From the NCBI GenBank assembly GCA_013314775.1, contig JABUFB010000013.1, positions 62,001 to 126,000 of the forward strand: 64,000 nucleotides of DNA. Reading direction: 5' to 3'. Of the stretch, positions 1 through 64,000 are shown one piece after another. Source of the stretch: Armatimonadota bacterium. GTDB taxonomy: Bacteria > Armatimonadota > Zipacnadia > Zipacnadales > JABUFB01. The number at the start of each line of letters is the position of its first letter. Position 1 is the stretch's first letter. Below the pieces are notes generated by a model. The model made no database searches. It saw only the letters and a list, made by a program, of their open reading frames with translations, and had not been told where the DNA came from. A program made the translations under genes and the position numbers.

Positions 1-47
1 GGGTGAGGGGAAAGTGGTGCCCATCCTCCCGCCATGGTTTCGTCCTG

Positions 48-76
48 TTGCGAAGTGGCCGACAATATGCTATCAT
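48..76 (+). promoter_or_regulatory. Predicted sigma-70 promoter for vapBC
   Basis: A -35-like TTGCGA (48-53) is followed, after 17 bases, by a -10-like TATCAT (71-76). It lies 34 bases before the GTG start of the antitoxin gene. The TTGCG-type -35 recurs before two other genes in this window, which supports the call. Prediction from sequence only. Confidence 0.5.
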
Positions 77-109
77 ACCGCCACTTATGTAATCATGGAG
101 GATTCCGCC

Positions 110-358
110 GTGGTCCGCACGCAGATCCAACTCACGCCACAGCAGGCTGAGATCATCAGGCAAATCGCTCAGGAGCGCGGGGTTTCGATGGCCGAGATCA
201 TCCGCCAGAGCATAGAAGCGTTCGTGCGCGACGTCCGGCGACCGACGCAGGACGAGATCCGGCGCAGGGCCAAGGAGATGGCCGGGGCTCTTCGAGGCGG
301 CCCATCGGACCTGGCTGAGCGGCACGATGACTACCTCGCGGAGGCATTCGACCGGTGA
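110..358 (+). CDS. VapB-like ribbon-helix-helix antitoxin
   Basis: A protein of 82 residues whose N-terminal half (QIQLTPQQAEIIRQIAQERG, then SMAEIIRQSIEAFV) has the strand-helix-helix pattern of CopG/Arc-type DNA-binding antitoxins. The charged C-terminal tail, ending LAEAFDR, is of the kind that wraps around and blocks a PIN toxin. I chose the GTG at 110 because a GGAGGA (97-102) sits 7-8 bases before it; an ATG at 95 would overlap that site. The stop overlaps the toxin start by four bases (GTGA), so the two are translationally coupled. Family knowledge: such antitoxins, with their toxins, usually repress their own promoter. Subtype assignment within VapB/CopG is uncertain. Confidence 0.8.
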   Translation: MVRTQIQLTPQQAEIIRQIAQERGVSMAEIIRQSIEAFVRDVRRPTQDEIRRRAKEMAGALRGGPSDLAERHDDYLAEAFDR

Positions 359-753
359 CCATCTTCGTAGACACCTCTGCGCTGCTCGCGGTGATGAGCA
401 ATGACGATGCGAACCACCCGCGCATCAAGCCGCTGTGGGATCGGTGCATGGACTCCGGCGGGACTCTCGTGACCACCAACTATGTGGTCCTGGAACTCCA
501 CGCCCTGGTCCAGCGCAGATTCGGGATGGCCGGCATCGCACTCCTCGACGGCGTCTTCCTGCCTGCCCTTTCGGTTCACTGGGTCACACGCGAGGAACAC
601 GAGTTGGCGGGGGCAGCCGTAACGATCAGCAACCGTCGCGACCTGAGCCTCGTGGACTGCGTGAGTTTCGTCGTGATGCGCGAGATGGGAATAGGCACTG
701 CATTCACCCTTGACGCGCACTTCGAGGAGCAGGGGTTCGAGGTGATGCGGTAG
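355..753 (+). CDS. vapC: VapC-type PIN-domain toxin
   Basis: A 132-residue PIN-domain ribonuclease. The acidic residues expected for Mg-dependent RNA cleavage are all visible: Asp6 (IFVDTSAL), Glu47 (VVLELH), Asp101 (SLVDCVSF) and Asp120 (FTLDAHF). Length is normal for VapC. The GTG start overlaps the antitoxin stop, which fits the usual antitoxin-first operon. By family knowledge it would cleave tRNA or another structured RNA when the antitoxin is degraded; the target cannot be read from sequence. The pair lies at the window edge with no other defence genes beside it. Confidence 0.88.
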   Translation: MTIFVDTSALLAVMSNDDANHPRIKPLWDRCMDSGGTLVTTNYVVLELHALVQRRFGMAGIALLDGVFLPALSVHWVTREEHELAGAAVTISNRRDLSLVDCVSFVVMREMGIGTAFTLDAHFEEQGFEVMR

Positions 754-778
754 GGGGAGTAGCTGATTCTCCTCCCCC

Positions 779-1547
779 TCACCGGTACAGCGTGTACGAC
801 ACCGCGAGGACGAGGACGTTCAGGCCAATGTTCGGGTCCTCGCGGCCCGCGTTGGAGACGTGCTGGAACCGCAGGCCCAGCCCCCACGATGCATCATCCC
901 CCATCGGCCACTGCACTCCCGCCCCCGCGTGTTCCACGAAATTCGTCCGGGTGCCCTGCTCGGCGACCCCGTTGCTCAGGTGCGACAGACCGATGCCCAG
1001 TTCCCAGTAACCCGCGTGCCCCAGACGCCGCCGGAAATAGCGGCGTTCCACGAGCAGAGCCGCTGTCAGGTCGGTGGAATGCGGCCCGGTCATGCGCGTG
1101 GACGAAACCCTCCAGCGCCGTCTCCTTGCGCTTCGTCTCGCGCCGGCTGAAACGCAGGGCGAGCCCATCGCCGTGGAAGTCACTCCGGGGACCGTTGGGG
1201 ATGCGCAGTTGCTCCCCGCTCAGCACAAGCATGCTCCATGCGTCGCGTCCTCTCGGCGACCAGCCCGACGGCGCCATTGACAGCGATGCGCCCGCTTGGG
1301 CGGGGGATGAACCAGCCATTCGCAGGTCCCCGTCGGCGCATGGCTCCGCGTCGTCGTCGCATGCAGCAGCCACCTGTGCATCATCCCCAGAACCGGCGTC
1401 CGATTCCGGCTCATCCGCAACCGCCGCGGGATCAAGCGCCTCGTGCAGCTCGGTCATCGGGCTCATCATGGCCCCCTGCTGAGCCTGCCCGTAAGCGGTG
1501 GCGAACGCGATCAGACCAAGTGCGACAACCCTTGATGCGCCCCCCAT
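779..1547 (-). pseudogene. PagL/acyloxyacyl-hydrolase-like outer-membrane protein, frameshifted
   Basis: Two overlapping minus-strand frames together look like one secreted beta-barrel protein. The upstream frame (start at 1547) begins with a signal peptide (residues 1-23, VVALGLIAFATAYGQAQ) and a low-complexity acidic stretch. The downstream frame, ending at 779, carries the C-terminal signature of lipid A 3-O-deacylase PagL: LGIGLSHLSNG, then LGLRFQHVSNAG with the His-Ser catalytic pair, and an aromatic-ended last strand (VSYTLYR). The frames must join near 1075-1110, where FVHAH in one lies over RMTGPH in the other. It is therefore either a decaying gene or a sequencing indel. If intact it would trim lipid A acyl chains in the outer membrane, implying a diderm envelope. 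Confidence 0.65.
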
Positions 1548-1730
1548 GCCCTGATCTCACGTTCACGTACCTCCCGGTTCAATCATCGAAACAGGGTAGC
1601 GCCTGCCCGTACTATGCACATCATCGCCGGAAGCTCGGGCTCGGAAAGACCCCGATTCAGGCGAGATTCGGCGCTGGCTCGGGCCGCTTGGAGCATGACG
1701 ACGGAGGATGCCGACTCGGGGACGTTTGTG

Positions 1731-1773
1731 AGAACAAAGACCGGCCGGCATCCATGGCGGTCGCCGGCCGGTC
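1731..1773 (-). terminator. Rho-independent terminator after the DUF6785-type gene
   Basis: Perfect 11-bp inverted repeat GACCGGCCGGC (1739-1749) / GCCGGCCGGTC (1763-1773), followed on the minus strand by the T-rich run TTTGTTCT (1738-1731). It lies just beyond the stop codon at 1794. Confidence 0.7.
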
Positions 1774-1793
1774 GTTCGCGCACCGTGGGGCTC

Positions 1794-3788
1794 TTAGTCA
1801 ACCAGAATCGCCGGTGGGCCGGGCCAGATCATATGGACGATCAGCCAGATCGTGAAAATCACGTTCATGCCCAGCACAAGCCCGAAGGCCACTGGCCGCA
1901 AGCGCCGGAAGGTCCGGAATCCGCCGAAGCGCAACACAGCGGTCTTCAGCATCCAGCCGATGAAAATCGAGATCCAGTAGCGGTCGATGGGCCAGCTCAG
2001 CCAGGTCACAAAGCCGAGGGGGTGCAGGGGCCACCAGATGAACTGGCGCCGCAGCGCGAACAACGCCCAGGTGGTGACTGCGCCCAGCCCAAGGGACGCC
2101 CAGTCGCCGAGGAGCATGGTCGTGGGTTTCTGCAGGAGATTAGCCAGGCCGCGGGTGCTGTCCAGCCCCGCCCTGCTCGGCCATTCCGCGAGTTTCGGCG
2201 CACCATAGTTGTAGATGATCCACGGCGCGGTGATGTGGCAGGCGACGATCGCCAGCGCCACCGCCGCGATGGACAGGAGCATGATATCCCCGCGCCTGGC
2301 GCCCATCTCCGAGGCCATACGGTATCCCTGAAAGACGGAGGCCGAGTTCTGCGTGGCGGTGGATCGAATCTGGCACCAGCTCGTCATGGTCATCAAGGTG
2401 ACATTCATCGTGCCAATGCGCTTGACACCGAAGAGCGTGAACAAAGCCTCGTTGTACCCCGCGGTGTAGCCGCCGATCGGCGCACTGTACACGAACATGC
2501 CGGCCTCACAGATGACCCGCGCCACCACCATGCCCACAAGCGGGAAGAACACATATTGAGCCACAGCCCAGACGGTGTTCATTCCGAAATAGCTGCACCA
2601 CCAGACAAGGAATACGAAGGCGCCCAGGAAGCCGAACACCGCGAGTCTGTAGGGCTCCTTCGCGTCCGGTTCGTCCGGGGTGGGACGCACGAAGCCGAAG
2701 GCAATCGCCAATACCCGACGCAGGTGCTCGCGCGCGGAATACAGCAACGCTCCGGCGAGCACAATGTACCCCCCGGTGGTCTGGAGGGTGAAGAATGGGT
2801 TGGAGTTGGATGTGATGCCGAAGGCGAGGCGGGTGAACAGCTGGATGCGGCGGAAAAGATAGAAGAACCAGAGCGAGAAACTGACCTCGGAGGACAGCAG
2901 GTAGGCGATGCCGATCATGTCCATCCGCATGTACAGCAATATGCCGTTGAAGGCCGACATCGGACCGGTGAACCGCACCTTCAGGTCCTGTTCAAGATTG
3001 ATGAAGGGGATCTCCGGCCAGTAACCGTGCAGTCCCTGGAGGGTGTAGTGGATGCACGGGAGTACAAAGGCCGCCCACACCAGGCGGTCGCGCAGCATGG
3101 AGGAGGCGGCGGAGGGCTCGCCGTGAACGATCTCCACAGGCACCTGGACCAGCGGGTAGAGCAGCTTCTCTTCCTGCTCCCAGCGCCACGCCAGCGTGGC
3201 CGCGAAACAAAGCACCATCCAGTAGACCGCCAGGAAGAACGGGGTCCAGATCAGCAAAGGCCGCACCCACGCGCGCCAGGGCATCACCTGCCCCGGAGGC
3301 AGGCCCTCATGGGCCCACCGCGCGACAACCCCTTCCGGGTCGGTGTCCGGCAGCAGCATGGGATTCAGCTTGTCCAGGTACAGGTCGGGTGGAGCGATAT
3401 CGGGGGTCGCGTAATAGACCAGGCCGACAAGCTTCAGGTAGAAGTGCTGGGCGAACTCCTGCCCTGCGATGGCCCCCACGACCATGAGGAGCAAGAAAAT
3501 CAGCATCAGTTCGTGCGCCGCAAGCGGCTTGATGCGCATCCTCTTCAGACCCCGGAGGACCGCATTGCCGGCGATGAGCGCCAGAAGCAGCGCAACAGCG
3601 CCCCGGGGGAGGTATCCGGTGCCGATGATTTCGTAACGCAGGAGCACCGAGAAGCATCCGGCGACGGTGAAGGCGATCACGAGTACGAAGGCAATCGCGA
3701 TCGCGCGTGGTGTGATGGCGCCTGTCCTGGATGTCTCAATTGCGGTGCTACTAGTGGTGGCTGTGGTGATTTCGGAGGCTATGGTCAT
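1794..3788 (-). CDS. DUF6785/DUF6784-type polytopic membrane protein
   Basis: A 664-residue integral membrane protein with about 12-13 hydrophobic segments, for example AIAFVLVIAFTVAGCF near the N-terminus and GLVLGMNVIFTIWLIVHMIW near the C-terminus. The layout (short hydrophilic N-terminus, an early segment containing GQEFAQHFY, a soluble loop with PDTDPEGV, and EAGMFVYSAPIGGY in the middle) matches the DUF6785 proteins found beside glycan-related genes in Armatimonadota and Planctomycetota; they resemble oligopeptide-transporter-like permeases, but no substrate is known. I took the ATG at 3788 (weak AGGGA before it) because the 69 residues upstream are Pro/Arg-rich and unlike a membrane protein. 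It is the most distal of three minus-strand genes with a UroD-like and a DUF4838 gene. Function is not established. Confidence 0.7.
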   Translation of the reverse strand: MTIASEITTATTSSTAIETSRTGAITPRAIAIAFVLVIAFTVAGCFSVLLRYEIIGTGYLPRGAVALLLALIAGNAVLRGLKRMRIKPLAAHELMLIFLLLMVVGAIAGQEFAQHFYLKLVGLVYYATPDIAPPDLYLDKLNPMLLPDTDPEGVVARWAHEGLPPGQVMPWRAWVRPLLIWTPFFLAVYWMVLCFAATLAWRWEQEEKLLYPLVQVPVEIVHGEPSAASSMLRDRLVWAAFVLPCIHYTLQGLHGYWPEIPFINLEQDLKVRFTGPMSAFNGILLYMRMDMIGIAYLLSSEVSFSLWFFYLFRRIQLFTRLAFGITSNSNPFFTLQTTGGYIVLAGALLYSAREHLRRVLAIAFGFVRPTPDEPDAKEPYRLAVFGFLGAFVFLVWWCSYFGMNTVWAVAQYVFFPLVGMVVARVICEAGMFVYSAPIGGYTAGYNEALFTLFGVKRIGTMNVTLMTMTSWCQIRSTATQNSASVFQGYRMASEMGARRGDIMLLSIAAVALAIVACHITAPWIIYNYGAPKLAEWPSRAGLDSTRGLANLLQKPTTMLLGDWASLGLGAVTTWALFALRRQFIWWPLHPLGFVTWLSWPIDRYWISIFIGWMLKTAVLRFGGFRTFRRLRPVAFGLVLGMNVIFTIWLIVHMIWPGPPAILVD

Positions 3789-4280
3789 CGCGTCCCTGTC
3801 AGTGGTTGAAGGCGCGCCACTCCTTTGGGCGCCGTCGGACGATAATATACATTTTGGCGGGATAATGCACGCAGTTCTTCGCGGGCGCGGCATCCATCGC
3901 GCACGGGGCAACGGGAGACACGCTGGTTCCTGCGGACGGATTGCCACGCGGGACACCACCTCACATCGCGCAACTCCGACCCGGTGCTGCCACACGAGTA
4001 CAGGGCCAAGGTTCCGCCGGCGAGGGTCTCGTCAGTCACTTCCTGGTCGAGTTCGTTACCCGCATATCCGTGCAACTTGGGCCCCAGGACCACCAAGCGC
4101 GCCATCCCGGGCTCTCAGCATCCCGGTCATCGCTGTTCAGCGGCTTCGGCGAACCCCACGCAGCTTACTCAGCGCCCTTCCCGGTCTGGCCCTGCGCGTC
4201 GCCTGGCTTCTGGGCGGCCCGGCAGTCCGGGAAGTCGCCGAAGAAACTTTGGACGCAGTTTCTCCGGGTGACTTGGGGCT
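3789..4280. other. Intergenic stretch, no supported gene
   Basis: About 490 bases between the DUF6785-type gene and the UroD-like gene, both on the minus strand. An AT-rich patch at 3841-3866 (GATAATATAC on the plus strand) is the only promoter-like composition and could drive the membrane-protein gene. The open frames here are rich in Arg/Pro/Ser and have no recognisable domain. Confidence 0.5.
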
Positions 4281-5558
4281 TCATGATTCACCCATCTCTT
4301 CACCCATGGCGTATGCCTGGGCGATGGCCTTGCGCGGGTCGAACATCTCCTCAATCGGCCCCAGTTGCTTCTCGAGCTCGCACGGGGGCTCGTAGGTGTC
4401 GATGTCCTCTCCGTTTGCGAAACCTTTGAGCAGTTCCACCATGTACAGGAAGGTGCGCAGCGGAATGTCCGGCGGCACTCCGTGATCCACGGACGGGATG
4501 TAACCACCATACTCCCGCGCGGTCTTGTAGCGTCTGGCTACCTCGACCCGCGCCCGAGCTTTGTCGAACCGCAGCTCGCGCTTGTCGATGCCGCCGTGGA
4601 TGAAGATGCCGGGGTTTTCCCGCAGGATGACCTCCGGATCATTCCCCGCAGCGATTTCGATGGGCGAAATCGCGTCAATGGCCGCCGGGTACATTACGGA
4701 CAGGATCTGGCCGTTGTATCCGTCGGAATCCATGTCGACGATATCCACGCCCTTCTCCTTCAGGAAGGTGTAGAGCTTCTTGTAGCGGGGCAGCATGAAT
4801 TCCCGCATGTGCGCCGGGGAGATCATCGACTGCCCCTTGTACGCCATGTCCTCATTGAGAATCACGTGGTCCACTTTGATCGCTGACAGTGGCTCGTCCA
4901 GAAGCTCGATCAGGAACCATGTCCAGAATTCCATCATCTCGTGCACCAGGTCTGGCTGGTCGTAGAACAGCATGGACAGACCCTCGAAACCGCACATATC
5001 CCGCAGCGTCCAGTACAGGCCCGGGACCACTACCGTTACGGGGTACTCGCTGGCATTGGCCTTGTCTACGTAGGCCGTCCAGCCCGGGCCGTCCCCCACA
5101 TGCCGGTACTTGTTTGGATTGAGGTCGGTCAGTGGCGCGCCGTCGCCACCCGGCCCGGTGCGTTCGGGCGAATGCGGGTCGAAATGGGATTTCATCTCCT
5201 CCCAGGTGGCCCAGTCCTTCACGAAATGCTCGATGTAGCTACGAGTGACAAAGCCTTCAGTGGGCTGGTGGATTGCGTCCTTCCGGTACACACCCCAGTG
5301 GTCGCGCCACCAGCGATAGTTGCCCTCTTCCTTGATCACGATTTCCGTGAAAGGTGGCACCGGCCCGCAGTAGAGCTTGCCGATGCCCATTGCGCCATCG
5401 GCGCCGGTGAAAGCGGCCCAGTTGCGCATCTGCTCTTCGGATAAGCCCTGCTTGCGCCAAGCCGCGAACGTTGAAGCCCTCGGGCCTCCGAAAATGTAGG
5501 GCATGCGATCCACCGGCTGGCGCTTTGCGACGGCGAGGAAACGCTCGCGAGGGGTCAT
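4281..5558 (-). CDS. Uroporphyrinogen-decarboxylase-family protein (MtaA/CmuA-like)
   Basis: A 425-residue TIM-barrel protein of the UroD superfamily. The N-terminal [20 protein letters not shown] is the typical opening, and the C-terminal [16 protein letters not shown] followed by [12 protein letters not shown] is the family ending. It is longer than heme-pathway HemE (about 350 residues) and lacks its strictly conserved N-terminal RQAGR motif, so I read it as one of the many corrinoid- or C1-methyltransferase-like paralogues rather than HemE. The start is secure: AAGGAGGA stands 5-6 bases before the ATG. It sits between a membrane protein and a secreted DUF4838 protein on the same strand, suggesting a shared catabolic role. 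Substrate unknown. Confidence 0.85.
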
Positions 5559-5692
5559 GTGTCCTCCTTGAACGCGGTGCAGTGTTCGTCCGGGTTGCGA
5601 AACGGCAACGGCTCCGTCATGGCGGGCCGGCCGTAGGTTATGATCTGCCTACATTCGCCATTTCTGTCCGAATGCCTTGTGCCTGACCCGGG

Positions 5693-7966
5693 CTAATCCA
5701 CTTTCCCGTCGATCTTGATCCCGTGCACCAGGGCGACATCTCGCTCCAGTTCGCTGGCATAACGAACCCGCAAGAAGCACCGGGGCTTGCCCTTGACTGT
5801 ATCGGTCAGGTCGAATTCGTCATGCCACGACAGCGCCCGGTCTTCGGCCACCGGGGCCCAAGTCTCGCCATCCAGCGAGACCTCCACCACGGCCGTGGTC
5901 CCCTCTGGCCGCGAGGTGTAGAGAGACACGCGCAACTGCGCCAGACTGTGCCCGTCCTGCGCACCCAGTTCGTAGGTGAGCGATCCCTTCCCGCGTGGGT
6001 GCAGGCATAGCCCCCAAATGCCGTCGTAGAAACCCTGAACCGTCCCGTGCAGCCGGGCATTGCCGCCTTTATTGTAGGCGTCACTGTAGCTGATCTCGCC
6101 CGGGGGCAGGGCTGCAAGGTCCAGACGGTAGGCTGCCAGTTGCTTCTCGGCTCGTGCCCTGAAGCTCCGCAGGTCACCCTCGTCGAAGGCATGGGTGCCT
6201 GCGTACTGGTCGAAGCACGCCACGTAGGCCTCCCATGCGTCTCGCGCAGCAGCGCGGTTTTCAGGCGACGGGTCCTGTCTGAATGCCTGGTGGGCATCCA
6301 TGGCCTCCAGGTGCTTCTCGGTATAGTCCCAGCCCAGCTCGACAAAAGCGATCCGCGCCCTCACCTTGGCGTCGTTCGCAGCAAGCGTCGCTGCCTCGTT
6401 CAGCCACGCCCGACACTTGTCTCGCAGCGCCCTGGGGTAGAGCATATACAGGTCAAACTCGTTCCCGCTCACATACCGGTCAGGTCCGCCGGATGTCTCC
6501 AGCGCCAGGTAGAACTCGCGCATCGGTCCCTCGGCGGGTCCGTAGAAGAGCCGGAAGAACTCGTCAAGCATGGCGGGGACGTCGGTGGTGTGATCCCACC
6601 ACACCCGGCTGAAAGCATAGTAGAGCAGGTGGTTCGTCGCCCACCGCTGCTGGGTCTCGGAATAGAACCCGTGGACGTTGTTCGCCTTGTAGTAGCGGAC
6701 TTCGTCCTGCAGCCGGTACAGACTGACGGGCAGCGCCTCGAGCCAGTTGTAGAATCCGAAATACTCATACACCCCACGCACCGTGGCCAGATCGGTCCAT
6801 GCGTCGAATTTCTGCTTGAACCGCTCCTGGGGGCCGCCCGGGCGCAGGAAGCTCACGCCGTAGTTGTAGCAGTAATTGGTCTGCTCGCAGTGGATGTTGG
6901 CCGCGGGCTTGATCCAATTGGGGGGCCCATCCGCGCCCGCATAGATGTAGGTGTGCAGCATCGCGCCCGGGTATTCCTGAGCAACAGCTTCTGCGATAGG
7001 GTTCAGCGCCCAGAGCAGAATGTCCGCGTGAGTCGAGGGATCTCTTCCATCGATGGCCTGGCATTCCGGGCATTCGCACCAGTCATCGCCATCATTCTGG
7101 GTCATGTCGATGAACAACACGTCGGGGTCTGCGGCCATCTTCGCCGCTCCTGCCACGGCGTACTCCTTGAGCAGGCGTTGCACATCGGGGTTGGTCAGGC
7201 AGAGCTGCCCATTGGGTATGCGCTTCCCCCGTACCAGCGCGAAGTATTCCGGATGATCCCGGAAGTACCGTTCCGCCGGGATGATATGCTGCCAGTTGTG
7301 GCCGGAGCCCACCTTCGTGTAGGTGCCCCCGCGTTTGAGCATGAAGTCCGGATCATCCGCCAGGGGATGCACCCAGAAGTTCTGGTGGTTCTTGGTAAGC
7401 CAGTCCTTCACGTCCCTGTTCCACGCCGGGTCCTCCGCGCCGCCTCCACCCATCGCGTGTCGGCGGGCGAAGGACGGCTCGAAGGTGCGCTCCAATTCCG
7501 TTACGGTAACTGCGGTCAGCTCCGGGGTCACCTCGCCCAGTTCGCCGGGCCAGTACCAGCGGTATCCGAGGCTTTCCAGGAAGTCATACGCGCTATAGAC
7601 GACTCCCCGCGGCCCGCCGCCGAGAATGAGCAGGCGAGTGCCGTCGGTGCGCCGCGCAAGCCCCTCGATACCCAGTCGGCGCTCCTTTCCAGTCAACTCC
7701 ACCCCCAATGACGGGGCATTCGCAACAAGCGCCACAATGACAGCCGGTGTATCCGCAGCTGGTGCGCCTGCCTCGATCTGCAGCCGGGCCCCGGTGGCCT
7801 TCTCAAGGTGCCTCCGAATCTCCTCGGCAGCGAAACGCTCCGGCGGACTGGCGTCCACCGCAACATGGATCGTCGCCTGCGGCTGACGGTCACGCACCAG
7901 CGTCACGTCCGCGAAACCGGAGACCGTCAGGACCGTCGCCAAGAGCACGGCAGAGCCCCAAGTCAT
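5693..7966 (-). CDS. Secreted DUF4838 protein with GH67-N-like domain
   Basis: A 757-residue exported protein. From the ATG at 7966 it begins with a signal peptide (MTWGSAVLLATVLTVSGFA). Next comes an alpha/beta domain like the N-terminal domain of alpha-glucuronidases (AAEEIRRHLEKATGARL), then the large DUF4838 region with the WCECPECQAIDGR cysteine motif that probably binds a metal. A C-terminal beta-rich carbohydrate-binding-like part contains VEVSLDGETWAPV. The open frame extends upstream to 8194, but those residues are Pro/Arg-rich and precede the signal peptide. Family knowledge: DUF4838 proteins are putative glycoside hydrolases of unproven specificity. A second member is encoded at 31141-33645. 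Confidence 0.82.
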   Translation of the reverse strand: MTWGSAVLLATVLTVSGFADVTLVRDRQPQATIHVAVDASPPERFAAEEIRRHLEKATGARLQIEAGAPAADTPAVIVALVANAPSLGVELTGKERRLGIEGLARRTDGTRLLILGGGPRGVVYSAYDFLESLGYRWYWPGELGEVTPELTAVTVTELERTFEPSFARRHAMGGGGAEDPAWNRDVKDWLTKNHQNFWVHPLADDPDFMLKRGGTYTKVGSGHNWQHIIPAERYFRDHPEYFALVRGKRIPNGQLCLTNPDVQRLLKEYAVAGAAKMAADPDVLFIDMTQNDGDDWCECPECQAIDGRDPSTHADILLWALNPIAEAVAQEYPGAMLHTYIYAGADGPPNWIKPAANIHCEQTNYCYNYGVSFLRPGGPQERFKQKFDAWTDLATVRGVYEYFGFYNWLEALPVSLYRLQDEVRYYKANNVHGFYSETQQRWATNHLLYYAFSRVWWDHTTDVPAMLDEFFRLFYGPAEGPMREFYLALETSGGPDRYVSGNEFDLYMLYPRALRDKCRAWLNEAATLAANDAKVRARIAFVELGWDYTEKHLEAMDAHQAFRQDPSPENRAAARDAWEAYVACFDQYAGTHAFDEGDLRSFRARAEKQLAAYRLDLAALPPGEISYSDAYNKGGNARLHGTVQGFYDGIWGLCLHPRGKGSLTYELGAQDGHSLAQLRVSLYTSRPEGTTAVVEVSLDGETWAPVAEDRALSWHDEFDLTDTVKGKPRCFLRVRYASELERDVALVHGIKIDGKVD

Positions 7967-8241
7967 CGATGCGTCATCCCCATTTGTACGCCGCGGCTTC
8001 GCCACTCGAGGCGTGTTGAGCGGCATATTCTTGTTCGTGGGTTGGGCGAAATCATACGCACGAGGCGTTGGTTCCCCGCACCGGGGCGCTCTTCCTGCCT
8101 GTGTAGTCTTGCGCTTGCTGAGCGCCGACGGTACCATTGATGGGCCGTGCAGGAATCCGAACTGTGACCCTGGAACCGAGTTCACCGTCACCATCAGAGG
8201 GCTCTGACCCCAGGACCTTTCCCGAAGGAAGGACCTTTCAC

Positions 8242-8808
8242 TTGAGCGACATCCTCGGCATCATCGGCAGTCCACGCATCGGCGGCAACACGGACGTCCT
8301 TGTTTCCGAAGTCCTCAAGTCCGCCGCTGAATCCGGCGTCTCCGGCCAGGCTGTGCACCTTGCCGACTTGAATATCCGGGAATGCATCGGCTGCCACGCC
8401 TGCTGGAAGGACGGCGTCTGCCTCCAGGACGACGACATGTGCGACCTGTACCGGCGCATCATCGAAGCCAAAGCACTGGTGCTGGGCTCTCCCGTCTACT
8501 GGTACGGCCCGACCGCGCTCCTCAAGGCCTTCATCGACCGCCTCGTCTACTTCAACTGCCCCGAAAGCCGCAAGCTCATCGCCGGCAAGCCGGCAGCCAT
8601 CGTCTCTCCCTTCGAGGAAGAAGACCCGGGCGTCGCCGATCTGCTCTTCGCCATGGTGGAGCGATCCCTGGGCTACCTGCAAATGCCCGTCGCGGGGTGC
8701 CTCGGCGTGCCCGGCGTCACCAGGCGCGGCGAGGTGGCACAGGTGGACTGGGCGATGCAGGCTGCTTGCGATCTTGGCCGTAAGCTGGCAGAGCTCGTGA
8801 CGACATGA
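8242..8808 (+). CDS. Iron-sulfur flavoprotein / NAD(P)H-dependent FMN reductase
   Basis: A 188-residue flavodoxin-fold protein. The first strand and FMN phosphate loop are ILGIIGSPRIGGNTD, the second FMN-contact region is VLGSPVYWYGPTALLKAFID. A compact cysteine cluster CIGCHACWKDGVC (C-x2-C-x2-C-x5-C) is the signature of iron-sulfur flavoproteins, which bind [4Fe-4S] and FMN and pass electrons between ferredoxin-like donors and small oxidants. I chose the TTG at 8242 because AAGGAAGGA lies 8 bases upstream and the preceding residues (PSSPSPSEGSDP) are not domain-like. It is divergent from the DUF4838 gene and stands alone. The redox partner is not evident. Confidence 0.85.
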   Translation: MSDILGIIGSPRIGGNTDVLVSEVLKSAAESGVSGQAVHLADLNIRECIGCHACWKDGVCLQDDDMCDLYRRIIEAKALVLGSPVYWYGPTALLKAFIDRLVYFNCPESRKLIAGKPAAIVSPFEEEDPGVADLLFAMVERSLGYLQMPVAGCLGVPGVTRRGEVAQVDWAMQAACDLGRKLAELVTT

Positions 8809-9271
8809 GACACAACGGCAGGCCGCTGGAGCGTTGAAAAGTTGGCACATTCTGACGGGTGCGTTTCAGCCTTGCCGGCATTCGCTTGTCATCTGAGCGC
8901 AGGTCCGGGCGTGTCTGAACACACCGACACCACACGCTCTCCCTGTTTGCCATGATTACCTCGGACAACGATGCGCAGCCGCCGACACGCAGTCCGTGGT
9001 CAAGTGCGTTACGGGGCGTTCGCCCGCAATTGCTATGGGGCAGGGCCCCGACGCCTTGGGCTCGCTACGCCGTGAGCTTGCGATACGCCCTGTGCTCACA
9101 ACAGCCTGTCAGCTGTGTGCCTTGCCTAACAGTAGTCCGCGGCGCCTCCGGCAATTGCAGTGCGGCCGGCTAATCTTGATCCTGCATGGTCAATGTCACC
9201 TGGGTTTCCGTGAATGCCATCTCCGCAGAAGCATTACACTGAGAGAATCGCAGACCTGCCGCAGGCACACG
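8809..9271. other. Intergenic stretch, no supported gene
   Basis: The 640 bases between the flavoprotein gene and the next start (9446) hold no domain-bearing frame. The only element I can support is the promoter-like pair at 9272-9301, which implies a roughly 140-base 5' untranslated leader. Confidence 0.5.
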
Positions 9272-9301
9272 TTGCGGACGGTTGCGGGATTGTGCTATAC
9301 T
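9272..9301 (+). promoter_or_regulatory. Predicted sigma-70 promoter
   Basis: TTGCGG (9272-9277), an 18-base spacer and TATACT (9296-9301). It would start transcription near 9308, about 140 bases before the ATG of the secreted repeat-flanked gene. Same TTGCG/TATACT style as the promoter before the tRNA. Confidence 0.55.
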
Positions 9302-9445
9302 CCGCACCGGGTAACCATGGGTTCGGGCGACAGGCGTCGCCGGGGTTCCGGATTGGCCGGAACGGCGGCGGGTCTTGGTGAATGCCCGCGACCCTTCCCT
9401 ACCCGTGTTTCTAAGCCGCCTGTTGCCGAAAGGGGCTCTCTTGCC

Positions 9446-10420
9446 ATGCGTGCGAAGCGGCTGTGGTTCCCGGCCCTCGTCGCCGTGCTCGTCGCCACAC
9501 TCACCTGCACGGTCGCCCTGGCCAACGAAATCCAGTTGGCCGGCGTGCGACTGGGCCAGCACGCGCACAATGTCATGCAGGTCTACGGCCAGCCTGACTG
9601 CGTGATCCTCGGCTCCACCGGCCCAGGCTCTGTGGGTCTCGGCGCCGCTGCTGCCGGTGGCGGTGCAGCCAGTGGTCAGGCGGGCGGAACGACGGCTGAT
9701 GTGCTCAATCCGGCAATCCAGCAGGGGGCCGAAGTGGGCGCGGCGGCTGGTGCCGCCGCCGGCTCGGAGATGGGCTTTGCCGCCGCGCTCGAAGCGGGGC
9801 GGATCGGCGACATTGGTCGAATGACCCAGGCCGGGGCAGACATGGGAGCCCAGATCGGCGCGCAGGCCGGGGCGACCGTCGCCGCCGCACGGGCCACCGG
9901 TGCCTTGGGCGGCACGCGCGGTTCCCGGCGCTTCGCCGATGACTTCGATTTGCAGACCTGGGCAGAGCCAGTCCACACCCAGATGACCACGAAGGAACAG
10001 ATGTGGTGTTACTGGCGCAAAGGCGTCGCTCTCGCATTCGTGCTTGACCGAGACGGCTACGTGGTGAAGATCGCGGTGTCCGGCAAGAAGGCCGACTGGA
10101 TCCGAACCGCAATGGGCGAGCCGAAGCGGACCATCAAGCTCGGAGACGATTTTCAGAAAGTTGTGGAGCGCTACGGGTATCCGGAGAGCGTGAACAACCT
10201 CAGCGGCGACGGGTTCTCCCGTGACGTGCGTCTCCACTTCGGATATGCCAATAACATCACCTTCACTCTGCGAGAGATGAAGGTTGTCGGAATCGAGATA
10301 TGGGAGACGGACCTGCGCGGGACAGCGCCAGTTCGGCTGCCTGCGTCGGGAATCGGCGCGAATCCCACCCGTTCGGGCCTGCCCGCAACCGCGACAGCAC
10401 CCGAGGGTTTCCGGGACTAG
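9446..10420 (+). CDS. Secreted protein with BamE-like G-x-Y-G-x-P motifs, paralogue 1
   Basis: A 324-residue exported protein of no family I can name. It has a signal peptide (WFPALVAVLVATLTCTVALA), then IQLAGVRLGQHAHNVMQVYG, a Gly/Ala-rich linker (about residues 55-155), and a C-terminal globular part with TIKLGDDFQKVVERYGYPES and FTLREMKVVGIEIWE. The two LG(Q/D)..hxxVhxxYGxP stretches resemble the helix-turn of SmpA/BamE-like folds, which often act in envelope assembly; this is inference from pattern alone. The ATG at 9446 has AAAGGGG ten bases upstream. A clear paralogue lies at 11386-12579, with an array of palindromic repeats in between. Confidence 0.72.
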   Translation: MRAKRLWFPALVAVLVATLTCTVALANEIQLAGVRLGQHAHNVMQVYGQPDCVILGSTGPGSVGLGAAAAGGGAASGQAGGTTADVLNPAIQQGAEVGAAAGAAAGSEMGFAAALEAGRIGDIGRMTQAGADMGAQIGAQAGATVAAARATGALGGTRGSRRFADDFDLQTWAEPVHTQMTTKEQMWCYWRKGVALAFVLDRDGYVVKIAVSGKKADWIRTAMGEPKRTIKLGDDFQKVVERYGYPESVNNLSGDGFSRDVRLHFGYANNITFTLREMKVVGIEIWETDLRGTAPVRLPASGIGANPTRSGLPATATAPEGFRD

Positions 10421-10577
10421 CACCGCGAGGCGCGGCCGTCGTCAGACGCCCCCGTCTGGACGTTGGCCTTCAGGCCCCAGAGGGGCCGTCCGCCTGTAGC
10501 CGGGGGCGGAAGCCCCTGGAACAGCGGCCCGACCGATAGGATGACCCCCCGTCAGGGGGCGGCGGAAGCCGGGCAAG

Positions 10578-10765
10578 GGCGAACCGCGGTCAGGCAGGAT
10601 TGCCTGACCCACCAACGGCAACGTCGACGACGCGGCGGGGTACAAGCCCCCGCCCTACAGACGGCAACGGTATTCGAGCAGGGGCGGCGGAACTTGGCGT
10701 TGGCCTTCAGGCCCCGGAGGGGCCGTCCGCCTGTAGCCAGGGGCGGAAGCCCCTGGAACAGCGGC
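10578..10765 (+). repeat. 188-bp perfect direct repeat, copy 1
   Basis: Bases 10578-10765 are identical, as far as I can read, to 11098-11285 (offset 520). The shared block spans module B, the joining sequence TATTCGAGCAGGGGCGGCGG and module A. Perfect identity inside an otherwise drifting array implies recent duplication or gene conversion. Confidence 0.85.
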
Positions 10766-11097
10766 CCGACCGATAGGATGACCCCCCGTCAGGGGGCGGC
10801 GGAAAACGGGCAAGGGCGAACCGCGGTCAGGCAGGATTGCCTGACCCACCAACGGCAACGTCGACGACGCGGCGGGGTACAAGCCCCCGCCCTACAGACG
10901 GCAACGACAAACGGCGCGGCGGGGTGCAAGCCTTCGCCCCACAGACGACAACGGCATTCAGGCACGGCCGGAGAAAGGTGACGTTGGCCTTCAGGCCCCG
11001 GAGGGGCCGTTCGCCTATAGCCAGGGGCGGAAGCCCCTGGAACAGCGGCCCGACCGGTAGCAGGAGCCCCCGAAGGGGGCGGCAGAAGGCAGACCAC

Positions 11098-11285
11098 GGC
11101 GAACCGCGGTCAGGCAGGATTGCCTGACCCACCAACGGCAACGTCGACGACGCGGCGGGGTACAAGCCCCCGCCCTACAGACGGCAACGGTATTCGAGCA
11201 GGGGCGGCGGAACTTGGCGTTGGCCTTCAGGCCCCGGAGGGGCCGTCCGCCTGTAGCCAGGGGCGGAAGCCCCTGGAACAGCGGC
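11098..11285 (+). repeat. 188-bp perfect direct repeat, copy 2
   Basis: Second copy of the block at 10578-10765. It ends at the GCGGC after the GGAA-loop hairpin; beyond it the sequence becomes the unique leader of the downstream paralogue. Confidence 0.85.
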
Positions 11286-11385
11286 GCTTTCGAAACTGTT
11301 TCTGGCTGTCTTCGTGCTCTGTCTGCCGCACCGGACACACCACCGACCGGCGACAGCATCCGGTCCAGCAAGGGGCGGTAGCCCA

Positions 11386-12579
11386 ATGGCCACATTCCGA
11401 CTGCAGATTCCGGGTTGGAGCCTGGCCCTCGTGGTCCTTTGCATCACGGTGGGGGCCACCTGCGCATCCGCCGCGGAAGTCCAGCTCGCGGGGATTCGGC
11501 TCGGCCAGCATGCGCTGCACCTGATCCAGGTCTACGGACAGCCCGGCGGGATCGTCAAGGGCGGCGGAGCGACCGCGCCAGTAGCTTCAACCGGCGGCGG
11601 GGCGCCCGGAGGCGAAGCTGGCGGTATGCCCGGCGGTATGCCTGGCATGGCAGGTGCTCCCGGCGGCCAGAGCATGGCCCAGATGGCCGATGAGGGCAAC
11701 ACGGCCGGCATGATGATGGGGGCAATGGGAGGGATGCTCGCCGGGCTCATGGGTGGCGGTGGCGCGCAGCCCCGCCAGGAAGCCACCGCGCAGGCTCCCG
11801 CGGGCGGCGGCTCGGCGCCCGGCCCCAATGGCGGTTCCGTGGGTGGCGCGCCTCCCGGCCCGAACCCCTTCTTCCAGAGTAACTGTCCGGACTGGGCCGC
11901 GCCTGTCTGGATCTCCATGCAGCCGGAGGAGACTCTCTGGGTCTACCGCAAGGGCGCGGTTGTCATGGGCTTCGTGCTGGATCGCGACGGCTACATCATC
12001 GCCATCGCCGTGGCCGGACGCAAGTGCGACTGGGCACGCACTGCCATGGGCGACCCGAAACGTTCGATCAAGCTGGGCGACGACATGCGCACGGTGATCA
12101 ACCGTTACGGCTACCCGGACCAGAGCGGCAGCCCGATGGGCACTAATATCTGGACCTCGGTTGACCGCGCCTTCCTGGGGCAGAATGCCGGCCCCACGGT
12201 GAGCGGAATCAGCAATGCCAGCCGTGATCTGATCATGCACTATGGCGAGGGAAACAACGTAGAGTTCCTGCTGGATGACATGAAGGTCGTCCGCATTCAC
12301 ATCTGGGAACCCGAGGCGCGTCCGCCTGCCGCACGGCTCACCACTGCTGCTCCGGCGGCCGGCGCGGGTGGCATGGGCGGCGCGATGGGCGGGATGCCCG
12401 GTGGTGGGTTCGCGGACGGCGGCGGATGGGCGTCTTCGGGCGGCATGGGACGCGGGAATCGGGCGCTCGGACCTGTTAACACCGGCGGGGAAGTCTACGT
12501 TCAAAGCCACACACGTCATCTTCCCGGTGGCGGCACAACGACCGTTCGCTCACATACCAGGAGTCGACCTTCACGATAG
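11386..12579 (+). CDS. Secreted protein with BamE-like motifs, paralogue 2
   Basis: A 397-residue exported protein, paralogue of the one at 9446-10420. Shared blocks are VQLAGIRLGQHALHLIQVYG after the signal peptide, GFVLDRDGYIIAIAVAGRK, CDWARTAMGDPKRSIKLGDD and the FLLDDMKVVRIHIWE ending. Compared with paralogue 1 the linker is Gly/Met/Pro-rich rather than Ala-rich, the C-terminal domain carries an extra ~25 residues (about SPMGTNIWTSVDRAF), and a Gly-rich plus Arg/Thr tail is added. The ATG at 11386 has AAGGGG ten bases before it, the same arrangement as paralogue 1. A terminator follows directly. I do not recognise the family; an envelope role is only suggested by export and fold pattern. 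Confidence 0.72.
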   Translation: MATFRLQIPGWSLALVVLCITVGATCASAAEVQLAGIRLGQHALHLIQVYGQPGGIVKGGGATAPVASTGGGAPGGEAGGMPGGMPGMAGAPGGQSMAQMADEGNTAGMMMGAMGGMLAGLMGGGGAQPRQEATAQAPAGGGSAPGPNGGSVGGAPPGPNPFFQSNCPDWAAPVWISMQPEETLWVYRKGAVVMGFVLDRDGYIIAIAVAGRKCDWARTAMGDPKRSIKLGDDMRTVINRYGYPDQSGSPMGTNIWTSVDRAFLGQNAGPTVSGISNASRDLIMHYGEGNNVEFLLDDMKVVRIHIWEPEARPPAARLTTAAPAAGAGGMGGAMGGMPGGGFADGGGWASSGGMGRGNRALGPVNTGGEVYVQSHTRHLPGGGTTTVRSHTRSRPSR

Positions 12580-12607
12580 TACTCTCGTGGCACTGGCCTG
12601 CGGCACT

Positions 12608-12642
12608 GGACGCTCCCCGGTCGGGGGGCGTCCACGATTTTT
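12608..12642 (+). terminator. Rho-independent terminator
   Basis: A 12-bp GC-rich hairpin (GGACGC/GCGTCC as the outer part, 12608-12633) followed by a T run at 12638-12642. It closes the paralogue 2 transcript and separates it from dnaG. Confidence 0.8.
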
Positions 12643-12705
12643 CCCCGGCTCTCAGACCAACATCAGCGGGAAGGAAACCGGGTATCACCGTCGAAGGATA
12701 CGGTG

Positions 12706-14682
12706 ATGCCACGAGGCTCCGTGCGCCTGCTCACTGGCGATGCGGGAGCCACCCCGAACGCACCCGCGGACTGTCACACAATGGATAACGATTCAATAAA
12801 AGAGGAAATCAGACGCCGCGTCCGCATCGAGGATATCGTCTCCGAACACGTCCCTCTCCAGCGGGCCGGTCGGAGGCTCAAGGCCTGCTGCCCGTTTCAC
12901 CAGGAGAAGACCCCGTCGTTCTACGTGAACCCGGACCTGGGGCTCTATAAGTGTTTCGGATGCGGCGTCGGCGGCGACCTGTTCGATTTCGTGATGCGCA
13001 TCGAGCACATCACCTTCCCGGAAGCCGCCGAGCGCTTGGCCGAACGCGCGGGTCTTCAGTGGCAGTCCTCCCCCGGCGATGAGGCCCGGGCGAAGCGCAG
13101 CCAGCTTGCGCGCCGGGCAAACCAGATCGCGGCGGAATTCTTCGAGCAGATGCTGCATTCACGCGAAGGCAAGGTCGGCCTGGAATACTTGTTGGGACGC
13201 GGGTTTTCGGAAGCAATCATCCGCCATTTCCGGCTCGGCTATGCTCCGGATGCCTGGGACGGGCTCCTGCGCCACCTTCGCCAGAAGGGCATCGACCCTG
13301 TGGTCGCCGCGGAAGCTGGCCTTGCGAAAGAGGGCCCGGGCGGCGGCCACTATGATGTGTTCCGCAACCGCATCATGTTCCCGATCATCGATTCCGGGAA
13401 TCGCATCATCGGCTTTGGTGGGCGCGCGCTGGCTGCCGATGATCCGGCCAAGTACCTGAACACGCCGGACACGCCGCTGTTCAAGAAAGGTCGGAATGTC
13501 TACGCGCTGAACCTTGCGGGAACCGCGATTAGCCGGACGAGACAGGCGATCGTGGTGGAGGGGTACACAGACGTAATCGCCCTGCACCAGGCAGGGATCG
13601 AGAACGTGGTGGCGTGCCTGGGCACCGCGCTGACCCAGGATCATCTCAACCTGCTGAGCCGGTACGCCGAGGAGATCATCCTGGCCTACGATGCCGATGC
13701 GGCGGGCATGAACGCGGCAGCGCGCAACATTCCGATGCTGGAACGTTGCCCGGCCCAGGTGAGCATCGTCCTTCTGCCATCCGGCCTGGACCCGGACGAG
13801 TGTGTGCGCGAACGGGGTCCGCAGGCGTTCCTGGATGTGCTCAAGGACCGCCGGGCTCCGGTCGAGTACGAAATAGACCTGCTGTTCGCGCAGTACCGCG
13901 ACCGCGGTCCCGAAGGGGTCGCGATGGCTGCCCGACAGGTGGTGGATGTGCTCCTGCGTGTTCCTGACCGCGCGAGGCAGGACGAGTATCTCGCACGGGC
14001 AGCCGACCACTGGGGCCAGGGCAATCCGGGGCGCACCGAGGCGATGCAGGGGTCGCTCAAACTGGAATTGCGCCGGCGCGCCGCGGAGCGTGGAGGAACA
14101 GGCCCACGAAACCGGACAGAGTCACCGAGAGACAGGGCCTACCAGGTGGAGGCAGTCTCCCGGCTCGCAGCCAAAGTGCCGGACTGGGTGCTTGTTGCGG
14201 AGCGCCAGCTACTGCGGGCGGCCCTCACCGACGAGCGTCTCGCGCGTGATGTGTTCGCAGCTGTGGATGCGGATCGATTCTCGGAGGGAACCCACCAGAT
14301 GATCGCCCGCGCAGTGGCCGCGCAGATCAAATCCGGACAGCCGTGGGCGCCGGCCGAGGTCATTGAACAGTTGCAGGGTGATGAACAGGTCTACGAGACT
14401 GCGTTGCACTTCGCGATGGATGAACTGTCAGAGGAGGAGCAGGAGGTAATACCTACAGACATCGCGAACTTACGGACTTACCACGAGAGTGGTCGGCACC
14501 GCGGCTACTATGAAGTGCCCGTGGACGACGAGCTGCCGCCTCCAGCGCCGGTGGATGATTTCGAGGAACTGCGCCGCAGGGTGATCGCAAAGATCAACGC
14601 CGGAGAGGATTCTCCGGACGATCCGGACATTGTCCTTTACCAGCAGTGGATGGCTCGCATGCGCGGCGCAGGCACCAGATAG
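12706..14682 (+). CDS. dnaG: DNA primase
   Basis: Makes the RNA primers for replication and docks on the replicative helicase. The CHC2 zinc site is intact (CCPFHQEKTPSFYVN, then YKCFGCGVGGD: Cys, His, Cys, Cys). The catalytic core follows, with the RIMFPI and GFGGRAL motifs, and the TOPRIM domain has VVEGYTDVIALHQ and ILAYDADAAG carrying the metal-binding acids. The C-terminal quarter is helical and variable, as expected for the helicase-binding domain. Total about 658 residues. An AAGGA sits 7 bases before the ATG at 12706, but homologues normally begin at the in-frame ATG at 12781 (MDNDSIKEEIRRR), so the first 25 residues are doubtful. rpoD follows 138 bases later, the classical macromolecular-synthesis order; rpsU is not adjacent. 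Confidence 0.96.
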   Translation: MPRGSVRLLTGDAGATPNAPADCHTMDNDSIKEEIRRRVRIEDIVSEHVPLQRAGRRLKACCPFHQEKTPSFYVNPDLGLYKCFGCGVGGDLFDFVMRIEHITFPEAAERLAERAGLQWQSSPGDEARAKRSQLARRANQIAAEFFEQMLHSREGKVGLEYLLGRGFSEAIIRHFRLGYAPDAWDGLLRHLRQKGIDPVVAAEAGLAKEGPGGGHYDVFRNRIMFPIIDSGNRIIGFGGRALAADDPAKYLNTPDTPLFKKGRNVYALNLAGTAISRTRQAIVVEGYTDVIALHQAGIENVVACLGTALTQDHLNLLSRYAEEIILAYDADAAGMNAAARNIPMLERCPAQVSIVLLPSGLDPDECVRERGPQAFLDVLKDRRAPVEYEIDLLFAQYRDRGPEGVAMAARQVVDVLLRVPDRARQDEYLARAADHWGQGNPGRTEAMQGSLKLELRRRAAERGGTGPRNRTESPRDRAYQVEAVSRLAAKVPDWVLVAERQLLRAALTDERLARDVFAAVDADRFSEGTHQMIARAVAAQIKSGQPWAPAEVIEQLQGDEQVYETALHFAMDELSEEEQEVIPTDIANLRTYHESGRHRGYYEVPVDDELPPPAPVDDFEELRRRVIAKINAGEDSPDDPDIVLYQQWMARMRGAGTR

Positions 14683-14820
14683 TCCATGCGCCCCATGCCC
14701 GCGCAGCCCGTGAAGCCGATTGGGAGGATATGCGCGGGCCTGGTCCGTCAGAGCGAATGTTCTTGCAGGCGATGGCGGACCGTTCTACAGGTGTTGTCAG
14801 ACGAAGGGAGCTGAAGTAAC

Positions 14821-16887
14821 TTGGCAGAGGGGAAGAACCCGGACAACCAGGAGATCCCGGAGATCCAGGGGTTGCTCCGTAAGGGCCGCCGCAACGGCTT
14901 CGTCACCTATACCGAGATCCAGGATAGTCTGTCGGAGCTCGAGGACCTCGACACCGATGACATCGAAGAGATCTACCGTGTCTTCCTGGATGCAGGTATT
15001 CGTATCGTGGACGAAGATGAGGAGGAGGAGGACGTAGAGGAGATTGGCGAGGATGAGCTGGACGAACTTGAAGATGTACCCATTGACGACTCGGTCCGCA
15101 TGTACCTGCGGGATATCGGCCGCGTTCCCCTGCTCACCGCGCAACAGGAAGTCGCGCTGGCTCGGCGCATCCAGAAGGGTGACGGGGAGGTGTCTTTCGA
15201 CCCGGTCCGCAATGCCCTGGTTTTCACACCCAACGAGCGCCTGGAGCCGAATACAGTCTACACAGTGACGGTCAAGGGCGGCGAAAGTGGCGTCTATGAT
15301 CTTCTCGGAAGGCCGCTGGAGCAGGATTTCGTCTGGTCGTATCGTGTGGCCGGAGCCGAGGCTGCACTCCAGGTAATCTCCACGAACCCCAGCGACGGGG
15401 CGACTGATGTGGAAGCCGAGGCCCGGATCTATGTGCACCTGAACGATGCCGTTGACCCGTCCACGCTGGTTCCTGAGAACGTGCGTCTGGCGGACGACAA
15501 AGGCCGCGCCGTGTCCGGTCAGGTCATGCCGGGAGCGCGCCCGTGGTCGCTGGTGTTCGTGCCCGATGAACCCCTGGTTCATCGCAACCGGTTCACTTTG
15601 ACGATCGTCGGAGGCGCGCGAGGCTTGCGTGGCGAGCGCGGCCGAATGTTGCCTGAAGATCACGTGGTGCATTTCGAGACAGTGGCCCGGAAGGCGGCAC
15701 CACGGGCGATATCCTCCGATCCGCCCCACGGAGCTCAAGACATTCCGGCGGGCACCCGCATCAGCGCCGACATGGACCGCCGACTTGATCCAAAGACCGT
15801 GAACACCAATACGGTGTCGGTCGTGGACGCAATCGGCAACCGCGTCAACGGTATCGTGCACTATGACGACGAACTGCGCCGCATTACCTTCGTGCCGGCG
15901 GCGCCTCTCGAAGCCAACATGCGGTACACGTTCACCGTGGCATCGGGCAAGAAGGGCGTCGTCGGGGTGACTGGTTACGCTCTGCAGGAAGACTATAGCA
16001 TCGACTTCGATACATGCTCGGAGCACGCACCGCTAAAGGTCATTGCCTGCAAGCCCGCCCAGGGCGCCCGCGGCGTCTCGCACAGGCCGGCCATCGAGGC
16101 GCGGTTCAATCAGCAGATAGACCCGGGAAGCATCGACCCGAGCTCGATGAAGGTCAAGGATGAGGAAGCCGTGAAGGCTCTGGCGGAGGCCAACCTGCGG
16201 TTGGTTGTCAGCATCGCCCGGAAGTACACCGGCCGGTCCTCCATGAGCTTCCTGGACCTGATCCAGGAAGGCAATATGGGCCTGATGCGCGCGGTGGAGA
16301 AGTTCGATTACCGCAAGGGCTATAAGTTCAGCACGTACGCGACATGGTGGATTCGCCAGGCAATCACACGCGCCATTGCCGACCAGGGCAGGATCATCCG
16401 CATCCCGGTGCACATGGTGGAGACAATCAACCGCCTTGTGAAGACCTCGCGACAGCTTCTCCAGCAATTGGGGCGAGAGCCGACCCTGGAGGAAGTGGCG
16501 GCAGAGATGGACATGCCCCTGGAGCGCGTCAGCGAAATCCGGCGGATCGCTCCGGAGCCGCTGTCTCTAGAGGCGCCCGTCGGCGAAGAGGAGAACAGCC
16601 ACCTGGGCGATTTCGTGCCGGATGACGAAATCTACACCCCGGTGGACGCCGCATCTAACCTCGTCCTGCGTGAGCAGCTCGAGAAAGTGCTGGAGCAGCT
16701 GAGTGAGCGCGAGCGCGAGGTGCTCAAGCTCCGCTTTGGCCTGGAAGATGGGTATTCGCGGACCCTCGAAGAGGTTGGCCACATCTTCGAGGTTACCCGG
16801 GAACGCATCCGTCAGATCGAGGCGAAGGCGCTGAAGAAGCTGCGACACCCTGGCCGCAACCGCCGGCTGCGCGACTATATTGAGTGA
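14821..16887 (+). CDS. rpoD: Primary sigma factor RpoD with an inserted block of Big_5-type Ig-like repeats
   Basis: RNA polymerase primary sigma factor of 688 residues. Region 1.1 (about 12-62, [18 protein letters not shown]), an acidic linker, and region 1.2 (89-121, [20 protein letters not shown] then [11 protein letters not shown]) are normal. Region 2 (448-525, with [15 protein letters not shown]), region 3 (about 526-606) and region 4 (about 615-688, [20 protein letters not shown]) are also complete, so it should recognise ordinary -35/-10 promoters. Between regions 1.2 and 2 lie 326 residues (122-447) of unrelated Ig-like repeats, described separately. Region 2.1 also reads [10 protein letters not shown] where relatives have GRGLSFLDL, one residue longer. 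The TTG start has GGAG about 12 bases before it and no better in-frame alternative. Neighbour dnaG supports the housekeeping role. No second rpoD is in the window. Confidence 0.95.
15184..16161 (+). other. In-frame 978-bp insert of three Big_5 (SbsA-type Ig-like) repeat units inside rpoD
   Basis: Residues 122-447 of RpoD. Each repeat has an NPsdGA-type opening ([10 protein letters not shown] at 185, [10 protein letters not shown] at 296, [10 protein letters not shown] at 407) and a later F-x-P...L...(Y/F)-x-hT strand pair (Phe135, Phe246, Phe357). Every landmark is exactly 111 residues from the next. The block begins in the second half of one repeat (GEVSFDP, equivalent to Gly233 and Gly344) and ends in the first half of another (SMKVKD, equivalent to Asp225 and Asp336). 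Family knowledge: Big_5 domains normally belong to secreted or surface proteins. No intein or self-splicing motif is visible at either edge, and the flanking sigma sequence reads as an uninterrupted [15 protein letters not shown] once the block is removed. Confidence 0.9.
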
Positions 16888-16920
16888 TTGTGCCTGCTCC
16901 CGCGTCCCCCCTGCGCACCC

Positions 16921-17274
16921 AGGAGCATCGGTCTTGTGGAATGCGTGCCGGCCTCGTGTCAGGCCAGTGTCCGGTGCCCGCGGTGTTGGCGCCGAGCCGT
17001 GTGCTGTCGGCCTTCGGGTGGAGCCGTCCGCCTGTGGCGCCGAGAATGGGCCGCAATCCCCGTGGGGCGGCCGTAACCGGTGCGCGGGGCAGGGCCTGTC
17101 GCCCTCCTTTCGTGGGCTCAAGGTCCACCGCGGGGCGGCAATCGGGGGGCTTTCCGGCCCCACCTGCAGGTTGTCGCCCGTCCCGCGGGCTGCGGGAGAA
17201 GGGTTCAGAGCAAAGGGCAGGCTGAATGCGAGTTCGGCCCCAGCCGGCACGCATCTCAAGAAACCGATGCTCCT
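16921..17274. repeat. 354-bp element bounded by 31-bp imperfect inverted repeats
   Basis: Bases 16921-16951 (AGGAGCATCGGT...ATGCGTGCCGG) and 17244-17274 are inverted copies, 26 of 31 positions matching. The element fills most of the gap between the rpoD stop and the tRNA promoter. The interior is very GC-rich, contains a repeated TGGCGCCGAG and no domain-bearing frame. I see no target-site duplication. It could be a miniature inverted-repeat element or the closing stem of a structured RNA. Motifs of RNase P RNA, SRP RNA and tmRNA were looked for and not found. Confidence 0.6.
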
Positions 17275-17287
17275 GCCCTTGCACCCC

Positions 17288-17317
17288 TTGCGTGGGTCGC
17301 GCGCGGCTGGGTATACT
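17288..17317 (+). promoter_or_regulatory. Predicted sigma-70 promoter for the tRNA gene
   Basis: TTGCGT (17288-17293), 18 bases, TATACT (17312-17317). The expected start near 17324 is about a dozen bases before the mature tRNA 5' end, a normal arrangement. Confidence 0.65.
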
Positions 17318-17335
17318 TATGGTCCAGGTACAGGT

Positions 17336-17411
17336 GGGCCCGTAGCTCAGCGGTTAGAGCAGTCGGCTCATAACCGATTGGTCGCTGGTTCGAATCCGGC
17401 CGGGCCCACCA
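17336..17411 (+). tRNA. tRNA with CAT anticodon (elongator Met, or Ile2 read after lysidine modification)
   Basis: A complete 76-base cloverleaf with encoded CCA. The acceptor stem GGGCCCG/CGGGCCC is fully paired, the D stem is GCTC/GAGC, the anticodon stem is GTCGG/CCGAT with loop CTCATAA (anticodon CAT at 17369-17371), and the T arm is GCTGG-TTCGAAT-CCGGC. The paired 1-72 position (G-C) argues against initiator tRNA. Elongator Met and the k2C-modified Ile tRNA share this anticodon; the sequence alone does not settle which. Confidence 0.95.
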
Positions 17412-17539
17412 GAACGACGACATGCCCAGCCACTCCACGTCGTGTCGTGCACCGATTTCCGGGGAGTGGCTTGTTTGTTACGCAGTGCCACTTGGCCCGA
17501 TGCCATACGGCCCGGGCGTGGGTGTGGTGAACGTCTTCC

Positions 17540-20500
17540 ATGATCCCCATTATCGCCGAGCACCTCAAGGCGCACCGGCACCAACTGCGGAAGCATGCGC
17601 TGTTCATCGGGTCCACGGTGCCCATCCCCCCCGACGACGTGCCCATCGACCGAGCAATCGAGCGCGCGGCGTTGAATTGGGCCGGCGACCGGGTGGCAGG
17701 CTACGAGGAAGACGAACGGGCACGCGAGGCTGTGCGGCTGTTCGCCGAAGGTGTGCCCGAACATGAGGTACGCTGCAAGCTGCTGGAGGAAGTGCTGGGG
17801 GCTGAAGCCAGGCCTGCGGAAGGTCACGTTCGCCTGGCGCGCCTCGTCAAGGACGGGTACTACTCGTCGATCTTTCTGTCCGAACCCGATGACATGTTGG
17901 AGCGCGCTCTGCGGGCGCAACACATGGAACCCGGCAAGGACTACCACCTCCTCGTGGCAGGACTGGACGACCCCAAGGACATCCGCATCGCCCTGGAGGA
18001 ATCGACCCGCATCTCCATCGTCAAGTGCGGGGGCGATCTCCATCAGCGGTTCCTGCCCGTCTCCACCGAGGAAATCACTGAGGTTGCGAGAAGCCTGGAG
18101 ACGATCCTGGGTGACGTTTTCAAGCTCTTCAGCGTCTTCGTCGCCATGTCGGACCGGGACACGCCTTTCCTTGAGCGTATCCCCCGGGAGGGCGGTAAGG
18201 TTTTCTGGATCAACCGCATGATCCCCATGGCCGATGCCGAGCTCTACGATGAGCTGCGCATCGAGAACCCCGCAAGCGCCGACTACCACCGCTACCAGCC
18301 CCATGTCATGTCGCTGCTGGAAGCCCGCCACTCGTCCCGGCATCTCCTTTGCCGCGAGCCCGGGTCCTTCAATGACTTCTTCGCCAAGCTCCACGGGCGC
18401 CTTGTCCGGCACCGCCGGCGGGAGCGTGGTGGACGCCGGGACATGACTGTCCTGCGTGGGGGCCCTTTCCGCTTCCTGGACCATTTCAACGCCGAGGACG
18501 AAGACTTCTACTTCGGACGCGAGGCCGACGTCAGTGCTGTGGTGGAGAAGATCCGCAGCAAGCCCCTGACGGTACTGTTCGGCACCAGTGGCGTCGGAAA
18601 GACCTCGCTGTTGCGCGCCGGCGTGTTCAACGCCCTGCGAAAGGAGACGGAGGAAGCGGACGCGGAGGAATCGCGCCCGTGGCTGGTCGTCTATGCCCGG
18701 GTTGGTGACGACCCTCGCGTCAGCATCCAGCAGGCCATCATCGCGGCCGTGGAGGAGGCAGGGTTCGACACCCGACAGCTGGCTGCCGCCGAGAACTGCT
18801 CGGCTCTCATATCAAAGGTGGTGGAGCGGACCGGGCGTAGGGTTGTGATCCTTCTCGACCAGTTTGCGGAGTACTTTGTCAAGTTGGGCGCCCGGGTTCG
18901 CCGGCGATCCGTCATCGCGCTGAAGGAAGCCCTGGAACACTGTTCCGAAGACTTCCGCCTGCTCATCGCCATCCGCGAGGATTACCTCGGGGAGCTGTTC
19001 GAGCTTGAGAAAGACTTCCCCGAGATTATGCACAACATGCACCGCCTGCGCCGTCTCACGCGCGAGCAGGCGGAGGATGCGATCATCAAGCCCGCGCAGA
19101 ACTTTGAGATGCAGGTGGAACGCTCCCTGGTCCACCGTATCGTCAATGACCTGTACCGCGACGGTGTTGAGCCGTACCAGTTGCAGATCGTCCTGCACAG
19201 CCTGTACGAAAGCCTCTCCCCGGGTGGCCGCGTGATCACGGAGCGCACTTACGAGCGGGTGGGCGGTGCGCGCGAGGTGCTGGAACAGTATCTGCAGAGG
19301 GCGCTGGCCAAGCTGCCCAGCAACGAAAAGCGCACCGCGACCAAAGTGCTCGTGTTTCTGGCATCCGGGTCTGAACTCAAGGCATCGCAGACGGTTGACC
19401 GGATCGTCGACGAGGTGAACGTTGACCGGGAGCTGGTTGAGCGCGCCCTGGCGCACCTCGTGGACCTCGGCCTTCTGCGACCGGTGGGGCGCGGACGCGA
19501 GCGGGAATATGAGCTCGTGCACGAGATCCTCGCGGACCGCATCGAAAAGGATCTGGCCGGGGCACAAGTGCTCCTGCGCGACATTCAGGACCTGCTCACC
19601 CGGGAGCTCAATAGCTACGAGCAGTTCGGGTTGCTCACAGGGCCCGAGGAGTTGCGGCTAATCGGCACCGTGCGCGATGATCTGGTGATCGGCCCCGACG
19701 AGCTTCGGCTCATCATCCGCAGTGCACTCACACGCGAGGTGGACGCTGACTACTGGTTCAAACGTCTCTGGGAACTGCGCGACGGCAAGAGCGAGTTCAT
19801 CGCGCGGCTCATGCGTGATGAAGAGCCCAAGGTGCGGCGCTACGTGTACCAGCATCTGTCGGATCATCTCGAGGCCAGGCTGATCCGCCACCTGGTACAC
19901 GGGCTGGACGACGAACTGCCGGAAGTGCGCGAACTCGCCACCACCTACCTGCGCCAACTAGACCGCCACCTGCTGTCCATGCTCGCGAACGCCGACTACC
20001 GGGTGCGAGCACTGGCCGCCCGCGCCGCGGCGGCAATTGGGGATCGGCGCTTCGTGAAGCCATTGACTGAGGCCTTCATGGACGATGCCCCAGAGTTGCG
20101 CGATGAGATCACATCGGCGTTGCTGGAGATCGACGACCCACGCACTGTGGACAGCCTGCTGAAGACAGCGGTCTCCGGGCAAGGCGCGTCCTGGTCTGTC
20201 GCCTTTGCGCTGGGACGGTTGTCCGTGGGCGAGGATGAACTGGCCGAACTGCGCAAAGCATGGTCAACGCACCGCAAGCCTCACCTGCTGTACGCTCTCA
20301 CCGTCGCGCTTATCCAGCGTCGGCATTTCCAGGAGGCCGAGGAGGCCCTGGAGCAGGCTGCGGCGCTGCATCTTGAAGACCGTGGAGCGACAGCCTTCGC
20401 CGAGGTCCGCGCCAGCCTGGAGGAAGAGCGCGCCAAGGCCAGCGCAGGTGAGGACGTCTGGCCCATGTTCGGGCGCAATGCCGCGCACCGGGCGATGACC

Positions 20501-21502
20501 CCCCAGCAGGTCTCTCCCCCTCTCGAAGTGGCCTGGCAATTCCAGACCGAAGACCAAGTCGTTGCCTCACCCGTGGTTCGCGATCACCTGGCTTACGTGG
20601 GGTCGCGCGACAAGAAGCTCTACGCCATCGACACCGGCAAGGGTTCGGCGCGCTGGAGCTTCCTCGCCGGCGACCGCCTCGAGGGAGCTGCCGCAGTCAC
20701 TGAGGACCTCGTCTGCGTGGGAGCCCTCAGCGGCTCGGTCTACGGCGTGGACGTGACGTCCGGCCAGCTCCGGTGGAAGGCATCGCTCGGCTCATCCATC
20801 CGCGCCAGTTGCGCCGTCGAAGGTGACAGCCTGTTCATCGGGACGCGCTCGGGCAAACTGTTCCGCCTGGATCTTGAGCATGGCAACGTTGCCTGGGAGC
20901 AGCAACTCCCCGGGGAAATATCGGCCAGTACGGCGGTCTCAGACGGAATCGCGGTGGTCGGCTGTTGGGACGGCGCCCTGCACGCCCACGACGCCGCAAG
21001 CGGAGCGCCTTTGTGGGTGCATCGGACCCAGGGCCCGATCTCGGCAGCCCCTTCTATCGCTGACGGCGTGGCCTACTGCGGGTCCGACGACAACTCCCTG
21101 TATGCGCTGAACCTGGCTGACGGCAACCTGCTGTGGAAACGTGCGCTTCCCGGCCACATCCGCTCCGCCGCCGCGGTCGGCAACGAACTGGTAATCTTCG
21201 GATGCGTGGACGGTCGCTGCTACGCGCTGTCCCGGGAGACCGGCGAAATTGTCTGGGCCACGCCCACGGAAGAGGAAATCCTCGCATCCCCGGCGATTTC
21301 CGGCGACGTCGTGTACATCGGTTCCCGCGACGGCGCCTTGTACGCGCTGGACCGGCCGTCAGGTGAGGTGCTCTGGCGGCACAAGACATCCTACGGCATC
21401 TACTCCTCGCCGGCGGTTGCCGAACAGACTGTGTTCATCGGCCTGGGATACTACGGCATTGCCGCCCTGCGGCCTGAGACACGCACCGGGAGGCCCCACT
21501 GA
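17540..21502 (+). CDS. SIR2-like / STAND NTPase / HEAT / PQQ beta-propeller protein
   Basis: A 1320-residue multidomain signalling protein. Residues 1-290 look like a SIR2-type Rossmann domain: HALFIGSTVP stands where GAGxS is expected, IFLSEPDDMLERAL where TTNYDDLLE is expected, and VFVAMSDRDTPFLE plus GKVFWINRMIP at the end. FYFGRE (323-328) opens an nSTAND1-like NTPase with Walker A GTSGVGKTS (348-356) and Walker B VVILLDQFAEYF (435-446). A winged-helix part (about 590-670), HEAT-like repeats (about 750-900) and a PQQ-type propeller (about 975-1310, with VYIGSRDGALYALDRPSGEV) follow. STAND proteins oligomerise on ligand binding; here HEAT and propeller would sense and the N-terminal domain would respond. 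The shine-dalgarno is weak (GGTGA). The stop overlaps the next start by one base. SIR2 assignment is less certain than the rest. Confidence 0.82.
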   Translation: MIPIIAEHLKAHRHQLRKHALFIGSTVPIPPDDVPIDRAIERAALNWAGDRVAGYEEDERAREAVRLFAEGVPEHEVRCKLLEEVLGAEARPAEGHVRLARLVKDGYYSSIFLSEPDDMLERALRAQHMEPGKDYHLLVAGLDDPKDIRIALEESTRISIVKCGGDLHQRFLPVSTEEITEVARSLETILGDVFKLFSVFVAMSDRDTPFLERIPREGGKVFWINRMIPMADAELYDELRIENPASADYHRYQPHVMSLLEARHSSRHLLCREPGSFNDFFAKLHGRLVRHRRRERGGRRDMTVLRGGPFRFLDHFNAEDEDFYFGREADVSAVVEKIRSKPLTVLFGTSGVGKTSLLRAGVFNALRKETEEADAEESRPWLVVYARVGDDPRVSIQQAIIAAVEEAGFDTRQLAAAENCSALISKVVERTGRRVVILLDQFAEYFVKLGARVRRRSVIALKEALEHCSEDFRLLIAIREDYLGELFELEKDFPEIMHNMHRLRRLTREQAEDAIIKPAQNFEMQVERSLVHRIVNDLYRDGVEPYQLQIVLHSLYESLSPGGRVITERTYERVGGAREVLEQYLQRALAKLPSNEKRTATKVLVFLASGSELKASQTVDRIVDEVNVDRELVERALAHLVDLGLLRPVGRGREREYELVHEILADRIEKDLAGAQVLLRDIQDLLTRELNSYEQFGLLTGPEELRLIGTVRDDLVIGPDELRLIIRSALTREVDADYWFKRLWELRDGKSEFIARLMRDEEPKVRRYVYQHLSDHLEARLIRHLVHGLDDELPEVRELATTYLRQLDRHLLSMLANADYRVRALAARAAAAIGDRRFVKPLTEAFMDDAPELRDEITSALLEIDDPRTVDSLLKTAVSGQGASWSVAFALGRLSVGEDELAELRKAWSTHRKPHLLYALTVALIQRRHFQEAEEALEQAAALHLEDRGATAFAEVRASLEEERAKASAGEDVWPMFGRNAAHRAMTPQQVSPPLEVAWQFQTEDQVVASPVVRDHLAYVGSRDKKLYAIDTGKGSARWSFLAGDRLEGAAAVTEDLVCVGALSGSVYGVDVTSGQLRWKASLGSSIRASCAVEGDSLFIGTRSGKLFRLDLEHGNVAWEQQLPGEISASTAVSDGIAVVGCWDGALHAHDAASGAPLWVHRTQGPISAAPSIADGVAYCGSDDNSLYALNLADGNLLWKRALPGHIRSAAAVGNELVIFGCVDGRCYALSRETGEIVWATPTEEEILASPAISGDVVYIGSRDGALYALDRPSGEVLWRHKTSYGIYSSPAVAEQTVFIGLGYYGIAALRPETRTGRPH

Positions 21503-22377
21503 TGCGCCGCCGCGTCCCGGCGATCATCGCTCTTGCGGTCCTTGGAGCCCTGATTGCCGGCCTTTATTTCGCTGCCGGGTCCTGGAGCGGGCTGGATCGC
21601 CTTCGCACCGACTACCTTGGGCACTACTACCTGAACAGAGCCTTCACCATAGCCAACAGCGAGCCGCTGGACCGCCGGGCGGCACTCGAGTACCTCAGAC
21701 GATCGCGCGAACTGGCTCCCAACAGCCCCATGCTTCCGGCGGCCGCACCGCAGATCCTGATGTCCATCGGGCAGTGGCAACTAGCCGCGCAAGAACTCGC
21801 CCGACAACCTGCCGCGGACCCGTACATGCTGGGCACATGCCTGATCAAGATCGGCCAGACAGCCAAAGGCGCCGCCCTGCTGAAAGCCGCCCTGCAGACC
21901 GCTGAAGATCTCCGCCGGCGGCGCCTCATCAGTGAAGAGCAGTTCGCTATGCAACTGAACAATGTGGGCTATGTCCTGGCGGATGCAGGCGTGGATCTGC
22001 CGGAGGCCCGGGCAATGCTGGAAATTGCCGCCACAACTCTACCCCTGGACCCCAATGTCATTGACAGCCTGGGCTGGGTCCACTATCGTCTTGGGAATTT
22101 CCGCGAGGCCGTGTTCTACCTGGAGCGTGCGATGCGCCAGCATTCAGGCATGGGGCGCGCGGAAGTGTACTATCATCTGGGAGCTGCTTACGCCCGGACA
22201 GGCCGGATGGCCCAGGCAAACCGGTTTCTCAGAAGCGCCCTCCGGCTGGACCCCGGGCATCCCGAGGCCCGAGCCGAGATGGAGCGTCTCCGCTGGCTCT
22301 TACCACCAGCAAATACCGCCGGCGCCACGCCGCGCCGAAACGATCCCGGGAGGTCCAAATGGAGCAATCTCACATGA
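21502..22377 (+). CDS. Membrane-anchored TPR protein
   Basis: A 291-residue protein with one N-terminal transmembrane anchor (AIIALAVLGALIAGLYFAAG), followed by TPR-like helical pairs. The clearest are around VIDSLGWVHYRLGNFREAVF and YYHLGAAYARTGRMAQANRF. The orientation of the anchor (Arg-rich start) puts the TPR part outside the cytoplasm. Its ATG overlaps the stop of the STAND gene (TGATG), and it overlaps the following aminotransferase gene, so all three are translationally coupled. TPR proteins are scaffolds; by position it may partner the STAND protein, but that would require a cytoplasmic contact the topology does not obviously allow. Confidence 0.78.
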   Translation: MRRRVPAIIALAVLGALIAGLYFAAGSWSGLDRLRTDYLGHYYLNRAFTIANSEPLDRRAALEYLRRSRELAPNSPMLPAAAPQILMSIGQWQLAAQELARQPAADPYMLGTCLIKIGQTAKGAALLKAALQTAEDLRRRRLISEEQFAMQLNNVGYVLADAGVDLPEARAMLEIAATTLPLDPNVIDSLGWVHYRLGNFREAVFYLERAMRQHSGMGRAEVYYHLGAAYARTGRMAQANRFLRSALRLDPGHPEARAEMERLRWLLPPANTAGATPRRNDPGRSKWSNLT

Positions 22378-23552
22378 TCTCGCAGTTCGCCAGGTCCGTC
22401 GAGGCATCACCCACCATGGCCATGAACGCCCTGGCCAAGGAGATCGCGGCCGAGGGCAAAGATGTGCTGTCCTTCGCCGTCGGGGAGCCGGACTTCCCCA
22501 CACCGGCGCACATCTGCGAGGCAGCCAAGCGGGCTATCGACGCCGGGGACACCAAGTACACCCTGGCCTCCGGCACGGTTGCTCTGCGCAAGGCCATCTG
22601 CGACGCCACTGAGCGCGACCTGGGGCTGTCCTATTCGCCCGCTCAGGTGGTAGTGGGCAACGGCGGCAAACACGCACTGATGAACGTCTGGCGCACCTTG
22701 CTGGACCCGGGAGACGAGGTCATCATATTCGCTCCCTACTGGGTCAGCTATGTGCCCCAAGTGGAGATGGCCGGGGGCACTCCAGTGGTCATTGAAACCT
22801 ACGGCGACGATGACTTCCAGCCTGATCTCGACCGAGTCCGGGCCGCGGTCACACCCCGCACCAAAGCCATTCTCGTCAACAGCCCTTCAAACCCCTCTGG
22901 CGGCGTGCTGACACGTGAGAGCATGGAAGGCATTGCCGAGGTGGCCTGCGCAAATGACCTGATCGTCATCTCCGACGAGATCTACAAGCACATCCTCTTC
23001 GACGGACGCAGCCACGTGAGCCCGGCCCAGCTCGATGGGATGAAGGACCGCACGATCCTCGTTGACGGTGTAGCGAAGACCTACGCCATGACCGGTTGGC
23101 GCATTGGATGGCTCATCGCGCCCGAGCAGTTCGCGAAGAAGGCCGGCGACATCCAGAGCCAGGAGACCTCCAATCCCTGCTCCATATCGCAGGCTGCCAC
23201 AGTGGAAGCGCTCAACGGTCCGCAGGATTCCGTAGCCGTCATGCGCGCGGCTTTCGAGGAGCGGCGTGACTACATCGTCCCCGCCCTCAACGCAATCCCG
23301 GGAATCAAGTGCCCCAATCCCGGTGGTGCGTTCTACGTCTTCCCCGAGATCACCGGCCTCTTTGGACGCACTGTGAAGGGCGAGGTCATCAACAACTCCA
23401 ACGACTTCTGCATGGCCCTCTTGCGCCACGGCCTGGTCAGCACGGTGCCGGGCAGCGCGTCGGGTCTCGAAGGGTACTTCCGCATCAGTTTCGCCTGCAG
23501 CATGGAGCAGATCAAGGAAGGCATCGAGCGCATCGGCGATCTGCTTGCATGA
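22359..23552 (+). CDS. Pyridoxal-phosphate aspartate aminotransferase (class I, Ib-type)
   Basis: A 397-residue fold-type I aminotransferase. PLP ligands are clear: Lys240 (VAKTYAMTGWRIG) forms the Schiff base, Asn178 sits in NSPSNPSGG, Asp206 in SDEIYKHI, and the substrate-carboxylate Arg is in GYFRISFA near the end. Sequence style (FAVGEPDFPTPAHI, KYTLASGT) is that of the Ib aspartate/prephenate aminotransferases. The ATG at 22359 has GGAGG five bases before it and overlaps the TPR gene by 19 bases; an ATG at 22374 is a possible alternative. Likely role: aspartate or glutamate-prephenate transamination in amino-acid synthesis. A hairpin terminator follows. Confidence 0.93.
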   Translation: MEQSHMISQFARSVEASPTMAMNALAKEIAAEGKDVLSFAVGEPDFPTPAHICEAAKRAIDAGDTKYTLASGTVALRKAICDATERDLGLSYSPAQVVVGNGGKHALMNVWRTLLDPGDEVIIFAPYWVSYVPQVEMAGGTPVVIETYGDDDFQPDLDRVRAAVTPRTKAILVNSPSNPSGGVLTRESMEGIAEVACANDLIVISDEIYKHILFDGRSHVSPAQLDGMKDRTILVDGVAKTYAMTGWRIGWLIAPEQFAKKAGDIQSQETSNPCSISQAATVEALNGPQDSVAVMRAAFEERRDYIVPALNAIPGIKCPNPGGAFYVFPEITGLFGRTVKGEVINNSNDFCMALLRHGLVSTVPGSASGLEGYFRISFACSMEQIKEGIERIGDLLA

Positions 23553-23573
23553 CAAGCCATCCTTGAAAGTCAC

Positions 23574-23607
23574 GAAGCCCACGGTCGGCGTTCCGGCCGT
23601 GGGCTTC
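23574..23607. terminator. Bidirectional hairpin terminator
   Basis: GAAGCCCACGG (23574-23584) pairs with CCGTGGGCTTC (23597-23607). It lies between the convergent aminotransferase and alpha-mannosidase genes; T-richness after the stem is modest on both strands. Confidence 0.65.
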
Positions 23608-23631
23608 GCTTTGTCTCACACCGGGTGTGCG

Positions 23632-26325
23632 TCAAATCTCGGGTTCCGGCACCAGTTCCAGGGTCACGATCTTCCGTGCCGGGACTTCGAAAGATATCCG
23701 CTTGCCCGAGCAAGCCAACTCGATCTGTCGCGTCTCTGCAAGATTAGTGAGGAAGGCCTGCCGAATTGGCACCAGCGCCTCAAGAGCCCCTTCTGTGGGC
23801 CGGTCGAAGGGGTTGTAAAGCCTGACGATAACTCCCTCGCCGGCCTCCGCAAGCTTGATCGAGGACAGCGCCAGCCAGCTGGGCTCCACCGAAACCAGGC
23901 GCGCGGTGGCCGGGAGTTTACGGCTCCAGCGTTCGGGGTGCGGGTGCTTGAAATGACGCACCTGCGTAGCCCATGCGGGGTTGGCATACTCCCACGCAGT
24001 GCGCGCCGCTTGGCAGTTCTCCGGGTCCATAATCTGCCCCGCGTGGGGAATGACCGCATACTCAGCGTGGTTGGTCCCGGTGCATTGGGCGTTGGGGGTA
24101 GGGAACTTGCCCCAGTCGCCGATTTCCCCCACGCACCTGAGAAGGGTGATGGCGATGGTGTTGCTCCCGTCGCGCAGCACCTCGTAGGACGGCAGTCCCC
24201 GGTTTGCGATGCACAGGCCTTTCTCCCCGTCCGTGATGTCCACGAAGGCCTGCTGAGGCTGGGGGTTGGAGGGATTCTGCCACACCCGCGACGGCTGGAT
24301 GGACCGGCGCACAATGTCGAACTGGCTGTCCGCGTAACACCACTGGGTCTCGATGCCTGTGGGGAAGAGCGCACGCAGGCGGTGGTCCTGCGCGTGGTTC
24401 TCAATTCCGACTGTCACCTGGAGGCTGCGCGCCCCGTGGGGAAGTGCGAGGTGCATGGTCACCAGCACCGGAGCGCCCATCTCGTCGCGTTCGTGTCGGT
24501 CCGATGACCGCGGGACCGTGAGAATGCCGCAGACTCGGGCGCGGCATCCCAGGCCGTCCTCCCAGAGCGTGGGAGCGTCGAACTCTGCGCCGTCGATGTC
24601 GGTGGGTACCAGAAGCCGCATGGAATAAGGGTCGTCAGTGCGGATTACTGTATCCTTGGCGGGGGCCCTGTAAATATACTCGTCGCCGCAATCGCCGCCG
24701 TCCTCGTAGACATTCAAGCCCGCGAAGCTCACCCCCGATTCCTTCTCGGTGATATCCAGGATCCCGTTCTCGCGAAGCTCGACGCGCAGGTACTCGTTCT
24801 CAAGCACGTTCCCGATCACCGGTCCGGGATCGGTAGCAGGTTCGGGAAGAGGACGCACATAGAAACTCTTGTACCCCACGCCGGGGATATCAGGCACGAG
24901 TACCTGACAGGCCATCCGGGTGCAGTCGTAGGGAGTGCGGAAGCGGTCGTCGGGCAGCTTGTAGCCCCAGCTGGGTTCCTTCTGTGAAGCCTTCGCCGCC
25001 AGTGGCGTCCCGTTCTCATCCACAACCGCGATCCTCCCGCAGGGCTGATCGGCGGGGAACTCCACGTCGACTGTGACGATTTCAGTACGCGCGCCGCTTG
25101 TGGGGTTGAACACCAGCACTCTGGCCGCGTCATCGGGCGCCTTCGAGTCGTCAACCGCATCGCCGATGGCCTGCGCGGCAACATCACGAAGCGCGCAACC
25201 GACCTGCTCCACGCGGTCGAAGCGCACGTCCATTTCGCTGTGCACCTCGTCGCAACTGCACCCGCAGATCGAGTCATGCGGGTGGTTTTTCATGAGCGTT
25301 GCCCAAGCGTACCAAAGCTCGTCCGAGGGATACCGCTGCCCCAGCACGGCCGCGAATGCCGAAAGGGGCTCGGACCAGCGCTCGAGAAGCTGCTGGCATC
25401 GCCAGTTGGCCTGCTTCTGGTACAGGCGCGCGCTGAGAGTGTCCGCGAGTGTGCCCCAGCCATTGGTGTACTCGCTCCGCAGTTCCCCTTCGGCAGCCTG
25501 AAGATCGCCAACCGCGGTACGCAGGACTTTGAGATAACCCGCCAGGCTGGTGTGCACGATTTCATCGTCAAGGAGCTCGCGAACCGCTTCGATCACCCGG
25601 CCCACATCGCGGCGGGTCGGCGTGTGGTCGCACCCGTTCATCAACAGGAGCTCGGGCGTAGTGGCCACCGCCTGCGCAGCATCGCGAGCACGTTCCAGGA
25701 AAGCCGCCGCCTCGTGTGGGTCGGCCGGGATATCCATGGCGTTGGAGTACCAATTGGCCAGGAACACGCCCAGCACTTCGGAGCCGTCCGGCGAGCGCCA
25801 GATCAGTTCCGACTTGTAGCCCACCTCGCCCGGCTCCGCGTCGGGGTCCGCGGCTTTCGCAGCGTCGTACCGGTTCACGCCGCGTCCGAAGACCGCATTG
25901 TCAATACCGAAACCCCGGAGCAACTGGGGCATCTGGGAGAAGTGCCCGAAAGTGTCCGGCAGGTAGCCCACCATCAGCGGCTCGCCGAACTCGCGGGCAA
26001 GCTTGAGCCCGTACATCATGTTCCGCACATTGGCCTCGGCGCTGGTGAGGGCCTCATCCTGGAGCACATACCAGGGCCCCAGCGACAGCTTTCCGGCTTG
26101 CGCAGCCGCCCGAAGTTCAGCCTGCCGGTGGGGCCGAACTTCCAGGTAGTCTTCGAAAGGAATCATCTGACCGTCCGTGTGGAAATGCCGGTAGTCCGGC
26201 TCGGTCTCGAAGATTTCCAGGAGCAGGTCCATGAGCGCGAGCAAACGCAGCCGGTGGTGCTCGAAAGGCATGTACCACTCGCGGTCCCAGTGGGTGTGCG
26301 AGACCACGTGGAGTGTGTTGGGCAT
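23632..26325 (-). CDS. Alpha-mannosidase, GH38 family
   Basis: An 897-residue retaining alpha-mannosidase. The Zn- and substrate-binding opening VVSHTHWDREWYMPFEHHR is present near residues 7-25, and the catalytic nucleophile is Asp124 in GYLPDTFGHFSQMPQLL. Typical central (GCDHTPTRRDVGRVI) and C-terminal beta-sandwich regions follow (AGLNVYEDGGDCGDEY). No signal peptide, so it acts in the cytoplasm on imported oligosaccharides. I chose the ATG at 26325 with GAGAGGAA six bases upstream; the open frame extends to 26517 but those residues do not resemble the family. It is divergent from a sugar isomerase/epimerase gene, with which it may share a control region at 26326-26531. Confidence 0.93.
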   Translation of the reverse strand: MPNTLHVVSHTHWDREWYMPFEHHRLRLLALMDLLLEIFETEPDYRHFHTDGQMIPFEDYLEVRPHRQAELRAAAQAGKLSLGPWYVLQDEALTSAEANVRNMMYGLKLAREFGEPLMVGYLPDTFGHFSQMPQLLRGFGIDNAVFGRGVNRYDAAKAADPDAEPGEVGYKSELIWRSPDGSEVLGVFLANWYSNAMDIPADPHEAAAFLERARDAAQAVATTPELLLMNGCDHTPTRRDVGRVIEAVRELLDDEIVHTSLAGYLKVLRTAVGDLQAAEGELRSEYTNGWGTLADTLSARLYQKQANWRCQQLLERWSEPLSAFAAVLGQRYPSDELWYAWATLMKNHPHDSICGCSCDEVHSEMDVRFDRVEQVGCALRDVAAQAIGDAVDDSKAPDDAARVLVFNPTSGARTEIVTVDVEFPADQPCGRIAVVDENGTPLAAKASQKEPSWGYKLPDDRFRTPYDCTRMACQVLVPDIPGVGYKSFYVRPLPEPATDPGPVIGNVLENEYLRVELRENGILDITEKESGVSFAGLNVYEDGGDCGDEYIYRAPAKDTVIRTDDPYSMRLLVPTDIDGAEFDAPTLWEDGLGCRARVCGILTVPRSSDRHERDEMGAPVLVTMHLALPHGARSLQVTVGIENHAQDHRLRALFPTGIETQWCYADSQFDIVRRSIQPSRVWQNPSNPQPQQAFVDITDGEKGLCIANRGLPSYEVLRDGSNTIAITLLRCVGEIGDWGKFPTPNAQCTGTNHAEYAVIPHAGQIMDPENCQAARTAWEYANPAWATQVRHFKHPHPERWSRKLPATARLVSVEPSWLALSSIKLAEAGEGVIVRLYNPFDRPTEGALEALVPIRQAFLTNLAETRQIELACSGKRISFEVPARKIVTLELVPEPEI

Positions 26326-26531
26326 GTCGTTCCTCTCCGCGAGCATGTATCCGTCGCGCCCCCCATTCGCGCCGGCCGTTTCACACCGCACTATTGCTCT
26401 TGGGTCCCCCTGATTCCTCCACCCCGCCGGCACGGTATTGAGCAGTCCCGCGGAGGACTCCCCTCGCCACAAGGGGAAGTGTTGCGCATCTGCGACGGGC
26501 ACGCGCCCGTTTTCCACCGGGAGGAACCGAA

Positions 26532-27371
26532 ATGTCTGAGCTGAAAATCGCGGTCATGCTCGGAAACCTGCGCATGGATCGCTATGAGGGCATGAAGAAG
26601 GTCGTCGAGATGGGCGTGCCCGCCATTCACATCACCGCTGGAGGCGACTGGGATGCGCGCACCATGACCTCCCAGGAACGCAAGGACCTGGTGGCCCACG
26701 TCAAAGGTCTGGGGCTGGAAATCTCCGCAATCTCTTGCTGGGGTGGCAACGTAGACCTGGGCGAGGAGGAGGGCTGGGATGAAAACGTGGAGTGGGGCAA
26801 GCGCAATCTCGAACTGGCGGCGGACCTGGGCTGCAATATCTGGCAGGGCCACTGCGGAATCATGCCCGAAGACCCGGACGATCCGGCCTGGCAGCGGTTC
26901 CTGGACGGCATGGGCATTCTCGGGGAATACGGTGAAAAGCTGGGCGCCTGCTTGGCCATTGAAACTGGGCCCGAACCGCCGTACGTCCTGCTGAAGCTCA
27001 TCCACGAAGTGGGCTACGACGGCATCCGCATCAACTGGGATCCGGCCAATCTTATACTTTGGCCGGCACGGTACGCGGAGCAACTGGGCGAAAAGTACAA
27101 CCGCGAGAAGTGGATTGAGCGCTACCAGCCCAACGAGGGCGCGCGCGCACTCGCGGAGTACATCGTGCACACCCACGCCAAGGATGCCTTGGTGCATCCG
27201 GATGGCAAGCGCCAGGAAGTTCCTCTCGGCACGGGCTGGGTGGACTGGCCCCGGTATGTAGGCTACCTGCGCGAAGCCGGTTACGACGGGTACTTCGCCA
27301 TTGAGCGTGAGACCGGCGAAGACCCGGTGGGCGATATCCAGGCGGCCGTGAACTTCCTGCGCACTCTCTGA
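26532..27371 (+). CDS. Sugar phosphate isomerase/epimerase (xylose-isomerase-like TIM barrel)
   Basis: A 279-residue AP_endonuc_2-type TIM barrel. Motifs placing metal-binding residues at strand ends are visible: ISAISCWGGNVDLG, GHCGIMPED, LAIETGPEPPYVL, IRINWDPANL and VHTHAKDALVH, and the final GYFAIERETGEDP. Such enzymes interconvert ketoses or inositols. GGAGG stands 8 bases before the ATG. It is divergent from the GH38 gene, so a role in processing released sugars fits. The substrate is not determined by sequence. Confidence 0.9.
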   Translation: MSELKIAVMLGNLRMDRYEGMKKVVEMGVPAIHITAGGDWDARTMTSQERKDLVAHVKGLGLEISAISCWGGNVDLGEEEGWDENVEWGKRNLELAADLGCNIWQGHCGIMPEDPDDPAWQRFLDGMGILGEYGEKLGACLAIETGPEPPYVLLKLIHEVGYDGIRINWDPANLILWPARYAEQLGEKYNREKWIERYQPNEGARALAEYIVHTHAKDALVHPDGKRQEVPLGTGWVDWPRYVGYLREAGYDGYFAIERETGEDPVGDIQAAVNFLRTL

Positions 27372-27442
27372 ACTCCGCGAGATCAGCCGGAGTCGATGTA
27401 ATTGGGAGTGCACCATAGTCCATGTGGGGAGAAGGTGATCCA

Positions 27443-28969
27443 TTGAAGCTTACCCATAATGTCATCAGTTTCTGCCTGGCGGCAATCATGGTCGTTGCGG
27501 CAGCCCATGCCGGAGGCGCCGTCCTGCCCCGCCAGGCGGTCAAGGGCACACTCATCATCGTCTCCAACCGTGAACGCGCCGTGTTCGAGAACCACCTGTC
27601 CGGGCTCAAGCCGCAATACCTGGTCTGGGTGAGCCCCGACACCCCTCGCGACCAGGTTGAAATGCCTCCCGCCGGCCTGGCAATGGTGCTGTTCCTGATT
27701 CAGACGTCGCCCGAAGGCGTGCCGATTGACCCGAGCTGGGATGAGGACCTGCCCGTGCCTGCAGGGGAGATCAATAAGGCGGGCATGATGATCGCTGCAA
27801 AGACCATCCACCCGCCGGGGAATCCCGTGCCCAAATGGTATGCCTGCGTGGCGGTCTCCGCGCCCAATGAGAAGCTGCTGAAGGTGAACCTCGCCGAGGC
27901 CATGCGACTGGAGGAATTCCCGCTCAACAAGCCGATCGTCCGTGACGTCCTGGACCTGCGGCGGTTCCGCAGCATCGCCTGCCTGCCTCTGCCGACAGAA
28001 GGCTACTATGGGCCGATCAACACTGCCGCCGAAGCCGCGCTCTACAGGGCGCTGGTGGACCTGCGGGTGTTCAACGTCGTGGGGCGCGAGTCCCTGTCGC
28101 TGTCGCCGCTGGGAGGCTCTGTGGTCGGCGCACGCGCCCGGGATCTGGGCCGAGACCTGAACGTGGACGCACTGGTCTACGTGGACATCACCGGCGCCGA
28201 GACCACCTGCGAGGAGCGCATCAAGTACAAGAAGAGCTCGAAGACCGCAGTCTCCGCGACCCGGCAGCGTGAGTTCGAGCGCGAGAAAGCGGAAGCTGAG
28301 GCGAAAGGACGGACTTACAGTCGCAAGAGCCCTTCTCCCGATCTCGTCTGGGCTGCTCCTTACCGCGTCCGAACTTTCACCACCGCACTGGAAGGCTCCG
28401 TCCGGATGATCGACGCCCGCAATGGAGCAGAAGTGCTGGTGTTCGACATCAGCGACGAGACCGTTTCTCGCGAAGAAGACGCCGTGCGCAGCATCGACTA
28501 CCGATGGTACCCCCGCGACGAGATCGACGAGGAAGACGCGGATCTCATCCAGACCTACACCTGCCGGCTGGCGGTGGCGGAGGCTACAGAGCTGGTGCGC
28601 GCCGAGATTGACCGTTTCCGGGTCTTCCTGGACACCCGCGCCATGCTTCCGATCCCCGGCCAGGACTTCGAGGCCCAGTACCCGCCCATCCCGGGAGCAG
28701 ATACTGTGGCGCGGGTCATTAGCATTGACGGCCCCGACATCTTCATCGACCTGGGGCGCGAGCATTCCGTGAAGCTGGGCGACAGCCTGAGCCTGTGGAT
28801 CGACAAACAACTCACCGACCCGGCGACCGGAGAGGTCATCGAGACCATCAAGGCCCGCGCGGCAACGGTGCAGGTGGTGGAAGTGTACCAACGGACGAGC
28901 CGCTGTGAGATCGTCAAGGAATCCGCGGAGACGCCATTCGCGGTGGGCATGGAACTGGTCCTGGACTGA
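27443..28969 (+). CDS. Secreted CsgG/FlgT-like protein
   Basis: A 508-residue exported protein I cannot name. A signal peptide (FCLAAIMVVAAAHAGGA) precedes a unique N-terminal domain. The middle part, ALYRALVDLRVFNVVGRESL through LNVDALVYVDITGAE, resembles CsgG-type periplasmic domains. It contains a Lys/Glu-rich insertion (about residues 256-300), and the last 90 residues (VARVISIDGPDIFIDLGREH, VKLGDSLSLW) look like the small beta-barrel of FlgT C-termini. The TTG at 27443 is preferred over the ATG at 27422 because AGAAGGTGA lies just before it and the signal peptide then starts correctly (MKLTHNV). It precedes the acetate-kinase-like gene by 24 bases, so they are probably co-transcribed. 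Confidence 0.65.
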   Translation: MKLTHNVISFCLAAIMVVAAAHAGGAVLPRQAVKGTLIIVSNRERAVFENHLSGLKPQYLVWVSPDTPRDQVEMPPAGLAMVLFLIQTSPEGVPIDPSWDEDLPVPAGEINKAGMMIAAKTIHPPGNPVPKWYACVAVSAPNEKLLKVNLAEAMRLEEFPLNKPIVRDVLDLRRFRSIACLPLPTEGYYGPINTAAEAALYRALVDLRVFNVVGRESLSLSPLGGSVVGARARDLGRDLNVDALVYVDITGAETTCEERIKYKKSSKTAVSATRQREFEREKAEAEAKGRTYSRKSPSPDLVWAAPYRVRTFTTALEGSVRMIDARNGAEVLVFDISDETVSREEDAVRSIDYRWYPRDEIDEEDADLIQTYTCRLAVAEATELVRAEIDRFRVFLDTRAMLPIPGQDFEAQYPPIPGADTVARVISIDGPDIFIDLGREHSVKLGDSLSLWIDKQLTDPATGEVIETIKARAATVQVVEVYQRTSRCEIVKESAETPFAVGMELVLD

Positions 28970-28993
28970 ACAATACCCGAAAGCGAGAAGTGC

Positions 28994-30190
28994 ATGATCG
29001 TACTGGTTCTCAACAGCGGCTCATCGTCCATCAAGTACAAGCTCTTTGATATGGCGCGCGAGGAGGTTCTCGCCGCCGGAGTCATCGAACGGGTGGGCAC
29101 GCAGAGTGCGATTCTGCGACACAGGGTGCCCGGCCGGGCCGAGATCACCCGCGGGCAGCCCGTGCCCAATCATGCGGTGGGCATCGAGATGATGCTCGAG
29201 GCGCTTACCAGCCCGGAGGGCGGTCCGCTCGAGAGCCTTCGGCAGGTGGATGCCGTCGGCCACCGGGTGCTGCATGCCGCGGAGCACTACTCGGGATCGG
29301 TACTGGCATCGCCCGAGGTCATCCGAGCTATCGAGGACTGCGCGGACCTCGCGCCTTTGCATAACCCGCCCAATCTCGCGGGGATCCGGGCATGTCAGGC
29401 AGTCATGCCGAAGGTGCCCCATGTCTGCGTCTTTGACAATGCCTTGCACCAGACACTACCGCCGGAAGCCTACACGTACGCGCTGCCTTACGAATTCTAC
29501 GAACGCCACGGCGTGCGGCGGTACGGGTTCCACGGGATCGCATTCCGGTCGGCTTTCGAGCGCGCACGGGTGATCCTCGACGAACCGGTGGATGACCTGC
29601 GCATCGTAACCCTCATGATGGGCAGCGGGAACACCGCCAATGCTTTCGACCGCGGGCGCTCAGTGGATGTGAGTACCGGATTTACTCCGCACGAGGGCCT
29701 TGTGCAGAGCACTCGCGCGGGCGACATGGATGCAGCGCTGATCCCGTGGCTCATGGCCAAGGAGGGCCTGACCGCGGAAGAGATGACGGAGATTATCAAC
29801 CGCCGCAGCGGCTGGCTGGGCATCTCTGGGATCAGCGCCGACCTGCGGGACATCATCCAGGCCGCAGGCGAGGGGCACAAGCGCGCCCAACTCGCGCTGG
29901 CGATCCACGCGCGCAGAGCCCGCAAGTACGTGGGCGCATACGCGGCGGTCATGGGCGGTATCGACCTGCTCATTTTCGCCGGGAGCGTGGGCCAAAAGGC
30001 TCCCGCCGTGCGCGCCGAGATCTGCCGGGGACTGGAGTTCATGGGTCTTTCCCTGAACACGGCAGCCAATGAGGCCACGCTGGAGGAGGGCATCATCTCG
30101 AGTCAGGGTGGCGCGGCGCGCATTGTTGTGGTGAACGTGGATGAGGAACTGGTGATCGCTCGTGACACCGTGCAGATCGTCGGCGGATAG
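28994..30190 (+). CDS. Acetate-kinase-family protein with altered active-site motifs
   Basis: A 398-residue ASKHA-fold kinase homologue that keeps acetate-kinase numbering almost exactly. Conserved: VLNSGSSSIKYKLFD at the start, Arg91 (GHRV), His123, Asp148 (VFDNALHQ), His180 (YGFHG), Arg241 (STRAG) and Glu384 (VDEELVIARDT). Changed: the family GFHGTSH becomes GFHGIAF (position 184 Phe for His), HLGNG becomes MMGSG (208 Met for His, 211 Ser for Asn), and the ATP-loop GIGENS becomes SVGQKA. True acetate kinase (acetate plus ATP to acetyl phosphate) is therefore doubtful; it may use another acyl or sugar substrate, or be regulatory. No phosphotransacetylase gene is nearby. Confidence 0.85.
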   Translation: MIVLVLNSGSSSIKYKLFDMAREEVLAAGVIERVGTQSAILRHRVPGRAEITRGQPVPNHAVGIEMMLEALTSPEGGPLESLRQVDAVGHRVLHAAEHYSGSVLASPEVIRAIEDCADLAPLHNPPNLAGIRACQAVMPKVPHVCVFDNALHQTLPPEAYTYALPYEFYERHGVRRYGFHGIAFRSAFERARVILDEPVDDLRIVTLMMGSGNTANAFDRGRSVDVSTGFTPHEGLVQSTRAGDMDAALIPWLMAKEGLTAEEMTEIINRRSGWLGISGISADLRDIIQAAGEGHKRAQLALAIHARRARKYVGAYAAVMGGIDLLIFAGSVGQKAPAVRAEICRGLEFMGLSLNTAANEATLEEGIISSQGGAARIVVVNVDEELVIARDTVQIVGG

Positions 30191-30215
30191 CCCTGTTGTG
30201 CCGGCGCGAGTGACA

Positions 30216-30635
30216 ATGACACCTGGCGTTATCCGCATCGTGTCGGGCATGGTGGCAGCGGTCTGCTTCGCCATGATTGCACTGGCGTTCGTGCTTATTC
30301 CCGACCCCAGCGGCGTCGGCACGCATCAGCAGATGCTGGCGCCGCCGTGTTGGCTGCACCTGTTCACCGGGCTGCCATGTCCCCTCTGCGGGATGACCAC
30401 CGCGTTCGCCCACATGGCTCGCGGTCAGGTCATGCAGGCCTTCGCCTGCCACTGCCTGGGCCCTGGTGCGTACCTTTTCGTCTGGGCTGTGGGTATCTGC
30501 GGGCTTTGGGGACTGGTCACGGCGCGGTCTTACCCCTTGCGACTATTGGCGAGGTACGACGTGCAGAAGCTGCTGCTTGCCGTCGTGGTCGGGGGATGGA
30601 TGGTGAATCTGGCGCGGGTCATATTACGGCCGTGA
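30216..30635 (+). CDS. DUF2752 small membrane protein
   Basis: A 139-residue membrane protein with three hydrophobic segments (about IVSGMVAAVCFAMIALAFVL, YLFVWAVGICGLWGL and LLLAVVVGGWMVNL). The diagnostic DUF2752 motif GLPCPLCGMTTAFAHMARG is present, with the paired cysteines. Function of the family is unknown. The start is uncertain: no good ribosome-binding site precedes the ATG at 30216, and GTG codons at 30198 and 30210 are in frame. It follows the acetate-kinase-like gene closely. Confidence 0.8.
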   Translation: MTPGVIRIVSGMVAAVCFAMIALAFVLIPDPSGVGTHQQMLAPPCWLHLFTGLPCPLCGMTTAFAHMARGQVMQAFACHCLGPGAYLFVWAVGICGLWGLVTARSYPLRLLARYDVQKLLLAVVVGGWMVNLARVILRP

Positions 30636-30666
30636 CGGCTCGCCGGCCCGCAGGAGGTCTGGCTCC

Positions 30667-31086
30667 ATGAACTCCTGGCACGACCGCATCGTCACCCACG
30701 ACGGCCAGATGCGCATGCTGGACGAGATTCTCGGCGTCTACCGGCAGATGCATATTGACGTGCGCTGGGAAATGCGAAGCGTGTCGCTGCATGACCTGAT
30801 CGCCACCCAGAATGGCATCGAGGCCGACAAACTGGAGGTCGTGGCCGAGCGGGTCCGCGATGGTCGTCTGGAGGTCCCGATCATCGTTGAGGAGCACTTC
30901 GTGGATGATCGCTACAAGCGTTACCTGCTGGACGGGCACTGCCGCACTCGCGCCCGTATCGAAGCTGGCGTGATGCGCAGCATGGCGTATGTGATATGGT
31001 CACCCGCCGGAGATTTCCCCTCCAACTTCGTGACTGCGGCGGCACGCTACGGCAACCGGCTGGTCCGAGATCTGCCCCTGATATGA
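30667..31086 (+). CDS. ParB/sulfiredoxin-like domain protein
   Basis: A 139-residue protein with the ParB-N/sulfiredoxin-like fold signature: hydrophobic strand VEVVAERVRDGRLEVPIIVE (as LEVVAERV), then YLLDGHCRTRARIEAGV, matching the family D-G-x-x-R-h-x-A motif. It lacks the DNA-binding helix-turn-helix and dimer domain of chromosomal ParB, so it is not a partition protein; stand-alone domains of this kind can bind or hydrolyse nucleotides. AGGAGG lies 8 bases before the ATG. It is the last gene before a bidirectional terminator. Role unknown. Confidence 0.72.
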   Translation: MNSWHDRIVTHDGQMRMLDEILGVYRQMHIDVRWEMRSVSLHDLIATQNGIEADKLEVVAERVRDGRLEVPIIVEEHFVDDRYKRYLLDGHCRTRARIEAGVMRSMAYVIWSPAGDFPSNFVTAAARYGNRLVRDLPLI

Positions 31087-31091
31087 GCAAC

Positions 31092-31125
31092 GCGCGCCGG
31101 GCGGAATATCTTCTGCCCGGCGCGC
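31092..31125. terminator. Bidirectional hairpin terminator
   Basis: An 11-bp stem GCGCGCCGGGC (31092-31102) / GCCCGGCGCGC (31115-31125) between convergent genes ending at 31086 and 31141. Confidence 0.75.
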
Positions 31126-31140
31126 AGCGTTTCGCTTCAC

Positions 31141-33645
31141 TCAGCCCTCGTACCTGAAGAGCCCCACATCATCAAACAACACCCTGGCATCCTCGCCTTG
31201 CCCCGATGCGCCGGGCATGACCAGGAGACTCCCCGTGCCCTCCGGGATGGTCACAAGCACCACCAGTGGCTGCCAGTCCTCCCCCGCGGCGGTCACAGTC
31301 GGCTCCAGGTCTCGCCGCGCATGCCACGCGCCTTTCTCGTCGCGGAACCGCACGCTGAGCGTTACGGTGTACGGCTCCGCAGCCGGCTCAGGCTTGGCCC
31401 AGGCGATCACCAGGTACTTCTCTCCCGGCTTCACCTTGTGGTCCTGGATGAACACGCCCGAATCCGCGCCCGTGATGGCTGCGGCCACCGAGCCGTTACG
31501 TCCCTGGCCACCGACTGTCTCGAAGCGCGTCCGGGCCGGGTTCCGGCTCCAGGTGGACCAGCCCTTTGGCGCACCGGCGGTCTGCCAGTCCTTCTCGGGA
31601 CGATCTACGTTCTCGCCCGTGTCTTCGAAGTCGCCGTTCACCAGCAGGCTCTTCGGCCTGTTTTCTTGCACCCAGGTCCACGCACGGAGGGTGTCCACCA
31701 CCGAGTTGTTCGTTTCCGCCCCGAGACTGTCCAGCACTTGCCGCATTTTCGCCGGGTCCCTGTCCGAGTACCACGCCAGCACCTTCATGGCGCCCGATAT
31801 GGCCCCCGCCTCCAACTGGGTAATCTTGCCGGTCTGAAGGTAGCCCATCTGGTCGCCGAGACCGCGCAGGTTCTCGCCCAGCAAGTCGTCGCGGGCGTGG
31901 CACTCGGCCCAGAATGCTTCCCGCTCCGCCGCCATATCCCCCATGAGCTTGATCTTGGCCAGCACATCCGCAGCGGTCTCCTCGTCATCCACCACGGTCC
32001 GCGTGAGTTCCTGGGACAGGCTGTACGCCTTGATCGCGTACCCGGCGTAACGCAGCGCGGCTCTGTGCATGGCGATGCGCTCCTGAACGTCCGGGTCGCC
32101 AGTGGAGTTGATCCCGGTCTGCAAGATCTCCATCCCGCGGTCGATGGCTTCTGGTGACACCGCGAGCGCCTGGTTGCGTATATTGCGGTGCACCCAGCCG
32201 ACGCGGCCATCCCGCGGGGTGTTCCATTCGCGCTCCAGCATGTCGAAGTATTCCTTCATGATGGGCGCGGCCGGGCCGTACATCTTTGTGTAGAACTCTC
32301 CCAGCAGATCGTCGATATTCAACGTGTGATCCCACTGGAGCTTGGCGCACGCCCAGATCATCGGCGCGGTAAAGGGCAGGAAGGTGTAGACCTCGATGTA
32401 CATGCCCTCCAACCCCAGCGACTTATCGAACTTGATCTGCTCGTCCATCGCGTGGGGATACACGCGCGGCGTGAAAGTGCCCATGCCGTAATAATCGTAC
32501 CGCGACAGGTGCTTGCAGCGCTGGGCCCACTGGCGGGTGAGTTCGTGGTCGGCTTCCCGCCGGCCCTCCTGCCACCACAGGGCGCTGGTCTCGGTAATGA
32601 ACCCGAAAACGTTATCTTCGAGCTTGTCCACCGTCTCCGGCAGTTCCCGGGCGATGTTGTAGATCAGCGTCCCCACATAGCGGTCTGGGTGGGTCTTTGC
32701 GATCTCCTTCGCGATGATGTTCACGAACTTGTAGTGGCGGTCCGAGAACTTCCGCTTCTCGTAAGAGTCCGGCTCCGGGTCCCAGGCCCGGCAGTTGTCG
32801 CAACTACACAGGTGTGAGATATCGTCCATCCCCACGGAAAAGCTATCGATATTGGGGTGGTCGTCGAACCATTTGCGGGCGTACTCCACCACAAGCCGCT
32901 GGACTTCCGGGTTGCTCTCGCAGGGCCGCCAGTAGCGGTTCCCAGGCTCCGGGATGTACCGCTCGCCATTGACCAGCGGGAAGTACTCCGGGTGGGTCTC
33001 GCCGTACTTCTGCGGCGTGATGACATTGTGAAGGAAGTTCTGGAACTGCCGGCGCGGGACCACTTCGCTGAGCACCGTCTTGTTGCGCAGATTCCAGTCC
33101 TTCCAGTCATCAAACCATGCGTGGCCGGACCAGATACGCGGCGACGTTCCCGGCACCACCACGCGGCTCTTGACATCGACGATCAGTTCCCCCTGTGTGC
33201 CCTGCGGCACCCATTCCCAGAGATCCCCCGGCGCGAACCAGCGCACCCCGAGGTCATCTTCGATGAAGGAGTACACTGCAAAGCAGACCGGGGTGGGCCA
33301 GCGCGCCGCGAAGTAAAGATTGCCGTCGCGCACTCGGATCGCGTAGCTCTCGGGGTTCAGGTCCGCCGCGGGTAGGTCCTCGTCCGCGGAGGGCTCACAG
33401 TTGCCGATATACAGCCCCGATCCATCCACTCGTCTGCCGTCCTCGGCAAGCGGGACCGTGACGCCGCAGATCTGCCGGATATACTTCTGTAGATCAAGCG
33501 CGGCCTGCTTGACCTTCCCGTCCGCGTCGGCCTGAAGCACGATGGTTGCCGCGGGCCGTCCATCACGCGCGAGCGCCAACCTGTCGGCATCGGCGGCACT
33601 GATCACTGCCGAAAGCAGCGCGATCACCATGGCTGTTCGTATCAT
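31141..33645 (-). CDS. Secreted DUF4838 protein with C-terminal CBM-like domain
   Basis: An 834-residue exported protein, second DUF4838 member of the window. The signal peptide (TAMVIALLSAVISAADA) is followed by a GH67-N-like domain (AALDLQKYIRQICGVTVPL) and the DUF4838 core with HLCSCDNCRAWDPEPD, corresponding to WCECPECQAIDG of the 5.7-8.0 kb protein. The C-terminal 150 residues begin SLLVNGDFEDTG and read as a jelly-roll CBM_4_9-like module (FIQDHKVKPGEKYLVIAWAK). The ATG at 33645 has GAGGA upstream and starts the signal peptide. It would act outside the cell on a polysaccharide or glycoconjugate; specificity unknown. An SDR gene lies 22 bases upstream on the same strand. Confidence 0.82.
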   Translation of the reverse strand: MIRTAMVIALLSAVISAADADRLALARDGRPAATIVLQADADGKVKQAALDLQKYIRQICGVTVPLAEDGRRVDGSGLYIGNCEPSADEDLPAADLNPESYAIRVRDGNLYFAARWPTPVCFAVYSFIEDDLGVRWFAPGDLWEWVPQGTQGELIVDVKSRVVVPGTSPRIWSGHAWFDDWKDWNLRNKTVLSEVVPRRQFQNFLHNVITPQKYGETHPEYFPLVNGERYIPEPGNRYWRPCESNPEVQRLVVEYARKWFDDHPNIDSFSVGMDDISHLCSCDNCRAWDPEPDSYEKRKFSDRHYKFVNIIAKEIAKTHPDRYVGTLIYNIARELPETVDKLEDNVFGFITETSALWWQEGRREADHELTRQWAQRCKHLSRYDYYGMGTFTPRVYPHAMDEQIKFDKSLGLEGMYIEVYTFLPFTAPMIWACAKLQWDHTLNIDDLLGEFYTKMYGPAAPIMKEYFDMLEREWNTPRDGRVGWVHRNIRNQALAVSPEAIDRGMEILQTGINSTGDPDVQERIAMHRAALRYAGYAIKAYSLSQELTRTVVDDEETAADVLAKIKLMGDMAAEREAFWAECHARDDLLGENLRGLGDQMGYLQTGKITQLEAGAISGAMKVLAWYSDRDPAKMRQVLDSLGAETNNSVVDTLRAWTWVQENRPKSLLVNGDFEDTGENVDRPEKDWQTAGAPKGWSTWSRNPARTRFETVGGQGRNGSVAAAITGADSGVFIQDHKVKPGEKYLVIAWAKPEPAAEPYTVTLSVRFRDEKGAWHARRDLEPTVTAAGEDWQPLVVLVTIPEGTGSLLVMPGASGQGEDARVLFDDVGLFRYEG

Positions 33646-33667
33646 ATATGTTCCTCTGCCCGCCCCG

Positions 33668-34423
33668 TTACCAGCAGGTATAGCCCCCGTCGATGACCAG
33701 GTCATGCCCGGTGGTGTAACTCGCGGCGTCCGAGGCAAGATAGACCACCGCGCCCACAAGCTCCTCGGGTTCAGCCATTCGCCCCATGGGAATGTAGGGC
33801 ATCCATCCGTCGAAATACTGCGGGAACTGCTTCGTCAGCTCGCTCAAGGTGTATCCGGGGCTGATGCTGTTGACGCGCACATTGTGCTGTGCCCACTCCA
33901 CGGCGAGACTGCGGGTGAGGTGGATCACCGCGGCCTTCGAGGCATTGTACGCAACCTGGGTCTGCGGACGGTTGACGATGTGCCCGGACATGGACGCGAT
34001 GTTGATGATCGACCCGGCCTTCTGCGGAATCATAATGTTCGCGGCAGCCTGGCAGCACAGGAAGGTGCCCTTCAGGTTGATGTCGACCACCTTGTCCCAC
34101 TCCTCCTCAGCCATCTCCTCGCCGGGCGCCCAGATGCAGATTCCGGCGCTGTTGACGAGAATGTCCAGCCGCCCGAGAGAGTCCTTGATCTTCGCAAAGG
34201 CTGCCTCGACCTGCGCCTTGTCGGTTACATCGCAGGCCACGGGGAGCGTCCCGGCGCCCATCTCGTCCGCTGATTCCTTCACCCGGTCCTCCAGCACATC
34301 GATGAGCGCCAGTGTGGCGCCCATTTCCTGCAGTGCGTCGGCGCATGCGCGGCCGATTCCCCTGGCGCCGCCAGTCACTGCGGCCACGCGACCGTTCAGG
34401 CTGAATTTGTCCATTACCGGCAT
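33668..34423 (-). CDS. Short-chain dehydrogenase/reductase
   Basis: A 251-residue classical SDR. The NAD(P) loop TGGARGIG (17-24), the NSAG motif (about 91-94), and the catalytic set Ser146, Tyr159 and Lys163 (QVAYNASKAA) are all present, with the C-terminal ending GHDLVIDGGYTCW. Asp42 at the end of the second strand (LALIDVLED) points to NAD rather than NADP. AAGGAGG stands seven bases before the ATG at 34423. Together with the DUF4838 gene downstream it suggests oxidation of a liberated sugar or sugar acid; the substrate is not defined. Confidence 0.92.
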   Translation of the reverse strand: MPVMDKFSLNGRVAAVTGGARGIGRACADALQEMGATLALIDVLEDRVKESADEMGAGTLPVACDVTDKAQVEAAFAKIKDSLGRLDILVNSAGICIWAPGEEMAEEEWDKVVDINLKGTFLCCQAAANIMIPQKAGSIINIASMSGHIVNRPQTQVAYNASKAAVIHLTRSLAVEWAQHNVRVNSISPGYTLSELTKQFPQYFDGWMPYIPMGRMAEPEELVGAVVYLASDAASYTTGHDLVIDGGYTCW

Positions 34424-34583
34424 GGTGCTTCCTCCTTGAGGCCACCGGCGGCGGTACGGCACGACCGTTCTCGCCTGCGGCCATTCGAACGTGTGCTCAC
34501 GAGGGCATCATCGCCATAGTTGCCCGAGACTGCAATGTTCCCCGCGCAAAACCCGTTTACCTGCCCGTAGCATGCTGGGAGCC

Positions 34584-34612
34584 TTCACCCGTCTTCCAGT
34601 GTTGTCTATAAT
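34584..34612 (+). promoter_or_regulatory. Predicted sigma-70 promoter for the TPR gene
   Basis: TTCACC (34584-34589), 17 bases, and a consensus TATAAT (34607-34612), 34 bases before the ATG at 34647. Confidence 0.55.
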
Positions 34613-34646
34613 GGGGTTGAGCCGGAAGGACGAGGAAAGGACTTCA

Positions 34647-35285
34647 ATGAGGCGCACGGGGTTACCGCAATTAGCTCTGATCAGCCTGATCCTTTCAGCG
34701 AATGTGGCCTTCGCCGCTTCCGCCGCTGATTTGTGTCGGCAGGGCATGGCACTCTACCGCCAGGGCCAACTCCAGGCTGCGGCAGATGTCTTCATATCAG
34801 CGACGCGCATGGACCCCAGGAGCTTCGACGCCTGGGCCGGTCTGGGCGCAGTGCGATACGGGCAGGGGAAGATGCAGGAAGCTGCCACAGCCTGGCGTAA
34901 GGCGCTGGAAATCAACCCAAGTAGCGCGGCAATCCACTCGAACCTGGGTGCGGCACTGGTTGATCTGGGCAAGACAAAAGATGCCATCGCCGCGTGCCAG
35001 AAAGCCATCAAGATCAAGCCCGACTTCGCCGGAGCATACCTGAATCTCGGCCGGGCATACTACAAAGCGAAACAGTACGGGCGGGCAATCAGTGCCCTGA
35101 AGTCCGCGGTCAAGATCAAGCCCGACTTCGCCGACGCATGGTTGTACCTGGGGACCGTATACGCCAAAGGAACCGGGGAGACCAAGGCGGCAGTGGCGGC
35201 CCTGCGGCAGTACCTCAAACTCGACCCGAAGGTCGCCGAATGCACCTGCTGGGCGAAGGCCTACGTCGAGAAGCATGGGAGGTAG
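34647..35285 (+). CDS. Secreted TPR-repeat protein
   Basis: A 212-residue exported protein. Signal peptide (QLALISLILSANVAFAASA) then four to five 34-residue TPR units, for example SFDAWAGLGAVRYGQGKMQE, AIHSNLGAALVDLGKTKDAI and AYLNLGRAYYKAKQYGRAIS, with KIKPDFA repeated between units three to five. A final Cys-containing stretch (AECTCWAKAYVEKHGR) closes it. GAGGAAAGGA lies six bases before the ATG and a TATAAT promoter precedes it. Such proteins are protein-protein scaffolds; partner unknown. Confidence 0.85.
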   Translation: MRRTGLPQLALISLILSANVAFAASAADLCRQGMALYRQGQLQAAADVFISATRMDPRSFDAWAGLGAVRYGQGKMQEAATAWRKALEINPSSAAIHSNLGAALVDLGKTKDAIAACQKAIKIKPDFAGAYLNLGRAYYKAKQYGRAISALKSAVKIKPDFADAWLYLGTVYAKGTGETKAAVAALRQYLKLDPKVAECTCWAKAYVEKHGR

Positions 35286-35294
35286 GCCCACAGG

Positions 35295-38200
35295 TCAGTT
35301 TGCTTCCACCGGTTCCCTTGCCACAACTTGACCGAAGATAGTTATCTTCGGCACCATGATTCCGTTGTCGAAGGTTCCTATCGCCGCGTGCCCCTGTGCG
35401 AGCGGATCAGGGTCCTCGGCTCGAAGGACCTCGTGTCCCTCCCAGGATACCGTGAGCACGTTCCCGCGCTTTGCCGCAGATACCAATGCCCAGTCATTAT
35501 GAAGGCCGCCCTGCGGCAGTCCCCATGCGGTCTCCGCCAGCACCTTGCCGTCCCGCAGAATGGCGGTCCACGTGTTCCCCTTGCCGCCCAGTACGAACCG
35601 GTAGCCGCTGCTAATGTCCCCGGGGGTTGTACAGAGCCCCAGACGGATGTCGCGCAGGACTTCCTGCTTCTGGTTGTTTGGCAGATCGACCATCTTCGCG
35701 CCCACGAACATGTCCAGACGCTGATCCCCGCGGAAGATCTCCTTGTTGGTGCACCAGGCGTCCTTGAAGCTCCAGCCGGCGAACCAGGTCCAGCCTGGGC
35801 TGCACGACCAGCGGCTCGCGACCTCCCAGGTGCCGCACTCACTGATCCAGTCCGTGGGCGCTTGACCGAAGGTGTACACCCGCACATTCGGGGTCTCGAT
35901 ACGCGTATCATCAGGGCGGAGCAACGACCCAACCAGCTTCATGCCCACGCGGCGCATGTCCAACCGGTCGCTGTCATTGTGGATCAGGACCGTCTCGCCA
36001 TCCACCCGCATTACGAGCGCGCCGTTTTGCCGGGCGAACTCGATCTCAAAGGAATCCCGGTCGGAAGGCACGTCAAGCGTTCCCACCTCAACCGCCTCGC
36101 CTTTGCGCAGGAGGGTCAATTCGACCCCCTCCTCACCCCATGTGCGCGCGAAACGGGCTTCATAGCCGCTCTCCGGATCTTCACCGTCGCCCAGAATCAG
36201 CGATGCAACCGTCACGGGCTCTTCGGGCTGTCGCAGGACACCGGCCTTCACAGTCACATCCGAGACGAACTCGCCGGTGTGCCAGAAGAGCGCAAGGTCG
36301 TCGGGGTCGGCCACAAGGAAGTTGGCTTTGCCGGCCCAGGTCGCCTTGTCGATGATGCCGGCGAAGGACGGGGTCAGGTCGTCCACCAGTTGCTCTTCAG
36401 GTTCCACCGGGAGCGCCGCAACTGCGCCGAAGCGGGCCTGCCCATCTCGTGCCCAGATTCCGACGCCGCCCCGCCGCGGGCCGTCATCCATACCGTCAAA
36501 GAGCAGCTTGCCATCCACCCGAACCTGAATGTGAGCGTCAGACAGGCGCGCCAGGACGTCGTGCTCGGAATCGCGATCTCCCGCAAGCCTGATCTCGGCC
36601 AGTACCTGACTCTTGTCCCGCACGTGGCGGATCAGAGAAGCCCGATGGGTTCCGGGCGCATCTTCGCACAGGGCCACCCTGTAGAATGAGTCCGGGCTGG
36701 TATAGCGCAGGGCCAGCCCCGCCTCGGTTGCGGTGCCAAGGCACAGGTCCCCACGCACTTCGTAGGCCGCCCCACCTTCCCAGGCCGAGACTGCGCGCGC
36801 CTCCGGACTTCCGGTGAGTGAGAGCCATCCCGGTGCCCCCTCTGCGCTCCGGAGCGTCCCCTCCTCGGTTATCCAGTTTGACGGCTGGACACCGTCACAA
36901 GACGTCGGCATCGCCACCCACGGCTTGACCAGAACATCGTCAAACAGCGCCTGTCCTGCTTGCGCTACAAGAGCGATCCCACCCGTCGCGCGCACTGGGT
37001 CGGTGGCGTGCAGAACAACCACGTCGTCCACCAGGCCCTGCACATAACCTCCTGACACGCGAATGGCGATCTTTGCCCACTGCCCGCGGATCGCCGCGCA
37101 TGGTCCGGTCGCGAGGGTCGTCTCCTCTCCCCCGCGCCGGCAGATCAGGCGGGCTTCAGCGGGCCCCCTGCCCTCTGCTGGAAGCGTCACGGTGAAGGCC
37201 AGGTGGTCTGTATCCGAGATGAAGTGCGCCGCAATTCCCGCCTTATCGCACGCTGGGCGAAGGCGCACTTCGGCCTGGTAGTCATCCCAGAACCACATAC
37301 CCGTCGCGGACAAAGCGGGCTTGTCGGCCTCGGCGTTGGCCTCGTAGCGGAAGGGGTTGACGCTCTGTGCCACCTGCCCCTGGCCACGATCCCCGGTTTC
37401 CTGCTGCACCCTCCACTGCCCCGAGACCGGCGACCAGTCACTGTCCTCATCATTGGCGCGCATGAACTCGTCAGCGAACTCCGTGGGTGCTGCAGGCTGA
37501 CAGATCGGATCAATGAGTCCCGAACAGGCCACGATTCCCTGCATGGGCGGACCGTCCACCGCGCACAGGACCGGCTGACCGTCCACACGCACGAGCACGT
37601 CTCCGTTGCGCCGGCGGACGTGGATTTCGTGGTCAACCGCCCCGTCGATCTGCCCCGGCGCGGTGGCAGCCAGGACGCTCTCGATCCCGTCTCGGACCGA
37701 GACGATGCACACGATTCCGTCGGCGAAATCCACACGGCGCTGCCAGTCAGCGTTCCAGAAGGAGCATAGAACCCGCGCCGATGATCCTGCCGGCCAGCCG
37801 GCGACGAGATCGAAATCCCCGCTTAGTTCCAGGCTGTCGTCCAGCACCTGGTATCCATCGCCGGGGGCCGCCGGTTGGCCCGGCCCCGGCTTGCGATCAG
37901 GTGGCCTGATCTCCGCAACCCGAGAGGTGAGCAGGTCCTCGACGGCAACTGCGCGCCTGTCCCAGCGGGAGATCAACTCGCCTCGCGAAGCATAGGCCAG
38001 CGAACCGAGGATTGCGGGAACGAAATGCGGCCCTGAAAGCGCCGTCCAGTAACCGGTCCAGGTCCCGGACCAGAGCCACCAGCCTTCCCCATACCGGAAC
38101 AGAATCAGGCCCGGTGAGCCTTTATCTCCGTCGCGGAACACGCCTTTCACGTCATCATTGGCGCCCTCGTCAGTGAACCGTGCAAGGACGTATGTGTCTG

Positions 38201-38693
38201 GGTGTCCCGCTGCGGGGATGATCGACGAGGCGGGGCGACGGGTTGTGGGTAGGCGGCCGCCCCGAGCCAGTCCGAACCCCAGCGGCGAATCGGCCTCAAC
38301 GAACTCGAAGTTCGGGCCCTTGGTCTGGGTGATGCGGCGGCCAGGCAGCGCCGTCTCCGAAGGCCACACTGCTCCCTCGGTGACGGCGATCCCGCCGTCC
38401 CTCACGAACTCCTCCACAGCGGCAGCAACGGTCCCAGCACCCACCGACGGCATGGTGATCAGCACCACATCGAACTGCTTCAGATAGGCCGGATCGCCCA
38501 CGCGGTTCTCCATCATCCGCTCACGCGGCAGGCCTTCCCGGCCCAGCATGCCCCAGAAACCGTTGGAGTACCCTCCTGCCACGCCAATGCGCCAGGGTCT
38601 TGTCTGCGGCGCTGAGAGACCAGCGCCGGCTGAGATCACAAACACGATCAGTACTGTCAATGCCCATTGGACTCTCATAGCCACCATCCGCAT
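35295..38693 (-). CDS. Large secreted protein: ThuA-like domain plus several LamG/DUF1080-like domains
   Basis: A 1132-residue exported protein. After the signal peptide (VQWALTVLIVFVISAGAGLS), residues 30-250 resemble a ThuA/glutamine-amidotransferase-like fold (FDVVLITMPSVGAG, VRDGGIAVTEG, FRYGEGWWLWSGTWTGYW). The rest is made of concanavalin-like beta-sandwiches with repeated VRVDGQPVL / VRVDGKLLFD / MRVDGETVLIH edge strands and GGIALVAQAGQALFDDVLV-type endings, typical of glycan-binding DUF1080/LamG units; I count about four or five. The start is uncertain (no clear ribosome site; only 9 bases separate it from the upstream acetamidase-like gene, so coupling is likely). A role in binding or trimming an extracellular glycan is inferred. 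Confidence 0.68.
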   Translation of the reverse strand: MRMVAMRVQWALTVLIVFVISAGAGLSAPQTRPWRIGVAGGYSNGFWGMLGREGLPRERMMENRVGDPAYLKQFDVVLITMPSVGAGTVAAAVEEFVRDGGIAVTEGAVWPSETALPGRRITQTKGPNFEFVEADSPLGFGLARGGRLPTTRRPASSIIPAAGHPDTYVLARFTDEGANDDVKGVFRDGDKGSPGLILFRYGEGWWLWSGTWTGYWTALSGPHFVPAILGSLAYASRGELISRWDRRAVAVEDLLTSRVAEIRPPDRKPGPGQPAAPGDGYQVLDDSLELSGDFDLVAGWPAGSSARVLCSFWNADWQRRVDFADGIVCIVSVRDGIESVLAATAPGQIDGAVDHEIHVRRRNGDVLVRVDGQPVLCAVDGPPMQGIVACSGLIDPICQPAAPTEFADEFMRANDEDSDWSPVSGQWRVQQETGDRGQGQVAQSVNPFRYEANAEADKPALSATGMWFWDDYQAEVRLRPACDKAGIAAHFISDTDHLAFTVTLPAEGRGPAEARLICRRGGEETTLATGPCAAIRGQWAKIAIRVSGGYVQGLVDDVVVLHATDPVRATGGIALVAQAGQALFDDVLVKPWVAMPTSCDGVQPSNWITEEGTLRSAEGAPGWLSLTGSPEARAVSAWEGGAAYEVRGDLCLGTATEAGLALRYTSPDSFYRVALCEDAPGTHRASLIRHVRDKSQVLAEIRLAGDRDSEHDVLARLSDAHIQVRVDGKLLFDGMDDGPRRGGVGIWARDGQARFGAVAALPVEPEEQLVDDLTPSFAGIIDKATWAGKANFLVADPDDLALFWHTGEFVSDVTVKAGVLRQPEEPVTVASLILGDGEDPESGYEARFARTWGEEGVELTLLRKGEAVEVGTLDVPSDRDSFEIEFARQNGALVMRVDGETVLIHNDSDRLDMRRVGMKLVGSLLRPDDTRIETPNVRVYTFGQAPTDWISECGTWEVASRWSCSPGWTWFAGWSFKDAWCTNKEIFRGDQRLDMFVGAKMVDLPNNQKQEVLRDIRLGLCTTPGDISSGYRFVLGGKGNTWTAILRDGKVLAETAWGLPQGGLHNDWALVSAAKRGNVLTVSWEGHEVLRAEDPDPLAQGHAAIGTFDNGIMVPKITIFGQVVAREPVEAN

Positions 38694-38702
38694 ACTGGTT
38701 CT

Positions 38703-39578
38703 TTACCACGTGCCGGCGATGCGCGTGGGGATGCACACTCGCACGGTCTTGAGTGGGTTCACGATCTGGCCGATACGAACATCGCAGAGCGTACTGAGCA
38801 GAATCGGCGCCTGGTGGTCCTTGACTTCCACCCGGGACATGAGGAAATCACGCGCCCGCAGGAGCGCGAGCTCGGCCGCAGCGTCCAGATCAATGCCTGA
38901 CGCGACAACTGCCCAATGTGTCGGCGTCTTGATGAGCGGGCCCTCGCTCATCGCACCTTTCATCACCTGCAGGTTCACGGTCACCCGCGCCGCCGCCTCG
39001 ATTCCCTGCCCGCAGACTTCGCCGTCTCCCTGAAGTGCATGGACGTCACCCAGGGCGAACATCGCGCCGGGCTCAGATACGGGCAGATAGACGGTGTTCC
39101 CCGTTTTTACGTCGGTGGTGTCCAGATTGCCTCCGTGGTCGCCCGGAGTCACTGTCGGCACAGGGTCCCCCGCCGGGGCTACGCCGATGACCCCGATGAC
39201 GGGGTCCAGCGGGATACGCAGGTTCCCGGGCAGATCAGCAAATCCATCCGCGAGGTGGATCACTCTCCCCTCGCGACATGCGCCGTCCCGGGATGCCCCG
39301 AAAATCAGCCCTCGCGGCGCGCACTGGATCGACTCAATGCGAACGATCAGCATATCGCCTGGCATCGCGCCGCGCACGAACACAGGCCCGGTGGCGGGAT
39401 TGCACCAACTGGGCAATATCCCCCGGTCGCTGATCTGCCCGGCGTCCAGGTCCACTCGGCCGTCGTAGCAGTCGCGGGTCTCGAACACCACGGTTTCGCC
39501 CGCGTCCACTTCGACGGCCGGGGTCATCCCCCGCTCGAAGCTGAAGATGCGCCTGTCATCACTAACCTGCACAGGCAT
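38703..39578 (-). CDS. Acetamidase/formamidase family protein
   Basis: A 291-residue protein of the FmdA/AmdA family, which hydrolyses formamide or short-chain amides to the acid and ammonia. Family signatures are VEVDAGETVVFETRDCYDG, NPATGPVFVRGAMPGDMLIV, VPTVTPGDHGGNLDTTDVK and VHALQGDGEVCG, covering the metal-binding His/Asp/Glu residues. No signal peptide. The ATG at 39578 is preferred over the TTG at 39614. Divergent from rtcA. Whether the substrate here is a small amide or a sugar-derived amide is unknown. Confidence 0.9.
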   Translation of the reverse strand: MPVQVSDDRRIFSFERGMTPAVEVDAGETVVFETRDCYDGRVDLDAGQISDRGILPSWCNPATGPVFVRGAMPGDMLIVRIESIQCAPRGLIFGASRDGACREGRVIHLADGFADLPGNLRIPLDPVIGVIGVAPAGDPVPTVTPGDHGGNLDTTDVKTGNTVYLPVSEPGAMFALGDVHALQGDGEVCGQGIEAAARVTVNLQVMKGAMSEGPLIKTPTHWAVVASGIDLDAAAELALLRARDFLMSRVEVKDHQAPILLSTLCDVRIGQIVNPLKTVRVCIPTRIAGTW

Positions 39579-39684
39579 TCTCTGCACCACTCCGTTCTGG
39601 TTGCCCCTTACCAAGGTTCCTCACTTATGGCATATTACCTGTGACAGACTGGCATTCAGTGCGATGCGCGATTCGGGGTGCCGG

Positions 39685-40743
39685 ATGGAAATGGTCCATA
39701 TCGACGGTTCATACGGCGAAGGCGGCGGACAGGTGCTGCGCACATCCCTGTCCCTGGCCGCGCTGCTTGGTTGCGAACTCCAGATCACCGACATTCGCGC
39801 GGGGCGCCCGAAGCCGGGGCTCGCCGCACAGCATGTCACCTGCGTGCGGGCCGCAGCCGCCATCTGTGGCGCTGAAGTGCGCGGGGACGCGGTGAACAGC
39901 GGGCAGGTTGTATTCCGTCCAGGCACGATCCAGGCCGGTGACTATCTCTTCGATGTGAGTGACGTCCGTGCCAGCGCGGGATCAGTGTCCCTCGTCCTGC
40001 AGACAGTCCTGCCCCCGCTGCTCTTTGCCGATGGCCCCAGCCAAGTTACCCTGCGCGGCGGCACGAATGTGCCCTGGAGCCCGACCTTTGAGTATCTGTC
40101 CCATGTGTTCCTGCCCGCGATCCGGCGGCTCGGGGCGGAATGCACCCTCAAGCGTGCCCGGGGTGGCTGGTACCCCGCCGGAGGGGGTGAAATCGTTGCC
40201 GGGATCAGTCCCCTCCAGGGGCACCTGCAACCTGTGCAACTCACAGACCGAGGCGACCTGCGCGCCCTGGATGCTGTCACTACCGTCTCGGACGGCTTGC
40301 CTGAGCATATTGCGAAAAGGCAACTCGCGAGCGCGCTACAGGAGCTGCCAACCCAGCTTTCACGACGGGCCCGGCGAACCACTCACCGGCCCGAAGGTGG
40401 ACCGGGAACGGCGGTGCTCCTCGCCGGAACCTGGGAGTCCGGACACGCGGGGGCCGGAGCGCTGGGTGAGCGCGGCAAGCCCGCCGAAAGAGTCGGTGCC
40501 GAGGCCGGCGAGGAGTTCCGGGCGTTCATTGAGTCCGGCGCTGCCGTGGATAGGCACCTCGCTGACCAGCTATTGCTCTATGCAGCCCTGGCTGAGGGCA
40601 CATCGCGATACACGGCGCAGGCACGCACGTTGCACCTCGACACTAACGCCTGGGTGATCCATCAGTTCCTTGGAGATCGGGTCAGCATTGAGGGGGACGG
40701 TCCGGCGACAGTGTCTGTGGAGGGCATCGGGCTCGGCGCCTGA
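39685..40743 (+). CDS. rtcA: RNA 3'-terminal phosphate cyclase
   Basis: A 352-residue RtcA. It activates RNA 3'-phosphate ends with ATP to form 2',3'-cyclic phosphates. The N-terminal IDGSYGEGGGQVLRTSLSLA and the RGGTNVPWSPTFEYL motif are canonical. The nucleophile that becomes adenylylated is His291, in VDRHLADQLLLYAALAEG. The ATG at 39685 is chosen with GGGGTG just upstream; ATGs at 39664 and 39691 are alternatives. No RtcB ligase or archease gene is next to it. A strong hairpin terminator follows. Confidence 0.93.
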   Translation: MEMVHIDGSYGEGGGQVLRTSLSLAALLGCELQITDIRAGRPKPGLAAQHVTCVRAAAAICGAEVRGDAVNSGQVVFRPGTIQAGDYLFDVSDVRASAGSVSLVLQTVLPPLLFADGPSQVTLRGGTNVPWSPTFEYLSHVFLPAIRRLGAECTLKRARGGWYPAGGGEIVAGISPLQGHLQPVQLTDRGDLRALDAVTTVSDGLPEHIAKRQLASALQELPTQLSRRARRTTHRPEGGPGTAVLLAGTWESGHAGAGALGERGKPAERVGAEAGEEFRAFIESGAAVDRHLADQLLLYAALAEGTSRYTAQARTLHLDTNAWVIHQFLGDRVSIEGDGPATVSVEGIGLGA

Positions 40744-40768
40744 ACCGATGCCCCCTGTGGGGAAAACA

Positions 40769-40796
40769 GCGCGCGACCGGGTCTCCGGTCGCGCGC
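40769..40796. terminator. Bidirectional hairpin terminator
   Basis: A perfect 12-bp stem GCGCGCGACCGG / CCGGTCGCGCGC with loop GTCT, between the convergent rtcA and pseudopilin genes. Confidence 0.78.
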
Positions 40797-40822
40797 TTCG
40801 TTGCAGGTCGCGTCGGATGGGC

Positions 40823-41497
40823 TTAGCGACCCCACCACATCTGCGAGGCGGTGTACAGGCCCACATCGCCCTCGATAGTGCTGCGGTTGAGCCACTTGGA
40901 GTGACCATCGATGAACGCAACGTTCACGCCGTCGTTGTGCCGCAGCTGCAGGCGCGCCGTTCCATTGGTGCCGTAGGTCGTGTTCGTCGGGTAGGTGTAC
41001 ATGTAGTACGACGGATACACCACATAGTAGTTGCAGTCGGTGAACCAGATGGTTTCGGAGGGCTTGACCATCTTCGCCATGTGGGCATCGGTGTAGTAGT
41101 AATAGAAGGTCATCCAGTAGTTTAGACCGTAGCCCAGGGTGGCGTCGTGGACCATGGCGTCGGTGGGGTTGGTGCTCCAGGTGTAGGTCGGCTCGGACGG
41201 ACAGGTGTAGAGCTGCTGGTTCTTGACGTACGGATAGATCTGCTGCATCCAGTCCATGTACGGGAGCACCGGTGGGTAGAAGGTGTTCCGCGTGCCCTGG
41301 ATGTGCCCGAAGAAGCAGTCGTCCGAGTCAGCCAGATACATGAGCCCGCCCAGGGCGATCTGCTTCAGATTGCTCAGACACGAGGTCTGTCTGGCTTTCT
41401 CTCGCGCCCGTGCAAAAACGGGGAACAGTATCGCCGCCAGAATGGCGATAATCGCGATGACCACGAGCAGTTCAATCAGTGTGAAACCCTTGCGCAT
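40823..41497 (-). CDS. Type II secretion/type IV pilin-like protein with H-X9-DG motif
   Basis: A 224-residue pseudopilin. It begins [20 protein letters not shown]: prepilin peptidase would cut after Gly4, giving Phe1 and Glu5 of the mature form. The following [20 protein letters not shown] and the late [14 protein letters not shown] (His, nine residues, Asp-Gly) mark the DUF1559/H-X9-DG class expanded in Planctomycetota and Armatimonadota. The middle is unusually Tyr-rich ([24 protein letters not shown]). AGGAGG is eight bases before the ATG, and an AT-rich promoter-like stretch lies at 41546-41560. Likely a surface or secretion-associated filament subunit. Confidence 0.93.
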
Positions 41498-41718
41498 ACT
41501 GTATTCCTCCTGGTAATAGATGCCCCCCATACCCGGTTTGGCGCTAGTATAATATATTATCTCTCTCTTGCTAGTACATTTCATAAGGAAAATATCTAGA
41601 CCGATCCGTCGCGGCCCTCATGCCGCGCCGCCTTCGGAAACAATCGTGACAGCGGTTTTGTTTACGCAGCAAAGTGCCGCTTCATGCGGCAATCGCATTT
41701 CGTCCGGAGGATTGACCC

Positions 41719-42213
41719 ATGCCCGAGGACCGCGAACACGAGGAGAAAGCGTCGTACCGCAAGGTAGACCGCCGCGTAGAGCACGAGGACGAACCCGAAG
41801 CCGCAGCGCCAGCGGAAGAACCCGAAGCTGCAGCGCCAGCGGAAGAACCCGAAGCTGCAGCGCCAGCGCAAGAACCCGAAGCTGCAGCGCCAGCGGAAGA
41901 GCGCGAGCCATCATCCGGCGAGCCGTCGGATCAGTCGCCGAAGGCCCAGCCCGCTAGCTTCGCGGAGGTGGGCGTCTTCGGCATACTGCGGTTCTCTGTG
42001 AGTATGCTTGCAGAAGCGGCCTGGATGTCCATGGGCCTCATCGCAACCCCTGCCGGGGAGACACGGCAGGATCTCGCGCAGGCGCGCGTCGCCATCGACG
42101 CCCTCGGCGACCTCATCGCCCGACTGCAGCCGGACCTGGACGCGTCGGAGAAGCGCGAGCTTGATCAGTTGCTGGCCAATCTTCGGGTGAACTTCGTGCA
42201 ACGCTCCGGATAA
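41719..42213 (+). CDS. DUF1844 protein with Glu/Pro/Ala repeat N-terminus
   Basis: A 164-residue cytoplasmic protein. Residues 1-70 are low complexity, with four tandem EPEAAAPAE units. The C-terminal 85 residues form a DUF1844 domain (VSMLAEAAWMSMGLIATPAG, then helices DLAQARVAIDALGDLIARL and KRELDQLLANLRVNFVQ). Function of the family is unknown. GGAGG lies nine bases before the ATG. Confidence 0.85.
   Translation: MPEDREHEEKASYRKVDRRVEHEDEPEAAAPAEEPEAAAPAEEPEAAAPAQEPEAAAPAEEREPSSGEPSDQSPKAQPASFAEVGVFGILRFSVSMLAEAAWMSMGLIATPAGETRQDLAQARVAIDALGDLIARLQPDLDASEKRELDQLLANLRVNFVQRSG
41791..41898 (+). repeat. Four tandem 27-bp repeats inside the DUF1844 gene
   Basis: Units at 41791, 41818, 41845 and 41872, each close to GAACCCGAAGCTGCAGCGCC plus AGCGGAA. 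They encode the EPEAAAPAE linker units. Being a multiple of three, copy-number change would keep the frame. Confidence 0.9.
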
Positions 42214-42245
42214 GGAGCGCACTCGGACGCACCCTAAATGCAAAC

Positions 42246-42274
42246 AGCCGGATCACCCTTGCGGGGATCCGGCT
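42246..42274. terminator. Bidirectional hairpin terminator
   Basis: AGCCGGATC (42246-42254) pairs with GATCCGGCT (42266-42274), between the convergent DUF1844 and esterase-like genes. T-richness after the stem is weak. Confidence 0.6.
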
Positions 42275-42308
42275 GCGCTGGTTCTAAACTCGGGCGACCT
42301 ATGGACAG

Positions 42309-43619
42309 CTAACGCAGGTCGATCTCGTCAGCTCCGGTACGACCGCCGAAGGCCTGGTTCAGGATCCACTGCTCACGGTACTTAGTGTAGCTCGGATCTA
42401 CCGAGTGCCCCATGAGCGGGAACACCATCATCTCCTTCGGCCCCGGGATCACGTTGAATGCCGAGTATACCGTAGTCGCCGGGCATGTGCGGTCAACCAG
42501 GCCCACGGACATGAGCGTCGGGCACTGCACGTACCGCGCGAAATTGACCGCGTCGTAGTAGCCCGATGTGGTGCGCACCAGGTCGTCCACATCATTCGCC
42601 GGAATGAGCTGCGGCCAGCCTGAGGGTCTGCCGAACAGCCTGCCGGTGTGGTCGCACAGGGCCGGCACATTGGCCGCAATTGCCGTCACGCGCGGGTCGA
42701 GACCTGCAGAGACGATGGACAGTCCGCCGCCCTGGCTGGAGCCGGTAACGATCATGGTCTTCCCGTTCCAGTCGGCGCGGGAGGTCAGGTAATCAATGGA
42801 GCGCATGCAGGCCGCAAACGTGGTCAGGAAGTAGTAGCTGCGCTTGCTCTTCTTGCCCTTGTGGGGGTAGTTGCGCAGTTCGCCCTGCTTGAGTTCCTCG
42901 TAACGTTCGGCAGGCAGGTCGATGTCTGCATTGTGGGCGCTGATGCCCATGGCGATGAACCCCCGCTTTGCCCAACTCACCCAGTCCGCGCCGATTGGGT
43001 AGACGCCGGCCGCGGGGACCGTGAGGATCGCCGGGAACGGCCCCTTGCCGGTGGGAACACCCAGCCACCCGTAGACGCGGGTGCCCATGATGTTGCCCAG
43101 ACTGATCTTGTACACGGTCGCGTAGTCGCTGGAATTCTTCGGCGAAAACGTGAGTTGCGGGTCCATCGGCACCCGGTCCAGCTTCTCGCGGTTATGCTGC
43201 CAGAAGAGCTTGAAGTCCTCAGGCTCCACGGCGGTGGGCTGGATCTTCTCCGCGTCGAAAGCCGCGCCCGCGTATGTGGTGACGGGCTTGTCGCCGGCCG
43301 TGGAGGTGACGGTGAGCCGCAGGATTCCGGGCTCATCCAGGGAGCCCTTGATGGCCACGGCTTGGGCACCGAACTGCGCTTTGCCACTGGACAACGTCTT
43401 CGCGCCATCAATGCTCAGGTTGTACTCAAACTCGCCGGCTGTAACCGGCTGCCCTCCCTGCTTCGCGTGAACGGCGAAGGTGACTTCTTCGCCCACCTTG
43501 TAGATCCCGTCCGGCCGGTCAAGGGCCACGGTGATCTCAATGTCGGCGGCGAATGCGAAGCCCGCGACGCTCAGAAGCAGTACGCTCATGCAAAGTGGGC
43601 GCAGGGTGTCGAGTCTCAC
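42309..43619 (-). CDS. Secreted acetylxylan-esterase-like alpha/beta hydrolase
   Basis: About 436 residues: signal peptide (MSVLLLSVAGFAFAA), an Ig-like N-terminal domain (YKVGEEVTFAVHAKQGG), then an AXE1/cephalosporin-deacetylase-like alpha/beta hydrolase. The catalytic triad is visible: Ser295 in GSSQGGG, Asp376 in GLVDRTCP and His405 in MGHSVDP. Such enzymes remove acetyl groups from plant or microbial polysaccharides outside the cell. The GTG at 43619 is chosen because GGAAGAGG stands about 11 bases before it; GTG 43631 and ATG 43589 are alternatives. Confidence 0.87.
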   Translation of the reverse strand: MRLDTLRPLCMSVLLLSVAGFAFAADIEITVALDRPDGIYKVGEEVTFAVHAKQGGQPVTAGEFEYNLSIDGAKTLSSGKAQFGAQAVAIKGSLDEPGILRLTVTSTAGDKPVTTYAGAAFDAEKIQPTAVEPEDFKLFWQHNREKLDRVPMDPQLTFSPKNSSDYATVYKISLGNIMGTRVYGWLGVPTGKGPFPAILTVPAAGVYPIGADWVSWAKRGFIAMGISAHNADIDLPAERYEELKQGELRNYPHKGKKSKRSYYFLTTFAACMRSIDYLTSRADWNGKTMIVTGSSQGGGLSIVSAGLDPRVTAIAANVPALCDHTGRLFGRPSGWPQLIPANDVDDLVRTTSGYYDAVNFARYVQCPTLMSVGLVDRTCPATTVYSAFNVIPGPKEMMVFPLMGHSVDPSYTKYREQWILNQAFGGRTGADEIDLR

Positions 43620-43721
43620 TTGGCTGTACACCTCTTCCGGATCGTGTTACCGGCGACGGACCAAACCGCAGTATTATAATGCGTTTCGCCGCATGTGAAC
43701 ACCTTCTTGTACCGCCGCTGA

Positions 43722-46700
43722 TCATTCCAGGTCCGGGCCCGCGATGCGCTCGCCTTTTTGCTGCAGCGCCTGGTCTTCGGGCTTGAAGGTGCCGTAGAAC
43801 AGGACATTCGTATCCATCCAGGTGATGAGCCGCTCCAGTTCCGCCTCAGTCAGCTTGACGTCGTGGTGGCCTTCCCACAGCATACGCATGAGGCTGCTGC
43901 CCCGTGCGCCGTACCTGTTCGGCCGGCTCACAGCGTCGAGGCTCCCCTGATCGGAATAGGGTACTCGCCTCGCCAGGGCATTGTAAGATACCGTGTAGTG
44001 CCCCTCGGGTTCGCCAGTGAGACGCACGCCTCCGCCGGGCTTTTCTCCGCTGTGACAGCCGACGCAGGCGCGGTCCAACACGGGCTGCACAAGAATCGGG
44101 TAGCTGAAGGGCTTCGAACCGTCGGGACCAGGCTTGATGGTGGACGGCTCCTTCCTCAGCGCCGCCATTCTGCGCACCACGGGTGTGCTTGTTCTCGGCT
44201 CGTGGCATCCGGCGCAGCTAAGGGTCTCTCCCGGCTGCACATAGGTGAGGCTGCGCATCACCTGAATCGCCTGCCCGCGTTCATCCAGCGCCTGGAAACA
44301 GACCGGGGTCCGCGCGGGTACCCGGAACCACGCCGAACCGTCCTCCTCCACCGGAACCGTGCCCAGGACCTGCTTGCCGGGGGCTCCGCTGGGCACCCCC
44401 ACCGCCGGACGGTCGGCCCCCGGCGTAGACTTGGGCAGCACCTGGATAATCCGCAGGCTCCGCACCCGCTCGAACAGCGGCGGGTCCCCGGATTGCACGT
44501 TCTGCAGCAGCACCGTGCCCCAGTCGTCCTCGCGACCGGCTTCGAACACCTCGGGCACCACCGGCGGCCGCTCCCTGGGCCTGAGCGGCGCGGGCCACAG
44601 GCTGGCGATTGTCAGGTCTCTATAGAGCAGTTCCCGATTGCCGAAAGCGTCGGCGAGATACAGACCGAACATATTGGGCGCATTGCCCTTGGGCTCGCCG
44701 ATGAGTCTCTCGAAACTGTATGCCGCGAGGAAATACTTTTCGGACAGCGGGAACGGGCTGCGGAAACAATGACCGGGCCAGCGAAGGTTCTCGGGCGTGG
44801 TCAAAGGCTCTGCCTTCGCGGAATACCAGTGTGGCTCCACCTTGAACTCGCCCTCGGGGAAGGGCACTTCCGGGGTCAGGCGGGTCAAAGGCGCGTGACC
44901 GTCCACGCCGGCCGCAACATCCACCAGCACCACCGATCCCGCCGTCATTGCATGGTGGGCGGCTGCAGTCGCCATCACCCTCCGCGAACCGGGGATCGCC
45001 CTCGGCTCCCACAACCCAACCGGGTTGAATGTCTGGTTGCCGTAGAAGATGGACGGGCGCGTGCCGTCGGGAGCAGTGGTCCACAATTGCTCGAAAAACA
45101 CCGCGTTGCGGTCCACGTAGTCCCACCGGGTGTAGGCGATTCGCCCGTCATGCAGCACCGTCGGGTCCCATTCCTGGGTCTCGTGGAGCGAAATCGGTGT
45201 CGGATTGGCCCCGTCGGCGTCAGCAACCGCGAGGGTGTAGTTCTCGCAGCCCGGGTACCCACACCGGTGCCAGCCGCCGCGTCGAGTGGAGACGAAGACA
45301 ATACGCCCGTCCGGCAGGTGCCGCGGCGCGAAATCATCGTACGGGCCGTCGGTCAACTTGCGCAGCCCGGTGCCATCAGCGTTCATGGCGTAAAGATGGT
45401 AGTACCGCCCCGCTTGCCCGAGGATCGTGTTCTCCGGCGGAGTGTCGGCCTCGCAGAAGGCGAACAACAAGTGATCGCCAGCGTAGGAGACGTCCAGGTT
45501 CTGCACGCTCCCCACGGGAAGCCGGCTGCCCGTGAGGTCGCGCACCTTCATGGACCGGCCCGGTTCGTCCAGTACGAACACTCCCCCACCGGGCCGGGCA
45601 TACCTCCCGTAACACTGGGTCAACTGGTGGCTGAATGCCCCCGGGACCTGCTTCACAAAGGCCAGCGGCCCCACGTCCGCCAGGGGATTCTTGAGCGCGA
45701 TCTCGCGCTTGAGCACATGCACCCGCCGCCAAAGGTCCACGGCGGCGTCTTCATCCGGTTGATCAGCGCTGAGAGCGGCGAATTCCCGCTCCAGCGCCCG
45801 CCAGCGCGAAGTCTCGTCCCGCAGGGGAACGCCGGCTGCCCTGAGGTCACGCAGCAGGTCGCCGCCGCGCTGGAGACAGGTCTCGATAGCCTGCGCGGTG
45901 CTCACCGGGTACCTCAGCGTTCCGACTCCGTCCTGCATGCGCCAGTCTGCTTCGATAAGCGCCTGCTCCATCGCGGGGCGCAGTTCGGGCAGCGGGATCG
46001 GCGGCAGCCTCAAAGGTGGATCAGGCAGCGCTGACCGCAAGGGCATTTCCCGTCCCGGCAAGATCAGGCGCAGGTCGCGCAAGACTACCCAGGTGCCGCG
46101 CGACAGCCCGCGCATCTCCACAGATACTTCGACCCGACCGGTAGTCACGGGCACATCCAGCTCGAAGGCCCTGGCTTCGCCGCCGTGACCGCGGAACTCG
46201 CGGCGCTCTCTGCCCGCGGACACAACCACCAGCGCCTGGCCATCCTCAATCGCGGCCCGAGCCGCGATGCGCAGTGGCTCATTCACGCTTACCAGCGCCA
46301 GGCGGGCAGCCACCGTCTCTTCCGGCTCCAGAACCGCCTGCACCATTGGGGGGCCCTGAGTGAGCATGACTTGCGGGCCATCCTTGAGGGCAGCCACGCT
46401 CAGACCGCAGTAGCTCGCGGTTGCGGTCGCGGGCCTGCCTTGGAGTTCCAGGCGTACATCCTCGACGCCCATCACACCGGCTGCGAGAAGCTCCACTTCC
46501 GCCAGGCCGCAAGTCTGATATGAGTTATAGGAGGTCAGGACCACGATGCGGAGCCAGCGAGTCTTGCCCTCAGGCATGTTGACCTCGGCCCGGGCAAGGC
46601 TCTCGTCGGCCAGTTCGCCGGTGGCAATGCGCTGCCACACTTTGCCGTCGAGAGAGGTCTCCAGCGCGAACTCCCGGGTGTGGTACATGTTCCCATGCCA

Positions 46701-46982
46701 GAAAGCCTGATGCAGCACCACGCGGCGCAGGTCTGTGGGGCCGGCGAACTCGAATGTGATCGCGGTGGGCAGGTCGGTCTTGTCCCGCGAAAACCAGCAG
46801 CCGCTGCCTTGTTCCAGGCTGCCGTCCACCGCCTTCTCTCCCCCATAGTCCGCCGCGAAAGCGCTGTCGGCGACTGCCTTCGTACCGTAGCGTGGACCGG
46901 CAACGTTGACCAGAGACTGTTCGGCGCGCAGGCCGACGATGGTGAGGGCGAGCAGGGACAAGGTGAGCATCTGACGAAGCAC
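43722..46982 (-). CDS. Secreted F5/8-type-C plus HzsA-like protein with two heme-c motifs
   Basis: A 1086-residue exported protein. After the signal peptide comes an F5/8 type C (discoidin) carbohydrate-binding domain (AVDGSLEQGSGCWFSRD, FALETSLDGKVWQRI). A helical linker region is followed by a TolB/WD40-like propeller (AGDHLLFAFCEADTP, LYAMNADGTGLRKLTDGPYD, RHLPDGRIVFVSTR). The C-terminal part has CAGCH (923-927) and CVGCH (973-977), two c-type heme sites, in an arrangement like the alpha subunit of hydrazine synthase and its many planctomycete paralogues. The GTG at 46982 has GGGAGGT seven bases before it. Without the HzsB/C subunits nearby, a hydrazine role is not supported; extracellular redox chemistry on glycans is plausible. 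Confidence 0.78.
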   Translation of the reverse strand: MLRQMLTLSLLALTIVGLRAEQSLVNVAGPRYGTKAVADSAFAADYGGEKAVDGSLEQGSGCWFSRDKTDLPTAITFEFAGPTDLRRVVLHQAFWHGNMYHTREFALETSLDGKVWQRIATGELADESLARAEVNMPEGKTRWLRIVVLTSYNSYQTCGLAEVELLAAGVMGVEDVRLELQGRPATATASYCGLSVAALKDGPQVMLTQGPPMVQAVLEPEETVAARLALVSVNEPLRIAARAAIEDGQALVVVSAGRERREFRGHGGEARAFELDVPVTTGRVEVSVEMRGLSRGTWVVLRDLRLILPGREMPLRSALPDPPLRLPPIPLPELRPAMEQALIEADWRMQDGVGTLRYPVSTAQAIETCLQRGGDLLRDLRAAGVPLRDETSRWRALEREFAALSADQPDEDAAVDLWRRVHVLKREIALKNPLADVGPLAFVKQVPGAFSHQLTQCYGRYARPGGGVFVLDEPGRSMKVRDLTGSRLPVGSVQNLDVSYAGDHLLFAFCEADTPPENTILGQAGRYYHLYAMNADGTGLRKLTDGPYDDFAPRHLPDGRIVFVSTRRGGWHRCGYPGCENYTLAVADADGANPTPISLHETQEWDPTVLHDGRIAYTRWDYVDRNAVFFEQLWTTAPDGTRPSIFYGNQTFNPVGLWEPRAIPGSRRVMATAAAHHAMTAGSVVLVDVAAGVDGHAPLTRLTPEVPFPEGEFKVEPHWYSAKAEPLTTPENLRWPGHCFRSPFPLSEKYFLAAYSFERLIGEPKGNAPNMFGLYLADAFGNRELLYRDLTIASLWPAPLRPRERPPVVPEVFEAGREDDWGTVLLQNVQSGDPPLFERVRSLRIIQVLPKSTPGADRPAVGVPSGAPGKQVLGTVPVEEDGSAWFRVPARTPVCFQALDERGQAIQVMRSLTYVQPGETLSCAGCHEPRTSTPVVRRMAALRKEPSTIKPGPDGSKPFSYPILVQPVLDRACVGCHSGEKPGGGVRLTGEPEGHYTVSYNALARRVPYSDQGSLDAVSRPNRYGARGSSLMRMLWEGHHDVKLTEAELERLITWMDTNVLFYGTFKPEDQALQQKGERIAGPDLE

Positions 46983-47154
46983 TATACTACCTCCCGCGTG
47001 ACGGCTGGCAGTTCCGGGGTGACAGTTCCGCTCCGAGCGCCCGAATCCCTCTGTCCGCGCGGAAAGCAGGCAATGGAGGTCCGCTCCCTTGAGACAGGAC
47101 AACCGTGCGCCCATACTGATGGTCATTCTCACTTTGTGTACGCTGGAGGCACCC

Positions 47155-48111
47155 ATGAGCAACGCCGACGCCCCGAATTGGGTCCTGGAATCCGAACACG
47201 CCCAGTGGGCGCCCCGCGATTCGTGTGGTGAGGTCGTCCACGATGGCAGGATGTGGCTGATGGCCGGCTGGTTCGACTCCAACAGCGTCGGTCCGCGGGA
47301 CGTCTGGGCATCCAGCGACGGCGTCAACTGGACCGAGGTTACCCACGAGGCCGGCTGGAGACACGGGGACCTGCCGACTACCCTCACCTTCAACGGCCGC
47401 ATGTGGTTCATGGGCGGCTGGTACAAGGGCAGGCTGGAAGGCGCTTGTGCGAGCAATGAGGTCTGGTCATCGGCGGACGGTGCGGTCTGGGACTGCGTGA
47501 CGCCGAACGCAGCCTGGAGCCCGCGCCTTGCCGCAGCGGCGGTGGAGTTCAAGGGGAGGATGTTCCTCCTCGGCGGCATCGAACAGTACTTCTTCGGCGA
47601 TGACAGCCACCTGCGCAACGACGTCTGGGCTTCGGCGGACGGGAAGAACTGGGAATGCGTGACCGAGAGTGCGCCGTGGGCTCCACGCGCTTACCATGCC
47701 GCGGTGGTTTTCAAGAACCGCATCTACGTCTTCGGCGGCGGCAACTACCTGCCCGTGTACAAGGCCTTCAATGACGTCTGGTGTTCCGAAGATGGCGCGA
47801 ATTGGACCTGCGTCACCGAGCACGCGCCCTGGCACGAGCGCATCTGGTTCCAGGCCCTGGTGTACCGCGGCTGTCTCTGGCTGCTCGGAGGCTGGTCCAA
47901 TGAGCCGTCGCGCAACTGGAACGATGTCTGGTACACCGCGGACGGGGTGAACTGGAAGCAGCTCAAGACCGAGACGATCTGGTCTGAGCGCCACGAACAC
48001 TCCTGCTATGTCTTCGACGATCGCATCTGGCTGGTGGCGGGGAATGCCTGGCCGCTGGTCAATGACGTCTGGAGCCTGTACTTGCCCCCGGACTGGACGG
48101 GTCAAGAGTGA
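47155..48111 (+). CDS. Kelch-like beta-propeller protein
   Basis: A 318-residue protein made of about six Kelch-type blades. Each has a (V/I)(F/Y)xxGRMWLMGGW strand followed by NDVWxSxDGxNWxxVT, for example RIYVFGGGNYLP and NDVWCSEDGANWTCVTEHAP. The ATG at 47155 has GGAGG six bases upstream, but a longer start (TTG 47089) would add a possible signal sequence (PILMVILTLCTLEAP), so its location is unsure. It heads the plus-strand glycan locus and overlaps or nearly abuts the GH71-like gene. Confidence 0.82.
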   Translation: MSNADAPNWVLESEHAQWAPRDSCGEVVHDGRMWLMAGWFDSNSVGPRDVWASSDGVNWTEVTHEAGWRHGDLPTTLTFNGRMWFMGGWYKGRLEGACASNEVWSSADGAVWDCVTPNAAWSPRLAAAAVEFKGRMFLLGGIEQYFFGDDSHLRNDVWASADGKNWECVTESAPWAPRAYHAAVVFKNRIYVFGGGNYLPVYKAFNDVWCSEDGANWTCVTEHAPWHERIWFQALVYRGCLWLLGGWSNEPSRNWNDVWYTADGVNWKQLKTETIWSERHEHSCYVFDDRIWLVAGNAWPLVNDVWSLYLPPDWTGQE

Positions 48112-48134
48112 CACACCATAACGCGAGGCAGAGA

Positions 48135-49496
48135 ATGCTGCACCCATTGCCCTGGGCCATCCTGTTTTCCCTGTTTATCGCAGCAACCTGTTCTGGGGCC
48201 GACGATGCTTTCCGGCCCACTCGGAAGGTATTCGCACATTACATGGTCTGCATCCCCACGGCAGGCGGGGGAGCCACCATCGAGGACTACAAGCAGGAGA
48301 TCATTGAAGCCCAGAAGCGGGGCATCGACGGCTTCGCCCTGAACTGCGGCGGGTGGTCTCTGCGCGAGCCCCACTACAAGGCGCGGACGCTCCTTATCTA
48401 CGAGGCGGCAAAGCAACTGGGCACCGGCTTCCTGCTCATGATTTCCGCCGACTACGCCACGGGCCTGACCTTCGAAGAGACCCGGGACATGATCACCACC
48501 TTCCGTGACCACCCGAACCAGTTCCGCTGGGACGGGAAGCCTGTGCTGTCCACTTTCGCGGGCGAGGGCAGGGACAACTCCCACGGGAAGGAACTGATCG
48601 CCTTCCTGGACAGTGAGTTCCCTGACGGCAAAGGCGGACGCAACGTTGTCTTCGTGCCCTACTTCTACCCGCGGCCCAATATTACCGAGCAGCCGCAGCA
48701 GTTCCACGCCGACCAGGTCTTCGACACATTTCCCGGATTGGACGGGTTCTTCTACTTCGGCGCGGCCGGGACTGGCGAAGAGCTTGCACGCTGCAATGCC
48801 CTCCTGGCAGACAAGTGGGTGGGCGCGGGGAAAATCTTCATGGCATCGGTGACACCCTTCTACCGGGGCTTTGGCGGCAATTACCGGGTCTACGAAACCC
48901 TCGGCTTCCAGGGCATGGCGCTGGAGTGGGAAGCGGCGATCAAACACAAAGCCACCTGGGTGGAGATCGTCACCTGGAACGACTGGGGCGAGGCCAGCTA
49001 CGTGGCGCCCTTCGGCGAACCGGGCGACACGGAACACTGGGGCGGCCACTGGGGGCCCATGCTGAACCACGTGGCCTATCTGGACGCAAGTCGTTACTAC
49101 ATCGACTGGTACAAGACCGGCTCTCCACCGGAGATAACCCGCGACCAGGTCTTCTACTGCTACCGCCTGCACCCAAAGTCCGTGGAGGGTAGCGTCAAGC
49201 CAGGCAGCGACGCGAAGGGCAGACCGGGCCGCGCAGACGCACTGCACGACAGCGTGTTCGTGTCCTGTTTCCTGAAGGCTCCGGCGAGGCTCATTGTGCA
49301 CAGCGGCGACACGCGGGCGAACTTCGACCTCGCCGCCGGGGTGCATCACCTTGAGACCCCGGCATCCATCGGCGAGCAGCGGTTCGTCCTGGAGCGCGAG
49401 GGGCGGATCGTGCTGGACAAGATCGGCGAGCACGCCATCAGCGAGGATCCATGGAGCAATTTCAACACTTTCACGGGAAGCGCGGAGGGGGAGTAG
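48135..49496 (+). CDS. Secreted GH71-like glycoside hydrolase
   Basis: A 453-residue exported enzyme. Signal peptide (PLPWAILFSLFIAATCSGA), then a TIM barrel with the GH71 opening KVFAHYMVCIPTAGG and KRGIDGFALNCGG, later GLDGFFYFGAAGTG and EIVTWNDWGEASYV. GH71 enzymes are endo-alpha-1,3-glucanases (mutanases). The last 110 residues form a separate beta domain (VFVSCFLKAPARLIVHSGD). The ATG at 48135 has GAGG six bases before; a GTG at 48108 overlapping the Kelch stop is possible. Confidence 0.82.
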   Translation: MLHPLPWAILFSLFIAATCSGADDAFRPTRKVFAHYMVCIPTAGGGATIEDYKQEIIEAQKRGIDGFALNCGGWSLREPHYKARTLLIYEAAKQLGTGFLLMISADYATGLTFEETRDMITTFRDHPNQFRWDGKPVLSTFAGEGRDNSHGKELIAFLDSEFPDGKGGRNVVFVPYFYPRPNITEQPQQFHADQVFDTFPGLDGFFYFGAAGTGEELARCNALLADKWVGAGKIFMASVTPFYRGFGGNYRVYETLGFQGMALEWEAAIKHKATWVEIVTWNDWGEASYVAPFGEPGDTEHWGGHWGPMLNHVAYLDASRYYIDWYKTGSPPEITRDQVFYCYRLHPKSVEGSVKPGSDAKGRPGRADALHDSVFVSCFLKAPARLIVHSGDTRANFDLAAGVHHLETPASIGEQRFVLEREGRIVLDKIGEHAISEDPWSNFNTFTGSAEGE

Positions 49497-49613
49497 CGAG
49501 TTGCACTGGTTCTGGAGACAGAGCCTGCAGCACAGCACACCATGCTGGGCATGGAGTGGCGCCCCGCCGCTTCGGGTACGACATGCCGCTATTGAAGAAA
49601 GGCGTGACTAGCT

Positions 49614-51575
49614 TTGCTCGCCATCGCCATTGCACTTCTCGCCGCCGTCTGCCTGCTCGCGGTCGCTGCACCCGGTTCAGGGGCAACGCTCTACGTCTCG
49701 AAACTCGGGGATAACTCCGACGGTTCCTCCTGGGCTAAGGCATTCAACACAATCCAGGCAGCGCTGCAGGCGATCCCTGACGACCAGGGCGGACATCGGG
49801 TCATCGTGCGCCCGGACACCTACTTCGAGGCCAACCTGTTCCCCTCCAACAAAGGTGCCCAGGGCGCGTACAACGAGCTTATCGGCGATGTGGACGGCAA
49901 GTTCGGCTCGGGCACAACCGGTTACGTAATCCTCGACTCCAGCGACCCCGACCAGCGAGGCTTCAAGAGCTACGACTGGTGGGGGCCGATCCGCGCCTAC
50001 TCCCGGGGATGGTCGCCGGAGCATCAGGACGAGACCTTCTCCGCAATCTGCTGGGACCGCTGGCGCATCGCCAACCTGTACGTCACCGGGGGCGACGGCG
50101 GCCTCTTCTTCGACTGCACCGACCAGGTGAAGCCCTTCACAGTGGTGGTCGAGAATTGCGTGAGCATCGGTCGGGCATTCGGTGGCGGCGTTGCCAGTTG
50201 CCTGTCGCGCCCGGATGAGCCCATCACCTTCCGCCGCTGCCACCTGTGGGCGCTGGATATGTGGGGCGATACCGCCGGAGCATACGTCCGCGTTGAAAAC
50301 CAGGCCATGCCGGAGCGGCCGGATGCGGTGTTTGAGGACTGCACCATGGTCGGCCCCCAATGCGCGCTGAAGGCCAGCAACTTCGGCTTCCATACGTTCA
50401 CCCGGGTCCGCCTCAGTCGCTGCCGGCTCATCGTCCTGAACTTCTCCCAGCCCCATGGGACGCCCACAGACGGCATCATCCAGAGCGTGCAGGAAGGCAA
50501 GCTGCTGCATGTGGACCTCGAGGACTGCACCCTCATGGGCTATAAGGTCTTCGGGGTGGTCGTGGAAAAGCAGACCGTGGGCGACATCGGCTACACCACG
50601 AAGGGCGATGTGAAGGCCTACGTGCAGTATCAGCAGGACGTCCCCGCGGGCATCCACCGCATACCCCACTGGCCGGTGGATGTGTTCCAGACGCTTCTGC
50701 CCCCCTCTCCGGAAAAGCCGGTGAAGCTCACGAACCGGCGCGTCGTGCGCCGGGAGATGTGCGAGCTGTCGCCCTTCATCTGGAACGGGCGGCTGTGCCA
50801 CATGGACTGCGTGCGGCCCGGTTCCGGCGGGAGCGTCGAAGACTACTACCTGCGCTTCACGGACGCGGAGACCGGCGAGGAACTGGGGCGCTGCGCGGAA
50901 GGCTACGGCCTGGCGTCGATCATCGTGGAAGGCGGCACTGCGTATGTCTTCGCCTCGCGCTGGGAGAACGGAGACTGGCGGGATGTCACCCTGTTCAAGT
51001 CGCGCGACCTCAAGTCCTGGGAATCGCGTCTCGCGGTGCAGGGCGAAAATGAGGGGATCTTCAACACCTCGGTCTGCAAGGGCCCGGACGGATTCGTGAT
51101 GACCTACGAGAGCAGCGACCCGGCGTACCCCGCCTTCACCGTGAAGTTCGCGCGGTCAGACGACCTGGAGACCTGGACGAAGCTGCCGGAGTCCACCTTC
51201 GGCACCAACCGCTACACTGCCTGCCCGTGCATACGTTACGCGGACGGCTATTACTATGTGCTCTACCTGGAGCGACGCTCACCCCGCCACGTGTTCGAAA
51301 CGTACATCACCCGCTCCGCCGACCTGCGACACTGGGAACTGAGCGCGGCCAATCCGGTGCTGCAAGCCGAAGGTATCGACGAAGGCATCAATGCATCGGA
51401 CCCGGAACTGGTGGAGCTGGACGGCCTCACCCGGATCTACTTCGCGGTGGGCGATCAGCTCACATGGATGAACCTGAAGTCCGCGGACTATCCGGGTACG
51501 CTGGCCCAGTTCCTCGCGTCGTGGTACGAACTGCCGGGCATCCCGGACCACGGCTGCGCAACGCCGCCCGAGTAG
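49614..51575 (+). CDS. Secreted beta-helix plus GH43/GH32-like propeller protein
   Basis: A 653-residue exported protein. Signal peptide (AIAIALLAAVCLLAVAAPGSGA), then a right-handed beta-helix (DNSDGSSWAKAFNTIQAAL start typical of pectate-lyase-like folds, through about residue 360). A five-blade propeller of the GH43/GH32 superfamily follows (FKSRDLKSWESRL, FARSDDLETWTKLPES, YITRSADLRHWELS). Together these suggest binding and cleavage of a branched polysaccharide. The TTG at 49614 is the first start after an in-frame stop, with AAGAAAGG about 11 bases upstream. Confidence 0.75.
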   Translation: MLAIAIALLAAVCLLAVAAPGSGATLYVSKLGDNSDGSSWAKAFNTIQAALQAIPDDQGGHRVIVRPDTYFEANLFPSNKGAQGAYNELIGDVDGKFGSGTTGYVILDSSDPDQRGFKSYDWWGPIRAYSRGWSPEHQDETFSAICWDRWRIANLYVTGGDGGLFFDCTDQVKPFTVVVENCVSIGRAFGGGVASCLSRPDEPITFRRCHLWALDMWGDTAGAYVRVENQAMPERPDAVFEDCTMVGPQCALKASNFGFHTFTRVRLSRCRLIVLNFSQPHGTPTDGIIQSVQEGKLLHVDLEDCTLMGYKVFGVVVEKQTVGDIGYTTKGDVKAYVQYQQDVPAGIHRIPHWPVDVFQTLLPPSPEKPVKLTNRRVVRREMCELSPFIWNGRLCHMDCVRPGSGGSVEDYYLRFTDAETGEELGRCAEGYGLASIIVEGGTAYVFASRWENGDWRDVTLFKSRDLKSWESRLAVQGENEGIFNTSVCKGPDGFVMTYESSDPAYPAFTVKFARSDDLETWTKLPESTFGTNRYTACPCIRYADGYYYVLYLERRSPRHVFETYITRSADLRHWELSAANPVLQAEGIDEGINASDPELVELDGLTRIYFAVGDQLTWMNLKSADYPGTLAQFLASWYELPGIPDHGCATPPE

Positions 51576-51619
51576 CCGCACATGACCGCAAGACAGTTCA
51601 GATGGACCGGAGACCCACC

Positions 51620-51925
51620 ATGACATCAGTCCGCATCCTCGCCGCACTGGCCCTCATATTCAACGCCGGGCAGGCGATGGCCCAGACGCCACCTCCACCG
51701 CCCACAATCCCCTATCTGGGCGAAGCGGATCTGAACGGTGATGCTGCGCTGGACGGGAAGGACATGGCCCTGTTCTTCGCGGCCTGGATCAGTTATCACC
51801 ACCAGGGCGCCCTCACTCCGAAGGCGGATTTCGACGAGAATGGCGCCATCGACCATGCCGACGCGGAGTTCATGATCCAGGAGTGGATCAAGGTGAGCCG
51901 GTTCGCGTGGTTCACCGCGAAGTAG
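51620..51925 (+). CDS. Small secreted dockerin-like calcium-binding protein
   Basis: A 101-residue exported protein. Signal peptide (ILAALALIFNAGQAMAQ), a Pro-rich linker (TPPPPPTIPYLGE), and two EF-hand-like loops: DLNGDAALDGKDMALFF and DFDENGAIDHADAEFM, the duplicated F-hand pattern of type I dockerin. There is no catalytic domain on the chain. GGAGA sits seven bases before the ATG. No cohesin-bearing scaffoldin is visible in the window. Confidence 0.82.
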   Translation: MTSVRILAALALIFNAGQAMAQTPPPPPTIPYLGEADLNGDAALDGKDMALFFAAWISYHHQGALTPKADFDENGAIDHADAEFMIQEWIKVSRFAWFTAK

Positions 51926-51956
51926 CACGCGCGACGCAGATACGGGAGGAACAGCC

Positions 51957-53087
51957 ATGAGGCACCTGCTGCTGCTGTCGGCCCTGCTGACAGTCTGCGC
52001 TGCTTTCGGGCAACAGAAGCTGCCCGAGGGGGTCCTCTATTACTGGGACTGCGACCGCTGGGCATCCGGCGGCTGGCGGGACACCGCCTGGGCGAAGGGT
52101 GGCTCCGGGCGGATCGCGTTCGACACCGCGGACAAGTTCCACGGGGTGGCGGCAATCCGGCTGGAAGGCGCCGCGGATACCGAGGTGGCGGCCTACAACC
52201 TGGAGGCCCCGGTGTCCGTGGAGACAGGCGGCGAGTATGTGCTGCAGGTCTGGACGAAGACCCGGGGAGTGGCCGGGGTCGCCGAGATCCGCTGCCTCGC
52301 CCACGGCCCCAAACCCGGCGAGCAGTACCGCCCGCTGGGCTGGGTGAAGCTCTCCCCCACAGGGCACCTGCGACTTCCGGCGGACCAGGACTGGACCCGC
52401 CACCGGGTCACCATCGGCGACCTGCCCGGCGGCACAAACCGGCTCTTCTTCTACTTCCGCATCGAGGGCGAGGGAACGGTCTGGTTCGATGAGTTCTCGG
52501 TAGCACAGGCCGGAGTTGAGGTCCCACCTGGGGCGAAGGTGCCGCTGCGCGACGAGGACTACGCGGGCATCCGGCTGGATGACGCCGACTTGCCGGCGAA
52601 TCTCCTCACCAACGGCGGCTTCGAAGAGGGAATGGGGCCCTGGACCGTGGTTCCATCGGACTACACCGCGCGAGTGGATGATGCCGTGGCGCATTCCGGC
52701 TCCCACAGCCTGCGGTATGATGCCCGGGAGCACACGAGTTGCCACATCTGGCAACGGGTCCGCATCGACCCGCGCCGCTATTACCGCATTTCCCTCTGGG
52801 CGAAGACTGAGGGCCTCGTCGGGTACTTCTTCACCCACCTGCTGCCGTTCAACCGCCATTCGGTCCCCACCGGCTGGCATGGGGAGAACCACGCCAGCGA
52901 GCACCATTACGTCACCGGCGACACCGGGGGCTGGCAGGAGCGCGCCCTTATCACCCGCTTCCGGCCGGATGCCGACGCCGTGGCCATCTTCCTGCGCGTC
53001 GAGGACACCATCGGCACCGTCTGGATTGACGATGTGACCATCCAGCCCCTGCCCCTGGACTACGAAGCCGGAGGTGAGGGTCGATGA
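51957..53087 (+). CDS. Secreted protein with two CBM_4_9-like jelly-roll domains
   Basis: A 376-residue exported protein. Signal peptide (HLLLLSALLTVCAAFGQ), then two similar beta-sandwiches. The first includes VSVETGGEYVLQVWTKTRG and ends GEGTVWFDEFSVAQ. The second opens NLLTNGGFEEGMGPW and ends VWIDDVTIQPLP. Such modules bind polysaccharides. No catalytic domain is visible. GGGAGG precedes the ATG. The last codons overlap the next gene (ATGA). Confidence 0.82.
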   Translation: MRHLLLLSALLTVCAAFGQQKLPEGVLYYWDCDRWASGGWRDTAWAKGGSGRIAFDTADKFHGVAAIRLEGAADTEVAAYNLEAPVSVETGGEYVLQVWTKTRGVAGVAEIRCLAHGPKPGEQYRPLGWVKLSPTGHLRLPADQDWTRHRVTIGDLPGGTNRLFFYFRIEGEGTVWFDEFSVAQAGVEVPPGAKVPLRDEDYAGIRLDDADLPANLLTNGGFEEGMGPWTVVPSDYTARVDDAVAHSGSHSLRYDAREHTSCHIWQRVRIDPRRYYRISLWAKTEGLVGYFFTHLLPFNRHSVPTGWHGENHASEHHYVTGDTGGWQERALITRFRPDADAVAIFLRVEDTIGTVWIDDVTIQPLPLDYEAGGEGR

Positions 53088-56000
53088 AGCGCCCGAAGCC
53101 TGCACGCTATCTCGTTCCAGGCGTCCTGGCCTTCCTGACCGCGGCTATCTCTCCCGCACTCGGCGACTGGCAGACCGGGCCCCTGACTCGCTCATCCGAT
53201 GCCCGCGGCAACGTGTTGACGGACAGTTCCCTGGAGGCTGGCGGATGGACGGCGTCCGACGGCGCGACCATCACCGGGGATGCCGCGCGGACGGGACAAC
53301 TGGGCGCGCGCATCCAACGCGCCGATGACCGCACGAAACCCCGCATCCAGAGCGGTCTGATCCCCGTACAGCCGGGAAGGTGGCTAATCTCCGGCTGGAT
53401 TCGCACCCAGATGCCCTCCAGTGCTGATCCGAACTACAGCGCGGTGCTCGATGTCCAGTGGCTCGATGCCGCCGGAGCGGACCTGGGTTCGGGCCGGGCT
53501 GCCGCTGTCAACGGGCATACACACGACTGGGTCTACCGGTCCGCCCCATTGAACGCGCCGGCCGGTGCCGCACACGCGCGGCTCACGTTCTTCTTCAACT
53601 GGTCCTCCACCGGAACCGCCGACCTGGATGACGTCGCGATGACCCCCGCGACCGACGACGCTTCCGCAAGTCCCCCGGTGAGTCTCTCTCTCTCCGCCGC
53701 AGAGCGCGTCTTCGACCCCGGCGCGCCGCTGGCCGTGCGCGCCTCCGTGCGGCTTTCCGAGGGCCCGCCGAGAACGGTGCCCCTGTTCCTGGAGGTTACC
53801 GATAGCAGAGGACGACCCATCACGCGTGGCGAGACGATCTGCGAGGCCCGGTCGGACAGGGACACTCCGGTTACCATCACCGCGGAACCCGCCGAGGCGC
53901 CGATCCGCGAACATCTTGTTGCCCGGGTGCGTGCCGGTGGCCAGTCCGCCCCGTCCTTCGGGCTGCTGGTGGTGCCACGCCCCACCGATTTCCGCCTGGA
54001 CGAGACATCCCCCTTCGCTTTGCTCGAAGGTCACCCGTACCTGCAGAGGCGTCTGGGGGCGCGCTGGCAGCGGCCCAACTTCAACTGGAATGAGCGCGAG
54101 ATGGAGCTTGCGAAGCGTTACGGCGTGACCTACGTGGGGATGATCAACGAAGCCAACCGCGCCCTGGTGGGCGACATGCCCCTGGAGGAATACGGGCAGT
54201 ATGTGTTCGAGTCGGTCTCGAAGTTCCGGCATCTCGTGAAATACTGGCAACTGGGCAATGAGCCCAACCTGTACCAGCCGGGGATCCCCGAACGCTGGGC
54301 CGAGGTGCTCCGGGTGGGCTACGAGGCCGCGAAGCGCGCGGACCCGGACTGCCAGGTGATGTGGGGCGGCATCACGGGCCTCAATGTGGACCCGGAGATG
54401 GTGGACAAGCTGCTGACAGCCGGTGGTGGGAAGTACACCGATATCATCGACCTTCACCTGTATGTGCCCATCCCCGAAATGGACCGGCTGCTCAGCAAAG
54501 TGCGCGCGGACATGGCCCGGCATGGCGTGGACAAGCCCATCGTCATCACCGAGGTCACCGCCGCACTGGGAACGGTGTTGCCCGAGCGTGTCAAAGCATC
54601 CCACGTCTACAAGCGCTACGGGGTTGCCGAGGCCCACGGTGTGCTGGCTTCCTGGTGGTTCGTGCTGCACTGGGTCAACACCGGCGAGTTCCGCTACTGC
54701 TCGCTCATCGACCCCGGGACCGGCGAGCCGCACGAGGGCGCTGCGGCATACGCGCGCCTCACCGAGGCGATCCAGGACGCCCGGTTCCTCAAACGACACG
54801 ACGCAGGAGAGGGGAACTGGGTCCTCGAGTGGGAACGCGGGGACCGCCGGGTCTTCCTTGCCTGGGCCGAGGGCGAAGGCACCACCGGTTCAGTCTCGCT
54901 CCCCTGCGGTCAGGGCGACGGCACAGTGGTGGATGTGGCCGGGCATGAATGGTCGGTGCGCGTGGGAGGCAACTTCTGCATCAACCTGCGAGACGAACCG
55001 CTCCTTCTTGATCTTCCCGCGCCCGATGCGTCCATCGGCATCGGGCCCGGTATCGATGTGAATCCGGCCGAACTCCGTCTGCCTCGGGGAGCAGCCGGCA
55101 CGGCAACCATCCCCGGCGTCTCGGGGACGCTGAACCTCGACGCCCCGGCGGGCATTGAGGCCGGCTTCGAAGCCAACTCCATCAGGGTGCGCGCTCTGCC
55201 TGACGCGGAACTCGACACCCACTGGTTGGTTCTGCGTGAGACCGAAGGCCCGCGCGACGCCGGCTTCTACCGGCTGGCGGTGACCGTTACCCCGCCGCTG
55301 CAGGTGGAAATCACCCCCCTTCCGGTGGTAAATGGCCCAGCTGCTGTCAACCTATCTGTCACCAATCTCGGACCCGAAACGGTGTCCGGGTCGATCGAGC
55401 TTCGCTCGCCGGTCTCGGGTGGTCTACGCCGTGACGAGATCAGCATCCCCTTCCAGACCCTTGGTCCGGGCCGGACGGGAACTGTGACCGCCGAACTCAC
55501 CGGGCGCCCGGACCCGTTGGCCCGGTATCCCTTCCAGGTGTCAGCAGTCGCAGAGACCGGTGTGCGCGAGGTGCTGGAACGGACGCTCGTGTTCACTCCT
55601 GCCCCGCAAGTCCGGCAGGCCGTCTCCGTAGACGGCGACCTGTCCGACTGGCCGGAGCTATTCCCCATCGTGATTGGCGCGAACACCGGCGAGACCTCGC
55701 ACCCATCTGACGGCCCCCCCAGCGGGCCTGGCGACATCTCGGCCCGCGCAGCATTGCAGTGGGACGAGAGCAGCCTGTACCTTGCGGCCGAAGTTACCGA
55801 CGACCTTCATGCCAACACTCAGGACGCGGGGGCGATCTGGGACGGCGATGGCATCCAGTTCGGGCTCGCGCCCTGGCCATACGCGCCGGGCAGCGATTAC
55901 TACGAGTGGGGCGTGGCTCTCACCGGAGCAGGCCTGAAGCGGTGGTCATGGCGCGCCGTGGCCCCTGCCCCAACGGGCAACATCGACTTCCCCTGCGCCA

Positions 56001-56218
56001 TCAAGCGCGAGGAAGGGCGCACGCTCTACGAAATGGCAATCCCCTGGGCCAAGCTGCCGCCAATGTCGCCGCAAGTCGGGATAACCTTCGGATTCGGCTT
56101 GCTGGTCAACGAAATGGACACCGGCAGTCGCGGCTATTACGGCTGGCATCAAGGCATCGCAGGAGAGAAGGACCGCGCGCGGTTTGGGCAGGTGACCTTA
56201 GTGCCCGCGGCGCGGTGA
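53084..56218 (+). CDS. Multidomain clan GH-A glycoside hydrolase with CBM9-like C-terminus
   Basis: A 1044-residue exported enzyme, start overlapping the preceding stop. A signal-like N-terminus and a jelly-roll CBM domain (VLTDSSLEAGGWTA) are followed by a GH-A TIM barrel related to GH39/GH5 families. The acid/base is Glu393 in WQLGNEPNLYQPG and the nucleophile is Glu490 in VITEVTAALG. A beta-sandwich accessory region follows, and the last 210 residues resemble a CBM9/DOMON-like domain (VDGDLSDWPELFP, GDGIQFGLAPWPYAPG). The products would feed the ABC importer encoded next. Exact substrate unknown. Confidence 0.85.
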   Translation: MKRPKPARYLVPGVLAFLTAAISPALGDWQTGPLTRSSDARGNVLTDSSLEAGGWTASDGATITGDAARTGQLGARIQRADDRTKPRIQSGLIPVQPGRWLISGWIRTQMPSSADPNYSAVLDVQWLDAAGADLGSGRAAAVNGHTHDWVYRSAPLNAPAGAAHARLTFFFNWSSTGTADLDDVAMTPATDDASASPPVSLSLSAAERVFDPGAPLAVRASVRLSEGPPRTVPLFLEVTDSRGRPITRGETICEARSDRDTPVTITAEPAEAPIREHLVARVRAGGQSAPSFGLLVVPRPTDFRLDETSPFALLEGHPYLQRRLGARWQRPNFNWNEREMELAKRYGVTYVGMINEANRALVGDMPLEEYGQYVFESVSKFRHLVKYWQLGNEPNLYQPGIPERWAEVLRVGYEAAKRADPDCQVMWGGITGLNVDPEMVDKLLTAGGGKYTDIIDLHLYVPIPEMDRLLSKVRADMARHGVDKPIVITEVTAALGTVLPERVKASHVYKRYGVAEAHGVLASWWFVLHWVNTGEFRYCSLIDPGTGEPHEGAAAYARLTEAIQDARFLKRHDAGEGNWVLEWERGDRRVFLAWAEGEGTTGSVSLPCGQGDGTVVDVAGHEWSVRVGGNFCINLRDEPLLLDLPAPDASIGIGPGIDVNPAELRLPRGAAGTATIPGVSGTLNLDAPAGIEAGFEANSIRVRALPDAELDTHWLVLRETEGPRDAGFYRLAVTVTPPLQVEITPLPVVNGPAAVNLSVTNLGPETVSGSIELRSPVSGGLRRDEISIPFQTLGPGRTGTVTAELTGRPDPLARYPFQVSAVAETGVREVLERTLVFTPAPQVRQAVSVDGDLSDWPELFPIVIGANTGETSHPSDGPPSGPGDISARAALQWDESSLYLAAEVTDDLHANTQDAGAIWDGDGIQFGLAPWPYAPGSDYYEWGVALTGAGLKRWSWRAVAPAPTGNIDFPCAIKREEGRTLYEMAIPWAKLPPMSPQVGITFGFGLLVNEMDTGSRGYYGWHQGIAGEKDRARFGQVTLVPAAR

Positions 56219-56305
56219 CGGTCCGGCGGGTTGGCGGCGTGGCCACCGACATCTCCCGTCCTCCTTGGGGGGCCTGAAGGTAAACGGTGGGGGTTCGCGG
56301 AATGT

Positions 56306-57652
56306 ATGGCTATGCGAAGGTTTCTGCCAATTGCTTTGTCCGCCCTTCTGTGCATTGCCATCGCGGGCTGCGGGCGCGACGCGTCATCATCCTCAGGCCG
56401 CACGGTGGTCCGCGTCTGGCATGTCTGGGGCGGGACCATGGCCGAGGGCTTCACCAGACTGTGTGAAGCCTTCGCAAAGGAGCACCCGGAGATCGAGCTC
56501 CGCCCCGTCTTCGCATCCAATGACCTCGCGACCAACCAGAAGTTCTTCACTGCCGTGGCTGCCAAACGCCCTCCCGAAGTGGTTTTCGTTGACGGCCCCC
56601 AGGTCGCTCCGTGGGCCGAGTGGGGAGCGCTGGAACCTCTCACCGACCGCTGTGAGCAGGCAGGCATTACCGAGAATGACTACTTCGCGCCCTGCTGGCG
56701 ACAGAACACATACAAAGGCGACGTCTGGGCGCTCACCTTCTGCGCGGACCCCAATTTCGGGTTCGTCTGGAGCAAGAAAGCATTCCGCGAGGCCGGCCTG
56801 GATCCCGAGAAACCTCCCATAACCATCGAAGACCTCGACCGCTGCGCACGGGCCCTCACTCGCCGAGAGGGCAACGAGCTGACCCAGATCGGTCTCATCC
56901 CCTGGTCGCAGTACGGGGCGGCCAATTCCATCTTCACCTGGGGCTGGGCCTTCGGGGGCGATTTCTTCGACTACCAGACCGGCCGTGTGACTGCCGACGA
57001 CCCGCGCGTTGTGAAGGCCCTGGAGTGGATGGTCTCTTACGCGAAGGAGTATGACGTCACCAAGGTCGCCAGTCTCGAACGCGGGTTCGGATCCGCGGAA
57101 CAGAACCCCTTCATAACCGGCAAGGTCGCCATGATGTGCCTGCACATCGGTGGGATCGCCGACCTGGCCCGGTACGCGCCGGACCTCGACTACGGAGTCA
57201 CTTTCATCCCGGCACCGCCCGACGGTGAGCAGCGAAGTTCATGGGTAGGCGGCTGGTGCGTGTCCATTCCGAAAGGCGCCGAGAACCAGGACGCTGCCTG
57301 GGAGTTCATCCGGTGGCTCTGCGCATCGGACGAGGGGACTGCGCTGGTGGGCGAAGCCACGGGGCTCTTCCCCGGGTACAAGGCGTCACCGTATCTGAGG
57401 AGCGTCCAGGGCAAGAAACATTATGGCAAGTTCTTGCGGATCCTCCAGGAATGTCGCCACCAGCGCCCTGTGATGCCGGTGCAGGCCCGGTATATGCGCG
57501 AGCTGTCCCGGGCCGTGGACGCCGCGGTCTACGGCAAGCTCTCCCCCCAGGCCGCACTCAGACGGGCCACCGAGACTACCCAGCGTGAACTGGATACCAT
57601 CACTGCGGGAAGCGGTTGGTCCCAACCCACCAACTCCGGGCAGGTGGAGTGA
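56306..57652 (+). CDS. Sugar ABC transporter substrate-binding lipoprotein
   Basis: A 448-residue family-1 extracellular solute-binding protein. The lipobox IAGC puts the lipidated Cys at residue 22. The mature part has the usual VVRVWHVWGG start, PEVVFVDGPQVAPWAEWGAL hinge region, and AAWEFIRWLC near the C-terminus. It captures an oligosaccharide in the periplasm for the two permeases that follow. The start is one of two closely spaced ATGs (56306, 56312). The partner ATPase gene is not in the window, so a shared MsmK-like ATPase is expected. Confidence 0.92.
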   Translation: MAMRRFLPIALSALLCIAIAGCGRDASSSSGRTVVRVWHVWGGTMAEGFTRLCEAFAKEHPEIELRPVFASNDLATNQKFFTAVAAKRPPEVVFVDGPQVAPWAEWGALEPLTDRCEQAGITENDYFAPCWRQNTYKGDVWALTFCADPNFGFVWSKKAFREAGLDPEKPPITIEDLDRCARALTRREGNELTQIGLIPWSQYGAANSIFTWGWAFGGDFFDYQTGRVTADDPRVVKALEWMVSYAKEYDVTKVASLERGFGSAEQNPFITGKVAMMCLHIGGIADLARYAPDLDYGVTFIPAPPDGEQRSSWVGGWCVSIPKGAENQDAAWEFIRWLCASDEGTALVGEATGLFPGYKASPYLRSVQGKKHYGKFLRILQECRHQRPVMPVQARYMRELSRAVDAAVYGKLSPQAALRRATETTQRELDTITAGSGWSQPTNSGQVE

Positions 57653-57657
57653 GCTCG

Positions 57658-58623
57658 ATGCAGCTGTCCACGATATCGGGAGATCGGGGTGAGCGCTTGG
57701 ACACGCCTTCCGGCGCCCAAGACCTGAAGCGCGGGCGCACCCTGGCCGGACTGCTCTTCTGCGCGCCGGCGATCCTGGGTTTGCTCATTTTCACGCTTTA
57801 CCCCATGCTGGCGTCGCTTTATTACAGCTTCACCCGCTACAGCGTCATGAAGCCGCCGGTCTGGGTGGGCGCCACGAACTACGCTCATCTCGCGCACGAT
57901 GAGCTGTTCTGGAAGTCCCTCGGCAACACCGCGTACTATGCGGTGATTGCTGTCCCTCTGGGTATCGTCGTGGCCCTGGGACTGGCGCTTCTGCTCAACA
58001 TGAAAGTGCGCGGGCAAGCGCTTTATCGCACGTTCTTTTTCGTCCCGTCAATTGTTCCGCTGGTAGCCAGCTCGGTCTTGTGGATATGGCTTTTCAACCC
58101 ACAGAACGGGGCGATCAACGCTCTCTTGCGGCCGATTTTCGCGTCACTTGGCCTCGGTGAGCCGCCCGGATGGTTCGCCGATCCAGCCTGGTCGAAGCCC
58201 GCAATCATTCTCTGGAGTCTGTGGGGCGTGGGCGGCTCCATGGTGATCTTCCTGGCGGCCCTGCAGGACGTGCCCCAGGAGCTTCACGAGGCGGCCGAGG
58301 TGGACGGCGCTAGAGCCTGGCACAGGGTCCGGCACATCACATTGCCCTTCATCAGCCCCCAGATACTCTTCGTCCTCATCATGGGGATGATCGGCGCCTT
58401 CCAGTTCTTCACCCCAGCCTACGTCATGACCCAGGGCACCGGCGGGCCGGTAGATTCCACCCTCTTCTATTCTCTGTACCTGTTCAACGTGGCCTTCGCG
58501 GACTTCAAGATGGGCTACGCCTGCGCGCTTGCGTGGATCCTTTTCCTGCTGATCCTCGCATTCACTGCATTGATATTCCGAACCTCGGCGCGGTTCGTGT
58601 ACTATGCAGGGGAGGGGAGATAA
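57658..58623 (+). CDS. Sugar ABC transporter permease (MalF/UgpA-like)
   Basis: A 321-residue permease with six transmembrane segments, beginning FCAPAILGLLIFTLYPMLA. The EAA loop that contacts the ATPase is EAAEVDGARAWHRVRHITLP. It starts six bases after the binding-protein stop, with GTGGAG upstream. First of a pair of permeases for an oligosaccharide. Confidence 0.94.
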   Translation: MQLSTISGDRGERLDTPSGAQDLKRGRTLAGLLFCAPAILGLLIFTLYPMLASLYYSFTRYSVMKPPVWVGATNYAHLAHDELFWKSLGNTAYYAVIAVPLGIVVALGLALLLNMKVRGQALYRTFFFVPSIVPLVASSVLWIWLFNPQNGAINALLRPIFASLGLGEPPGWFADPAWSKPAIILWSLWGVGGSMVIFLAALQDVPQELHEAAEVDGARAWHRVRHITLPFISPQILFVLIMGMIGAFQFFTPAYVMTQGTGGPVDSTLFYSLYLFNVAFADFKMGYACALAWILFLLILAFTALIFRTSARFVYYAGEGR

Positions 58624-59477
58624 TGCCGCAGGCCAATAGGGACGGTTCCCGCCGCACACCGGTCCTCTCCACGGTCCTTGCCCACACTGCGCTTATCTTC
58701 CTGAGCGCCGTCTTTCTCGTGCCCCTATTGTGGCTGATCACCTCGTCCCTGAAGACCGACGCTCAGATCTTCAAGTTCCCGCCCGAGTGGATCCCCAATC
58801 CATTGACTTTCGAGAATTATCCCAACGGGCTGACCTTCATTCCCTTCTGGCGGTTCCTGCTGAACACCAGCATCCTGTGTGTGGCCACAGTGCTCGGGAC
58901 GATTCTGTCCTGCTCCCTTGTGGCCTACGGCCTTGCGCGCATCAACTGGCGCGGGCGCAATCCCCTCCTGTACATCCTGCTGGGAACAATGATGCTCCCC
59001 TTCCAGGTCACCATGGTGCCTGTGTTCGTCATGTTTGCGCGCATCGGGTGGGTGGATACGCTCTGGCCTCTCATCATCCCCCACTTCTTCGGGAACGCCT
59101 TCTACATTTTCCTGATGCGCCAGTTCTTCATGACCATCCCGGGTGAGCTTACGGAAGCCGCACGCATTGACGGCTGCACCGAATGGGACATCTACCGCAA
59201 GATCGTCTTGCCCTTGAGCAAGCCGGTACTGGCGACCGTGGGCCTTTTCGCGTTCATGGCCACCTGGAACGACTATCTCGGCCCACTCATCTACCTGGCG
59301 GACGAAAGCAAGTACACACTTTCCCTGGGACTGGCGAGTTTCTCCAGCCAGTACGGATCCTATCCGGGCATGCTGATGGCCGTCACCACCGTCATCACAG
59401 TGCCCATCATCGTTCTGTTCTTCCTGGCCCAACGCACCTTCATTCAGGGCATCACGCTCACGGGGATCAAGGGATAG
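58623..59477 (+). CDS. Sugar ABC transporter permease (MalG/UgpE-like)
   Basis: A 284-residue permease with about six transmembrane segments. The EAA loop is EAARIDGCTEWDIYRKIVLP, and the C-terminal QRTFIQGITLTGIKG is the standard MalG-type ending. Its ATG overlaps the TAA stop of the first permease by one base, with GGGGAGGGGAGA before it. Pairs with the upstream permease. Confidence 0.95.
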   Translation: MPQANRDGSRRTPVLSTVLAHTALIFLSAVFLVPLLWLITSSLKTDAQIFKFPPEWIPNPLTFENYPNGLTFIPFWRFLLNTSILCVATVLGTILSCSLVAYGLARINWRGRNPLLYILLGTMMLPFQVTMVPVFVMFARIGWVDTLWPLIIPHFFGNAFYIFLMRQFFMTIPGELTEAARIDGCTEWDIYRKIVLPLSKPVLATVGLFAFMATWNDYLGPLIYLADESKYTLSLGLASFSSQYGSYPGMLMAVTTVITVPIIVLFFLAQRTFIQGITLTGIKG

Positions 59478-59524
59478 CGGCTCTGCCCGCGCGATTTCAT
59501 CCCCGTCACAGCGAGGTCACCACT

Positions 59525-60826
59525 GTGCCTGACTTCGACATTCTGATCATCGGTGGGTCGGCGGCGGGAAGCAACGCAGCCGTGGCAGCAAGGAAACTGT
59601 ATCCGGAAAAGTCCATCGCCGTCGTCAGACGTGAAGAAGCCGCCGTCATCCCGTGGCACATCTACAAGGCGATGCGCGATGAGGATTCCCTGCGCAAGCA
59701 GGCTATGCCGGACACGGTATACACCCGCAACCGCGTGACGCTACTGATCGGCGAGGCAACCGTGGTGGACCGCCAGGCGAAGACGGTGGAACTTTCTGAC
59801 GGCCGGCGACTGGGCTATGACCGGCTGCTTCTCGCAACGGGTTCGTCTCCGTTCGTGCCCCGCCTGCCGGGCGTGGACCTGCCGGGAGTGTTCCCGGTCC
59901 GCAAGAACATCCCGCATCTTGCCGCGATGCGCGAAGCCCTGGCTGTCGCGAGCAGTGTGGCAATCATCGGCGGCGGGTTCGTGGGTGTTGAATTCGCGAG
60001 CGAACTGGGCTGCCGGGACGGGTTGCAGGTAACGCTCGTGGAGTTGCTCCCGCGCTGTCTCGCGGTGGCATTCGACGAGAGCATGTCAAGCCGCGCAGAG
60101 AGCCTATTGAGAGACAGCGGGGTCGAGATCCTGACGCAAACGCGGGTCGCGGCGATTCTCGGGACAAAGCGAGTGGAAGCCATCCGGCTCGCCGATGAAA
60201 GGGAGTTCCCGGCGGACGTGGTACTCCTGGCGGTTGGGGAGCGCCCGGAGACCCACCTTGGTGAAGCGTCCGGCCTGCCAGTGGGTGCATGCGGCGGTTT
60301 CGTGGTGGATGACCGAATGCGCACTCCCGACCCAACCGTCTTCGCGGCGGGTGACTGTGCCGAGAAGACCTCCTTTTTCGGCGAAGCGTCCTGCCCCTTG
60401 CGCACTGCCACAATCGCGGCGGCCGAAGCGCGCATCGCAGCAGCGAACCTCTATGGCGACGGACCGCGCGACCCGGGCACCATTGAAGCCTACTCAACGA
60501 CCATCTGCGGCGCGGGCTTCGTGACAGTGGGCCTGAACGAGGGCACTGCATTGGGCCTTGGCAGGGAAGTCGTCGTCGGGGTCGCTGAGAACCCGGATGC
60601 ACGGGTGAAGCTGCTCTTCGACCGCAACACCGCCGATCTTGTGGGGTTCCAGGGCGTGGGCCGCCTGCCGTCAACGCTGGTGGACCGCCTGCTCGCCGCC
60701 ATGCGAACGTCGACAAGCCTGGCCACCGTCGCGGAGAACCCCGCGGCTGCGCTGCCCGGTGTTACCGACGCCGACCTGCTGGCGCTCATCGCCCAGGCAG
60801 CACAGGCAGCGCGCGCAGCACTGTAG
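59525..60826 (+). CDS. FAD-dependent NAD(P)-disulfide-reductase-like oxidoreductase without the active cysteine
   Basis: A 433-residue two-dinucleotide-binding flavoprotein. FAD loop IIGGSAAGSNAAVAA, second FAD motif LLLATGSSPFVPRLPG, NAD loop AIIGGGFVGVEFASELG, and FAD ribityl motif VFAAGDCAEK are all present. A C-terminal dimer domain ends it. It belongs with NADH oxidase/CoA-disulfide reductases, but no cysteine occurs in the first 160 residues, and the position of the peroxidatic Cys (SFxxCGxPY) reads AVIPWHIY. It therefore probably reduces a ferredoxin or rubredoxin-type partner. GTG start with GAGGT eight bases before it. It ends the sugar-uptake run. Confidence 0.85.
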   Translation: MPDFDILIIGGSAAGSNAAVAARKLYPEKSIAVVRREEAAVIPWHIYKAMRDEDSLRKQAMPDTVYTRNRVTLLIGEATVVDRQAKTVELSDGRRLGYDRLLLATGSSPFVPRLPGVDLPGVFPVRKNIPHLAAMREALAVASSVAIIGGGFVGVEFASELGCRDGLQVTLVELLPRCLAVAFDESMSSRAESLLRDSGVEILTQTRVAAILGTKRVEAIRLADEREFPADVVLLAVGERPETHLGEASGLPVGACGGFVVDDRMRTPDPTVFAAGDCAEKTSFFGEASCPLRTATIAAAEARIAAANLYGDGPRDPGTIEAYSTTICGAGFVTVGLNEGTALGLGREVVVGVAENPDARVKLLFDRNTADLVGFQGVGRLPSTLVDRLLAAMRTSTSLATVAENPAAALPGVTDADLLALIAQAAQAARAAL

Positions 60827-60858
60827 CCGCAGCCGACCGGTCCCACGCGACGCAGTAG

Positions 60859-63114
60859 TTAGCGCGATCGTTCACGCGCCACCAGTCCTGCCACATCCGC
60901 CCTCAACGCCTGCTGCTCCCCGAGCAGCCTGTTGAGGTCCGCGCGGCCGGAAAAATCGCCGCGCTTGAACGCATGCCGGAGGCCGAAGTAGGTGACGCTC
61001 AGGGCTTTCAATCGCCCCAACGCCGCCACCCACTCCGGGTCCTGAGTGCAGTCCACCTTTGCGACCACTGGTCGAATGAGCCGGTGGATCTCCCCGAAAC
61101 CCCGCTGCGCTCGGTCGAGCCCCAGCCCCATCTCCCAACACCCCGGGGCCTCCCTGCGCACCGCGTCCAGCATTTCGCGAACCGTGCGCAATGCGGCGCG
61201 GTCGCGACTGCGCTTCGCCATCCCGGCCAGCATACTCTCAATCTCCCCCACATCCAGCCCCTGCGCCTTCAAAACGCCGCACTCCACGCTCAGGCCCTCG
61301 ACTTCCCGGTCGAAGCGCCGGGCGAGTATATCCCGCCGCACAGAGCGGCACGAATCCTCGGGGGCGGCCATGAGTATCGCTCCACCTCCCGGCGGCAGGT
61401 CCAGAGCGAATTCGCCGTCACCGCCCACCGGGACTTCGCGCAGCGTGAGCATGTTGTGAAGCTTCTGGCACTCGGGCAGGGCGATCCGCACCGTACCCCG
61501 GTATGGCTGGAGCAGGTCCTTGTTGGACAGAACCACGTAGTCGCCCATTCCATTGCGCAGGCGGCCCAGCGTCAGGCGGTCTGTATCGTACTCGACTTCG
61601 GGCTTCATGTCCCCGGGTTCGGTGGCGTCCAGAAGTGCGGGCATCGCGGGGACAAGATCACGGGCAAGCGCACTCAGCGCCTCGTAGGTAGGATGCGCAT
61701 TGCCCCATGGATCGACCAGGGTGTCATCGAACTCTTCGCCCCGCAGCATGTTGTCCAGGTATGTGCAGGTGTCATTGTAGATAAAGAACAGGAAGCCGCC
61801 TGCGCCCGCGCCGATCGCGTTGAACACATCGAAGAGCGCTTCCGACGGGTCAGGCATGCGCATCGTGCATCTGGTTCCGCGGCGCCAGCTGAAAGCCTGG
61901 GGGATCATCCACACCTTCCCGCCATTGGAGTACTCTCGGGCATTGCGTACCAGGTCGGCGTGGAAAAGCAGGGCGTCCACGGAGCGCTCCGGCCGGAATA
62001 TCGAGTACGGGTCCAGCATCATCAGTTCCATGTACGGCCCGAGCAGTTTGGCGACCTGCATGAGATTGAAGGCGCTCGCCACCGGGTGATTGGGGTCGGC
62101 CGCCTGAACGATCTGCTTGTTCTCCAGATAAGCAATGCAGTCGTTTGGCTCGTCTCGCCCGTACCACGCCAGCAGCCACGGGTGATCGCGGTTCTCCCTG
62201 ATCAGCCGGAGCCTGTGATCCTCCGGCTCCGCGTCGCGAAGGTCGGCATTGGCCAGTGCCGTCTCCACCAGGTACAGCCGGTACTTCTCCATCAGTTTCA
62301 GGCGCCAGGCCACGCGGCCATCATCGCAGAAGTTGGAGATGGCATTCATCCCGTGGCGCTTGAGGTCCAGCAGGTCGTCTTCGAAACGCTCATCGGCCGT
62401 CTGGCCGAAAATCTCGGCATTGGCGACGTTCCCGGCCGCCACGGTGCTGATCACGCCAAAGGGGAAGACCGTTTCCAGGCACTCATAGCGCCGGCGACGG
62501 TAGCTGCCTTCAGGAAGGAGAGCATCCGACGGGAGCTCAGGCAGTTTGCCCTCGGCTTCGAAGATCTCGAAGTCATCCAGACAAAGCTCCGTACCCGCGT
62601 ACGCAATCTGCATGCTGGAAATCTCGTCGCCAACTACTCCGTCTCTGGGCGTATCCGGGTTCCCGAAGCGCTTGAACAGTGCGCTTTTCAGGTACCGCTG
62701 GACCAGCGTCCATCCGCCCCCCGGAAGCGGGAAAGTGAGCAGGTACTCCGCCTCCTCCGTGGCATTGCGAACGTTGATGCCCTCCATCGTGCCCGGTCCC
62801 ACGCGCAGCCGGAAACGCACCATGGTGCGGTCAGTGACACGGATCGGCCTGGGGAACTCGACGATAGGGGTGTCCCAGTCTGGTGCGGGCACCGTGAGCT
62901 TGAGGCAGGTGTCGCTCTCATACCCGGGCGAGGCAAGTTCCATCGTGACCTTCTGAGTATTGGACCACGCCCTCCAGTGCTCCAACTGGTCAGGGGATTC
63001 GAAGTCCGCCAGGAACTGGCGAGCGGGAACGGTGGATGCAACTGGTGCTGACCACGCGTGAAGAGTCGCACTGAGCGCGACTGTGAGCACAAGCCTGAGC
63101 CATCTCGGAGCCAT
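60859..63114 (-). CDS. Secreted GH-A-like glycoside hydrolase
   Basis: A 751-residue exported protein. Signal peptide (LRLVLTVALSATLHAWSA), a beta-sandwich CBM-like domain (FLADFESPDQLEHWRAW), and a TIM barrel whose likely acid/base is Glu322 in AWYGRDEPND. MMLDPYSIFRP and FLFFIYNDTCTYLDN lie toward the last strands, where the nucleophile should be, but I cannot point to it with confidence. A C-terminal helical region of about 130 residues ends the chain. The ATG at 63114 is preferred to GTG 63132. Convergent with the oxidoreductase gene; family-level assignment within GH-A is open. Confidence 0.7.
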   Translation of the reverse strand: MAPRWLRLVLTVALSATLHAWSAPVASTVPARQFLADFESPDQLEHWRAWSNTQKVTMELASPGYESDTCLKLTVPAPDWDTPIVEFPRPIRVTDRTMVRFRLRVGPGTMEGINVRNATEEAEYLLTFPLPGGGWTLVQRYLKSALFKRFGNPDTPRDGVVGDEISSMQIAYAGTELCLDDFEIFEAEGKLPELPSDALLPEGSYRRRRYECLETVFPFGVISTVAAGNVANAEIFGQTADERFEDDLLDLKRHGMNAISNFCDDGRVAWRLKLMEKYRLYLVETALANADLRDAEPEDHRLRLIRENRDHPWLLAWYGRDEPNDCIAYLENKQIVQAADPNHPVASAFNLMQVAKLLGPYMELMMLDPYSIFRPERSVDALLFHADLVRNAREYSNGGKVWMIPQAFSWRRGTRCTMRMPDPSEALFDVFNAIGAGAGGFLFFIYNDTCTYLDNMLRGEEFDDTLVDPWGNAHPTYEALSALARDLVPAMPALLDATEPGDMKPEVEYDTDRLTLGRLRNGMGDYVVLSNKDLLQPYRGTVRIALPECQKLHNMLTLREVPVGGDGEFALDLPPGGGAILMAAPEDSCRSVRRDILARRFDREVEGLSVECGVLKAQGLDVGEIESMLAGMAKRSRDRAALRTVREMLDAVRREAPGCWEMGLGLDRAQRGFGEIHRLIRPVVAKVDCTQDPEWVAALGRLKALSVTYFGLRHAFKRGDFSGRADLNRLLGEQQALRADVAGLVARERSR

Positions 63115-63313
63115 GATCGCTTTCGCCTCCACATCAAGTGCTGGAGTGAAGGACCAGCCGTATCCCCCTTCTCCCCCGCTCTGGGCGATCCTCCCGCCTC
63201 ACATCTCCTGGCGGGGCATCGTGCCGGGGTAACCACCAGGAGGGTTAGCGGCATCCGGCGCGAAATCTCTATTCCGCCGACCACGCCCTGTTTGGCACAA
63301 GGAGACGGACAAT

Positions 63314-64000
63314 ATGCGGTGCGTCTTTGTCAGCCTGGCAGCCGTGGTGTTCACTGCGCTTCTGCAGGCCGCTCCGAGCGATCCTCTCGACCCCCGCGCA
63401 GACCCCTATTTCGCCAATTCGGAACTGCGGGCCCTTATGGACTGGGTGACTTTCCGTCTCACCTTCGATGGCGACAGCCTGACCCCGGATATGGCCGCCG
63501 GCGCGGCGACCTTCACTCTCCACGGGAGACCGCGATTCGCCCCGGGTGTGAAAGGCCGCGCCCTTCTCGCTGGTGATGGGAGCGGATCCGGGATGTATCC
63601 GCGCGCGGGCAATGCTCCCCTGGCCTCGCGCGGGGCAATCTCCGTCTGGATCTGTCCGGTGGCGTGGACCCGGGGGAATGGTGGCAACACCGTGGTGCTG
63701 ATGACAACCAACTCGAGCTTCTACCTCCAGCGTCAGGGCCCCCTCCACAATGCGGAAGGGGTCTGTACCCGAAATGAGGGGCTCCAGTTCCTCATGTTGT
63801 CCGATGTCACCGGCAATAACTGTCTCATGTTCGGCACCGAGGGCTTTCCCCAGGGCAAGTGGCGGCTGCTTGTGGCGAACTGGTCCTGGCCCGTCATGCA
63901 GTTCTCACTGGACGGTGGTGAGTTTCAGAGTCTCACTGTGAAGCAGAGCCCCACGGAGGCGGAGTTCGGCGGACTGATCGTGGGGGCTGCGGATGGCGAG
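63314..64000 (+). CDS. Secreted LamG/concanavalin-like protein, truncated by the window end
   Basis: An open frame of 229 codons that runs off the window without a stop. ATG at 63314 with AAGGAG about ten bases upstream, and a signal peptide (VFVSLAAVVFTALLQAAP). The following sequence has LTFDGDSLTPDMAAG, GRALLAGDGSGSGMYPRAG and GAISVWICPVAW, the pattern of a LamG-type jelly-roll domain as found at the N-terminus of many secreted Armatimonadota/Planctomycetota proteins. C-terminal domains are unseen, so function cannot be assigned. Confidence 0.75.
   Translation, partial: MRCVFVSLAAVVFTALLQAAPSDPLDPRADPYFANSELRALMDWVTFRLTFDGDSLTPDMAAGAATFTLHGRPRFAPGVKGRALLAGDGSGSGMYPRAGNAPLASRGAISVWICPVAWTRGNGGNTVVLMTTNSSFYLQRQGPLHNAEGVCTRNEGLQFLMLSDVTGNNCLMFGTEGFPQGKWRLLVANWSWPVMQFSLDGGEFQSLTVKQSPTEAEFGGLIVGAADGE

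Follow-up and report, generated by a model that had tools for sequence, protein, structure and literature searches.

A probable signalling STAND protein with a putatively non-catalytic SIR2-fold domain, conserved across Ca. Zipacnadia (Armatimonadota)

Introduction

Proteins joining a SIR2 domain to a STAND NTPase are known as antiphage NADases of patchy distribution, and finding this combination beside a tRNA gene in an Armatimonadota genome raises the question of whether the locus is an acquired antiviral system or serves the cell itself. The original prediction, made from a 64,000-nucleotide stretch of DNA (the window), suggested a two-gene conflict or signalling system in which a SIR2 effector could deplete NAD. 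The comparative analyses presented here point to a dead version of such a protein that is a single-copy core gene throughout its class, Ca. Zipacnadia, which was described from anoxic sediments (PMC10290634, in the sections consulted). No description of this STAND protein was found in the consulted portions of the literature on Armatimonadota and STAND proteins.

Locus and gene layout

The genes of the locus, in window coordinates, are the following:

17336..17411, + strand: tRNA-Met (CAT), found by ARAGORN, directly upstream of the STAND gene
17540..21502, + strand: STAND protein, 1320 aa, ATG start, consisting of pseudo-SIR2, nSTAND1, HEAT-like and 8-bladed propeller parts
21502..22377, + strand: TPR protein gene, 291 aa, ATG start, N-terminal membrane anchor
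22359..23552, + strand: presumed aminotransferase, the third gene, conserved in families f1-f8 (ORF list and gene-order comparison)

Both open reading frames of the predicted gene pair were present, with the last base of the STAND stop codon (TGA, 21500-21502) shared with the TPR ATG, and the predicted tRNA neighbour was likewise recovered. Orthologues of the STAND protein in 46 of 46 class genomes ruled out a chance ORF. The start of the third gene overlaps the end of the TPR gene by 19 nt; its product, which was named from the original prediction and the appearance of the sequence and not by Pfam, is presumably an aminotransferase. Upstream of the tRNA-Met and STAND genes, the window carries primase and sigma-70 genes.

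NTPase, helical repeats and propeller

The features assigned within the STAND protein are listed below:

17540..18424, + strand: SIR2-fold domain with catalytic residues lost (aa 1-295; AlphaFold, Foldseek, VIA)
17882..17884, + strand: E115 codon, at the catalytic Asn position (TTN[YF]D motif), from alignment with intact SIR2_2 proteins
18029..18031, + strand: G164 codon, at the catalytic His position (HG motif), from the same alignment with intact SIR2_2 proteins
18464..19534, + strand: nSTAND1 NTPase (aa 309-665; Pfam PF20703, 1.4e-53)
18581..18607, + strand: Walker A, GTSGVGKTS (aa 348-356; G348, G353, K354 and S356 invariant, 34/34)
18845..18877, + strand: Walker B region with D440 (aa 436-446; D440 in 34/34, E444 in 32/34)
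19820..20464, + strand: HEAT-like helical repeats (aa ~761-975; Pfam HEAT_2 1.9e-10, AlphaFold helices)
20519..21475, + strand: 8-bladed BamB/PQQ-type beta-propeller (aa ~994-1312; PQQ_2 2.9e-48, Beta-prop_ACSF4 7.5e-61)

The prediction of an intact nSTAND1 NTPase was confirmed, as the PF20703 match scored 183.4 bits against a curated cut-off of 27.1, the Walker A motif was present, and the P-loop NTPase, including its P-loop residues and D440, was intact in all 34 sequences compared. The Pfam matches for nSTAND1, HEAT_2, PQQ_2 and Beta-prop_ACSF4 were all above cut-off, and the HEAT-like repeats and PQQ-type propeller read from the sequence agreed between Pfam (HEAT_2, PQQ_2) and the AlphaFold model. 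The model of aa 303-1320 (pLDDT 89) consisted of helical repeats and an eight-bladed propeller, with the relative placement of its domains unsure at a pTM of 0.56. The propeller was matched to Cake8 (6tjg, Z 47.6) and BamB (4xga, Z 39.7), and no signal sequence was found in the STAND protein.

In Foldseek searches the chassis (aa 303-1320) aligned with Apaf-1 over 1131-1135 columns (apoptosome 3j2t, E 2.8e-22 over 1131 columns; 3sfz, 8.7e-20), with the NTPase, helical and propeller parts in the same order along the chain. The TM-scores were near 0.2, so that the order of parts is common to both but their relative placement is not, and the likeness, as judged from these models, is one of layout and not of descent. 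Unlike Apaf-1, the Zipacnadia protein has one BamB/PQQ-type propeller, and a pseudo-SIR2 domain takes the place of the CARD. In the SAMD9 family, AlbA_2 and OB-fold domains flank a SIR2-like, STAND and TPR core (PMC5445408, in the sections consulted), whereas the Zipacnadia protein has HEAT repeats and a propeller; its SIR2 domain starts at residue 1, its C-terminus is the propeller, and no AlbA_2 or OB-fold flank was matched among the best 25 of 33 Pfam rows.

Fold and active site of the N-terminal domain

Sequence searches provided little information about the N-terminal domain. On its own, the domain of the 1320-aa protein matched no Pfam family; SIR2_2 was matched weakly in 6 of 36 orthologues (best 2.9e-7), PADLOC reported a weak similarity of the STAND protein to SPARSA SIR2 proteins (3.2e-8), and a SIR2-domain profile gave nothing significant against PDB sequences, where the best match was ThsA (8wc0, E 0.45). 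The identity of the domain was resolved only by fold search, and not by sequence search against the PDB. AlphaFold, with 36 orthologues as input, modelled it at pLDDT 90, and the top structures among the Foldseek and VIA matches listed were all SIR2 domains (SPARSA, ThsA, KomC, DSR2, SIR2-HerA and Avs5). The best VIA match was SPARSA 8y80_E, with Z 20.5 over 255 aligned residues, and Avs5 9jap scored Z 14.2. With a confident model and SIR2 domains topping both lists, the N-terminal domain belongs, by its predicted fold, to the SIR2 superfamily. The Rossmann/SIR2-like N-terminus of the original prediction was thus upheld, and its alternative of a non-SIR2 family was not borne out.

The catalytic positions were placed by alignment with SIR2_2 proteins of related genomes in which TTN[YF]D and HG are intact. 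Among the 36 orthologues, the Asn position was occupied by E (16), D (10), G (3), S (3), C (2), A (1) or T (1) and never by Asn, and the His position by G (17), A (12), L (4), C (2) or P (1) and never by His or Asn. The loss of both catalytic residues in 36/36 aligned orthologues makes hydrolysis of NAD by this domain, as occurs in Avs5, ThsA and DSR2, very unlikely on the alignment. In Avs5, according to the consulted sections of PMC12931631, N110A abolishes immunity, the second site needs either Asn or His, and homologues with NG replacing HG remain active, while none without the Asn is described there. Activity can survive unusual motifs in SIR2 domains, and this is a caveat to reading the domain as a dead enzyme.

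The domain is not decaying, as judged from its dN/dS of 0.058 and from residues in it that are family-specific and invariant (W223, P229, P244, H250, R263, R272 and G275).

Distribution, inheritance and selection

The STAND protein was single-copy in all 46 Ca. Zipacnadia genomes of the set, in two of which a contig break splits the gene, and one named orthologue came from a Ca. Zipacnadia MAG. Within the genome set analysed, no genome of the phylum outside this class had the complete architecture. In a tree of the chassis, built by a quick method and containing some long branches, each of the families f1, f4, f6 and f9 formed a single branch, f9 and f10 were deepest, and f3 was split by weakly supported branches; by this tree, the chassis follows taxonomy. 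Compared with a congeneric genome, dN/dS was 0.060 for the whole STAND protein, 0.058 for the SIR2 domain, 0.048 for the propeller, 0.124 for the HEAT region and 0.123 for TPR. At a dN/dS of ~0.06 the STAND protein is, by this measure, under strong purifying selection, and these sequence comparisons show no sign of mobility or of an arms race for its gene. No relatives of the protein were found in the viral contigs searched, and the plasmid matches listed covered the STAND (nSTAND1) domain only, partially and at <30% identity; on these results a phage or plasmid origin was rejected.

The gene order tRNA-Met, STAND, TPR and aminotransferase was kept in f1-f8 wherever the contig allows, and DnaG and RpoD lie upstream of the STAND gene in many of these loci. 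The tRNA-Met was found just upstream of the STAND gene in 29 of the 30 f1-f8 loci examined (one f8 locus is without it), which indicates old synteny; the tRNA as an integration site was rejected. Adjacency to a tRNA had been taken as a sign of an acquired system, a reading that does not survive the fixed f1-f8 order and the presence of the gene in every class genome. The survey of neighbourhoods found a core gene beside the same aminotransferase in f1-f8, an outcome that the original prediction had itself named as refuting it, and this speaks against an acquired conflict gene. Defence genes are typically patchy and mobile in their distribution, which was not seen here (46/46 carriage, fixed f1-f8 order, taxonomy-following tree), and no Avs model was among the 15 matches that PADLOC gave at E values up to 1.

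The TPR partner and other neighbours

The TPR protein was assigned by Pfam (TPR_2, 3.1e-16, above cut-off), and a 4-nt overlap between the STAND stop and the TPR start is frequent among orthologues. A pattern search found a lipobox in 24 of 36 TPR orthologues (about two thirds, with at least one, in L074, doubtful), the others having a simple membrane anchor. Judged from their sequences, the STAND protein and the exported TPR domain are probably separated by the membrane. Next to the STAND gene of f9 and f10, the TPR gene is absent and two mreC genes are found instead; this duplicated mreC pair lies directly downstream of the STAND gene (L063:12612-13487, L064:5010-6775). The predicted two-gene system therefore holds as far as the coupled, overlapping TPR gene is concerned but not as an obligate pair, which was rejected on the TPR-less f9 and f10 loci. 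Since TPR and MreC neighbours are both envelope proteins, the neighbouring genes give a hint that the STAND protein may act toward the envelope.

A sister form in other families of the phylum

Proteins from families f24 and f41 (L079-L081) are built on the same nSTAND1-HEAT-propeller chassis (31-34% identity across about 1000 residues); they differ in having an HD-CE-like N-terminus and, in place of the downstream TPR gene, an upstream gene for a cold-shock-domain protein. The HD-CE-like N-terminus was matched in L079 (PF24391, 4.3e-9) and fell below cut-off in L080 and L081.

In f24 and f41, the gene that immediately precedes HD-CE/STAND encodes a protein of ~865 aa (L081:5227-7821, L080:5884-8475, and in L073 and L079), which has an N-terminal cold-shock domain (in L081) and, apart from it, no match in Pfam. 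The phylum also contains a STAND protein closer to the usual conflict type, at L083:401-3451; its ~1000 residues join what appear by eye to be a ParA/MinD-like N-terminus, a TIR-like region and nSTAND1.

Proposed function and alternatives

Carriage by the whole class at a largely fixed place makes the protein look like a signalling switch of the housekeeping type, and not like an acquired antiviral destroyer of NAD. Altogether, we consider it reasonably probable that the protein is a STAND signalling switch inherited vertically, in single copy, within Ca. Zipacnadia, with a non-catalytic sirtuin as its assembly or docking output. Signalling had been one of the two readings offered for the STAND-TPR locus, and it is the one upheld here. 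The propeller and helical repeats would act as sensors of an endogenous ligand or partner, keeping the ATPase off; ligand binding and ATP exchange would then lead to oligomerisation, upon which the pseudo-sirtuin could provide a non-catalytic assembly or docking (protein-binding) output without destroying NAD. For NADase folds that serve as scaffolds there is a precedent in inactive TIR domains (PMC12700824, in the sections consulted). The signal might concern the cell envelope or growth, because the gene coupled to STAND encodes an exported TPR protein in most families, while mreC genes take that place in the deepest; this weak link is drawn from the neighbouring genes of two lineages, and the probable separation of the STAND protein from the exported TPR domain by the membrane counts against it. 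In this proposal an immune-type architecture would have been co-opted for the cell's own signalling, as with inactive TIR scaffolds in animals, and a defence system should not be read from domain names alone, such as SIR2 and STAND next to a tRNA gene. A bolder version, which we offer only tentatively, is that of an apoptosome-shaped housekeeping hub on which the class depends, controlling envelope growth or cell fate through a non-catalytic sirtuin adaptor, with an HD-CE-like N-terminal output in the sister lineage.

An unlikely alternative is a domesticated antiviral STAND sensor, fixed in the class, that detects phage proteins and recruits another effector, for killing or signalling, through its dead SIR2 domain. 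Its closest solved N-terminal folds are antiphage SIR2 domains, and the sister lineage swaps the N-terminal module for an HD-CE-like domain, as in conflict STAND proteins; effectors are interchangeable around STAND NTPases and such module swapping is usual in the superfamily (PMC8195603, in the sections consulted). However, carriage by every genome of the class in a fixed f1-f8 place, a propeller that is not diversifying (dN/dS 0.048) and the lack of a PADLOC Avs match all argue against it.

The family-specific invariant residues and low dN/dS of the SIR2-derived domain could also be explained by an enzyme with a new chemistry or substrate, working through the newly invariant K162, W223, H250, R263 and R272. 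We regard this as quite improbable, since no SIR2 enzyme is known to us to function when the Asn and the His/Asn pair are both missing, and the invariant residues may simply form an interface.

That the protein is an active NAD-depleting defence protein of the Avs5/DSR2 type, as first predicted, can be given hardly any credence, since a shared domain logic (SIR2, STAND, sensor) and the weak PADLOC similarity to SPARSA SIR2 proteins are set against a core gene that is not mobile and against catalytic Asn and His positions that are lost in every aligned orthologue, whereas Avs5 loses immunity with N110A (PMC12931631).

Avs5 (AVAST type 5; 9jap, 9nc9) shares the SIR2-fold N-terminus, STAND NTPase and C-terminal sensor, but in the Zipacnadia protein the catalytic Asn and the HG/NG motif are lost, the sensor consists of HEAT repeats and an 8-bladed propeller, and the gene is a vertically inherited core gene. 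SPARSA SIR2-APAZ (8y80) provides the closest solved SIR2 domain, whereas the Zipacnadia protein is without an Argonaute and without the active site.

An Ig-like insert in the neighbouring RpoD

The genome has a single strong RpoD, encoded at 14821-16887 of the window, and it contains a Big_5 (Ig-like) insert of about 320 aa at about 15181-16149. The insert sits between RpoD regions 1.2 and 2, the place taken by the non-conserved region in E. coli sigma-70. The insert was aligned in about 42 of the 46 class genomes, including the deepest families (L120, L121), the remainder being fragmentary or unmatched; being class-wide, it cannot be explained by a chimeric assembly, which was rejected. Its dN/dS of 0.072 indicates purifying selection, and it was absent from the other Armatimonadota RpoD proteins examined. 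No Big_5-bearing RpoD was described in the consulted portions of the literature on sigma inserts, and Ig-like domains inside a primary sigma factor are possibly more surprising than the STAND protein. In families f18, f37 and f38 (L116-L119), which belong to other classes, RpoD is likewise interrupted there by a long insert, but one that looks helical and differs in kind from the Big_5 insert.

What the first reader, a model, noticed from the sequence alone, without database searches (positions are those of the whole stretch)
28994..30190. Acetate-kinase homologue with the same numbering but several lost active-site motifs
Seen: residues align position by position with Methanosarcina acetate kinase (Arg91, Asp148, His180, Arg241 and Glu384 retained), yet His184 is Phe, His208 is Met, Asn211 is Ser, and GENS is QKAP. 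Known: those motifs line the substrate and ATP sites. Inference: a neofunctionalised ASKHA kinase. It lies between a secreted CsgG/FlgT-like protein and a DUF2752 gene, not beside phosphotransacetylase, which supports a non-acetate role.
Basis: partly seen in the sequence, partly recalled or inferred. Interest (0 to 1): 0.55.

Follow-up and report, generated by a model that had tools for sequence, protein, structure and literature searches.

The report
Acetate-kinase paralogue with rebuilt active site
A bacterium keeps a normal acetate kinase and a second, ancient copy whose active site has been rewritten in the same way in all ten relatives found, so it probably does a different, still untested, phosphate-transfer job.

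Summary
Confirmed: window 28994-30190 (+) encodes a full-length acetate-kinase-family protein (TIGR00016, 402 bits; model Z 50 to acetate kinases) that keeps Asn7, Arg91, His123, Asp148, His180, Arg241 and Glu384.

The host is an Armatimonadota MAG that also carries a canonical ackA and two Pta-family genes elsewhere. The same substitutions occur in 10 of 291 genomes of the phylum and in 0 of 42 canonical comparators. These ten proteins form one clade (99/96 even with active-site loops removed) and are under purifying selection: a fixed second architecture, not decay.

Five of the ten host genomes carry bacterial-microcompartment shell genes and PduL. In one, the kinase overlaps an acylating aldehyde dehydrogenase gene by 4 bp. 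In the family of the window the microcompartment genes are absent, and the kinase sits in a conserved TIM-barrel/FlgT_C/kinase/DUF2752 gene string.

Best reading: an active acyl-phosphate kinase with altered donor or acyl preference, from an aldehyde-to-acyl-CoA-to-acyl-phosphate pathway. Substrate and activity are not shown; a pseudoenzyme remains possible.

The parts
28994..30190 (+). AckA2: acetate/propionate-kinase-family paralogue, 398 aa
   Evidence: ORF; PF00871 396 bits, TIGR00016 402 bits over cut-off 293; AlphaFold model mean pLDDT 89.9, Z 50-51 to acetate kinases
29012..29035 (+). PHOSPHATE1 loop N7-S-G-S-S-S-I-K14, canonical
   Evidence: alignment
29435..29437 (+). Asp148, retained; followed by T149N
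29531..29545 (+). H180-G-I182-A183-F184: His180 kept, Thr182/Ser183/His184 replaced
29612..29635 (+). PHOSPHATE2 loop L207-M208-M-G-S211-G-N-T214 (canonical CHLGNGxS): His208 and Asn211 replaced
   Evidence: role of Asn211 from PMC4390882
29705..29722 (+). LOOP3 Q238-S239-T-R241-A-G (canonical MGTRxG): Gly239 replaced, Arg241 kept
   Evidence: role of Gly239 from PMC4390882
29984..30004 (+). ADENOSINE loop S331-V-G-Q-K-A-P337 (canonical GIGENSx): Gly331 and Asn335 replaced
30143..30145 (+). Glu384, retained
26532..27371 (+). Xylose-isomerase-like TIM barrel (AP_endonuc_2), first gene of the conserved string
   Evidence: PF01261 115.6 bits; kept in G001, G002, G003
27422..28969 (+). Protein with FlgT C-terminal domain and a hydrophobic N-terminus (secreted: inference); ends 24 bp before AckA2
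   Evidence: PF16538 41 bits; kept in G001, G002, G003
30162..30635 (+). DUF2752 protein; the listed start overlaps the end of AckA2, true start uncertain
   Evidence: PF10825 42.7 bits; kept in G001 and G003, in G003 with a 4-bp overlap

Best explanation
AckA2 is a catalytically active ASKHA acyl-phosphate kinase, an old paralogue of acetate kinase whose ATP-phosphate cradle (PHOSPHATE2 loop, LOOP3 and the stretch after His180) was rebuilt once and then held constant. It most likely interconverts a short-chain acyl phosphate and its carboxylate (R-CO-OPO3 + NDP <-> R-COO- + NTP), with a donor and/or acyl preference different from acetate/ATP. The clade probably arose in, or was recruited by, an aldehyde -> acyl-CoA (EutE/PduP-like) -> acyl phosphate (PduL) -> acid pathway linked to a microcompartment, and was kept in the window's family after (or without) that compartment. 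Shown: homology, fold, retained catalytic residues, fixed new loop residues, single clade, purifying selection, canonical paralogue elsewhere, EutE-kinase gene overlap in one genome, shell genes and PduL in 5 of 10 host genomes. Inferred: activity, direction, substrate, pathway, and that the window's copy does what the microcompartment-lineage copies do.
For: Retained N7, S12, K14, R91, H123, D148, H180, R241, E384 in 10 of 10 members, which argues against a dead enzyme. Six fixed replacements, in 10 of 10 versus 0 of 42. One clade, 100/100, and 99/96 with active-site loops deleted. dN/dS NG86 0.107 (YN00 0.058) between G000 and G001. Full-length fold. Canonical ackA elsewhere. In G260 an acylating aldehyde dehydrogenase (NF011927, 545.7 bits) overlaps the kinase start by ATGA. 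Shell protein PF00936 in 5 of 10 kinase-bearing genomes against 10 of 281 others (Fisher 3.9e-5); PduL in the same 5 of 10. In family f24 the canonical ackA site beside coaD holds only a degenerate, shortened relic in the 3 genomes examined, while AckA2 is full length in the two of these three that have it. Published PVM-type microcompartment loci include an acetate kinase as an ancillary gene (PMC4207490, passages).
Against: No activity data. In M. thermophila acetate kinase the single changes N211S and G239S cut kcat from 715 to 13 and 6.8 per second (PMC4390882), so two together plus H208M could be near-dead with ATP. Shell genes and PduL are absent from the window's own genome and from G001-G003 and G011, and these have only distant (25-27%) aldehyde dehydrogenase matches, so the pathway link does not hold there. 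The EutE-kinase gene pair is seen in 1 of 10 genomes. Four of the five shell-bearing hosts also carry another divergent acetate-kinase homologue ('GGATLK' type: G260, G261 and G263 full length; G059 in two pieces, typed by its position beside an FAH-like gene), which could be the microcompartment kinase instead. At the level of families the association is only 3 of 5 against 6 of 40 (p 0.047).
Confidence: 0.5

Rival explanations
1. Pseudokinase or regulator: AckA2 still folds and perhaps dimerises, but no longer turns over; it binds acyl phosphate or a nucleotide and regulates, or forms a mixed dimer with the canonical AckA.
For: H208, N211 and G239 all lost; matching single changes at 211 and 239 are crippling in M. 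thermophila AckA (PMC4390882). In the window's family it is in a string with a FlgT_C protein and DUF2752, not with metabolic partners.
Against: All retained catalytic residues are invariant in 10 of 10 members (only S10 varies, once), more than a ligand-binding relic should need. In G059 and G261 the other locus, the canonical one, is the decayed copy, so there AckA2 has no canonical partner to regulate.
Confidence: 0.25
2. Donor switch: AckA2 uses PPi/Pi or another non-ATP donor, as the Entamoeba histolytica acetate kinase does.
For: Residues at the diagnostic positions resemble divergent-donor enzymes: Ser at 239 and a non-Gly at 331 as in the PPi enzyme, Ser at 211 as in the Cryptococcus enzyme (PMC4390882). 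The substitutions cluster in the phosphate-binding loops, not the acyl pocket.
Against: The inserted Gly of PHOSPHATE2 and the Asp in ADENOSINE, reported for the Entamoeba and related putative PPi-type sequences (PMC5517563), are absent here. Gly331 is kept in 5 of 10 members, so an occluded adenine pocket is not a clade feature. D283 and R285 are kept.
Confidence: 0.12
3. Ordinary acetate (or propionate) kinase with lower turnover; the substitutions are tolerated drift in a redundant copy.
For: Scores far over the TIGR00016 cut-off; acyl-pocket L122 and P232 kept.
Against: Drift would not fix the same six new residues in 10 of 10 members that differ from the window protein by up to about half of their residues; the loops of 42 of 42 canonical proteins do not drift at these sites; dN/dS is low.
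Confidence: 0.13

Closest known systems
Acetate kinase AckA (M. thermophila 1g99/1tuy; T. maritima 2iir; P. gingivalis 6ioy)
   Same: Full-length fold (Z 50-51), 42-45% identity in the structural alignments, residues N7, R91, D148, H180, R241, E384
   Different: H208M, N211S, M238Q, G239S, S183A, S214T, H184F; G331S in the window's family; a canonical copy exists in the same genome
Propionate kinases PduW (7fj7) and TdcD (1x3m)
   Same: Same fold (Z 46-48) and presumed chemistry; PduW works next to the PduP/PduL pathway (recalled), as proposed here
   Different: Scores below the NCBIfam equivalog cut-offs (383 of 659, 325 of 580). Whether TdcD and PduW keep the canonical loop residues is recalled (they do), not tested here
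PPi-dependent acetate kinase of Entamoeba histolytica (4h0o)
   Same: Ser at position 239, non-Gly at 331 in the window's family (PMC4390882)
   Different: No inserted Gly in PHOSPHATE2, no Asp before position 331; 27% identity
Butyrate kinase Buk2 (1saz, 1x9j)
   Same: ASKHA acyl kinase fold
   Different: Weak: 49 bits against TIGR02707 (cut-off 289), Z 29
Acetate kinase of PVM-type microcompartment loci (Planctomycetes, Verrucomicrobia)
   Same: Acetate-kinase homologue reported in loci with a class II aldolase and microcompartment genes (PMC4207490); some AckA2 hosts have comparable loci with PduL and EutE-like dehydrogenase
   Different: Its sequence could not be fetched here, so whether it shares the AckA2 substitutions is unknown; AckA2 is not in the shell-gene locus itself

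Membership tests
Acetate/propionate kinase family (Pfam PF00871, TIGR00016) | Score over the curated cut-off across the whole length | tested here: met
   PF00871 396.4 bits (cut-off 22), residues 3-390; TIGR00016 402.3 (cut-off 293.4)
Acetate/propionate kinase family (Pfam PF00871, TIGR00016) | Full-length two-domain ASKHA acetate-kinase fold | tested here: met
   Model pLDDT 89.9; Z 51.0, rmsd 1.9, 391 aligned to 6ioy; LOOP3 stretch is low confidence
Canonical acetate kinase (functional sense) | PHOSPHATE1 and catalytic residues N7, S12, K14, R91, H123, D148, H180, R241, E384 | tested here: met
   Identical in 10 of 10 clade members
Canonical acetate kinase (functional sense) | PHOSPHATE2 His208 and Asn211; LOOP3 Gly239 | tested here: not met
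   M, S and S in 10 of 10; H, N and G in 42 of 42 canonical comparators
Canonical acetate kinase (functional sense) | Phosphorylates acetate with ATP | not testable with these tools
   needs an enzyme assay
PPi-dependent acetate kinase (Entamoeba type) | Extra Gly in PHOSPHATE2 and Asp before position 331 (PMC5517563) | tested here: not met
   Loop has the canonical length LMMGSGNT; residue 330 is Gly
Butyrate kinase (TIGR02707) | Score over cut-off 289 | tested here: not met
   48.6 bits
Microcompartment (PVM-type) acyl kinase | Encoded in or beside a shell-gene locus with PduL and acylating aldehyde dehydrogenase | tested here: not met
   Window genome has no PF00936 and no PF06130 match; in G260 the kinase is beside the dehydrogenase, on a contig with no shell-gene match

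The most novel reading that the evidence does not exclude
AckA2 founds a further functional class in the acetate-kinase family: an acyl-phosphate kinase in which the ATP-phosphate cradle (His208-Asn211-Gly239) has been replaced as a unit by Met-Ser-Ser (with Gln238), giving either a non-ATP phosphoryl donor or a hydroxyacyl (lactate- or glycolate-type) substrate. It was born in microcompartment metabolism and carried on in lineages without the compartment.
Probability: 0.22. Interest if true: 0.72.

Novelty: new variant of a known kind. Interest (0 to 1): 0.47.

Why it matters
Residues 208, 211 and 239 were invariant in all 42 canonical homologues compared here, and changing N211 or G239 singly cripples the M. 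thermophila enzyme. A natural clade that has replaced all three while keeping the other catalytic residues is a ready-made test of what these loops are for, and of how donor or acyl specificity changes in ASKHA kinases. Practically, its family score would have it annotated as 'acetate/propionate family kinase', so metabolic models of Armatimonadota would count an acetate-forming step twice.

Tried and rejected
Pseudogene or assembly artefact: rejected; an intact ORF in a 240.9-kb contig, orthologues in nine other genomes, dN/dS well under 1. YN00 failed for 10 of 12 pairs (math domain error), so distant ratios rest on NG86 only, with dS above 1 and therefore rough.

Butyrate kinase or PPi-type kinase by motif: not met.

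AckA2 as sister of the other microcompartment-type kinases: 88/84 in the full tree, but 36/0 when active-site loops were removed, so dropped as unsupported.

TIM-barrel neighbour as pathway clue: G011 also has TIM barrels on both sides, but they gave no tblastn match to the window's one at 1e-5; I did not count such genes per genome, so this may be chance.

Operon signals: the promoter/terminator scan of 26400-31200 gave 0 promoter-like and 3 terminator-like sites, close to shuffled expectation; uninformative.

Other phyla: the only scan outside the phylum was genome contigs with short peptide patterns: 389 relatives, best 80 kept; the one clade member was the G001 contig itself, all others at most 49% identical. 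That scan also missed G002, G003 and G011, so it cannot exclude members elsewhere. Planctomycetota kinases could not be fetched.

Literature: nine searches listed no paper on this clade; most subscription papers are not held. Of the papers listed I read passages or a section of four only: PMC4390882 (passages, one section), PMC5517563 (passages), PMC3475010 (passages), PMC4207490 (passages).

Dropped rows: the tree left out duplicates and rows under 350 aa (L184, L199) and the fragment L200; the tree also left out the long-branch rows L197 and L198. In one search eleven divergent non-clade kinases (L185, L186, L188-L196 except L187, which is canonical) were kept out of the 42 'canonical' rows; those eleven have other changes (R91K, D148E) but keep His208. 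One of the 42 (L181) has Phe at 184, which is why His184 is 98%.

Full report
What is there. Window 28994-30190 (+) is an intact 398-codon ORF. It hits PF00871 with 396 bits and TIGR00016 'acetate/propionate family kinase' with 402 bits (cut-off 293), below every equivalog cut-off listed for acetate or propionate kinases. The best solved relatives are acetate kinases of T. maritima, M. thermophila and P. gingivalis. An AlphaFold2 model from 34 sequences has mean pLDDT 89.9 and superposes on those enzymes over 391-394 residues at Z 50-51; the weakest stretch, residues 231-250, is LOOP3, one of the altered loops.

Genome. The window lies in G000, a 6.12-Mb, 37-contig genome (98% complete). It carries a second acetate kinase (contig 20) with every canonical motif, in the same 4.2-kb stretch as coaD, and two PF01515 (Pta-family) genes, on contigs 2 and 6, but no PduL. 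The nearest named record, 90% identical, is an Armatimonadetes MAG; L033 and L004 appear to be that same 3,732-base contig and are counted once.

Active site. Against M. thermophila numbering the protein keeps N7, S10, S12, K14, R91, L122, H123, D148, H180, P232, R241, D283, R285 and E384. It changes V93L, T149N, T182I, S183A, H184F, C207L, H208M, N211S, S213N, S214T, M238Q, G239S, G331S, E334Q, N335K and S336A. In M. thermophila, N211S lowers kcat from 715 to 13 per second and G239S to 6.8 per second, and Gly331 governs nucleotide preference (PMC4390882; passages, section 3.2). The same paper gives Ser at 211 in the Cryptococcus enzyme, and Thr at 211, Ser at 239 and Gln at 331 in the PPi-using Entamoeba enzyme.

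A clade, not an oddity. A degenerate DNA pattern for the two altered loops matched 10 of 291 genomes of the phylum, one place each, and its reversed control matched none (an earlier, stricter pattern found 9). The hosts are G000-G003 (family f1), G011 (f4), G046 (f11), G260 (f41), and G059, G261 and G263 (f24). In a 65-row tree the ten form one clade, 100/100. With the active-site loops cut out of the alignment (63 rows, 312 columns) they still do, 99/96. Six positions (183, 208, 211, 214, 238, 239) carry one fixed new residue in 10 of 10 members and the canonical residue in 42 of 42 comparators. Of 12 columns where a residue conserved in at least 90% of comparators is wholly absent from the clade, 10 lie in the active-site loops that I had already used as the mask (p 0.013). 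Gly331 and Asn335 are lost only in part: G331S occurs in 5 of 10 (f1 and f4). Pairwise dN/dS (NG86) in family f1 is 0.107-0.249 for AckA2 and 0.037-0.262 for the canonical copy; only the closest pair, G000-G001, has dS under 1.

Surroundings. In f1 the string TIM barrel - FlgT_C protein - AckA2 - DUF2752 is kept: the first three genes in G001, G002 and G003, and DUF2752 in G001 and G003 (in G002 the contig ends about 480 bases after the kinase). The kinase stop overlaps the next start by 4 bp in G003 (GTGTGA), G011 (ATGA, next gene TIM-barrel-like) and G263 (GTGA, next gene alanine-racemase-like). None of these neighbours points to a substrate.

The microcompartment lead. In G260 the gene just upstream, overlapping by ATGA, encodes an EutE/PduP-like acylating aldehyde dehydrogenase (NF011927, 545.7 bits over cut-off 403; 'EutE/PduP-like' and 'acylating' rest partly on recall and on the neighbouring NCBIfam hits). 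Shell proteins (PF00936) occur in 15 of 291 genomes of the phylum; 5 of these carry AckA2 (G046, G059, G260, G261, G263), against 5 of the 276 without shell genes. Fisher's test gives 3.9e-5 by genome but only 0.047 by family (3 of 5 against 6 of 40), because three hosts share family f24. PduL is present in the same 5 of 10 hosts. A close EutE (50% or more) is in 4 of 9 hosts tested, all shell-bearing; G263 was not in that search. A shell locus in G260 holds PduL and a class II aldolase, and one in G046 holds the aldolase and the EutE-like gene, as in PVM-type fucose/rhamnose compartments, whose loci are reported to include an acetate kinase (PMC4207490, passages). In f24 the neighbourhood of coaD, which holds canonical ackA in G000-G003 and G046, carries only a shortened, 25-32%-identical relic in G059, G261 and G262. 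So in G059 and G261 AckA2 is retained while the canonical copy has decayed.

Against this. The window's genome and the other four f1/f4 hosts have no shell gene, PduL or close EutE. The gene pair is one case of ten. Four of the five shell-bearing hosts also hold another divergent kinase (GGATLK type; full length in G260, G261 and G263, in two pieces in G059), followed by an FAH-like gene in G263 and G059 as in G262 (FAH by eye), which could be the compartment's kinase. The link is therefore suggestive of origin, not proof of present function.

Verdict. 'Neofunctionalised ASKHA kinase' is the likeliest reading (about 0.5 for an active kinase with altered preference), with a pseudoenzyme at 0.25. 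It is a member of the acetate-kinase family by model and fold, but not a canonical acetate kinase, because His208, Asn211 and Gly239 were tested and are not met. Donor or substrate cannot be decided from sequence.

Noticed in passing
L188 (G260), L185 (G049), L189 (G261), L186 (G262), L196 (G263); L190-L195 (G064, G066, G058, G257, G256, G063): Two further divergent acetate-kinase groups in Armatimonadota that carry microcompartment genes ('GGATLK' and 'GSTS' types) have Lys for Arg91 and Glu for Asp148, two catalytic residues.
   Followed up: partly
L208 2327-3187 (G059), L207 around 1626-2621 (G261), L200 around 1516-2202 (G262): Near coaD, where relatives keep canonical ackA, these genomes have a short degenerate acetate-kinase-like ORF (25-32% identity).
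   Followed up: partly
L197 (G042 contig 300), L198 (G007 contig 21): Very degenerate acetate-kinase-like domains inside open frames of 770 and 787 codons; most active-site residues are gone.
   Followed up: no
L115 1687-2778, L201 5302-6381, L132 3821-4330: AckA2 is followed by an alanine racemase gene in G059 (TIGR00492) and, by eye, in G263 (4-bp overlap), and in G260 after an MpaA-like carboxypeptidase gene; reason unknown.
   Followed up: partly
L206 5690-7422 (G059 contig 82): A kinase, GGATLK type by its place beside an FAH-like gene, matches in two separate pieces, so it looks broken there.
   Followed up: no
window 30667-31086: 139-codon ORF after DUF2752 with no Pfam or NCBIfam match; it is kept in G001 (93% over 94 aa). 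A ParB-like look (LLDGHCRTRARIEAG) is recalled, not tested.
   Followed up: no
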